This document shows positions 1 through 32,706 of a DNA stretch of 32,706 nucleotides, piece after piece. Every line of letters starts with the position of its first letter. Position 1 is the first letter of the stretch. The DNA lies in the IMG/VR virus record IMGVR_UViG_3300049215_000776, positions 1 through 32,706 of that record. One strand, written 5' to 3'. Source of the stretch: a virus. The translations under genes were made by a program, and so were the position numbers. The notes below the pieces were generated by a model. That model was given only the letters and a program-made list of their open reading frames with translations. It was not told where the DNA came from and did no database searches.

Positions 1-103
1 ATGAGGTTAGCCAATAACGAAAGGTGCCTGAGTGAGCCCGACCGGGGCTGCACAGACTGGTGTGGACCTCAAGCATCGGTCAATCCACTGATGGACCGCC
101 GCC
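1..103. other. Sequence beyond the last called gene
   Basis: About 100 bases after the tail-tip stop. A minus-strand frame offset by +1 from that gene stays open to a TAA at 7-9 (ending PVGLTQAPFVIG), and an ATG at 76 opens a frame that runs off the window edge. Neither can be called with confidence. No hairpin or T-run marks a terminator. Confidence 0.3.
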
Positions 104-3100
104 CTATAAGAACGTCGCGCGCACGACCTGCGTCGGCAGCGGCAATGGCCAACTGAATAAGCAGAGGTGGTCGGTGGCCCAAATGCAAATCAGCGGAATG
201 GACGGGTTAAGGGCTCTCACGTACTCCATCCTCCACGGACAACCGCCGTTGAACCATGGCACCAGGTACGCCGTCGCGGTTACGGGCCAACTGCCAACCG
301 TCACGGGGAACGCGATCGCCGCTTGCGCATTCGTGAGGTTCCGGTACGTCGATCCCCAGGAAAGGGCCTCCATCTTCAGGCGGTCGAGCCCTGAGCCTGA
401 TTGAGCCAAATACTGTGACGGCAGATTGACGGCCCGATTCAGTCGTCCGCCCTGCGGGTACGGAACGTCCGGCGTGTAATAGCACGTCGCGAAGTTCACG
501 TCGTACGGCCACAACAGCTCGAACTTCGCGCCGGAGTACGCTGCGAGCACCGTGGTCCGGATGGAATCGATGTTATTCTTAATCCGGCTAGCGAGAAAGT
601 TTGCGTCCGCTGAGCCGTTGACGGTCGGATCGTCATCCTGGGTGTAGAACGCGGCCAGGGATCTGCCAAGCGCAGTTACAGCGGCCTGAGCTGTACAAGC
701 GTCATAGTAAGCCATGCCGCCGCCGCTGCAGGTTCCGGTGCCGCCGACATAATTCCCGTTCCCGCTTGAACCGTTGAGAGTGAAGTGGGTCGCGTCGGTA
801 ACAGTGATCGTTTGGTCCCCGTTCGCTGCCGTGTTGCCTTGGATGCCGGCGAGGATCGCGCTTTGGCCCGTGGTCAAGCCGTGCGGGCTGACCGTCCCGA
901 TCGAGATCGGCGAAGTCCAACTGGCGAATCCCACCGCGAGGTTCTGGACCGCGCTGAAGAACCACCACAGAAATTCACCGAACTGGAGCCATGGCGTCAT
1001 ACCGGCGGTGCTCAGTATCCCGGCCGCCTGTTTGAAGCAAGCCGCCAGGTATGGCGTCACCGTGGAGGGATTGAACGTGCATTGCGTAGTTTGGAGGTCG
1101 ATGAGCGCTGCGTCTCCCGCGCCGGGCGTGTGGCCACCCGAGATCAGCGTGGTGAGCTGGTAGTGGTTTGCGTCCGTGACGGTGATCGCCCAGACGCCGG
1201 ATTGCGTTGAACTCGAAATGTGAACCGTGTTTCCGGTGATGTAGCCGTGCCCGGTCTGCTGGATCGTGATTAGGCTGGACCCGCTGACCGACTCGACGAA
1301 TCCGGCACCCCAACTTCCGAAGCCGGTATCGGTAAGGACCTGGTTGCCGTTCGCGAATCGCTGCGCCCAAGCGCCAGTGGCGGTGTTCACATCCGGCGGT
1401 GCGAGCAGTTCCTGGGAGAACGCGACCGTCATCGTCTGGCCAGCCGCTTGGACCTGTGCGCAGAAGTCGGCCAGATAGTCCGTGAACGCCCGGTTAAGCG
1501 GCTGCGACTGCGACGCGTCGACCCGCCATACGCCCTCGTTGCCGGCCTTAATGTCGCCGCTGGTCGTGATCGATCCCGTTGATGGATTCGCGCCGTTCGC
1601 GCCCGTGCCCGCCGCGTAGCTCGTGAACAGGTTGAAGCCAGTCACGGGGCTGAGCGTCGTGATCGTCAACTGGCCCGTGCCTGTCTTTGATGCCGAGATT
1701 CCGACGAACAGCGTGTTGATCGCGTTGACGAACCGCTGCGCGAGCGTGTCCACGGTGTCGGTCGGATAGACCGCCGCGCCGAACGCGGTGCCGAGGCCAT
1801 CACCGTAGCTGTTCCCGCCGACCTGCAGAAACATCGCGTCGCCATCGCCAAAAAGTGATCCGAGATTGAATCCGCTGGACCCAGCAGAAATGCTGACGAT
1901 GGTCTGGTGGAAACTTCCGCCCGAACGCACGCGTTTCAGCGCGAAGAAGACGCCGGAGTAGAAGTCGATGTCACCCGCGAATCCGGCCTTGCTCAGAATC
2001 CAGAAGGCGCGCGCGGGTGCGATGGCGTAGGTTTGGGCGGTATCGAAATCGCAAGCGCAGTTGACGTTCGGGTACGTTGTGGCGGGCGATTGCACGTCCG
2101 AGAGGACGGCGGCCTGCAAGTAATCGAAGTAGCAACTGGTGCCGGTGGAGAGCGAGTTGTGCGTGCTGGACACCGTAAGGACCACCACGTGGGTCCCGGG
2201 CGCTACGCTCGGGGCGATGAGGCGACGTGTGGAAATCGGCGAGGTAGCGTCAGCATACGTATCGATCGTCGGCTGCGCCATGCCATCGAGCGTGGCCGTC
2301 AACTCGCCACTTGCGGACGAGAGCGACGTGCCGAGGTACAGATTGTGTGTGTACTGGCACGAGTAGGTGACCGCCACGTGATCGGTCGGATTCGACGATT
2401 GTCGCGCGAAGCCGCGGAAGTAGAAGCCCACCTGCTCGGTCCAGCCGGCGCCATTGAAACTCGCCCAAAAGTCACGACTCCCGACGGTCACGCTGCCCGG
2501 CCCTGCGATTTTGAGCGGTAAGACACTGCTGGGATCGGACAGCGTCCAGTTGGTGAAAACCGCGCTCCAGGTGCTCTGCTGGTAGGAGACCAGTGCGGGG
2601 TTGACGGAACCGGAATCGTAATTCAGCGCGGGCGCGAAGGTGAGCCATGCTTGGCGCAGCGAGTCGATTCCGCTGGCCGTGAAGTCGACGCGGAAATGCA
2701 CTGACGACGGATCCGCACCACCAGTCATCTTGGATGCACCTGCTGGCGTCAGGTACGCTGTCGAGGTCTTGTGCATCTCCAGCAGCTCGATGGAGTTGCC
2801 GTCGCGTCCACCTCCGGGCGCGAGATAGTTGACTCCTGTTTGGGTGCCAGCAGATGTCGTCAGGGTGGCCGATGTGGGCGATGTCACCGACGCGATGGCG
2901 TACTGTGCATCATTAATAAGGATGGGATCGCCGGCTTGCGATCCCAGGAAGTTCTGGCCGGAGGCGAACGACACCGACGTGCCCGAGGTGTTGACGATGC
3001 CATACCGTGCGGCGTAAACGGTGAAGCTCGCGCCGCTCACGGTCGCCATCAGCGCAATCGTGGGATTGATGCTGGCCCAGTTCGTGCCGTTGATCTGTGC

Positions 3101-3922
3101 CGCTAATTGCGCGGCGATGAACGGGCATGCGCCCTGCGATTCGATGAGGGTGCCAGGGCCATTGCCATCGGACGCCGAGCAACTGATGCTCGCGCCGCTG
3201 TTCAATCGCGCCGTGACGATCACGTTGTTGGCGCTCACAGACGCAGTCGCGTTGGGATCATTGGCTGCGTTAATCGCGGCTGCGAGCGCAATGGCGATGT
3301 CGCCGGAGCCGTCGGTCGAAAGCTGAACATGGGAGTACGTGTTGGCTCCGATGGTGATGGTGTGGTTGTAGCCCGTTCCAAGGAAATTGAAGAACCCGAA
3401 CGTCACTGTTGATGGACCGGATGAGAGCGGAGTCGAGACCAGATAATCGTAAACGAGGTTGCTCAAATAGACGAGTTGCACGCGGTCATCAATCGCGGCC
3501 GTGCCGTTGACCGTGAACGTCTGCGAAGCCCCGGCCATGCCGGTGGCAGCCGTCGCCATTGGTTGGAGCGAGATGGTGCCGGGCGTTTCGGACTTGGTGA
3601 TGTAGCTGAGCGCGCCCCATGGAACCGATTGAAACTTTCGACTGACGGGATTCTGCGCGTTGGTGATCGCCAGGTCGAAGTCGAGCGTGACACCGGCGAG
3701 CGAGAAATCGGGTAGGTACTTGGTGGTGAAGAGATGACCGAACTGGTCGTCGGCATCGAACAGCACCAGCACCACGAAATCGGCCTGATCGCTGAAGATG
3801 CCGCTGACAGCGAAGCCCGAGGCGGATGCGTTGTTCAGAGACGCGGCGCACCCACGACGGTCGAAACCACGCAGGTACATCGTGCGGTGCGGTTCCAGTT
3901 TGGAAATTGCTTCGGTGGGCAC
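104..3922 (-). CDS. Tail tip protein with beta domains and a barrel-like C-terminus
   Basis: A 1272-residue protein. Long beta-rich regions (for example ITIGANTYSHVQLSTDGSGD) precede two short FCCH-like domains (about residues 880-935, GHGYITGNTVHISSSTQSG, and 1005-1062, SPHGLTTGQSAILAG). The C-terminal part has helix-strand alternation, including AFSQELLAPPDV, WLQFGEFLWWFFS and YTQDDDPTVN, then IKNNIDSIRTTVLAAYSGAK and FELLWPYDVN, resembling a TIM-barrel glycosidase-like fold; catalytic residues are not certain. It ends with DHLCLFSWPLPLPT. The GTG start follows AGGA five bases upstream. It lies after the hub gene and probably recognises or digests the host surface. The +1 frame after its stop stays open to base 7 with protein-like sequence. 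Confidence 0.75.
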   Translation of the reverse strand: MPTEAISKLEPHRTMYLRGFDRRGCAASLNNASASGFAVSGIFSDQADFVVLVLFDADDQFGHLFTTKYLPDFSLAGVTLDFDLAITNAQNPVSRKFQSVPWGALSYITKSETPGTISLQPMATAATGMAGASQTFTVNGTAAIDDRVQLVYLSNLVYDYLVSTPLSSGPSTVTFGFFNFLGTGYNHTITIGANTYSHVQLSTDGSGDIAIALAAAINAANDPNATASVSANNVIVTARLNSGASISCSASDGNGPGTLIESQGACPFIAAQLAAQINGTNWASINPTIALMATVSGASFTVYAARYGIVNTSGTSVSFASGQNFLGSQAGDPILINDAQYAIASVTSPTSATLTTSAGTQTGVNYLAPGGGRDGNSIELLEMHKTSTAYLTPAGASKMTGGADPSSVHFRVDFTASGIDSLRQAWLTFAPALNYDSGSVNPALVSYQQSTWSAVFTNWTLSDPSSVLPLKIAGPGSVTVGSRDFWASFNGAGWTEQVGFYFRGFARQSSNPTDHVAVTYSCQYTHNLYLGTSLSSASGELTATLDGMAQPTIDTYADATSPISTRRLIAPSVAPGTHVVVLTVSSTHNSLSTGTSCYFDYLQAAVLSDVQSPATTYPNVNCACDFDTAQTYAIAPARAFWILSKAGFAGDIDFYSGVFFALKRVRSGGSFHQTIVSISAGSSGFNLGSLFGDGDAMFLQVGGNSYGDGLGTAFGAAVYPTDTVDTLAQRFVNAINTLFVGISASKTGTGQLTITTLSPVTGFNLFTSYAAGTGANGANPSTGSITTSGDIKAGNEGVWRVDASQSQPLNRAFTDYLADFCAQVQAAGQTMTVAFSQELLAPPDVNTATGAWAQRFANGNQVLTDTGFGSWGAGFVESVSGSSLITIQQTGHGYITGNTVHISSSTQSGVWAITVTDANHYQLTTLISGGHTPGAGDAALIDLQTTQCTFNPSTVTPYLAACFKQAAGILSTAGMTPWLQFGEFLWWFFSAVQNLAVGFASWTSPISIGTVSPHGLTTGQSAILAGIQGNTAANGDQTITVTDATHFTLNGSSGNGNYVGGTGTCSGGGMAYYDACTAQAAVTALGRSLAAFYTQDDDPTVNGSADANFLASRIKNNIDSIRTTVLAAYSGAKFELLWPYDVNFATCYYTPDVPYPQGGRLNRAVNLPSQYLAQSGSGLDRLKMEALSWGSTYRNLTNAQAAIAFPVTVGSWPVTATAYLVPWFNGGCPWRMEYVRALNPSIPLICIWATDHLCLFSWPLPLPTQVVRATFL

Positions 3923-3928
3923 AGGGTC

Positions 3929-6900
3929 CTATGAAAGCGCGACGGTGAGGTCCGATCCGGGAAACGTCGTGCCGACGGCGGTGAGATTTATGATGACCGG
4001 CGTCTCCGGGCCGATTGCCGGCGTGCCAGTAGCGGAGCCGACCGTGGTGCCCGCTGCGATCGTCACCGTGAACAACAACGTGGTTCCGGCATAAACCTCG
4101 ACCACGAGGTCTGCGCCGATCGGTGCCTGCTTCACCATGCACGTCACGCCGTTCTGTAACGACACGGTGGAGGTATAGAAAGCTGCTGGGCCAAGGTCGC
4201 TCCCAATCGCGAGCGTGCCGGGAATCGAGATCTTCATCTCGCCCGAGGGCGCGCCGACTTCGCCGTAGATCCAGTCCTCGCGGAAAGGCTGGTCGCCGTC
4301 CGGAGATTCGTTCCCGTTCACGTCCACGGTGAAGCCGGCAATCAGCATTGGCTGGTCGATGAAGTTTGCAGTCGGCACCGAGAGGCTGACCGGCGTGAGC
4401 GGGTTCGCGTTGTCGATGCTGGTCGAATCGGCTTGGAAAGACCAGGCGGGTGCCTCAACGATCCATATCGAGGTATCGTCCATGAGCAGTGGCGGCTGAA
4501 AGCTCAACTGCGTCGATGTGTTGGCCGTGATCGTGCTTGGCGTTTGGCCGCGTCCTGTGCCCGCGATCACGCGAATCAGATTGCCGACCTCCGCGCTTAC
4601 CGCCAGGCCGCCGTAACTGTTCGCGATGTTCTGGTAGCCGGGGTCGGTGACTTGGGTGACGGCGGTAGGTGTGCTTGACAGGCCCGACGCCTGGTTGCGA
4701 ATCACCACTGCGTCGCCGATGTTCACAGTCCCCGTGGGATCTCGGTCCAACGTGATCGTCCCAGTGGTAGGCACGAACGCTGTGATGTTGAAGCTCGCGA
4801 ACGGTGTGCTGCCGTTCGGCCTGCCGATTACGGAAAGAATGCGGCCGACGGGACTGAACGGCGTGGAGGAAGTATCGACCAGTTCGGAACAAACCAGGGT
4901 GTTCGTCGAGACGGTGGTAACGGCGACGCCGGCAACGCCAGAGTGCACCAAGAGCTTGGCTTTGATCCGAACCTTGGCGACGTACGGCGACGGCAGCGCC
5001 CAAGTCGAGCGCACTACCGGGCCGCCGAACGTGATCGACGCTGGTGTGTAGGTGTTACCGCTGCCAGCCGTCAACGTGCCGGTTGCCTGTTCGCAGATCA
5101 GGTCGGGTTGCGTTCCAACGAACAGGACATAAGAAGCGAGTCCGGAGACTGCAGGCCACGTGATGTCGTTGAGCGTGAACGAGCCGCCGGCCGCCGTTCC
5201 GGTTCCAATGATCGCGATATTCGAGGGCGCGGAAGGAAGCCCGTTCGAATCAATCGCGCAGATGGCGACCCACAAGGTGACGTCAGCCGCCAATGATCCG
5301 CCCGTCGCGCTCTGCGAAATCGATCCGATTCCCGGCGCGCCTGCACCCGTGGCGCTGAACTCGTTCACCGGAAGCTTGCCGGTGACGATAAGACTCGCCA
5401 GCGCGCTGCCGTCGGCGAGCGTCGTGTATTCCTGATCGGAATCGAAAGTCCACTCGCTGGGGAATAGCGCATCGCTCGAAAATGCTTGAACCTGGTATGG
5501 AGCCCACACCGGCCCGAGCGGAATCGGATAGAACAGCGCGGGCAGAGGCGCAGGCACCACATCCATCGGCTTCGGTCCGACGTCAAGGTCGTACATGGAA
5601 GCGGTGACTGTCTGCGCCTCGATCTGCACCGACCAATCCTTCTTCAGGCTCCAGCGCTGGATGCGGAAGCACATCGTGACGACCTTGAACGCCAAGCCGG
5701 TTCCGCTGGGAGGCGCCGGAGACGTGGTGATGGTGGAACCGTCGCTGGCGACTGCCGTAATTGTTACCTGCGAACCGCCGATCACGATCTCTTTATTGAT
5801 GAGTTCGGTGTCTCCGGTCGCGGTCCCGGCGTAAGTCCACGGATCACCGCTGACCCACGTGGCCGTGCTGCCGGAGACATTGCACGTACCGTGGACGCCA
5901 GGAATGTCCGGGTGCGTCATCGATACCACTTGCCCGACTTCGTTTCCGAGGCCGAGCAATGTCGTCTGCCACGCGGCCGTGCGCGCATCCCGCCATTCCG
6001 CCGGAGTCACGCCGCCGATCTCTTCGCGTGTGCGCGTGGCCGCGATGCGCAACGATTGGCTTAGCGTTGAACATCCCACCGAATGCATCTGGGTGGTCAA
6101 CGGAGATCCCGCACGCCCGTAATAAGCCGCGTGGCTCTTGTCGCAATACTCGCCCGTGTTCGCCTGATACTGATAGGCAACATCGGCGAACGAAATCACC
6201 AGGTGCTCGAAGCCAGCCTGGATCGGCGTCAGCCGAAGGGTCTGATAGAGAGAGTTGGCGAGCGTATACGCATCCACCGCGCTCGCGTTGATGCGGCAGC
6301 CGAGCTTCAACTGCCCGAATTCCCAGGTGTAGAATCCCAGGCAGCAGTTCAGGACCTCGGTGAGCCAGTCGCGGAATGGCTTCTGGGCACTGATGATTCC
6401 CTGAAACTGAAACTGCGTCTCGGTGCCGGTTCCGAGGATGGCTGCGACTTGGGTGGCAGCGACCTCGGCCGCGCCGCTCCCATCGCCCACAATTAGCGAC
6501 GGCAGTACGAACATGGCGAGTTGATCGGACGACGCCGCGCCGGTTCCGCCAGCGGGGTTCGACCCGGTCGAAGGGTCACCGTACAAGCCCATCGCGCGCA
6601 GAAGCATGTTTACGGCAATCCAAAATGGATTGATCAGTCCCTGGACCGCTGTCCGGTTGCCACTCTGGTCCCAGGTCCAGCCCCACATCCCGTAATCGAT
6701 CGGGACCGTCATCTGGTGCTGGTCAGGAGTGCTCGGCTGAATCGTGGTGGACTTGACGATGCGGATCTCGCAAGCCGCCGTGCCCGCCGCGTAGACGTTC
6801 GGCTCCCAGACCTGAGGCGATCCTTGTCCGAGCGAGAAATAGTCGGTGGTCGAGACCGCTGGATCGCTGCCGCTGATGTACCGCAGCCCGTATCCAGGCT

Positions 6901-8314
6901 GGTATTTCGTGATGTTCAGGTTGCCGTTAACCTTCAGTCCTTGCCAAAGGTAGCCGTCCACCATCGGAGCGACCACGTATCGGTAGCCGTCCGCGTTGGT
7001 GACGACCATCGACGCTGTGAATCCGCCAAGCGGTCCCGCGCTCAAGATACCGAGCGAGTCCGCATAGCCCGATTCATCGCGGTAATCCACCATCAACGCG
7101 GTCGCCAGGAACGCGAAGAGGGGGTTGCCGCCGCTGTTGCACCATATCTCCGGAAGCGCGAGCCCCCAGACTGTGTCCGAGATGATCGACGTGGCCGTGA
7201 CGACGTTGCGGCCGAAGCCGAGAAAACCGGTGGAATCGTCCTTGATCACGACGCCCTGCGGGTCGGCCTGGTGCCCACCGAAGTAAGGAGCCATGCCGTG
7301 CGCCTGGCAGCCATTCGGCGATTCGAGGTAGTAATCGCAGGATGTAGAGCTTCCGCCGCTGCCATGGGCCGCGTAGGGACAGTTCACGCCATCGTTGAAG
7401 GTCTTCCAGCACTGGCGCGAGACCTGCCGCTCCGGGTACTGGTTCATGATCTGGAAGAAGCCGTCGGAGCAGGTCACCGGGAAGATCGGTGTACCGTCGC
7501 TGGTGAAGTTCTGAATGACGCCTTTCCAAAGCTGGAGCAGAATCCCGGAGTTGACGTGGAAGAGGCACAGGTCGATCTCGGCGTACTTCAGGTCCGTGTC
7601 GTTTGCGAGCTGCGTCATCACGCGGTCGCCGTTGCCGAACGTGAAGCGGACGTTGTCCGAGGTGCCCTTGATGTCCTGCGAGATCAGAACGTCGGAACCC
7701 GGCTCGCCGATCCCGATCAGGCGCGGCAGGTAAAGCTGCCCACCTACCGTGACGCGCCGGTCGGAGAGATAGATGTCCGCAACCGCGGATTCCCGCACGC
7801 GGATGTGGATAAGCGGGACAATCTGCTGCACCTCGGAGAGGAGCGCCGTGGAGAGCGCGGTCGAGGGGAAGCGCGTGCAGGTGGAGTTGATCGCGTAGGA
7901 GGGCGCCGCTGTCGGATCGACGACCTCGATTAGATTCAGTCCTACCTGCGCGGCGTTGCGCAGGTACTCGAACGAGATTGGCATCTGCTCGAAGGTCACC
8001 AGCACGCCGGTGGTGGTTCCGTCGGGATTGGGGACCGTGTAAGTGAACGCCTGCCACGGCCCATGCATGGACTCCCAGAAATCCCGAAGCTGCTTTCCTT
8101 CAGCCCAGTTGAGGTTCGGGTGCTTGAACTGAAACTTGCGCGGGCCGACGCCGACGTAATACCGTTGCTCCTGCTTGGCGTCGAGGCTGCCGAAGCGGTG
8201 CACGATCACCGGGCGCTCGACGGAGAAGCCGAACGGGTACTGCGTGGTGAGCGGGAATGTCTGGCCGGAGTTGATCACCGTTGGGACGGTGATGCGGCCG
8301 ATCGTGTCGGGCAT
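3929..8314 (-). CDS. Large tail hub protein (gpM/gpL/gpJ-like fusion)
   Basis: A 1461-residue tail hub. Residues about 1-135 look like a distal-tail or gpM-type domain (FKHPNLNWAEGKQLRDFWES). Residues about 140-365 match the gpL/DUF2163 class and carry a Cys/His cluster near 301-345 (QCWKTFNDGVNCPYAAHG, then CDYYLESPNGCQAHG), recalling the iron-sulfur site of lambda gpL. The middle (about 400-850) resembles the gpJ/TipJ hub (for example AQKPFRDWLTEVLNCCLGFY). The C-terminal third is built of Gly/Thr-rich beta domains. It should form the tail-end ring and spike holding the tape measure and contact the host. Fusion of functions separate in lambda is inferred from the domain order. A 6-base gap leads to the tip gene. 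Confidence 0.85.
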   Translation of the reverse strand: MPDTIGRITVPTVINSGQTFPLTTQYPFGFSVERPVIVHRFGSLDAKQEQRYYVGVGPRKFQFKHPNLNWAEGKQLRDFWESMHGPWQAFTYTVPNPDGTTTGVLVTFEQMPISFEYLRNAAQVGLNLIEVVDPTAAPSYAINSTCTRFPSTALSTALLSEVQQIVPLIHIRVRESAVADIYLSDRRVTVGGQLYLPRLIGIGEPGSDVLISQDIKGTSDNVRFTFGNGDRVMTQLANDTDLKYAEIDLCLFHVNSGILLQLWKGVIQNFTSDGTPIFPVTCSDGFFQIMNQYPERQVSRQCWKTFNDGVNCPYAAHGSGGSSTSCDYYLESPNGCQAHGMAPYFGGHQADPQGVVIKDDSTGFLGFGRNVVTATSIISDTVWGLALPEIWCNSGGNPLFAFLATALMVDYRDESGYADSLGILSAGPLGGFTASMVVTNADGYRYVVAPMVDGYLWQGLKVNGNLNITKYQPGYGLRYISGSDPAVSTTDYFSLGQGSPQVWEPNVYAAGTAACEIRIVKSTTIQPSTPDQHQMTVPIDYGMWGWTWDQSGNRTAVQGLINPFWIAVNMLLRAMGLYGDPSTGSNPAGGTGAASSDQLAMFVLPSLIVGDGSGAAEVAATQVAAILGTGTETQFQFQGIISAQKPFRDWLTEVLNCCLGFYTWEFGQLKLGCRINASAVDAYTLANSLYQTLRLTPIQAGFEHLVISFADVAYQYQANTGEYCDKSHAAYYGRAGSPLTTQMHSVGCSTLSQSLRIAATRTREEIGGVTPAEWRDARTAAWQTTLLGLGNEVGQVVSMTHPDIPGVHGTCNVSGSTATWVSGDPWTYAGTATGDTELINKEIVIGGSQVTITAVASDGSTITTSPAPPSGTGLAFKVVTMCFRIQRWSLKKDWSVQIEAQTVTASMYDLDVGPKPMDVVPAPLPALFYPIPLGPVWAPYQVQAFSSDALFPSEWTFDSDQEYTTLADGSALASLIVTGKLPVNEFSATGAGAPGIGSISQSATGGSLAADVTLWVAICAIDSNGLPSAPSNIAIIGTGTAAGGSFTLNDITWPAVSGLASYVLFVGTQPDLICEQATGTLTAGSGNTYTPASITFGGPVVRSTWALPSPYVAKVRIKAKLLVHSGVAGVAVTTVSTNTLVCSELVDTSSTPFSPVGRILSVIGRPNGSTPFASFNITAFVPTTGTITLDRDPTGTVNIGDAVVIRNQASGLSSTPTAVTQVTDPGYQNIANSYGGLAVSAEVGNLIRVIAGTGRGQTPSTITANTSTQLSFQPPLLMDDTSIWIVEAPAWSFQADSTSIDNANPLTPVSLSVPTANFIDQPMLIAGFTVDVNGNESPDGDQPFREDWIYGEVGAPSGEMKISIPGTLAIGSDLGPAAFYTSTVSLQNGVTCMVKQAPIGADLVVEVYAGTTLLFTVTIAAGTTVGSATGTPAIGPETPVIINLTAVGTTFPGSDLTVALS

Positions 8315-8396
8315 GGCTGATGGATTAAGCGAGCGCCGCCTGGTGTGGGCGTCGCTTCGCTACGCTGCGGTACGCTTGTTTTGCTAGGAGGCTGGC

Positions 8397-9494
8397 GTGA
8401 GGTTGAAGGTGTTCATCAGTTGGTCAGGCGAGAGAAGCAAGCTCCTTGCGCGCGAGATTACGTGGTGGCTGCCTCGGGTGCTCTCCTCTATCCGACCCTG
8501 GATGTCCGAGAAAGACATCCAGAAGGGCGATCGCTGGAGCCAGCAGATCGGGAGCCAGCTCGAAGGCCATCGTATTGGCATCGTCTGTGTAACGCCGGAA
8601 AATATGACATCCCCCTGGTTGCTTTTCGAGTCAGGCGCTCTGTCGAAGGCAGTTGGAGACGCTAAGGTTTGTCCGCTTCTGTTGGGCATGCGAGCAAGTG
8701 ACGTTGAGGGGCCACTAAATCAGTTCCAGGCGACAGTGTTCGATCGAGACGAGATGTTCGCATTGGCAGCGAGCATGAATAAAGAGCTGGGGGATGACCG
8801 CGTTGAAGAACAAGTACTTCGGGACTCGTTCGACCGGTTTTGGCCTGAATTGGAAAACAGAGTAGAGGCCATCTCGAAGATTGCGCTTTCGCCCCAATCC
8901 GTCCCTCTAGTCGTTCGCACGTTTGCGAAATATGGGTTTCCAGAACCTCAAGTTGGCAGCGCGGTGTACTTTTCTGCCGGCTTCGAGAGTCACGCAGTTT
9001 ATGAAACCGCCTGCTCAATTGCTACTCAGCGTCTTTTCGTCTTCGGCCGGAAAAACAGAAAGCTATTCGACAAGGAACACGCGGACTTCATCCGAAGTCT
9101 TCCAGACCGAATTGCTCGCCATTTTGATTTTCGCTGCTTGTTTTTGGACCCCAATGCTCCCGCTCATGTCCTGTCGGCGGCACACCACGACGATGACTTC
9201 CCCGAACAACTGAGGGCCGCGATACGAAATGCTATTTCGGGCATGGTCAGCGCCGGGCTTGACCCAGATCGGCACTGCCGAACGTATGCCATCCAACGCT
9301 CGGTCACTTCCATCGTGGTGGATGACGCAATCCTGTATACGCAGATTCGGTTTGCACGGAACGGAAAGGCAACCCAACTTACAAAGTGCCCGTTCACGGT
9401 GATTAATGTACAGTCGCCGGTAGGACAAGAGATGACGACAGAATTCGCGGAACTTTGGGAAAGTGGACTGCCGTTGTCGTCTTCTGGGATCTGA
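8397..9494 (+). CDS. TIR-domain protein with a C-terminal sensor-like domain (cargo)
   Basis: A 365-residue protein. Residues about 1-160 are a TIR domain of the bacterial TIR_2 type: KVFISWSGERSKLLA, the DIQKGDRWSQQIGSQLE helix, the strand RIGIVCVTPENM, and SPWLLFESGALSK, with Glu78 at the position of the NAD-cleaving residue. Bacterial TIR enzymes deplete NAD or make signalling nucleotides during anti-phage defence. Residues about 165-365 (AVYFSAGFE, LFVFGRKNRKLFDKEHADFI, DFRCLFLDPNAPAHVL) form a separate domain resembling PLD-fold-like sensors but without a clear HKD active site. The GTG start has AGGAGG five bases upstream. It lies on the plus strand between two tail genes, with lower GC than they have. 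Confidence 0.85.
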   Translation: MRLKVFISWSGERSKLLAREITWWLPRVLSSIRPWMSEKDIQKGDRWSQQIGSQLEGHRIGIVCVTPENMTSPWLLFESGALSKAVGDAKVCPLLLGMRASDVEGPLNQFQATVFDRDEMFALAASMNKELGDDRVEEQVLRDSFDRFWPELENRVEAISKIALSPQSVPLVVRTFAKYGFPEPQVGSAVYFSAGFESHAVYETACSIATQRLFVFGRKNRKLFDKEHADFIRSLPDRIARHFDFRCLFLDPNAPAHVLSAAHHDDDFPEQLRAAIRNAISGMVSAGLDPDRHCRTYAIQRSVTSIVVDDAILYTQIRFARNGKATQLTKCPFTVINVQSPVGQEMTTEFAELWESGLPLSSSGI

Positions 9495-9565
9495 ATCCGA
9501 CGGAGTTCCAATTTTGCAAAGGTGTGAATCCGTCTCTCATTCATCGGAAGACTAGTACCGGCGTG

Positions 9566-9982
9566 CTACGCCACCTCGACGAGTTCCAGCCCCTGCACGT
9601 TGGTCCGCGCGACATCAGTCGCCTGCGCCCAGTTGCCGCGAAACACCACCGTGACGCGGCCCTGCGTGTTGTTCCCGCTGGAGTCGTAGTTGCTGCCGAT
9701 CTGCTGGCCTGACGCCACGTCGAATGGATTGTAGAAGGCGAACGGCGTCATCCCGCCATCCTGCGAACCCCAGAAGCTGTACAACGCCGAGACTAGAGAT
9801 GCGGTCAAACGTTTGCTGAGCCGGAACGTCCGCTGAGACGTCTGCGCGAGTTGCGATCGCTGGACGGTCCCGTCGTGATACTGGTTCTGAAGCTGCACGT
9901 ATTCGCGCAGCTCCGTAAACGCGGTGCACAGCGAGCCCGGCATGACGCCGCTCGGCACAGCATCTTGAATATTTCCAGGCAT
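9566..9982 (-). CDS. Distal-tail-like protein
   Basis: A 138-residue protein two bases after the fibre gene. It has MPGNIQDAVPSGVMPGSLCT, then FRLSKRLTASLVSALYSFWG and PFAFYNPFDVASG, and closes with VVFRGNWAQATDVARTNVQG and LELVEVA. The tyrosine/tryptophan-rich pattern, with a trailing beta strand, resembles distal-tail (gpM/DUF2460-type) domains and also the N-terminal domain of the hub protein encoded next. It may form the ring joining tube and tip. The ATG at 9982 has a weak ribosome-binding site and probably depends on coupling with the upstream stop. Confidence 0.55.
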   Translation of the reverse strand: MPGNIQDAVPSGVMPGSLCTAFTELREYVQLQNQYHDGTVQRSQLAQTSQRTFRLSKRLTASLVSALYSFWGSQDGGMTPFAFYNPFDVASGQQIGSNYDSSGNNTQGRVTVVFRGNWAQATDVARTNVQGLELVEVA

Positions 9983-9984
9983 GC

Positions 9985-12129
9985 TTACTGGACCCTGAAG
10001 TTCTGTTCGTACTTGGCCCAAACAATCCACAAGGTGCCTGTATTCGTATCAGCCGCGTTGCTGCCACGCCGATACTGACGCGTGATCACGGCTCCCGTTG
10101 GAATCTGACACGTCGAGTTTATGCCGAGGCTGTACGGCGGGGCGAACTCGTTGATCGACGAACTACTGATCGACGAACTACTGCCGCCCGACGTCACCGG
10201 AAGCGCGCTCGAACCTGACAGCATTGCCGGAAAGGTCGGCCCACTGGAAATGCTGAACGGCGCGCAGGCCATAAAAGCGATGAAGTCGACGTTGCCGCCG
10301 GAAGCATCTGTGTATCCACCCAAGGACAAGGTCGTCGAAAGGTACGCCACGGGAGGCTCAACCAGCATCGAAACGTAGACGTCGCCGCTTCCGTGGGCCA
10401 GCGGCACCGCAGCCATCGCGGTACCTCCGACCGAGATGCATTGCATCGCCGCGCTTGACCCCATGAAGTGCGGGCTCGGTTGAGGAGTCGCGCCGACCGC
10501 AGAGCAGTATCCGAGGGGGTAAATCTGAGTCGGGTTCCCGTTCACCATGCTGGGGACGCCCGTGACACAGGTCAAACCGGAATTGATGGCGCCGCAGTTC
10601 GTCTGGACGTTCGTGTACGAGTTCGTCATGTCGGTGACCGGCAGCCCGCCGATCGAATCGAACAAAATTCCATACTGGAGAAACGTATTGCCGTTGACGT
10701 TGGGCGAGGCCATGATGTAATTCCCGCTGTAGCCGGCACCGAGGAGGTGGCCAAAACTTACGCCTTTGGTGACGTAGATCGCGGCCGACTTCTGTGGGTT
10801 GCTTCCATCGACGCCGACGCCCTCGATCCGGTTGCCAATAATCGTTAGGGCGTCCAGATAAAGCGTTAGATAGAGCGCGGAGTCCGTCGTGCCCGAGATG
10901 ATGTTGTCCGCGATGAACAAGCCGTCGCTGGAATCAGGAGACGAGTTGCTCACAACGACTGCCCGGCCCTTCACGTTCGCGAATCTGTTTCCCTGGACGA
11001 TCAGACCGATGATATTCGTCGCCGAGATCACCGAGGTTTCACTCGTCTGATTCGTATAGTTTCCGTCCGCGAACACATCCCTCATCGCGAAGTCGGTAGT
11101 CGAGTTCAGGGTCAACATCGCCGTGTTCAGTCCATTCTTCACGGTGAGCTTGCTTCGAGCCTTTAGGCCCATGATGGTCCAGCCCGTCTTGCCGGAGATC
11201 GAAAGCCCGCTTTGCAGCGTGTACGTGTTCGGACCCATCATGAAGGTCACATTCTGTGCGGACCCGGCAGCACTGAAAGCGCCTGAGAAACAGGTGTCGT
11301 CATAGGTCCCCGGCACACTGCAATACTGATCGATCCAGGTTACAACTGAACCCTTAGGTAGCGCTCCGAGATTCGACAGCGCGGTAGCTGGACTGCCCAC
11401 GTCGGACAGATTGTTCGCCGCGACGAGCTTCGCATTGAGCTGGGCCTGCGCATCGCTCGTCAGGTTGGCGACGTATCCGAAAGCCGTATTCCCTACGCTG
11501 CCCCCTCCGATGTTGGGGGCTGGGATTCCTGTGGGTAGTTGGCCGACTGAAGCTGCACCCGCAAGCTGATTGAAGTTGTAATCATTCGCGGCGGGTGTGA
11601 TCGCGCCGGTTCTGCTGTTGAAAGAGGTCACTCCGGTTGCCGGCGGATTGCACCACACCGCCACGCCGCTGCTGTCGCAGATAAGCTGCCCATTCGTGGC
11701 GCCCTGAGTGGAGAGCTGCGAGAGCGCGACGGTCGTCGTCGGGCCGGGCGTGTAAAGCGTCGTGACTTGCACGATGGTACAAGTTCCGGATGAGCACCGG
11801 GACGAGGGGAGTGTCGGAACCGACCACACGCTCGTCGAAGTCTGCCCGTTCGAGACTATGTTCACGGCGTAAACGATGGCCGGGCTCGCGTGGTCCGTGG
11901 GCGCGAGCTGAATGTTGACCACGCCATTCGTGATCGGAAAGGCGCGCGCGCCGCGCGCGATCGGAACGCCTCCGACTGAGAATGCCGCATTGGTCACGAT
12001 GAGGTTGCCATCCATCAGCGACCCATCGACGTTGTAGAGCGTGTCTTGGATCGTGGTCAGCACGGGTTGCGCCCGGCACAGCGGGGCGCACAACAGCCAG
12101 AACGCAAGAAGGAGAAGCAGTTTCCGCAT
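9985..12129 (-). CDS. Tail fibre with beta-helix domain and an N-terminal signal peptide
   Basis: A 714-residue protein. The first 20 residues (MRKLLLLLAFWLLCAPLCRA) are a textbook Sec signal peptide, with probable cleavage before QPVL. Residues about 175-255 contain fibre-like motifs such as NNLSDVGSPATALSNLGAL, common in phage tail fibres. Residues about 270-510 form a right-handed beta-helix pattern of short polar repeats (for example RVIGNRIEGVG-like IIGNRIEGVGVDG), typical of receptor-binding or polysaccharide-degrading tailspikes. A Ser-rich linker with a 15-base tandem repeat and a C-terminal beta domain ending EQNFRVQ follow. AAGGA lies before the ATG. A Sec signal on a virion fibre is unexpected, since virions assemble in the cytoplasm. 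Confidence 0.8.
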   Translation of the reverse strand: MRKLLLLLAFWLLCAPLCRAQPVLTTIQDTLYNVDGSLMDGNLIVTNAAFSVGGVPIARGARAFPITNGVVNIQLAPTDHASPAIVYAVNIVSNGQTSTSVWSVPTLPSSRCSSGTCTIVQVTTLYTPGPTTTVALSQLSTQGATNGQLICDSSGVAVWCNPPATGVTSFNSRTGAITPAANDYNFNQLAGAASVGQLPTGIPAPNIGGGSVGNTAFGYVANLTSDAQAQLNAKLVAANNLSDVGSPATALSNLGALPKGSVVTWIDQYCSVPGTYDDTCFSGAFSAAGSAQNVTFMMGPNTYTLQSGLSISGKTGWTIMGLKARSKLTVKNGLNTAMLTLNSTTDFAMRDVFADGNYTNQTSETSVISATNIIGLIVQGNRFANVKGRAVVVSNSSPDSSDGLFIADNIISGTTDSALYLTLYLDALTIIGNRIEGVGVDGSNPQKSAAIYVTKGVSFGHLLGAGYSGNYIMASPNVNGNTFLQYGILFDSIGGLPVTDMTNSYTNVQTNCGAINSGLTCVTGVPSMVNGNPTQIYPLGYCSAVGATPQPSPHFMGSSAAMQCISVGGTAMAAVPLAHGSGDVYVSMLVEPPVAYLSTTLSLGGYTDASGGNVDFIAFMACAPFSISSGPTFPAMLSGSSALPVTSGGSSSSISSSSINEFAPPYSLGINSTCQIPTGAVITRQYRRGSNAADTNTGTLWIVWAKYEQNFRVQ
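10153..10182. repeat. Tandem 15-base repeat in the fibre gene
   Basis: GATCGACGAACTACT occurs twice head to tail (10153-10167 and 10168-10182). It keeps the reading frame and encodes the repeated SSSSI of a serine-rich linker in the tail fibre. Unit gain or loss would change linker length by five residues without a frameshift. Confidence 0.7.
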
Positions 12130-12163
12130 AATCGATCCTTGTTGTGGAGTGACGAAACCGGTA

Positions 12164-15100
12164 TTAGGACACTGTCAAACCGGGCAGCTGCATGTTGGCC
12201 GACTGCTGCGTGCGCCCGTAGCTCGAATACTGGGCCGCCATCGCCTGGTCGGTCACGAACTGCGGTGTGACAAACTGCCCGGTCATGAAGTTCGCTGCAT
12301 CGTTGCCGCTGATGTTCAGCGACATGTACGTCGCGCCGCTGCCGCCTGACGTGTTCGGCCCCCCCGGCGTCGGATAGGTTCCGGCCGCGATGCCGCCCAG
12401 CGTCGGGATGTTCGAGGCGTAAACGTGCGCTTGGCCATCCTGGTAGCTGGCTTGTTGATAGACCTTGCCGCCTTGCTCCACGAGGCTCCCCGCGTAGGGC
12501 GTGGTGGCCGACAGCGGCATCTTCTGGCCGGTGGCCTCCGAATACAGCATCACCAGTTGACGGACGCTCGGCGACCGCACGGCCACCGCGATATCGCCAC
12601 CGAACTGCGACTGTGCGAGCTGGACCACCTGCTTGATCGTGCCGCTGTTCTGCGGGATGTTCACGCCGTAGATTTGCTGGATGTTGTCGTGAGCTTTCTT
12701 CTGTGGAGATTCGAAGAACACGGAACTGATGATGCCAGCGAGGACACCGGCCCCGGCACCGATCGCCGCCCCCATCGGGCCACCGAGCGAGCCGATCTGC
12801 GATCCAAGCGAAAAGCCCGCGAGCGCACCGCCCAGACCGGCCTCAATCGTTCCTCCTACGCCCTGGCGCTGGACGCCATTGATCCCGAGCATCAGCCCGG
12901 CCATGCCCGCCGCCGGGCTCGAGGCGACGCCTGCAACTGTGCCAAGCGGGCCGCCGATTCCGGCTGCGGTGGTCCCGACACCAGGCCCCATGATGATGCC
13001 GCCGGAGTTGTAAACGGAGTTTTTGAGGTTTCCAAGCATGCCCGTGATGCCACCGGGCTTGAAGATGTTCCCCGCAATCCCACCCATTCCTTTGCTGGAG
13101 CCTGGAAACAGCATTCCCAACGGATTGAATGCGGCGCTCCCCGGCGTGGAACGCATCGGAAGGTCATGAATATCGGGCGCGGCCGCCGCGGAAACCGTGC
13201 TTCCGCCGCCGGTTGCCATCGATGTTCCGCCCAGCGAGAGGCCGCCCCCAATGATCGTCGGTAAACTCAGGCTCGCAGTGGCACTCGCCGGAGCCGAAAT
13301 CGACGGGATCGATATTGAGGGAACGCCAGCCGCGCCGCCCGACATGGACGGTGCCGCCACTCCCATGCTGGCAGCGAGAATCGCCGTCAAGCTGGCCATC
13401 ACCGCGCTGTTCTGCATGGTCGCGGACGTATTCATGTCTGTCGAGAGGCGCACCGGATCCTGCGACGTACCGCGCAACATCCCGCTTAGGCCACCGCGCC
13501 CGTCCGACCCGTAGATGATCGGATGCACCACGTTCGCCACCGCACCGCCCAGCGTTTCCGTCACAGGCTTAAGCACCGCGGCGTGAATCGTGCTGAACAG
13601 ATCCTTACCGAAATTCTTGGGCTTGGTGAACAGAACATCGAACAGCCGTTCGGCCTGCTTCTGCAGCCCGTCGATCTGCGACTGTATTTCCTGCTGACGC
13701 TTCTGCTGGATCTGCGCCTGCTTTTCCTCGAACTGATCCTGCGCCTGCGCAAGCTCCGTGAACAGATCCTTCTGCGCCTGCGCCGCCAGCACGGAGCGCT
13801 TTGCCGCATTCTCTTCCCTCGATATCCGCTCGGCTTCGATGCCCGCCAACTGGACCGCCAGGTCGAGCCTGGTCTGGTATGCCTGCTGCGCAGCCGCCAC
13901 TCCTTTTCGATCCGCCCGCTCCCGCTTTTCGGCTTCGGACATCGCCGTCGGCGTTTCCTGACCGGCAGTCAGTTCCGCCATGCGCCCGGATCGCGTCGCG
14001 CTCCGCCGAGCCTCTTCGCGTTGCGTCTGGACTCCGATGTCCTCGATCTTTTCCTGCGCGGCGAAGTATTCCTCCCACTCCTTCATCTGGTCCTTCGACG
14101 GCGACATCAACGCGAGCATCCTCTTACTCCGTGCGGCCATCTGCTTCTCGTCGTACTTTTCAAACTCCTCCCATGACTTTTTGTAGATCACGGACGCCTG
14201 TTCTTCAGCAGACTTGCGGATCGCCGCGATCTCCTTTTCCGACGCCTTCACTTGCGCGGCCTGCTTCAGAAGCTGGTCGCGCTGATAATAGATTTTGCCG
14301 ATCGCGTCCAGTTCGGATTCATCGCCCTTCTTCTCGAACTCGGCCGCCTGGCGCTGAAACTCCTTAAGCTGCTCCGCGCCCTTCGTCACCGCATCCAGCG
14401 CCGCTTTCCGGCGAGTCTCGTTCGCTTGCGCCGCGTGGAGTTGTTGATCCAGATCCTGCGCCTGAGATTTCGTCAACGGCTTGTCCGGTTCGAGCAGTTG
14501 TTTCTGCAGCCGTTCAACATCCTTCTTGGCGTCGGCGTATGCTTTCTCCATTCCATCGTGCGTGCCGAAGAACCGGGCGCGAATGCGCTCCGTCTCTTCC
14601 TTGCCCGCATGCAGATCGCTCCGCTTGGTGGATGCCTCCGCATCCCCCAGCATCTTCTGTAACTGCTGGATCTGGTCCTGGATGTCGCTAGCCTTCTTCG
14701 AACGGTCCTCTTCGTCGCGCGTGGGAGCGATCGCCTGCAGAATGCCGAAGCCACCGGTCAATCGTTCCTGTTCGGCTCGCATCTCCTCGATGCGCTTCAA
14801 TGTGGCATCGCGATTCTTCATGATCTCCGGCGCCTGACGATCCATGTCAGCCAACTGCCCGCGATGGGCGCTGACCGACACACTCGCGCCGTACCCGCCC
14901 ACGAGCTTGATCTGTGCGGCATCCTGAAGCGCCTGCTTTTCTTCGCGGTGCTGCCGTTCGTCATCACCAGCCGTCCCGATGTTGTTTAGGAACCAGTCAA
15001 CGCCCTTCCCGACCAGCGTCACGGTGACAACCAGCCCTTCTTTGAACTTGCGGACCAGCCCGTCCCATTTGGTCTCGAGCACCGTTACCTGCCGCTGGTA

Positions 15101-16108
15101 TTCGGAAAAGCGATGGATGTCCTCCTCGGTCGGCCCGAAGCCCTGCTCATGTGCAACGCGCAGGTTTTCGTTGAGCTCCGTCATGAACGGAATCGCCTCC
15201 ACGCCGACCTTTTTAAAGAGCGCCATCGCAGCGGCGTCCCGCTCAAACCCCGCCGGGAGCTTGTTCAGTCCCTCCGAGAGCTCGATCAGGATCTCGGAAG
15301 TGGGTTTCATCTCTCCGGTAGCGGTGTGAAACTCGATCCCCATCGCGCGCATCGTCGCCCGCGCCTTCTCGCCTTCGTTGGAATTGTCATTCGCCGCCTG
15401 GGCCATGCCGCGCATGAGGCGCTCGACAATCGAGATGTCCTGCCCGACCGCGCGGGCCGCGAAGCCGAACTGGCCGACTTCTTTGGCGGTCAAACCGGTG
15501 CGCAACTCCGCATCCTTCACGCGGGTGCCGTACTCGCCGAGACTCTTCGCGGCCTCGAAAGCGGACACAGCAATGGTGCCGAGAACCGCTGCGCCGGTGG
15601 TGACCGCGATTCCGAACGGACCAAGGGCAGAAAGTACGGACGAGACTGCGCCCTTCGCTCCCTGGAGCGGATTTTCCATGAACTGACTGATGCGCTCGCC
15701 GAATCCTTTGATGGCTTCCGATTGCTTCTGCAGAGCCTCTTCGGCTTCCTTGGCTGCCTTAAGCGCGAGCGATTCGCGCGCGGCCTTCTCCTCCATGGCG
15801 ATCATCTTCTCGTAGGATTTGGTGATCGCGTCAATTGCCTGCGGCTCCCGGTTGTACCGCTGCAAGAGCTGATCCCGCTGCGTGATCAGCCGGTCCACCC
15901 CGGACTTCCCATATGTGTCGGCCTGCTTTTCGAGTGACGCGATGAGCCGCTGGACACTGGTTCGGGTCTGATCCGAAATCCGGATCACTTTCCCGTGCGA
16001 CGATTCTGCTTGCTTCTCGAAGCGATCCAGGCCGGCGTTGGCCTTGTCCACAACCGGAGTGACTTGATCCTCGGCTTCGAGAATTACGCGCTCTGCTTGG
16101 TCTGCCAT
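12164..16108 (-). CDS. Tail tape measure protein
   Basis: At 1314 residues this is the length-determining core of the tail. Features in order: an N-terminal helical region, a hydrophobic glycine/alanine stretch at about 155-184 (AVSSVLSALGPFGIAVTTGA), very long charged coiled coils between about 380 and 830 (for example LQKQLLEPDKPLTKSQAQDL), a region of low-complexity Gly/Ser/Ala and a second Gly-rich hydrophobic segment near 1080-1128 that could insert into the host membrane. It ends with GLTVS. The tape-measure rule of about 1.5 angstrom per residue predicts a tail near 190-200 nm. It follows the morphogenesis gene with a one-base gap and is followed by the tail fibre. Confidence 0.9.
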   Translation of the reverse strand: MADQAERVILEAEDQVTPVVDKANAGLDRFEKQAESSHGKVIRISDQTRTSVQRLIASLEKQADTYGKSGVDRLITQRDQLLQRYNREPQAIDAITKSYEKMIAMEEKAARESLALKAAKEAEEALQKQSEAIKGFGERISQFMENPLQGAKGAVSSVLSALGPFGIAVTTGAAVLGTIAVSAFEAAKSLGEYGTRVKDAELRTGLTAKEVGQFGFAARAVGQDISIVERLMRGMAQAANDNSNEGEKARATMRAMGIEFHTATGEMKPTSEILIELSEGLNKLPAGFERDAAAMALFKKVGVEAIPFMTELNENLRVAHEQGFGPTEEDIHRFSEYQRQVTVLETKWDGLVRKFKEGLVVTVTLVGKGVDWFLNNIGTAGDDERQHREEKQALQDAAQIKLVGGYGASVSVSAHRGQLADMDRQAPEIMKNRDATLKRIEEMRAEQERLTGGFGILQAIAPTRDEEDRSKKASDIQDQIQQLQKMLGDAEASTKRSDLHAGKEETERIRARFFGTHDGMEKAYADAKKDVERLQKQLLEPDKPLTKSQAQDLDQQLHAAQANETRRKAALDAVTKGAEQLKEFQRQAAEFEKKGDESELDAIGKIYYQRDQLLKQAAQVKASEKEIAAIRKSAEEQASVIYKKSWEEFEKYDEKQMAARSKRMLALMSPSKDQMKEWEEYFAAQEKIEDIGVQTQREEARRSATRSGRMAELTAGQETPTAMSEAEKRERADRKGVAAAQQAYQTRLDLAVQLAGIEAERISREENAAKRSVLAAQAQKDLFTELAQAQDQFEEKQAQIQQKRQQEIQSQIDGLQKQAERLFDVLFTKPKNFGKDLFSTIHAAVLKPVTETLGGAVANVVHPIIYGSDGRGGLSGMLRGTSQDPVRLSTDMNTSATMQNSAVMASLTAILAASMGVAAPSMSGGAAGVPSISIPSISAPASATASLSLPTIIGGGLSLGGTSMATGGGSTVSAAAAPDIHDLPMRSTPGSAAFNPLGMLFPGSSKGMGGIAGNIFKPGGITGMLGNLKNSVYNSGGIIMGPGVGTTAAGIGGPLGTVAGVASSPAAGMAGLMLGINGVQRQGVGGTIEAGLGGALAGFSLGSQIGSLGGPMGAAIGAGAGVLAGIISSVFFESPQKKAHDNIQQIYGVNIPQNSGTIKQVVQLAQSQFGGDIAVAVRSPSVRQLVMLYSEATGQKMPLSATTPYAGSLVEQGGKVYQQASYQDGQAHVYASNIPTLGGIAAGTYPTPGGPNTSGGSGATYMSLNISGNDAANFMTGQFVTPQFVTDQAMAAQYSSYGRTQQSANMQLPGLTVS

Positions 16109-16109
16109 A

Positions 16110-16568
16110 CTACGCTGCCTTGAGCATCACTAAGGGACGCGCCTGGAACGCCGCGAGTACCACCCTGCGATCGTGCGGCGACACACCCCACTGCGCCTCG
16201 CGGCGGTTGTTGAAGGCGGCGATCTGCGACGCCGTTTGCCGCCGGCCCGACAGAGCTTCGTCCAGAAATCCAATCGCCGCGCGATTCTCGTTTGCGGTGA
16301 GTACCTTGAGGCACCGTAGTGTGTGTCCGCTCCAGGTCCAGTCACGAATGGGCTTCAGTCCACGAGCGGATTTGTAATCGGGATACCCACGCCGGCCCGA
16401 TAAACCCGGCTTCAGTGGCGCCGCCGCCTGATCGTAAATATTCTGTCCACTCTGGATACGCGTTCGGATCGAGTTCGCGAGAACCTGCGCGAAGCCCTGC
16501 ATCTCGGTGGCCGTGTAGGGCGAATAGACGAAGCGAGCACTCTTGATGACGGTTTGGAATCTGGCCAT
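16110..16568 (-). CDS. Putative virion morphogenesis/minor tail protein
   Basis: A 152-residue basic protein between the tail-assembly genes and the tape measure. It starts MARFQTVIKSARFVYSPYTA, has an N-terminal helix (TEMQGFAQVLANSIRTRIQSG) shown in part, a Gly/Tyr-rich KPGLSGRRGYPDYKSARGLK segment, and a C-terminal GRRQTASQIAAFNNRREAQW block. This layout recalls phage tail-completion or virion-morphogenesis proteins (P2 gpS or HK97 gp10 classes), where a tyrosine/arginine-rich loop packs on the tail. The assignment is by analogy. The ATG at 16568 has GAAGG nine bases upstream; extensions to 16640 are less likely. The stop is one base from the tape-measure ATG. Confidence 0.55.
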   Translation of the reverse strand: MARFQTVIKSARFVYSPYTATEMQGFAQVLANSIRTRIQSGQNIYDQAAAPLKPGLSGRRGYPDYKSARGLKPIRDWTWSGHTLRCLKVLTANENRAAIGFLDEALSGRRQTASQIAAFNNRREAQWGVSPHDRRVVLAAFQARPLVMLKAA

Positions 16569-16703
16569 GATGACCTTCGACAGGATGCTGCTGCCGATAG
16601 ACCTCGATAGGGAGTTAACCTGCCAAAAGTGCGCCCACACACCAAGATGCCGTGTCTCTCGGGACTCTGGCCGCCCGTTTTGTAACGTGTGCTTTATCCG
16701 GTG

Positions 16704-16734
16704 TTAACTGACCGGAGAGGGGGCTACGTATTAT
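16704..16734 (+). promoter_or_regulatory. Candidate promoter of the orphan plus-strand gene
   Basis: TTAACT (16704-16709, four of six to the -35 consensus) is followed after 19 bases by TATTAT (16729-16734, five of six to -10). The start point would fall about 20 bases before the GTG at 16759, with AAAGGAGC between. The 19-base spacer is long, so strength is uncertain, but the AT-rich -10 stands out in this GC-rich DNA. Confidence 0.4.
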
Positions 16735-16758
16735 CATCTCAAGCAAAGGAGCAGAACG

Positions 16759-17856
16759 GTGTCCACGTTACCGATGTTCTCTGCTGAGCAGGATCAGCAA
16801 TATTTCCTTGAGTTATTAAACTCGGACTTGGCCCAGTTGGCTCTGGGGTACGAAGCCTTTGAAGCCCAAGTCGAAATAGCTGTCTTCGCTCTGTTTTTAC
16901 ACGAAATCGAGCAAGGCGCCACGCTGCGGGGCGACCAGGTACAGATTGACGGCGTACCATATCGCCTGAAGCTTGACGAATTAGGCGCAGACCGCTGCCT
17001 CCGTCTCCATCTTTTTCCAGTGGGGGTCCCGAAACCGCAGCTAGAACACTCAGCTTTGAGCATCGAACATTTTGGCAGAGTGCGCACGATAGACATCGAA
17101 TGGCCAGCAAGCATATTGAGAAGGCACCAAGCGCTGCCAGATCGTCTTAGGCAACGGATCCTGAGCTTCTACACTATGCTCCAAGAACTGCTGACTTCAA
17201 AGTATTCTCAACTGACCGATTCCGCTCTCCAGAGCCTTTACGTCGTTCTCAACATCCACTGTGAGGGTAAAAGCCAACTGGTCGAGCGCGCATGGTTTAC
17301 CGTCACGGACGCTCGGACGGCCAAGTTCCAATATTTTTTTGATCGAGTTCGCGTAACTCAAGCTATTAAGATTCTCGTCGAGGCCCAGTTCTATGAATTC
17401 AGCCCATTCGAACTGGTCGTCTGTCTTTTAGCAGACGAAGCGACTGACACATTTTGGCACCTTCGTCAGAATTTCGACTACAAGAGCGCCTTTGCCAGCC
17501 TCCACTTTAGCGAGCTGACAAGCCAGATCACCGAGTCTACGCATTGGCAGGCCGAGAAAGCTCTCTACCAAGAAGCCGACCTCGCAGCGCGTGAGATTTG
17601 CCAGTGTGCCGGGGAATCGCTTTTGATCAACTGCCCGCTTGAGATCGCAGCCGACATGGAAGAAATCGTGACGCGAGCGAAGCCGATGCTGACCGCCCAG
17701 TTCGCCAACATTTTGAAACCGTATCGAGCATTTCGAGAATCGGTGGCCTCTGTAGCCGCGAGGGTTCACAAGGTGTCTGAACATGGAGGCCTTCGGGATT
17801 TTGCTTCTGACGTCATCGCAAAGCTTGGTAAAGAGCTCCTGAAGCCGGGTCAATAG
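16759..17856 (+). CDS. Orphan cargo gene in opposite orientation to the tail operon
   Basis: I do not recognise this 365-residue protein. It has no signal peptide or transmembrane segment and appears alpha-helical with mixed beta segments. Visible blocks are MSTLPMFSAEQDQQYFLELL, a DADR-free beta region around 60-105, RLRQRILSFYTMLQELLTSK, and a long C-terminal helix with EIAADMEEIVTRAKPMLTA. No catalytic signature of nucleases, kinases, TIR, HEPN or PLD is evident. The GTG at 16759 has AAAGGAGC seven bases upstream and a promoter-like pair just ahead. It points against the late operon and its base composition is clearly lower in GC than its neighbours, both hallmarks of moron genes expressed from a lysogen. 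It may be a defence or superinfection-exclusion factor (inference). Confidence 0.75.
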   Translation: MSTLPMFSAEQDQQYFLELLNSDLAQLALGYEAFEAQVEIAVFALFLHEIEQGATLRGDQVQIDGVPYRLKLDELGADRCLRLHLFPVGVPKPQLEHSALSIEHFGRVRTIDIEWPASILRRHQALPDRLRQRILSFYTMLQELLTSKYSQLTDSALQSLYVVLNIHCEGKSQLVERAWFTVTDARTAKFQYFFDRVRVTQAIKILVEAQFYEFSPFELVVCLLADEATDTFWHLRQNFDYKSAFASLHFSELTSQITESTHWQAEKALYQEADLAAREICQCAGESLLINCPLEIAADMEEIVTRAKPMLTAQFANILKPYRAFRESVASVAARVHKVSEHGGLRDFASDVIAKLGKELLKPGQ

Positions 17857-17876
17857 CCCGCCCACGCGACGTGCAT

Positions 17877-17895
17877 ACGTGCGATGGGCGCACGT
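17877..17895. repeat. Inverted repeat 3' of the orphan gene
   Basis: ACGTGCG (17877-17883), a 5-base loop ATGGG, and CGCACGT (17889-17895) form a perfect 7-bp stem 20 bases after the stop of the plus-strand orphan gene. No T-run follows, so it is a weak terminator candidate or a protein-binding site. The surrounding gap (17857-17995) also contains a short minus-strand frame that is too brief to call. Confidence 0.35.
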
Positions 17896-17995
17896 GGCAA
17901 CTCAAAGTTCATCCGGGCGGGCCAAGACGCCGGAAGCCATGCTCGCCATGAATCGTCCCATCGTCGAGAAAGTCACCAAACCGGAAGTCCATCCG

Positions 17996-18361
17996 CTATC
18001 GAGAATCTTGAGCGACGCCGTCAGCGCACTTGATCTGCTCCTGGCGCTCGACCTCGACCAACTCGAGCACGCGGAATTCCTCCTCCGTAATATCCGCCAG
18101 CGTGATCGTCAGCCCGATGTTCTTCGCGTTCAGAATGCGGAAACACCGCCGCACGAGAGCGCCGTTCGGCGTGTCCAGCGCTTCTTCGAGCCGATTCTTC
18201 GGGCAGCCCGGCCCATGGCTGACATCGATCGCCTTCCAATCCGCGCCGCAGGCGGGGCAGCCATCCAACTCTGTCTGCGACGAGTAACCGCACTGCCGGC
18301 AGCGAAAAATGCGGTCGGGACAGTCCTCTTCGCGTCCGCACAGCCCGCCCTGGTGCAGCAC
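17996..18361 (-). CDS. Zinc-finger-type tail assembly protein, gpT-position
   Basis: A 121-residue product from the GTG at 18361, with CRQC near residue 21 and CPAC near residue 35 making a likely zinc ribbon, then a helical region with GALVRRCFRILNAKNIGLTI and TEEEFRVLELVEVERQE. It occupies the place of lambda gpT behind gpG. The frame remains open and protein-like for 22 codons upstream of the GTG, back to 18427 (including GDWPDEPGVRFLIRS), overlapping the end of the previous gene in its -1 register. No canonical slippery heptamer is visible, and no good ribosome-binding site precedes the GTG, so the true N-terminus is uncertain. An AUA overlapping the upstream stop, or a non-standard frameshift, are alternatives. 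Confidence 0.65.
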   Translation of the reverse strand: MLHQGGLCGREEDCPDRIFRCRQCGYSSQTELDGCPACGADWKAIDVSHGPGCPKNRLEEALDTPNGALVRRCFRILNAKNIGLTITLADITEEEFRVLELVEVERQEQIKCADGVAQDSR

Positions 18362-18414
18362 CGACCGGATTAGGAAACGAACGCCCGGCTCATCCGGCCA
18401 GTCGCCAGGCGCGG

Positions 18415-19023
18415 CTATTCCGAGTCTTCATCAGCCTCGATCGCCAGTTGCGCGATCACCTCGGACACCGCGGCTGATTTGTGCACGATCGGCACGGCGC
18501 CGGCGTAACCGTCGTGCGAGATGTGCAGCTTGTCGTAGAGGGCGCCGCTCGGCTCCAGGAAGGCGCGTGTCTCGACGGATCTACGTGCGGCGACTACGCT
18601 GGTCGAAGCACGCTCATGCTCCTGCATCTCCTTGGCGGTGGGCATCCGCAGCACGTGAACCACGCGCGCGCCGGGAACCTTCATTTCGATTCGGTAGTTG
18701 ATGCCCTCGCGTTCGACGCTGGCCACCGCGCAGCGCTCGATGCGGCCGATCACCATTCCGGCCTCGGCGTCATCGAACTCCGGACCTTCTTTGTCGATGC
18801 GGATCTTGGCGAACAACTCGGCGTTTATCTTGGGCAAATCCACGTCTTCACTATGCGATTTGCCGCGCCCGAGAAAATGCCGCACCGTCCGCTGTGCCCG
18901 CGCCCAGGCGCACCACTCCTCATCCGTTGGGAACCGCACCTCGCAATTCTTCTCACCGCCCGACAGGATCGGCACGACAAACGGCTTCGTTGCGTCGAAG
19001 CCCACTTTCTTTTCGGTTTCCAT
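18415..19023 (-). CDS. Tail assembly chaperone, gpG-like
   Basis: A 202-residue, mostly helical, acidic protein with no membrane segment: METEKKVGFDATKPFVVPIL, then RFPTDEEWCAWARAQRTVRH, and a long C-terminal helix ending IAQLAIEADEDSE. Position between the tail-tube and the downstream tail genes matches lambda gpG, which coats the tape measure and recruits tube subunits. In lambda, a -1 frameshift joins G to T. Here the next frame continues behind the stop in the -1 register and is discussed with the following gene. The ATG is preceded by TAGGAGC. Confidence 0.65.
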   Translation of the reverse strand: METEKKVGFDATKPFVVPILSGGEKNCEVRFPTDEEWCAWARAQRTVRHFLGRGKSHSEDVDLPKINAELFAKIRIDKEGPEFDDAEAGMVIGRIERCAVASVEREGINYRIEMKVPGARVVHVLRMPTAKEMQEHERASTSVVAARRSVETRAFLEPSGALYDKLHISHDGYAGAVPIVHKSAAVSEVIAQLAIEADEDSE

Positions 19024-19031
19024 TCAAGCTC

Positions 19032-20060
19032 CTACTGGCAGATGCCCGTTATCGGTGTGATGATCGTCATTGTTACCAGCCCGTTGGTGGCGTCATAGAG
19101 TTGAACGCCAGTGATCTGAAGCGTCACGATGCCATCGGTGTTTCCGAGCTCGGCCACGCTGAAGCCCATCTTCTGGATGAGCATCGAGAAGGAATTGTTG
19201 GCGTCGCGGGTGACCGTGAACGTGGCCGTGCCGGTGGTCAGGTTTATCAAGGTCGCGTACTCGGTCGATCCGGCTTGGACGCGCACCACGAACTGCACCG
19301 CGAAGGCGCGGTCGCCCCATTCGAAGCGTCCCTGGATCTGGTAGCCATCCTGCGAACCCGAGCCGGGGAAGAAGCCGGGACGAAAATTGTTTTCCCACGA
19401 AGCATCCATGGACACGAACTGCTTCGCGCTGCCGCCCGAAAGGTAGTTGATCCCGTTGAACGTCAACGCGGTGATCATGCCGGCATTGAATTCATGCGGC
19501 GTCGAAACGGCGGGCAGAGTGATGCCGCTGGGAGACGTGTACTGCCCAGTGGTCACGCATTCCACCGAGCACATCGCGCTGGCGCGGCCCGGACTGTTCT
19601 TGATCGACAGCTTCCAGGATTTGACGGCGCAGCCAACCAGCATTTCATCGAGCACCGCCGAGCCGCCGGGGCGGATCTGCTGCACGAACGAAAAGTACGG
19701 CAACTCGAGGCCAGTCGCGTTCGTGGCGCCCAGGGCTGGAACGATCACATACGTATAAGGCCCGCTGCCCGTCAGGGTGACATTGCCCATTGAGAAACAC
19801 ATGGCCCAAGCGAGAAACTCCGACGAGGCGTACTTGGAGAGCTCAAAAGGCGGCATGTTGTAATGCGACCTGAAAAGCTGTGTCGGGAACTCATGACCCT
19901 TGCCGATTTCCGCCCGGTCGTCCTCGTTCACGGGGACCTTCGCCCAAGGCTTGGTATTGAGGTTGGTGTGACGCCAGATCGCCGTTCCCGCGTTCGCCGT
20001 CCCGATGGCGGTCTGTTTGCCGAAGCCCCAACCCTCCATCAACTCGTTAATATTTGCCAT
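19032..20060 (-). CDS. Major tail tube protein
   Basis: A 342-residue beta-rich protein in the position of the major tail protein, after the completion gene and before the tail-assembly genes. It begins MANINELMEGWGFGKQTAIG and includes AIWRHTNLNTKPWAKVPV and repeated beta segments such as GIVTLQITGVQLYDATNGLV. It probably forms the rings of the non-contractile tube along the tape measure. The family assignment (a phage tail-tube family) is by pattern, length and position. The ATG at 20060 has GGAGGAAAA upstream. The stop is embedded in the ribosome-binding site of the next gene (TAGGAGCTTGAATG). Confidence 0.8.
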   Translation of the reverse strand: MANINELMEGWGFGKQTAIGTANAGTAIWRHTNLNTKPWAKVPVNEDDRAEIGKGHEFPTQLFRSHYNMPPFELSKYASSEFLAWAMCFSMGNVTLTGSGPYTYVIVPALGATNATGLELPYFSFVQQIRPGGSAVLDEMLVGCAVKSWKLSIKNSPGRASAMCSVECVTTGQYTSPSGITLPAVSTPHEFNAGMITALTFNGINYLSGGSAKQFVSMDASWENNFRPGFFPGSGSQDGYQIQGRFEWGDRAFAVQFVVRVQAGSTEYATLINLTTGTATFTVTRDANNSFSMLIQKMGFSVAELGNTDGIVTLQITGVQLYDATNGLVTMTIITPITGICQ

Positions 20061-20061
20061 G

Positions 20062-20232
20062 CTATTTTTCCTCCACAACCGGGGTTTCCGGCTTCTGGGC
20101 GACCGGCCCCGGACTTGCCGGTGGTGCAGGAACCTGATGCCACCCCGCGACCATGAGCGGCGTGAGCGCTTCCGTGGTCGCTTCGACTTCCTTCACTTCG
20201 CCCTGGGGCGATTGCATAAAAACCCAATCCAT
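20062..20232 (-). CDS. Small conserved-type tail-region protein, 56 residues
   Basis: A small protein starting MDWVFMQSPQGEVKEVEATT, with ALTPLMVAGWHQVP as its core and a Pro/Ala-rich acidic tail. The ATG at 20232 is preferred because AAGGAGA lies six bases upstream. A second ATG at 20247 overlaps the preceding stop (ATGA) and would add MKENV. The pattern resembles short phage proteins whose role is unknown, perhaps structural accessories near the tail tube. The stop lies two bases ahead of the tail-tube ATG. Confidence 0.65.
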   Translation of the reverse strand: MDWVFMQSPQGEVKEVEATTEALTPLMVAGWHQVPAPPASPGPVAQKPETPVVEEK

Positions 20233-20243
20233 AACGTTCTCCT

Positions 20244-20747
20244 TCATTCGCCGCCGGGATTGCCTTGTTCGACCAGCGTTGCTTGCACTTCGAAATAATC
20301 GAGCGTTGCGCCGTCCGCGCTCACGACCACCGTGTTTCGCTGGGCGGACGGAAGATCCATGTCCATCGGGAAGCAGTCGGGATCGATCTGGAAATGCAAC
20401 AGCGACGACCACGACGGCGCGCCCGTTGGTATTGCGCTGACTAGCAGCCAGAACAGATCGGCGTACGTGGCGGTCGAGTTCAGTTCGGGTGCGCGCAGGT
20501 AAATCGAGAAGCGATGCGCGAAGTGCAGCGCCCCGCCCGTGAGACGCCGCGGCGTGGTGCCGTTCCACGCGACCAGGATCGCGCCAGGCGGCATCTGCAG
20601 GATGGCCAGCCGGAGATTGTTGTCGTCGGCCAGCCCTTCCATGAATGCCCGGACGTTGCCGGCGTCGCCACCGATCGCGGCGACTAAGTCCGGACAGGAC
20701 TGCAGCGCAGTCACCCACTCGCCGAGTATGGTTTTCGGATTGATCAC
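20244..20747 (-). CDS. Putative tail-completion/terminator protein
   Basis: A 167-residue protein starting from the GTG at 20747, which overlaps the previous stop as GTGA. It contains INPKTILGEWVTALQSCPDL, a central ILQMPPGAILVAWNGTT segment and FAHRFSIYLRAPE, an alternating helix-strand pattern like that of tail-terminator proteins (lambda gpU or gpZ class), which cap the tail tube and bind the head connector. Position between the FII-like and tail-tube genes supports this. There is no direct sequence signature, so the function is inferred. Its stop overlaps an ATG (ATGA) of the next small gene. Confidence 0.6.
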   Translation of the reverse strand: MINPKTILGEWVTALQSCPDLVAAIGGDAGNVRAFMEGLADDNNLRLAILQMPPGAILVAWNGTTPRRLTGGALHFAHRFSIYLRAPELNSTATYADLFWLLVSAIPTGAPSWSSLLHFQIDPDCFPMDMDLPSAQRNTVVVSADGATLDYFEVQATLVEQGNPGGE

Positions 20748-21067
20748 GAGCGTTGAAGCAGTGACAGATTGAGCATGCCGTAAGCGTCGGGCTGGCGCAC
20801 CGTCGTCACCAAGTACTGAGTGCCCCAGGCGGTCACCCAATCGCCTTTGGCCGGCGGATTCGAGAAGTCCGACGGATTCACAGAGATCTCCTCGAAGTTC
20901 GCCGTCGCCCCAGACTCCTCGCGTTCACGGGCATGGCGAACCACCGTGATCGTTAGCGGAGAACCGACCGCCGCGCCGGATTCCACCGGTTGGTACACGA
21001 TCGGCTCCCCGAACGTATCCTGCATGACGACGTTAGCCGCCGCGTCGATCGTGGCCCAGCCCGACAT
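20744..21067 (-). CDS. Head-tail attachment protein, gpFII-like
   Basis: A 107-residue protein, two bases after the decoration gene, in the position of lambda gpFII. It carries DTFGEPIVYQPVESGA near the N-terminus and AKGDWVTAWGTQYLVTTVRQ near the C-terminus, a beta-barrel pattern seen in FII-type head-completion proteins, which sit between the portal ring and the tail. The ATG at 21067 is chosen because the longer frame to 21220 would overlap the decoration gene for most of its extra length. The TGA stop overlaps the next gene's GTG (GTGA). Family assignment rests on size, position and pattern only. Confidence 0.65.
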   Translation of the reverse strand: MSGWATIDAAANVVMQDTFGEPIVYQPVESGAAVGSPLTITVVRHAREREESGATANFEEISVNPSDFSNPPAKGDWVTAWGTQYLVTTVRQPDAYGMLNLSLLQRS

Positions 21068-21069
21068 GA

Positions 21070-21432
21070 CTAAAAGGACTGGTTGAGCCTCACACGGACC
21101 GTGGGATCGCCCGACAGGCCGCCGGGCGCGTTCACTCCGCTCGGCGTGGTCAGCGCAGCGACGCCGATTTTTGTATTGCTGGTCGTGGTCGAGGTGCACA
21201 GCTTTGCAGTGTTGTCCCAATACACGTAATCGCCCTCGGCAAAGGTACTCGTGTCCTTAGCCAGATCGAACACCCCTTCGGTCAGGACCTCGGTGCTGTC
21301 GCCGCTGCTCTGGTTGTTGACCGCCACCCCGAAAATGTGGCCGGTGCCGGCGACGAGTAGGCCACCGCCCGACAGCACCGTGTAGGGCGCAGTGACCGTG
21401 ACCGTTTCTCCGCGTTGAATGTAGTTTTTCAT
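21070..21432 (-). CDS. Capsid decoration protein, DUF2190-like
   Basis: A 120-residue all-beta protein typical of the DUF2190 capsid-cement family: MKNYIQRGETVTVTAP, a VLSGGGLLVAGTGHIFGVA segment, the EGVFDLAKDTSTFAEGDYVY segment and a WDNTAK turn, closing with VRVRLNQSF. Such proteins sit at capsid symmetry axes and stabilise the expanded head against internal DNA pressure. GAGGAG precedes the ATG. The gene directly follows the capsid gene, as in related phages. Confidence 0.85.
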   Translation of the reverse strand: MKNYIQRGETVTVTAPYTVLSGGGLLVAGTGHIFGVAVNNQSSGDSTEVLTEGVFDLAKDTSTFAEGDYVYWDNTAKLCTSTTTSNTKIGVAALTTPSGVNAPGGLSGDPTVRVRLNQSF

Positions 21433-21450
21433 GTTGGATTCTCCTCTTCT

Positions 21451-23682
21451 TTAGCTCCCAGCGTTCTTTTGCAGTCCGCGATAGTCGATCGCGGCAGCCG
21501 CGAAATCCATGCGCGCCTTCATCTCGATACCGTCAACCTCGAAGCCCTGGCGCGTTTCGAAGTACACGCCCGCTTGCCCTTCGAGGAAGCAGTACTCGAT
21601 GGTGTCGATCTGTGTCGGATCGGCGACCATGTACCAGGCGGTCGTGCTGTTTACGTCGAGACGCGGTTCGACGATCGGCACCAATCCCTGAATCCACTCG
21701 GGCACGACGCCGGTAATCTGGTTGGCTGCCAACTGGATGGGGTAGATCAGTTGCAGCGCCAGCGTTTCAAGCGCGGCGGGAACCAGCAAGTAGCGCGGAA
21801 TCAGATTCAGCGGAGTGCCCTGCGGACCAGTCTGAGTGCGCATCTCGACGCGCCCGGCGGCGATACCCGTCACCGGATTACCCGCCCCGAGCGCCAGCGC
21901 GCTGTTGGCGCCGGTCAGCAGGTTGTTGTGAGCGGTGGCGAACATCGCGGTGTTGTCGACCTGCATGACTTGGTTGCCGGTGATGATCGCCCAGACCACG
22001 TCCGACTGCTTGCGCGCAGCGGCGACTCCCAGCACCGCCGGAATCCGCGTGAACGCCTGCAAATCGTCGTTGATGATCGTCTTGCGGGTCAGCGCCACGA
22101 CCCCGCCATAGGTCGCGAGCGAGTAGTTCTGGTTCGTGTCGGTGAGCGTCAGGCGTGTGTACTCGCCCTTTTCATTCAACGGACGAAGTGCAGGCGAGTC
22201 CGAGAGTTGCACCCGATTGATCGGCTTGAAGTCGGGCGCCGTCACCTGACGGCTGAACGGCTTGAAGGTCTGCGGGTACGCTTCATACGATTGCCGCAAG
22301 GTTTTGTTCGCGACGTTCGCCAGGATCGACGGGAAGTCGCTGGTCGACTCCGCGCCGCCGCCGAAGATCTCGACCTTGCCGTCGTACTGGATCAGCGCCT
22401 TGGTCGCGATCGTCATCTTGTCCATGCCACGCGTGTTAACCCCGCGCAACTCCAAGCTCTCGCGCGCCATTTCGAGTAGCGAGAAGCCAACGTACTCGCG
22501 GCCCATCTCCTCGGCGCGCCGCTGCATGTCGGAACCGCCGCCCGGAAGAAACTCCATCTCTCCGGCGAACGACCGGCGCTTCTGCATGTAGAACTGCGGA
22601 TTGCAACGCAGCACCAACGCTTCCTGCATGCACGCGAGGCGTGTCTCGTTGGCGTCGCGGGTAATCACCACCTCGCTTCGCGGCTGGAACTCGCGGCCCT
22701 CGCGAGTCTGGTTCGCCCGCGCTGCCAGCTCGTCCTGGATCTTGGCGCGAGCTGCATCGAGCGTCAACCCTTCATCGATCAACCCGTCGATGAACTGCTG
22801 TGGAACGCCGTACTTCAACATCGGCGCTCCAATCGTGCGGATCTCCGAAGCCCCGGCAAACCGCAGCTTGGCATCTTCGATTGAAACGCCCCCACTAACC
22901 AGAGAAGCGGCGAGCTTCTCCAACTTGAAGCTGCTGCCCAGCGACGTGATCTCACTCACGCGCTGCCGCTCCAGCCTCGTTCCCTCGGCGCGCGCCGCGT
23001 CGAGCACTACCTGATCATTACGGGCATCTCCGCCCGCTTGAGTCGTCGTTTCCATAACGATGGTCTCCTTAGTTGGGCGTGTTGCCCGAGTGTGATCCGC
23101 GGCTTTAGCTGACAAAGGTGTCGCGGACAAAAACGTGGTGGTGAAATCCGCCGGTACGTTCACCGCCGAGATCTCAAATGGCTCCCAATCGGTCGCCGTG
23201 AAGACATTACTGGTCGCGCCGTTGCTCGCGTCCTGAGGCTCCTTGGCGTAAAGCCATGTGCCGAAGCTGAGGCTCCGAATAATTCCAGACTGGATTCCCG
23301 ACCAAACCAGGTCGCTGGTTGCGTCCTGACCCTCCGGCCGGAACTTCAGCGTGGCCATACCCTTCGGACCGTCGGCCCAAGCCTTCTGCACGACACCGAT
23401 CTGCGCTCGCGTCCCGGACTTGTTCGCCATCACCGAACGAACATCAGTTCCGTTCATGTGGTTGTCGAATACCGGCGCGCCGTTGTTCAGCCGGTCAAGC
23501 CGCGCGCCCGCCATGTCGAGCTGCAGCATGTATTCATCGCCGGTGTCGGGATCAGTCCTGGGGACCGTCGCGCCGCCGTACCAGACCACATCGACAGTGC
23601 GTTCGTCGGCGTCGAGCGTGGTCGGAACGAACGAGATCTCCTCGTCACTCGCGGCGAAGTACTCGCCTAGTGGGTCGCTCAT
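21451..23682 (-). CDS. Prohead protease fused to major capsid protein
   Basis: A 743-residue fusion. Residues about 1-190 are a prohead protease of the HK97/S78 type, with the catalytic His in VFDNHMNG (H75), the Ser in IRSLSFGTW (S137/S139 region) and an acidic residue in WEPFEISAVNVPAD. Residues about 200-330 are a charged, helical scaffold-like linker with a REGREFQPR segment. Residues about 330-743 are an HK97-fold-type major capsid protein, containing a KPFSRQVTAPDFKPINRVQL stretch and a C-terminal EYCFLEGQAGVYFETRQG. The protease presumably cleaves itself and the linker during head maturation. Protease-capsid fusions are known in some phages. The start follows AGGAGA. The next gene is a decoration protein, which fits the head order. 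Confidence 0.9.
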   Translation of the reverse strand: MSDPLGEYFAASDEEISFVPTTLDADERTVDVVWYGGATVPRTDPDTGDEYMLQLDMAGARLDRLNNGAPVFDNHMNGTDVRSVMANKSGTRAQIGVVQKAWADGPKGMATLKFRPEGQDATSDLVWSGIQSGIIRSLSFGTWLYAKEPQDASNGATSNVFTATDWEPFEISAVNVPADFTTTFLSATPLSAKAADHTRATRPTKETIVMETTTQAGGDARNDQVVLDAARAEGTRLERQRVSEITSLGSSFKLEKLAASLVSGGVSIEDAKLRFAGASEIRTIGAPMLKYGVPQQFIDGLIDEGLTLDAARAKIQDELAARANQTREGREFQPRSEVVITRDANETRLACMQEALVLRCNPQFYMQKRRSFAGEMEFLPGGGSDMQRRAEEMGREYVGFSLLEMARESLELRGVNTRGMDKMTIATKALIQYDGKVEIFGGGAESTSDFPSILANVANKTLRQSYEAYPQTFKPFSRQVTAPDFKPINRVQLSDSPALRPLNEKGEYTRLTLTDTNQNYSLATYGGVVALTRKTIINDDLQAFTRIPAVLGVAAARKQSDVVWAIITGNQVMQVDNTAMFATAHNNLLTGANSALALGAGNPVTGIAAGRVEMRTQTGPQGTPLNLIPRYLLVPAALETLALQLIYPIQLAANQITGVVPEWIQGLVPIVEPRLDVNSTTAWYMVADPTQIDTIEYCFLEGQAGVYFETRQGFEVDGIEMKARMDFAAAAIDYRGLQKNAGS

Positions 23683-23697
23683 GATTTCTCCTGCTGA

Positions 23698-25389
23698 TTA
23701 GGTGAGGTACATCCGCGTGGGAGATTCCCATCCACGCGCGCGGTTCGTCGCGCCAGCCACGAGCAGTTCTTTGATCATTCCCAGATCTTCATCGGAGAGC
23801 TTCGTCGACTGGTTGCCAGGCTTCGGCGTGCCCCCAACGGCTTTGCTCGTCGGCGTTCGTTCCTCGGTCCCGGCGGGCTGCTCCTGGCCGCGCAGAGTCA
23901 TGTTGCGCGGATCGCAGTCGAGGATGATCTCGTACTTGTCCATCAGCTTGTTGAAGAGCGCGATCTGTTCTATCTGCGCGTTGGGATCGAACCCATTCGC
24001 CACCACCGCTTCGAACCAAGTCACGCGTCCGATGCGGATGTCCTTCAACGCCGCTTCGGCATCCTTCACCGGGTCCACCGATTCAAATCGCGGAGCCGTC
24101 CACTGTGTTCCGTACAGATTGATCTTCGGATCGGTGACAGCCTTCGCCGGGACCTTGCCCAGCATCACCAGCGTGTCGATCACCCGCCGTCTCACCGGCA
24201 TGCAGAACATCGGAATCAGAGTCAGCCAGCGGTATCCTTCGATGGTGTTGCGGAACCCCAACTGGCCGCCGCGCCAGCTCGAATAGTTGACCAGCGACAG
24301 ATCGCCCGCCAGCATCTCGTAAGGAATCCCCAGGCCCGCCGCGATCCCCTGCAACTCCGTCATCTTGTATTCGCGATACCCGCCCGCCACCGGCGGATTG
24401 TTAAACTTCACGTCCTCGCCCGGCTTCAAATAGGCGGTCATGCCGGGCTGAAACGACTCGACCGGATTGCGTGTCAGCGGATCTTTTCCCTGAAGGCCCA
24501 ACGTCGAACCGTCGATCCCTTCGGGCTGCGTGACCATCGCCACCACGCACGCTTCAATCTTCTTGCGCACGCGCTCCGCGTCGGCGTAATCATCGAGATC
24601 GCGCAGCGCCATCATCACCGGATGCAGCCACGGAATGCCGCGCACCTGGCCGGGCCGTAGCACGCGATACGTGTGCAGGACCTGCTCGGCGGGAATCGGC
24701 TGGCTCAGGATGCCGCCGCGCGGATTCAAAATCAGAACGCCGCCGGGATGATACGTGTACAACCAATACGCCGAGCGCCGACCAAGCAGATCGAACTCGA
24801 CGCCCTGCATGATGTGGCCGTTCACCGTCCCCATCGTCTTCGTCTGATCCAGGAAGTCGGCCTCCAGGATCTGAAGCTGAAGCGGCACGCGCAGGTTGTC
24901 CTTCGCCAAGCGCGGCCGGAACCGCAAGATCGCTTCGCCGCTTTCAGCGGCAGTCCGCATGATCAACGACTGCATTCCATAAAAATCTAGACGCTGCGGC
25001 GTATCGCAGTTCTCGACGAAGTACGGCCACTCCGCGTCGATGATCCGGTCAAGCCCCGCGTCGCCCGTCTTCGCCTGCGGCACGATGCCGGTCCCGACCG
25101 TGTTGCCGGCCAACTCCTCGATGGCCTTCGACGCATACGGATTGTTGCGTATCAGATCGCGGCTCCGATTGCGGAGCCACACCAGCGACCCCATCAACTC
25201 GACGTTGGCGTCGCTCGATGGAGCGTACCAGCCGTAAGCGCGCCGTCCCGCACTCGCCCCGTCGTAAGAGAAGCGCGACGCGTGCCGCTCGAGGTAACCC
25301 TCGGTCAACTCCAGCGCCATGCGCGCCTGCGTCCGACGCAGTCCGTAGCGCGGCGCAACGAAGTTGATGGCCCGATCGAGAACGTTCAT
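23698..25389 (-). CDS. Portal protein, lambda family
   Basis: The 563-residue portal ring subunit through which DNA enters and leaves the capsid, of the lambda gpB type. Recognisable segments are the N-terminal helix with RNRSRDLIRNNPYASKAIEE (about residues 75-95), the VGTGIVPQ turn, EILEADF-like ILEADFLD, the HPVMMALRDLDDYADAER helix (about 255-272) and the stem/wing region KMTELQGIAAGLGIPYEMLAGD (shown in part). The C-terminal 60 residues are polar and disordered. The start overlaps the zinc-ribbon stop (ATGA). A 15-base gap containing AGGAGA leads to the protease-capsid gene. Confidence 0.92.
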   Translation of the reverse strand: MNVLDRAINFVAPRYGLRRTQARMALELTEGYLERHASRFSYDGASAGRRAYGWYAPSSDANVELMGSLVWLRNRSRDLIRNNPYASKAIEELAGNTVGTGIVPQAKTGDAGLDRIIDAEWPYFVENCDTPQRLDFYGMQSLIMRTAAESGEAILRFRPRLAKDNLRVPLQLQILEADFLDQTKTMGTVNGHIMQGVEFDLLGRRSAYWLYTYHPGGVLILNPRGGILSQPIPAEQVLHTYRVLRPGQVRGIPWLHPVMMALRDLDDYADAERVRKKIEACVVAMVTQPEGIDGSTLGLQGKDPLTRNPVESFQPGMTAYLKPGEDVKFNNPPVAGGYREYKMTELQGIAAGLGIPYEMLAGDLSLVNYSSWRGGQLGFRNTIEGYRWLTLIPMFCMPVRRRVIDTLVMLGKVPAKAVTDPKINLYGTQWTAPRFESVDPVKDAEAALKDIRIGRVTWFEAVVANGFDPNAQIEQIALFNKLMDKYEIILDCDPRNMTLRGQEQPAGTEERTPTSKAVGGTPKPGNQSTKLSDEDLGMIKELLVAGATNRARGWESPTRMYLT

Positions 25390-25574
25390 TCGGCCGCCGT
25401 GTGAACAGTTTCCCGATACGTCTTCTGCGAGCGAACCGCCTTCACCTCAACCGGTTTAAACACCTTCTCGAAGTTTGCGCATTGCGGATTCGAGCAGGTG
25501 AACAAACCCTGCTCGTTCAGCACGAGCACCGGCGACCCGCAGTCGCACTGAATTACGGTTGGATTGATCCGCAT
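25386..25574 (-). CDS. Small zinc-ribbon protein coupled to the portal gene
   Basis: A 62-residue protein with four cysteines (C10, C12, C27, C32) in a CDCG ... TCSNPQC arrangement, a likely single zinc ribbon, followed by a charged tail (KAVRSQKTYRETVHTAAE). GAGGAG lies about 12 bases before the ATG. The stop overlaps the portal ATG as ATGA, so the two are translationally coupled and probably conserved together. It may be a head-assembly accessory or a small DNA-binding protein. No specific role can be assigned. Confidence 0.7.
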   Translation of the reverse strand: MRINPTVIQCDCGSPVLVLNEQGLFTCSNPQCANFEKVFKPVEVKAVRSQKTYRETVHTAAE

Positions 25575-25619
25575 TGGATGATCTGGCTCCTCGAAGCCCT
25601 TAGAGGGGGCGGGGAAAAT

Positions 25620-26075
25620 TCAAAGGGATCTGCGGAGAGCCAGCACGTCTTCGGCGTCTAAAGAGCGGCCAGTATTCATCTTGCTCAAGAACAGGTGAGG
25701 TTTCGAGAGAATGCGAAGCACGAGGCCGTCCCCACTGGTCGTCTCGGAAGCGTCAGCCCAGGCTTCTTGAAAGCGTACTCCCTTGATGGCAGTTATGAAC
25801 TCCACCGGGTAACGGCACACAACCCCTTTGGCTGGTCGATCTTCTGAGAGGCTCTCAAACTCGGCTGTGTTGACATCGGTTCCCAGGCTCCTCAGTGCTT
25901 CTGCGAGCTTCTTTCCGTTTTCTGCGGACGCCTCGACCAGCAAGTCCAGGTCTTTCACTGGACGAGAATACCCGTGGAATTGGACGGCTCGCCCCCCACA
26001 AATTAGGAACCGAACGCCGACGGCCAAGAAAGTACGGATAACGTGTAGTTCATCGGTACTGAGCCACTCCGTCAT
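25620..26075 (-). CDS. MNT/AbiEii-like nucleotidyltransferase
   Basis: A 151-residue protein of the Pol-beta nucleotidyltransferase superfamily. The diagnostic block CGGRAVQFHGYSRPVKDLDL (about residues 26-45) gives the GG signature, the HG and Arg of MNT/AbiEii-type enzymes, and the metal-binding pair D42 and D44. A third acidic position may be E92 in PVEFITAI. The C-terminal SKMNTGRSLDAEDVLAL resembles the closing helix of this family. Such proteins act as toxins or antitoxins that attach nucleotides to tRNA or proteins. It is shorter than classical AbiEii (around 300 residues). The ATG at 26075 with GAGAGGTGG upstream is preferred over a GTG at 26081. It sits with a coiled-coil gene between gpW and the zinc-ribbon/portal genes, where no lambda-type head gene is expected. 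Confidence 0.78.
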   Translation of the reverse strand: MTEWLSTDELHVIRTFLAVGVRFLICGGRAVQFHGYSRPVKDLDLLVEASAENGKKLAEALRSLGTDVNTAEFESLSEDRPAKGVVCRYPVEFITAIKGVRFQEAWADASETTSGDGLVLRILSKPHLFLSKMNTGRSLDAEDVLALRRSL

Positions 26076-26119
26076 TTCCACCTCTCACGCAAATGAAACT
26101 CGCGTTTAGCCCGGCGGTT

Positions 26120-26551
26120 TTACCAACTTACAACCAGATAAATCCCGATGGGAGAAGTGTCGCACTTAAGTGCGGGGAAATGGGGGTTGTAACTGCTGGA
26201 CATGTTCAGTTCCCACTTGCGCTTTAGTCCCTTCGGGCATCGGTCATTAACGTACTGGGCATATTCGGGCAACTTGCCTATTGAGCGGCCAGGAAGCTGC
26301 AGAAACTCGTTCACGCCGGTGTTATAGACGGATGCACGCCGCTCACCCTTGTGGGCCGCATCTGAGATCGTTTGCTCCATTCGCTCAACGGCGCGACGAG
26401 CATATGACCACTCTTCATCCCAAAGCTTCTGGCGCGCCTCTTGCGCCCTTGCCTGGGCTAGCGCGATTCTCTCCTCCGTCTGACGGTTGAGGGCCTCCAC
26501 CAAGCCACTCGTGGATCGTTCGCTGATTCGTCTGAGTTCATCGGCGTTCAT
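26120..26551 (-). CDS. Unrecognised coiled-coil protein, cargo gene upstream of a nucleotidyltransferase
   Basis: A 143-residue protein I do not recognise. Residues about 5-75 are a continuous charged helix (EERIALAQARAQEARQKLWD, then RRAVERMEQTISDA) likely to form a coiled coil. The C-terminal half contains KLPEYAQYVNDRCPKGLKRK and ends in a hydrophobic strand, IGIYLVVSW. The ATG at 26551 is fixed by a strong GAGGAGG seven bases upstream; an extension to 26653 is not needed. It lies 44 bases upstream of a nucleotidyltransferase on the same strand, so the two are probably cotranscribed. GC is visibly lower than in the flanking head genes. It may be the partner in a two-gene toxin-antitoxin-like module (inference). 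Confidence 0.65.
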   Translation of the reverse strand: MNADELRRISERSTSGLVEALNRQTEERIALAQARAQEARQKLWDEEWSYARRAVERMEQTISDAAHKGERRASVYNTGVNEFLQLPGRSIGKLPEYAQYVNDRCPKGLKRKWELNMSSSYNPHFPALKCDTSPIGIYLVVSW

Positions 26552-26674
26552 GGACGGCCTCCTCGTTCCCAAAGAGTCCCCGGCACTGCAGCTAACCCGC
26601 AGCTTACCACCCGGCCTCTGCGCTGACCATGCACTGCAGAGGTGTCCCGCCAATGCAGCATTTTTAACAACAGC

Positions 26675-26944
26675 TTACCACTGCTCCCACCAAGGGAGCC
26701 CCGCGACGTACGGACCGTCCCCGCGACGGTGTTCCGCCAGCGTCGATTTGCTGGTCTTCTGCGCGCTGGCTTCCCGGATGGCGTCTTCGGTCTCTGCGAT
26801 GGCCTTCCGAATATCGTCAACGGTTCTATATTGCACTTCGCGTCCATCGGGAAAACGCGCGCGTAGCGTCGGATTGCCCAGCGCCATGTACAATGCGTTC
26901 AGGTTCGACGTCAGTTGAGCGACGGTCAACGTGGTAAGCGCCAT
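26675..26944 (-). CDS. Head-tail joining protein, gpW-like
   Basis: An 89-residue protein in the position of lambda gpW, directly after the large terminase. In lambda, gpW plugs the portal channel after packaging and allows tail attachment. Features are an N-terminal helix (LTVAQLTSNLNALYMAL), a beta-hairpin with FPDGREVQYRTVDDI and a second helix RKAIAETEDAIREA, which match the gpW fold, then a short extended tail. The ATG at 26944 shares a base with the terminase stop (TGATG) and follows GGAGGA by about ten bases. A 123-base non-coding gap follows, ahead of two genes that do not look structural. Confidence 0.75.
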   Translation of the reverse strand: MALTTLTVAQLTSNLNALYMALGNPTLRARFPDGREVQYRTVDDIRKAIAETEDAIREASAQKTSKSTLAEHRRGDGPYVAGLPWWEQW

Positions 26945-28839
26945 CAGAACCAATTCCTCCGTGGGACCCAAGGCTCGGGAGTCGTCCGCTCAATGAGCGC
27001 GGGCGGCACGCCTTCCGTCGGCTGCTGCCGATGTTGTTCCTGAGGCGGCATCGCCGGCTTGGGCTCAGCGCGTCGACCACCCGCCATCTGCGCGAACTTG
27101 TCGCAGTGCACACCCAGGCGCAACCCGCTCGCGTACAACGCGTACAGCGCGGCGTAGGCGTACACCCGACAGTCCAAGGCTTCGTTCCGCGCGCCGGCGG
27201 CCTTCTTCCATTCCTGCTTCGGGAAGCCGTTGTGATAGCGCGTGAATTTCTTCTCCGCAGTCAACTGCTCGAAGTACTCCAATTCGCGCCCTAGCGGGAA
27301 ATGGCAGAACCCTGGTCCCGGCTCCCGGATCTTCAGCCGGTCATAGACCGCCGTCTTCGCGGCGTCGACCCCGACCATGAAGAACGGCGTCTGATTCTTC
27401 CGGCTCGGCTTACGCGGCCAGATCGGAGTCTGGCCCGGACGTCCTTTCACAGCGTACACACGGCGCGCGTAGCGATCGCGAGTGAACCGCAGCACCTGCG
27501 CATCCTTGAAACCGCAATCGATCGCCGCCGCAACCACGCGCATGCCCAGGCCGGATTCGTGAATGCACTCGGCGGTGAGCAAGCTCTCCAGGTGATCCCA
27601 CACTTCGTTTCGCATGATGTCGCCGGGGATCACATGATAGGCAATCGACCACGACTCCTCGTCGCGACCCCATCCCACAATCTCCACCTCGAGCCGGTCG
27701 GCCTGTACGTCCACGCCGGCGGTGATCAGCGCGGCTCCATCCGGCGCCTCGGACTCGAACGGTTCGCAGCGGTTCCACAGCGCACGCTCGTCCATGGGTG
27801 TCTCGTGTTTCTCCTCCCACAGTTCGGCGAGGACCGTGTTAACGAACGCCTTGAGTGTCTCCGGCGATTTCTTCGCCGCGAGGAACTCCACCGCGATCGA
27901 TCCCCAACTCCGCTTGGGGGAGATCAACTGCGAGACACGGAATCCCGGAATCGGCGACGAAGGATTCTGCGCGCGATACTCGCCGCTCTCGACCATCCGC
28001 GCTTTCTCGTGATTCGGGACCAGCTCGCGGCACCCGACGCAGCGATACGATGCGTCGTCTGGTTTCCCCTCCGGCCACACAAGTCCAGGCCCGGTTCCGT
28101 CGCCCATCACCAGCACCTGGTATTCTCCGCACTTCGGGCACGGCACGAAGTAATCGCGCTGGTCACTTTCAAGCCACGCAAGTTCGATCCGGCTGATGCC
28201 CTTGATCGTCGGCGTCGACGCCATGACAATCTTCTTGTTGTGCGCGAACTCGGAGGTGCGTTGGATGGCCAGCGATACCGGATCGCCCTCCGTGCCTGCG
28301 CTCGCCGGATAACGATCGATCTCGTCAAGCAACGCATACCGGATCGGCCGCATCGCGAGACCGGACGGCGAGATCGCCCCGGTGAACGTGATGTGTCCTT
28401 CGCCGTTGGCGAGAACTTTATGCAGCGTCGTATTGTTCGAGTCGCGCGACTTCGCGGGCGCGATCTTCCCGCGCAATGCAGGCGTGGCACGGAACATCGG
28501 AGCCACGCGATCCTTCGAGAGCGCCTTCGCGTCTTCAGCGCGCGGCTCGACCACCAGCACCGGCCCCGGATCGACGTCCGCAATGAATCCGATGAAGTTT
28601 AGCAACACCTCGGTCTTCAGAAGCTGAGCCGCCGAGAGCAGCACGACCTGGCGGCAGGGATGCGCCGGGCTGAGCACCTCCATTGGTTCGCGCTGATACG
28701 GTCGCGTATGCCACTGCCCGCGCTCGGCAGCCGCGCCGCCGGTGAGCACACGATTCTCGTCGGCCCACTTCGCGACGGTGATGTCGCGCGGCGGCAGCAT
28801 CGCCGCAGCACCCACTTCGTGAATCGAGAACGGCTGCAT
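26944..28839 (-). CDS. Terminase large subunit, GpA family
   Basis: The packaging ATPase and nuclease that cuts concatemers and pumps DNA through the portal, about 631 residues, like lambda GpA. The ATPase half has a Walker-A-like segment SAAQLLKT near residues 69-76, a Walker B ALLDEID near 169-175 and a coupling motif MASTP near 206-210. A zinc-finger-like pair CPKCG and CVGC lies near 234-270. The nuclease half has the acidic strand ITAGVDVQADRLEVEIVGWG near 372-391 and AAAIDCGFKD further on. The ATG at 28839 lies three bases after the small-subunit stop. A TTG at 28845 overlapping that stop (TTGA) is an alternative start. The stop overlaps the next gene as TGATG. Confidence 0.93.
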   Translation of the reverse strand: MQPFSIHEVGAAAMLPPRDITVAKWADENRVLTGGAAAERGQWHTRPYQREPMEVLSPAHPCRQVVLLSAAQLLKTEVLLNFIGFIADVDPGPVLVVEPRAEDAKALSKDRVAPMFRATPALRGKIAPAKSRDSNNTTLHKVLANGEGHITFTGAISPSGLAMRPIRYALLDEIDRYPASAGTEGDPVSLAIQRTSEFAHNKKIVMASTPTIKGISRIELAWLESDQRDYFVPCPKCGEYQVLVMGDGTGPGLVWPEGKPDDASYRCVGCRELVPNHEKARMVESGEYRAQNPSSPIPGFRVSQLISPKRSWGSIAVEFLAAKKSPETLKAFVNTVLAELWEEKHETPMDERALWNRCEPFESEAPDGAALITAGVDVQADRLEVEIVGWGRDEESWSIAYHVIPGDIMRNEVWDHLESLLTAECIHESGLGMRVVAAAIDCGFKDAQVLRFTRDRYARRVYAVKGRPGQTPIWPRKPSRKNQTPFFMVGVDAAKTAVYDRLKIREPGPGFCHFPLGRELEYFEQLTAEKKFTRYHNGFPKQEWKKAAGARNEALDCRVYAYAALYALYASGLRLGVHCDKFAQMAGGRRAEPKPAMPPQEQHRQQPTEGVPPALIERTTPEPWVPRRNWF

Positions 28840-28841
28840 CT

Positions 28842-29357
28842 TCAAAGACCCGCGTCCGCGACCGACTTACTCACCTTCCGCAGCAAGGCTGTAATCTCTG
28901 CTCCCAGCATTCGATGAATCGTTTTCTCGTCATCGACCGCCGCCAGCATCGGAGCCAGGCGATCCGGCATCGCCATCAGTCCGTCCTTGACGATCGCGGA
29001 GAACGTCGCCGCGTACTCGGAAGCCCGCGTCGCTTCGATCAACTTCCCGGCGCGCTCCTTATAATCAAGCTCGGCCGTTCGCGCCTGAAAACTCTCCTTG
29101 ACCGCGCGTGCCCGCAAGTAAGCAGTGACCGGATCGCCGCTCGGAGCCGGAGACTCATGCATCGGAAGACGCTCCGGTGGGACAGCTTCACGGATCGTCT
29201 GACCCGCGAACGTGTTCTTCAACCACTCCCGGTTGGCTCGCTCCGCATCGATACTCCCATCCGGGAGCCTCGTGATCCGTTTGGTGGCGATCGCTTTCTG
29301 AACGGCAGTCAAGCTGCATCCGCGCGCCTTCGCGTAAGCCCGTAAAGAGATGCCCAT
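28842..29357 (-). CDS. Terminase small subunit (Nu1-like)
   Basis: A 171-residue DNA-recognition subunit of the packaging motor. The N-terminus (about residues 5-50, GISLRAYAKARGCSLTAVQK, followed by KRITRLPDGSIDAE and REWLKNT) is a winged helix of the kind in lambda Nu1 and excisionases. It would bind the packaging (cos or pac) site. The C-terminal half is helical and would contact the large subunit. The ATG at 29357 is chosen because the in-frame upstream extension (to 29819) runs antisense through the DUF3489 gene and is low-complexity Gly/Leu. The stop TGA is followed within a few bases by the large-subunit start. There is no strong ribosome-binding site at the chosen ATG. Confidence 0.8.
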   Translation of the reverse strand: MGISLRAYAKARGCSLTAVQKAIATKRITRLPDGSIDAERANREWLKNTFAGQTIREAVPPERLPMHESPAPSGDPVTAYLRARAVKESFQARTAELDYKERAGKLIEATRASEYAATFSAIVKDGLMAMPDRLAPMLAAVDDEKTIHRMLGAEITALLRKVSKSVADAGL

Positions 29358-29453
29358 TGGAAGAAAGATTCGCCTTGCTTTACGGTTCAAACGGAGTGAT
29401 GAATCGTGGTGCGCAGAGACGCGCAAGCGATTGAACAGAAAGGGATAACCACC

Positions 29454-29882
29454 ATGAAGAACCACGAAGCTACCGAAACCACCAAAACCGCCGCCGTTGC
29501 GGAACAGGGCGCGCCCGTTGCGCCCGCGAAGGCCGCCTCGAAGAAGGCTGCCACCCAGAAGGAGGGCGCGCCCAAGGGCCAGGAAACCGCCAAGGGTGCC
29601 AAAGCCAAAGCCCCCGCGCCGAAGAAGGCAGCCAAGGCCGCGAAGAAAGCCGCCAAGCCCGAACGCAAGGCTACCGCCCCCCGCGCTGAGAGCAAGGGCG
29701 CGAACATCCTGGACATGATCGCCCGGGCCAAGGGCGCTACCCTCGCCGAGATTATGAAGGCCACCGACTGGCAGGCCCACAGCGTGAGGGGTTTCATTTC
29801 CATCGCCGCCAAGAAGCACAGCATCAATATCGAGTCCTCGAAAAACGAAGCCGGCGACCGCGTCTACCGCGTCGCCAAGTAG
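29454..29882 (+). CDS. DUF3489 protein with histone-tail-like Lys/Ala-rich N-terminus
   Basis: A 142-residue protein. Residues about 10-80 are a low-complexity Ala/Lys/Pro tail (for example KAPAPKKAAKAAKKAAK), like histone H1 tails or bacterial HU-like nucleoid proteins. Residues about 85-140 form a winged-helix-like DUF3489 domain, recognisable by ILDMIARAKGATLAEIMKAT followed by WQAHSVRGFIS. The tail should bind DNA non-specifically and the domain may bind it specifically; both are inference. The ATG at 29454 is preceded by AGAAAGGG about nine bases upstream. An in-frame upstream start at 29406 lacks such a site. It is transcribed away from the terminase genes and ends at a strong hairpin, so it has its own transcription unit. 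Confidence 0.85.
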   Translation: MKNHEATETTKTAAVAEQGAPVAPAKAASKKAATQKEGAPKGQETAKGAKAKAPAPKKAAKAAKKAAKPERKATAPRAESKGANILDMIARAKGATLAEIMKATDWQAHSVRGFISIAAKKHSINIESSKNEAGDRVYRVAK

Positions 29883-29897
29883 AACCTTCCACCTGCC

Positions 29898-30062
29898 TCA
29901 CCAAGCCGCCGCCGGGTTCAACGATCCGGCGGCGGTTTCCGCTTTCAGAATCCTCAGCTCAGCAGACCAGTCCGACAGCGCGAGGCACAGGCCCTGAAGA
30001 TCGGGATGCCCCGATAGGATCAGCGATTCTATTTCCGCAATCTCGCAGTGGCAGCGGGCGAT
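29898..30062 (-). pseudogene. Small gene that has lost its start codon (possible frameshift)
   Basis: Directly after the methyltransferase stop, the same frame stays open for 54 codons and reads IARCHCEIAEIESLILSGH, then PDLQGLCLALSDWSAELRIL, ending at a TGA at 29898-29900. The helical, Leu-rich pattern looks like a genuine small phage protein, yet there is no ATG, GTG or TTG in a useful place. The junction reads GCATGAATCGCC. Removing one A would give ATGATCGCC, an ATGA-overlapped start followed directly by this frame, which is the coupling style used throughout the window. Either a single-base insertion has disabled the gene or the sequence has an error here. Its 3' end overlaps a hairpin. 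Confidence 0.4.
29906..29938 (+). terminator. Strong hairpin, probable terminator between convergent genes
   Basis: CCGCCGCCGG (29906-29915), a 10-base loop, and CCGGCGGCGG (29926-29935) form a perfect 10-bp all-GC stem followed by TTT on the plus strand. It begins 24 bases after the stop of the plus-strand DUF3489 gene and also faces the end of the minus-strand methyltransferase unit. The T-run is short, so termination efficiency is uncertain. Confidence 0.6.
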
Positions 30063-31400
30063 TCATGCCGCGATCCCCACGCGTTCGACTTTTACCTGCT
30101 CGAACGTCCGACCATTGCTATCGAGCGTTGCTTCAAGGCCCGTGAGCCGCTGCCATCGCTCGACCACCACATCGACGTACTTCGGATCAAGCTCCAGTCC
30201 GTAGCAGACGCGCTCAGTCAGCTCCGCCGCAGCGAGCGTGGTGCCGCTGCCGAGGAACGGCTCATACACCAGCTCGCCCTGCTTGGTGTGATTCAGAATC
30301 GGGCGCCGCATCAGCGCGACGGGTTTCTGCGTGGGATGATCGAGCTTCTCCTCGTCCGAGCCACCCATGATGAACTTCGGCGACGGCGAATCCCAGATGG
30401 TGGAATTCTCGCCGGGCTTGCCGTACCACGGCGCGTTCTTCTTTCGGACATACCAACAAGGCTCATGTTGGAACCAGTAGTGCGTGCGCGTCAGCACCGT
30501 GCGGCCCTTGTTCCAGATGATCTGCTGGTGGTGCAGAAACCCGATTCGCAACAAGCCGTCGAGGACCTCGCGCGTGAACTTCGACGCGTGCCAGATGTAG
30601 CCCACCTCGAGGCTCGGCACCAGCGCGAACGCCTCCGACCAGTCAGCGCGCGTGTCGCCAGAGATCTCTGTCTGTGTGTGGCCTTCGGTGCGATGCTTCA
30701 TATAGCTCGACTCGGCAGGTCCGCAACCGTTCAGGCCGGCTCGATCTCGCCACTCGGAATCCAACTCAATTCCGTAAGGCGGGTCTGTGATCATCAGAAA
30801 CGGTTTGCGATCTCCGAGCAACCGGGCGACCGCCTCAGGGCTAGTTGAATCCGCACAGAGGACGCGGTGCTCACCGCAGAGCCACAGGTCGCCAGGTCGG
30901 GTGACCGGCACGACCGGCGGCAACGAAACCAGGTCCTCTTCTCCGCTGGTCTCCTCCTCCGGGAACAGATAGGCGTTCAACTCGTCCTGATCGAACCCGG
31001 TCAACGCCAGATCGAAATTGCTATCCAGTTCCTGGATGCTCTGCAGCTCCGGCCCGATCAGATCCAAATCCCACGTCGCCTCATCGTGGGACCGATTGTC
31101 CATCAGCCGGTACGCCTTCACCTGGCCGGGCGTGAGATCGAGCGCGACGTGAACGGGAACCTCGGTCATTGCCATCGACTGCGCCGCCAGTAGCCGCACG
31201 TGCCCAACGATAATCACACCCTCGGAATCGACCACGATAGGCTGCCGCCACCCGAATGCTCGAATCGACGAAGCGACCTTCTCGACCGCCGACGCAGGAA
31301 TCACCCTGGCGTTGTTCGGATACGGCGTGACGCGGCCAATTGGCCACCACTCGACGGCGAACGCCGAGGACTGCGGTTTGATTTGTTTGGAGCTGCGCAT
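30063..31400 (-). CDS. ParB-like domain fused to a DNA methyltransferase
   Basis: This 445-residue protein combines an N-terminal ParB/sulfiredoxin-like domain (about residues 15-100, with the family motif GHVRLLAA near 66-73) and a C-terminal amino-methyltransferase (N6-adenine or N4-cytosine). The catalytic motif DPPYG is at about 206-210, HPTQKP at 355-360, and the AdoMet-binding motif EPFLGSGTT at 380-388. Motif IV precedes motif I, the order of beta-class enzymes. No restriction endonuclease is adjacent, so it is an orphan methyltransferase, probably protecting phage DNA from host restriction or marking it for packaging or replication. The start chosen is the ATG at 31400; a longer frame begins at 31439 but would run through the direct repeats. 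The stop overlaps an ATG (ATGA) of a dubious small frame. Confidence 0.88.
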   Translation of the reverse strand: MRSSKQIKPQSSAFAVEWWPIGRVTPYPNNARVIPASAVEKVASSIRAFGWRQPIVVDSEGVIIVGHVRLLAAQSMAMTEVPVHVALDLTPGQVKAYRLMDNRSHDEATWDLDLIGPELQSIQELDSNFDLALTGFDQDELNAYLFPEEETSGEEDLVSLPPVVPVTRPGDLWLCGEHRVLCADSTSPEAVARLLGDRKPFLMITDPPYGIELDSEWRDRAGLNGCGPAESSYMKHRTEGHTQTEISGDTRADWSEAFALVPSLEVGYIWHASKFTREVLDGLLRIGFLHHQQIIWNKGRTVLTRTHYWFQHEPCWYVRKKNAPWYGKPGENSTIWDSPSPKFIMGGSDEEKLDHPTQKPVALMRRPILNHTKQGELVYEPFLGSGTTLAAAELTERVCYGLELDPKYVDVVVERWQRLTGLEATLDSNGRTFEQVKVERVGIAA

Positions 31401-31401
31401 A

Positions 31402-31486
31402 GTGACAACTTGGAAGGGGTGACAACCTGGGAAAATCAAGCCCAGTCTCGAAGAATCAGCGATTTAAATGCAGGGTGACAACCTAG
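31402..31486. repeat. Three direct repeats, GTGACAACYTRG, in the methyltransferase leader
   Basis: Plus-strand copies lie at 31402-31413, 31419-31430 and 31475-31486. Two are 17 bases apart and the third is 56 bases further. Read on the minus strand they are CYARGTTGTCAC, and two are followed by CCC. They end immediately before the methyltransferase ATG at 31400, so a regulatory protein (possibly the ParB-like domain of the methyltransferase itself) could bind here. The regulator is inference; the repeats are direct observation. Confidence 0.5.
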
Positions 31487-31500
31487 AAATATGCAACTAA

Positions 31501-31599
31501 CTAGGCAAACTCCGCCGCCATTCGACCCGCGGCCGCCGCCTCCAAAGTCAGGTCCCTGGAATCCAGGCCGGGCATTCGCAAAACCTCGAAGTCGCGCAC
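31501..31599 (-). CDS. Possible very short gene or gene remnant
   Basis: The frame from the GTG at 31599 gives about 32 residues starting MRDFEVLRMPGLDSRDLTLE and ending AAEFA. The frame is open back to a TAG at 31627-31629, adding RPGAKQWCP in front. About three quarters of its codons end in G or C, and the composition (acidic helix, few Arg/Pro runs) is much more protein-like than the competing frames. There is no good ribosome-binding site, so it could be the decayed 3' end of a longer gene. Low confidence. Confidence 0.25.
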   Translation of the reverse strand: MRDFEVLRMPGLDSRDLTLEAAAAGRMAAEFA

Positions 31600-31734
31600 A
31601 GGACACCACTGTTTCGCGCCCGGGCGCTACGTGTCGCGTCGTCTGGCTCCGGGTTGGCTGGTTGGACCTCAGAGTTTCTCGGGCGCACGCCGTGCCGCGA
31701 CGGCTTTCAAACGTGGACTTGGCCGCAACACCAA

Positions 31735-32064
31735 TCATCGTGGCCCCTGAGTCGCCAAGAACGTGTGTCTGCTGGCGCCCTTCCGTCGCCCGATTCCCAG
31801 GGCCACGGCGGGCGAAATCATCGGCAAGTTCGCGAGCTCTGCAAGTTGCGCCAAGCCAGTGCCCGCCGCCCGCTCGTACCAATAGCGCGTCTGGTCCACA
31901 GTCTTCTGCGCGGAGTTGTGCCGATGATCTGATTGAACAAACCGGATCGAGACTCCGGCCTGGACCCACTCGGCCCGTCCCTGCTTTACAAAACGTTGGG
32001 CGCGATTCTTCGAGGTGAATCCGCACCCGGACACCGGGTTTTCGATTCTGATGTTCTTGCGCAT
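31735..32064 (-). CDS. Hypothetical phage protein, 109 residues
   Basis: A small basic protein that starts MRKNIRIENPVSGCGFTS. The N-terminal two thirds (GFTSKNRAQRFVKQGRAEWV, then a beta-like VSIRFV segment) has the regular, charged pattern of a compact folded domain and resembles short conserved phage proteins of unknown function. The C-terminal third is less ordered (AVALGIGRRKGASRHTFLA). No Shine-Dalgarno sequence is obvious, but a promoter-like sequence and an inverted repeat lie just upstream. Its stop overlaps an ATG in another frame (ATGA), but the reading frame that would begin there does not look coding. It sits upstream of the methyltransferase gene on the same strand. No function is assigned. 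Confidence 0.6.
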   Translation of the reverse strand: MRKNIRIENPVSGCGFTSKNRAQRFVKQGRAEWVQAGVSIRFVQSDHRHNSAQKTVDQTRYWYERAAGTGLAQLAELANLPMISPAVALGIGRRKGASRHTFLATQGPR

Positions 32065-32091
32065 AGTTCTGGTGAAGTGCCCAGGTGGGAT

Positions 32092-32107
32092 TGCGGGTAT
32101 GCCCGCA
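32092..32107. promoter_or_regulatory. Perfect inverted repeat in the leader (operator or hairpin)
   Basis: TGCGGG, four bases (TATG), then CCCGCA form a perfect 6-bp dyad. It lies between the candidate promoter (32135-32164) and the ATG at 32064, where a repressor site or a 5'-leader hairpin would sit. No T-run follows it on either strand, so it is not an ordinary intrinsic terminator. Confidence 0.3.
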
Positions 32108-32134
32108 CGGAACGCGTCGCCAGCGTTCTACCCT

Positions 32135-32164
32135 TTGTTAGCACCCCGCGATTTCAGTCGTCAA
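32135..32164 (-). promoter_or_regulatory. Candidate sigma70-type promoter
   Basis: Read on the minus strand, TTGACG (complement of 32159-32164) is followed after 18 bases by TAACAA (complement of 32135-32140), which has TG at the extended -10 position. The -35 box matches consensus at five of six places and the -10 at three of six. Transcription would start roughly 60 bases before the ATG at 32064 and could serve the small gene, the methyltransferase and possibly the packaging genes. Confidence 0.35.
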
Positions 32165-32244
32165 CAGATAAATTCGCTGAGGAGGAAAGGAGACAGCGCT
32201 TCAACATCAAACGCGCGACCGTGGGGCATGCAGGCTATCACCGT

Positions 32245-32706
32245 TTAGGACCAAGCCCGATCCAGGGCTCCCTGCAGCCGTTCGAGCGATGCGGCCGTTC
32301 TCGGACAGACATACTTGTAATTGTTGACCGAGTATCGGGGCGCACCCGGCGCAACAATAGCCCGGATCGCGTGTGCCAGTTCGCCCAGAATATGTTGGGA
32401 GTCTTTGACTACTCTGAACTGCAAGCGAGCATTCCCCAGACTTCCTGAGAAGGTGCCATTATGACGTTTGATCCACTTCGTTACTTCGCTCCCGATTGGG
32501 AGATTCCGGTCTAGCGAGACATCCACTACGTCATCGTTAATGACGTCCGCAAAAACGAGACAGAAGTATGAAAGTAGATCGCCGTCCGCACCGATATCAC
32601 CAGGCCCTCGATCATCCACAGCGAAAATGTGGCCGCTATCGATACGCTTGATCCGCTTATCGGCAAACGCGCCGTACTCGTCGAGTAGTGCCTGCTTCAG
32701 CCTCAT
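32245..32706 (-). CDS. Unrecognised protein, possibly cut by the window edge
   Basis: I do not recognise this 153-residue protein. The ATG occupies the last three bases of the window, so the true start may lie further upstream. It has no signal peptide or membrane segment. The N-terminal half is acidic (for example VDDRGPGDIGADGDLL), and the C-terminal half is more basic with a KWIKRHNGTFSG segment and a Tyr/Asn-rich NNYKY stretch. Its stop is 180 bases upstream of the next gene on the same strand, with a promoter-like sequence between them, so it probably belongs to an earlier transcription unit than the packaging genes. Codon use looks coding. No function is proposed. Confidence 0.5.
   Translation of the reverse strand: MRLKQALLDEYGAFADKRIKRIDSGHIFAVDDRGPGDIGADGDLLSYFCLVFADVINDDVVDVSLDRNLPIGSEVTKWIKRHNGTFSGSLGNARLQFRVVKDSQHILGELAHAIRAIVAPGAPRYSVNNYKYVCPRTAASLERLQGALDRAWS

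Follow-up and report, generated by a model that had tools for sequence, protein, structure and literature searches.

A predicted TIR immune gene in a hypervariable tail-operon slot of a probable Acidobacteriota phage

Introduction

Why should a phage carry a complete TIR-domain gene inside its tail operon, on the strand opposite to the structural genes around it? The question was raised by a sequence-only reading of an IMG/VR virus record, the whole stretch of which (32,706 bases) is referred to here as the window. That reading proposed that the gene is a moron and suggested that it could serve as a superinfection-exclusion effector. Here the gene, its active site, its relatives and the place that it occupies in related phages are described, and the explanations for its presence are weighed.

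The TIR gene and its borders

The gene and the features that surround it are the following.

8397..9494, plus strand: TIR gene, 365 aa, defined by its open reading frame and by Pfam, PHROG and PADLOC profiles
8386..8391, plus strand: AGGAGG Shine-Dalgarno sequence of the TIR gene, 5 nt ahead of the GTG, read from the sequence
9566..9982, minus strand: distal-tail-type gene with its stop at 9566, upstream border of slot S1; 52-94% identical in relatives
3929..8314, minus strand: hub-type tail gene, 1461 aa, with its ATG at 8314, bordering slot S1 on its downstream side in the direction of transcription; relatives at 71 IMG/VR loci
8315..9565, no strand: cargo slot S1, from the hub ATG to the distal stop codon, defined by comparison with the relative L010 and by empty junctions

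The TIR gene is an intact open reading frame of 365 codons with a GTG start and no internal stop, and its GC content (0.53-0.54 at 8501-9500) is lower than that of the surroundings (about 0.62). Both flanking tail genes lie on the minus strand, opposite to it; the names distal and hub come from the sequence-only reading and from gene order, neither protein being named by a Pfam or PHROG profile. The initial description of an intact gene with a strong ribosome-binding site and low GC, antisense to the distal-tail and hub genes, was confirmed. In both halves of the gene its own frame obtains a higher codon score than any of the other five, which makes it likely that the C-terminal half is coding too. 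The opposite strand implies that the gene has its own promoter; a search for sigma-70 promoters upstream of it gave no match, nor did a search for terminators on its strand.

TIR domain and predicted active site

8397..8882, plus strand: TIR domain, about residues 1-162, from profiles, AF2, Foldseek and alignment to AbTir
8628-8630, plus strand: catalytic-type glutamate E78, from alignment to AbTir and conservation
8889..9494, plus strand: orphan C-terminal region of ~200 residues, putative sensor or oligomerisation part; without matches, AF2 pLDDT ~32

The Pfam TIR_2 model matches the window protein with E=9.5e-12 and 45.9 bits (cut-off 28), PHROG 13899 with E=3e-60, and the PADLOC model TIR-TM with 2e-60, the last over residues 3-162 only, covering positions 1-160 of the 293 in the profile. 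The AF2 model of the domain has pLDDT values mostly of 82-98, lower around residues 41-50, and Foldseek matched it to SPARTA TIR-APAZ, plant TIRs, SpbK (9phb) and AbTir. Among the residues invariant in 65 viral homologues are F6, S8, W9, S10, G44, W74, E78 and G80, and the SWSG and W..FE.GAL motifs are invariant or nearly so in the same set. AbTir, an NADase of known structure, served as the reference for E78: the family profile places this residue on the glutamate of the W..(F/Y)E motif (W..YE in AbTir, PDB), the catalytic residue of AbTir. The earlier expectation that the residues needed for catalysis are retained holds for E78, which is present, invariant and aligned to the AbTir Glu, and the protein is a predicted NADase in which E78 would cleave NAD+.

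The two halves of the protein, for which separate homologue searches had been recommended, gave different outcomes. Residues 1-160 have many TIR relatives, but none could be recognised for the C-terminal ~200 residues: among IMG/VR patterns, phage records, PDB entries and the C-termini of the homologues, nothing matches them. AF2 applied to the C-terminal half by itself gave a pLDDT of about 32, which is not usable. Since this extra domain of 200 residues is an orphan, absent from other family members, the sensing role assigned to it is a guess. Several candidates for it were rejected. An apparent relative in L002 proved to be an unrelated protein that matches by chance in a single short peptide; a likeness to DUF5919/PLD-like domains seen by eye gave no match with the Pfam model; and weak matches in Myxococcota are attributed to chance because the best of them is, by sequence, a DNA polymerase III alpha subunit. 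The label TIR-TM was likewise rejected as a sign of a transmembrane protein, no TM segment being found in the window protein or in the family C-termini.

Relatives of the TIR domain and known systems

The TIR family is widespread, being found in 125 IMG/VR stretches and in 23 of the 396 host-phylum genomes sampled; about 15 of these genomes match strongly, and the strong matches are confined to about residues 1-175. Two distinct phages match in phage records, the lambdoid coliphage mEp390, where the gene lies on the opposite strand between the holin genes and Q, and the P2-like phage AC1, where it lies at 1776-2723, near replication gene A. The AC1 TIR protein is 37% identical to that of the window over residues 3-162 (E 4e-30). 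The AC1 locus comprises a TIR protein and transmembrane proteins in the Q-A hotspot of a P2-like phage; AC1 lysogens resist lambda and LF82_P8, and the cloned three-gene locus reproduces the resistance in E. coli and blocks P2 too (PMC9122126). Because this locus blocks phages in experiments, the family of this TIR domain includes a member whose defence role has been tested. The PADLOC model TIR-TM is probably the AC1 TIR + TM system of Rousset et al. 2022.

The window gene resembles the AC1 locus in its homologous TIR domain and in being carried between core phage genes (PMC9122126). However, its slot lies within the tail operon rather than between Q and A and holds one gene, without adjacent TM partner genes, and the C-terminal half of its protein is unrelated to that of the AC1 protein. 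With TM partners absent and a different C-terminus, it is therefore not filed as an AC1-type system. The idea that the family as a whole has a conserved TM partner was also rejected, only a few members having a related TM neighbour.

In Thoeris systems, ThsB makes a cyclic ADP-ribose-type messenger for a separate effector. The window gene differs from Thoeris in that it is the sole gene in its slot, with no ThsA effector gene beside it, and the ThsB profile matches its protein with an E of 0.0037 only. It might nevertheless produce cyclic ADP-ribose as a messenger that acts on an effector encoded in the host or in another part of the phage, instead of being a stand-alone killer. Such an arrangement would agree with the AC1 homologue, which is proposed to make a cyclic ADP-ribose messenger and has TM proteins on its flanks that are suggested to be effectors switched on by the messenger (PMC9122126), and partners may lie elsewhere in most viral homologues, which have no conserved TM neighbour. 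The single gene in S1, with no ThsA-like or TM gene adjoining, and the additional C-terminal domain confined to the window protein argue against it, and we regard a messenger role of this kind as unlikely.

A stand-alone TIR effector has a precedent in SpbK of Bacillus subtilis, a single TIR NADase that causes abortive infection and is triggered by a phage structural protein (PMC12847820). The window gene is, like SpbK, a single-gene TIR, and its TIR fold matches that of SpbK (9phb); SpbK differs in being carried on ICEBs1 and in its sensor part, and the likeness is limited to the TIR fold. A precedent for the genomic setting is Tab of phage JBD26, a defence moron that lies antisense within the late operon, has its own promoter and is expressed by the prophage (PMC10884400). 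The window gene shares the antisense position within a late operon, although no promoter match precedes it, and Tab differs in its size (83 aa), in its position between terminase genes, in blocking tail assembly and in not being a TIR protein.

A cargo slot at the distal/hub junction

When the window is compared with L010 (89% identical DNA), the two sequences cease to be alike at the distal stop (9566) and become similar again at the hub ATG (8314), the DNA between these borders being unrelated and 1251 and 894 bp long, respectively. L016 and L037 have the same exact borders, at 92-93%. Where the slot is empty, the stop and start codons adjoin or overlap, as in TGATG. The distal-hub gap spans 0 to 4.7 kb in relatives; after dereplication of the hubs at 97% (n=64, including the window), and with occupation defined as an insert of at least 500 bp, S1 was occupied in 46/64, empty in 15/64 and nearly empty (150-230 bp) in 3/64. 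Its occupants are almost always different genes, 0.6-4.7 kb long, on either strand and of lower GC, mostly 0.52-0.58 in the inserts versus 0.60-0.66 in the hubs. S1 thus has the traits expected of a hotspot: a small size, two conserved borders and a high turnover of the genes between them.

The empty site in relatives, the exact junctions, the low GC, the opposite strand and the separate ribosome-binding site mark the open reading frame at 8397-9494 as a moron. The proposal made from the sequence is in this respect strongly supported: the gene is an extra one of deviant composition, absent from relatives, and an empty site exists. It had also been asked whether other phages carry the gene at the equivalent tail position; none of the 71 loci with hub relatives does, the slot being empty or filled by other cargo, which accounts for the absence without decay. 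As for the view that the tail-operon site is unusual, the location was borne out, but the site is no one-off, since it is a standing cargo slot in this phage clade.

A gene absent from all relatives found, at a slot of high turnover, could be a passing insertion without function for the phage and on its way out. Constant absence from relatives together with frame damage had been named as evidence against the moron proposal. The absence was found, but the frame is intact, the ribosome-binding site is strong and the active-site motif is conserved, and open genes fill most slots in relatives; a passing insertion is accordingly judged improbable.

Repeated distal 3' ends beside inserts were considered as a general insertion footprint and rejected, the search having found them only in L017. 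There, at ~9842-9982, the distal 3' end recurs as a diverged second copy that closes the insert and directly precedes the hub ATG, possibly the footprint of recombination with a distant phage. In L075 the tape, distal and hub segments are scrambled or repeated, and this sequence is possibly misassembled or rearranged.

What the slot holds in relatives

The 44 main S1 inserts are oriented almost evenly, 23 along and 21 against the tail genes. In inserts scanned singly, PADLOC profiles matched, among others, LmuA and LmuB in L039 (LmuB 2e-88), NsnA in L045 (5e-65), PD-T4-6 in L016 (2e-40), HEC-09 in L007 (1e-33), HEC-05/PDC-M55C in L022 and L046, and PD-Lambda-2_B in L023. Further matches were a GajB-like UvrD helicase (L035), an ankyrin protein (L050), a PD-T4-7-like protein (L042) and a TIR protein of 1138 aa (TIR-WD40, L043), which from match tallies and length would also bear WD40 repeats. 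Sixteen of the 44 distinct inserts match PADLOC at E<=0.001, 12 of them below 1e-10; this is a raw count without a background rate, in which part of the inserts were scanned singly and some models cover general enzymes, and the matches are suggestive only of a defence slot. About two thirds of the cargo has no defence-profile match. Cargo moves between phage backbones: L022 and L046 have in common cargo that is 93% identical at the protein level, a 275-aa zinc-ribbon gene of L031 and L038 is present in L081 too, and L041 has, in another slot, a gene distantly related to the HEC-05-type one.

With its differing foreign genes, many of them defence-like, S1 has the appearance of an exchangeable cargo site for weapons that phages use against each other. 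A counter-defence role, in which the TIR protein would blunt a host TIR/cADPR system as a decoy, as a sponge or by NAD+ manipulation, suits a phage-borne gene within a late operon but is very improbable, because the gene is opposite in strand to the lytic genes, its slot-mates in relatives resemble defence systems, the locus of the AC1 homologue defends (PMC9122126) and the catalytic Glu is kept, though a decoy need not keep it.

Host and lifestyle

Relatives of these phages occur in Acidobacteriota MAG contigs of up to 184 kb (Bryobacterales, Solibacteraceae, Acidobacteriia), and one short relative contig was binned as Myxococcales; the hosts are probably Acidobacteriota. A tyrosine integrase is encoded in 10 of the 22 virus records of the clade, which is therefore probably temperate; no integrase was seen on the 32.7-kb window fragment.

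Proposed role of the TIR gene

We consider it rather probable that the gene is moron cargo in a hypervariable tail-operon slot of a probably temperate, siphovirus-like phage of Acidobacteriota and encodes a TIR immune effector that works as a single gene. A defence role is supported indirectly, by homology to the AC1 protein and by the defence-like occupants of S1, and the suggestion that the lysogen expresses the gene as a superinfection-exclusion effector is plausible. The TIR gene would then be transcribed in the lysogen from its own promoter, against the late operon, and the C-terminal domain might detect an infecting phage or drive clustering of the TIR domains. E78 would subsequently cleave NAD+, leading to its depletion or to a cyclic ADP-ribose product, and this cleavage may stop the cell ahead of the spread of the competing phage, that is, by abortive infection. 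More speculatively, antisense late transcription at induction of the phage itself could switch the TIR gene off.

Further slots within the tail operon

16641..17995, no strand: cargo slot S2, upstream of the gene at 16110-16640; gap of at least 600 bp in 35/47 relatives
16759..17856, plus strand: ORF2, 365 aa, low GC, occupant of S2; best coding score of the six frames
3923..3928, no strand: slot S3, from the hub gene to the gene at 104-3922, empty in the window; gap of at least 600 bp in 14/45 relatives

Unlike S1, S2 and S3, the remaining core junctions for which many comparisons were available hardly ever vary. Cargo in S2 is mostly opposite to the tail genes (28/37, p=0.0026). ORF2 has no relatives in Pfam, PHROGs, PDB or IMG/VR patterns. 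An origin of the TIR gene and ORF2 by duplication was rejected, their sequences being unrelated and their equal size of 365 aa a matter of chance.

The slots resemble the anti-phage hotspots of P2 and P4 phages, which are loci of 1-5 kb with high turnover and diverse defence genes between two conserved genes (PMC9122126). In contrast to those hotspots, the three slots lie inside a structural operon of probable Acidobacteriota phages, and S1 reaches precisely from the stop codon of one tail gene to the start codon of the next. Its position between distal-tail and hub genes also differs from that of published hotspots beside cos or integrase. The literature searched, which covered few subscription papers, describes hotspots beside cos, integrase or repressor and single morons in late operons, and no recurrent slots within a tail operon were found in it. 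Relative to known hotspots, the differing features are the exact stop/start junction within a tail operon and the two further slots there.

A wider scenario, which we put forward tentatively and as somewhat doubtful, is that a clade of Acidobacteriota phages shuffles a very large stock of mostly undescribed single-gene defences through three dedicated tail-operon slots, the main one at the stop/start junction, with opposite-strand cargo silenced by antisense transcription at induction. Most S1 inserts have no defence-profile match, yet they stand at the position of known defence genes in relatives. If these are defence slots, they would offer a plentiful and hardly explored supply of new anti-phage systems, in phages of a soil phylum that has received little attention in this regard. 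They also raise the question of how a phage tolerates independent, often antisense immune genes inside an operon that it must transcribe throughout to make its tail.

Other genes of the window and its relatives

In S3 of the Lamassu-carrying phage (L039:14707-19748) there is a further same-strand set of genes for proteins of 467, 753 and 459 aa, of which the 753-aa one resembles HtpG at its N-terminus and a histidine kinase at its C-terminus. Between the tape measure and distal genes of the window, the minus-strand gene at 9985-12129 encodes a protein of 714 aa with a signal-peptide-like N-terminus and, by eye, beta-helix-like repeats. It is present in only ~6/65 relatives and is thus another facultative gene of the tail operon. 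The minus-strand gene at 30063-31439 encodes a ParB-like domain fused to a DNA methyltransferase and adjoins the terminase genes (PHROG matches).
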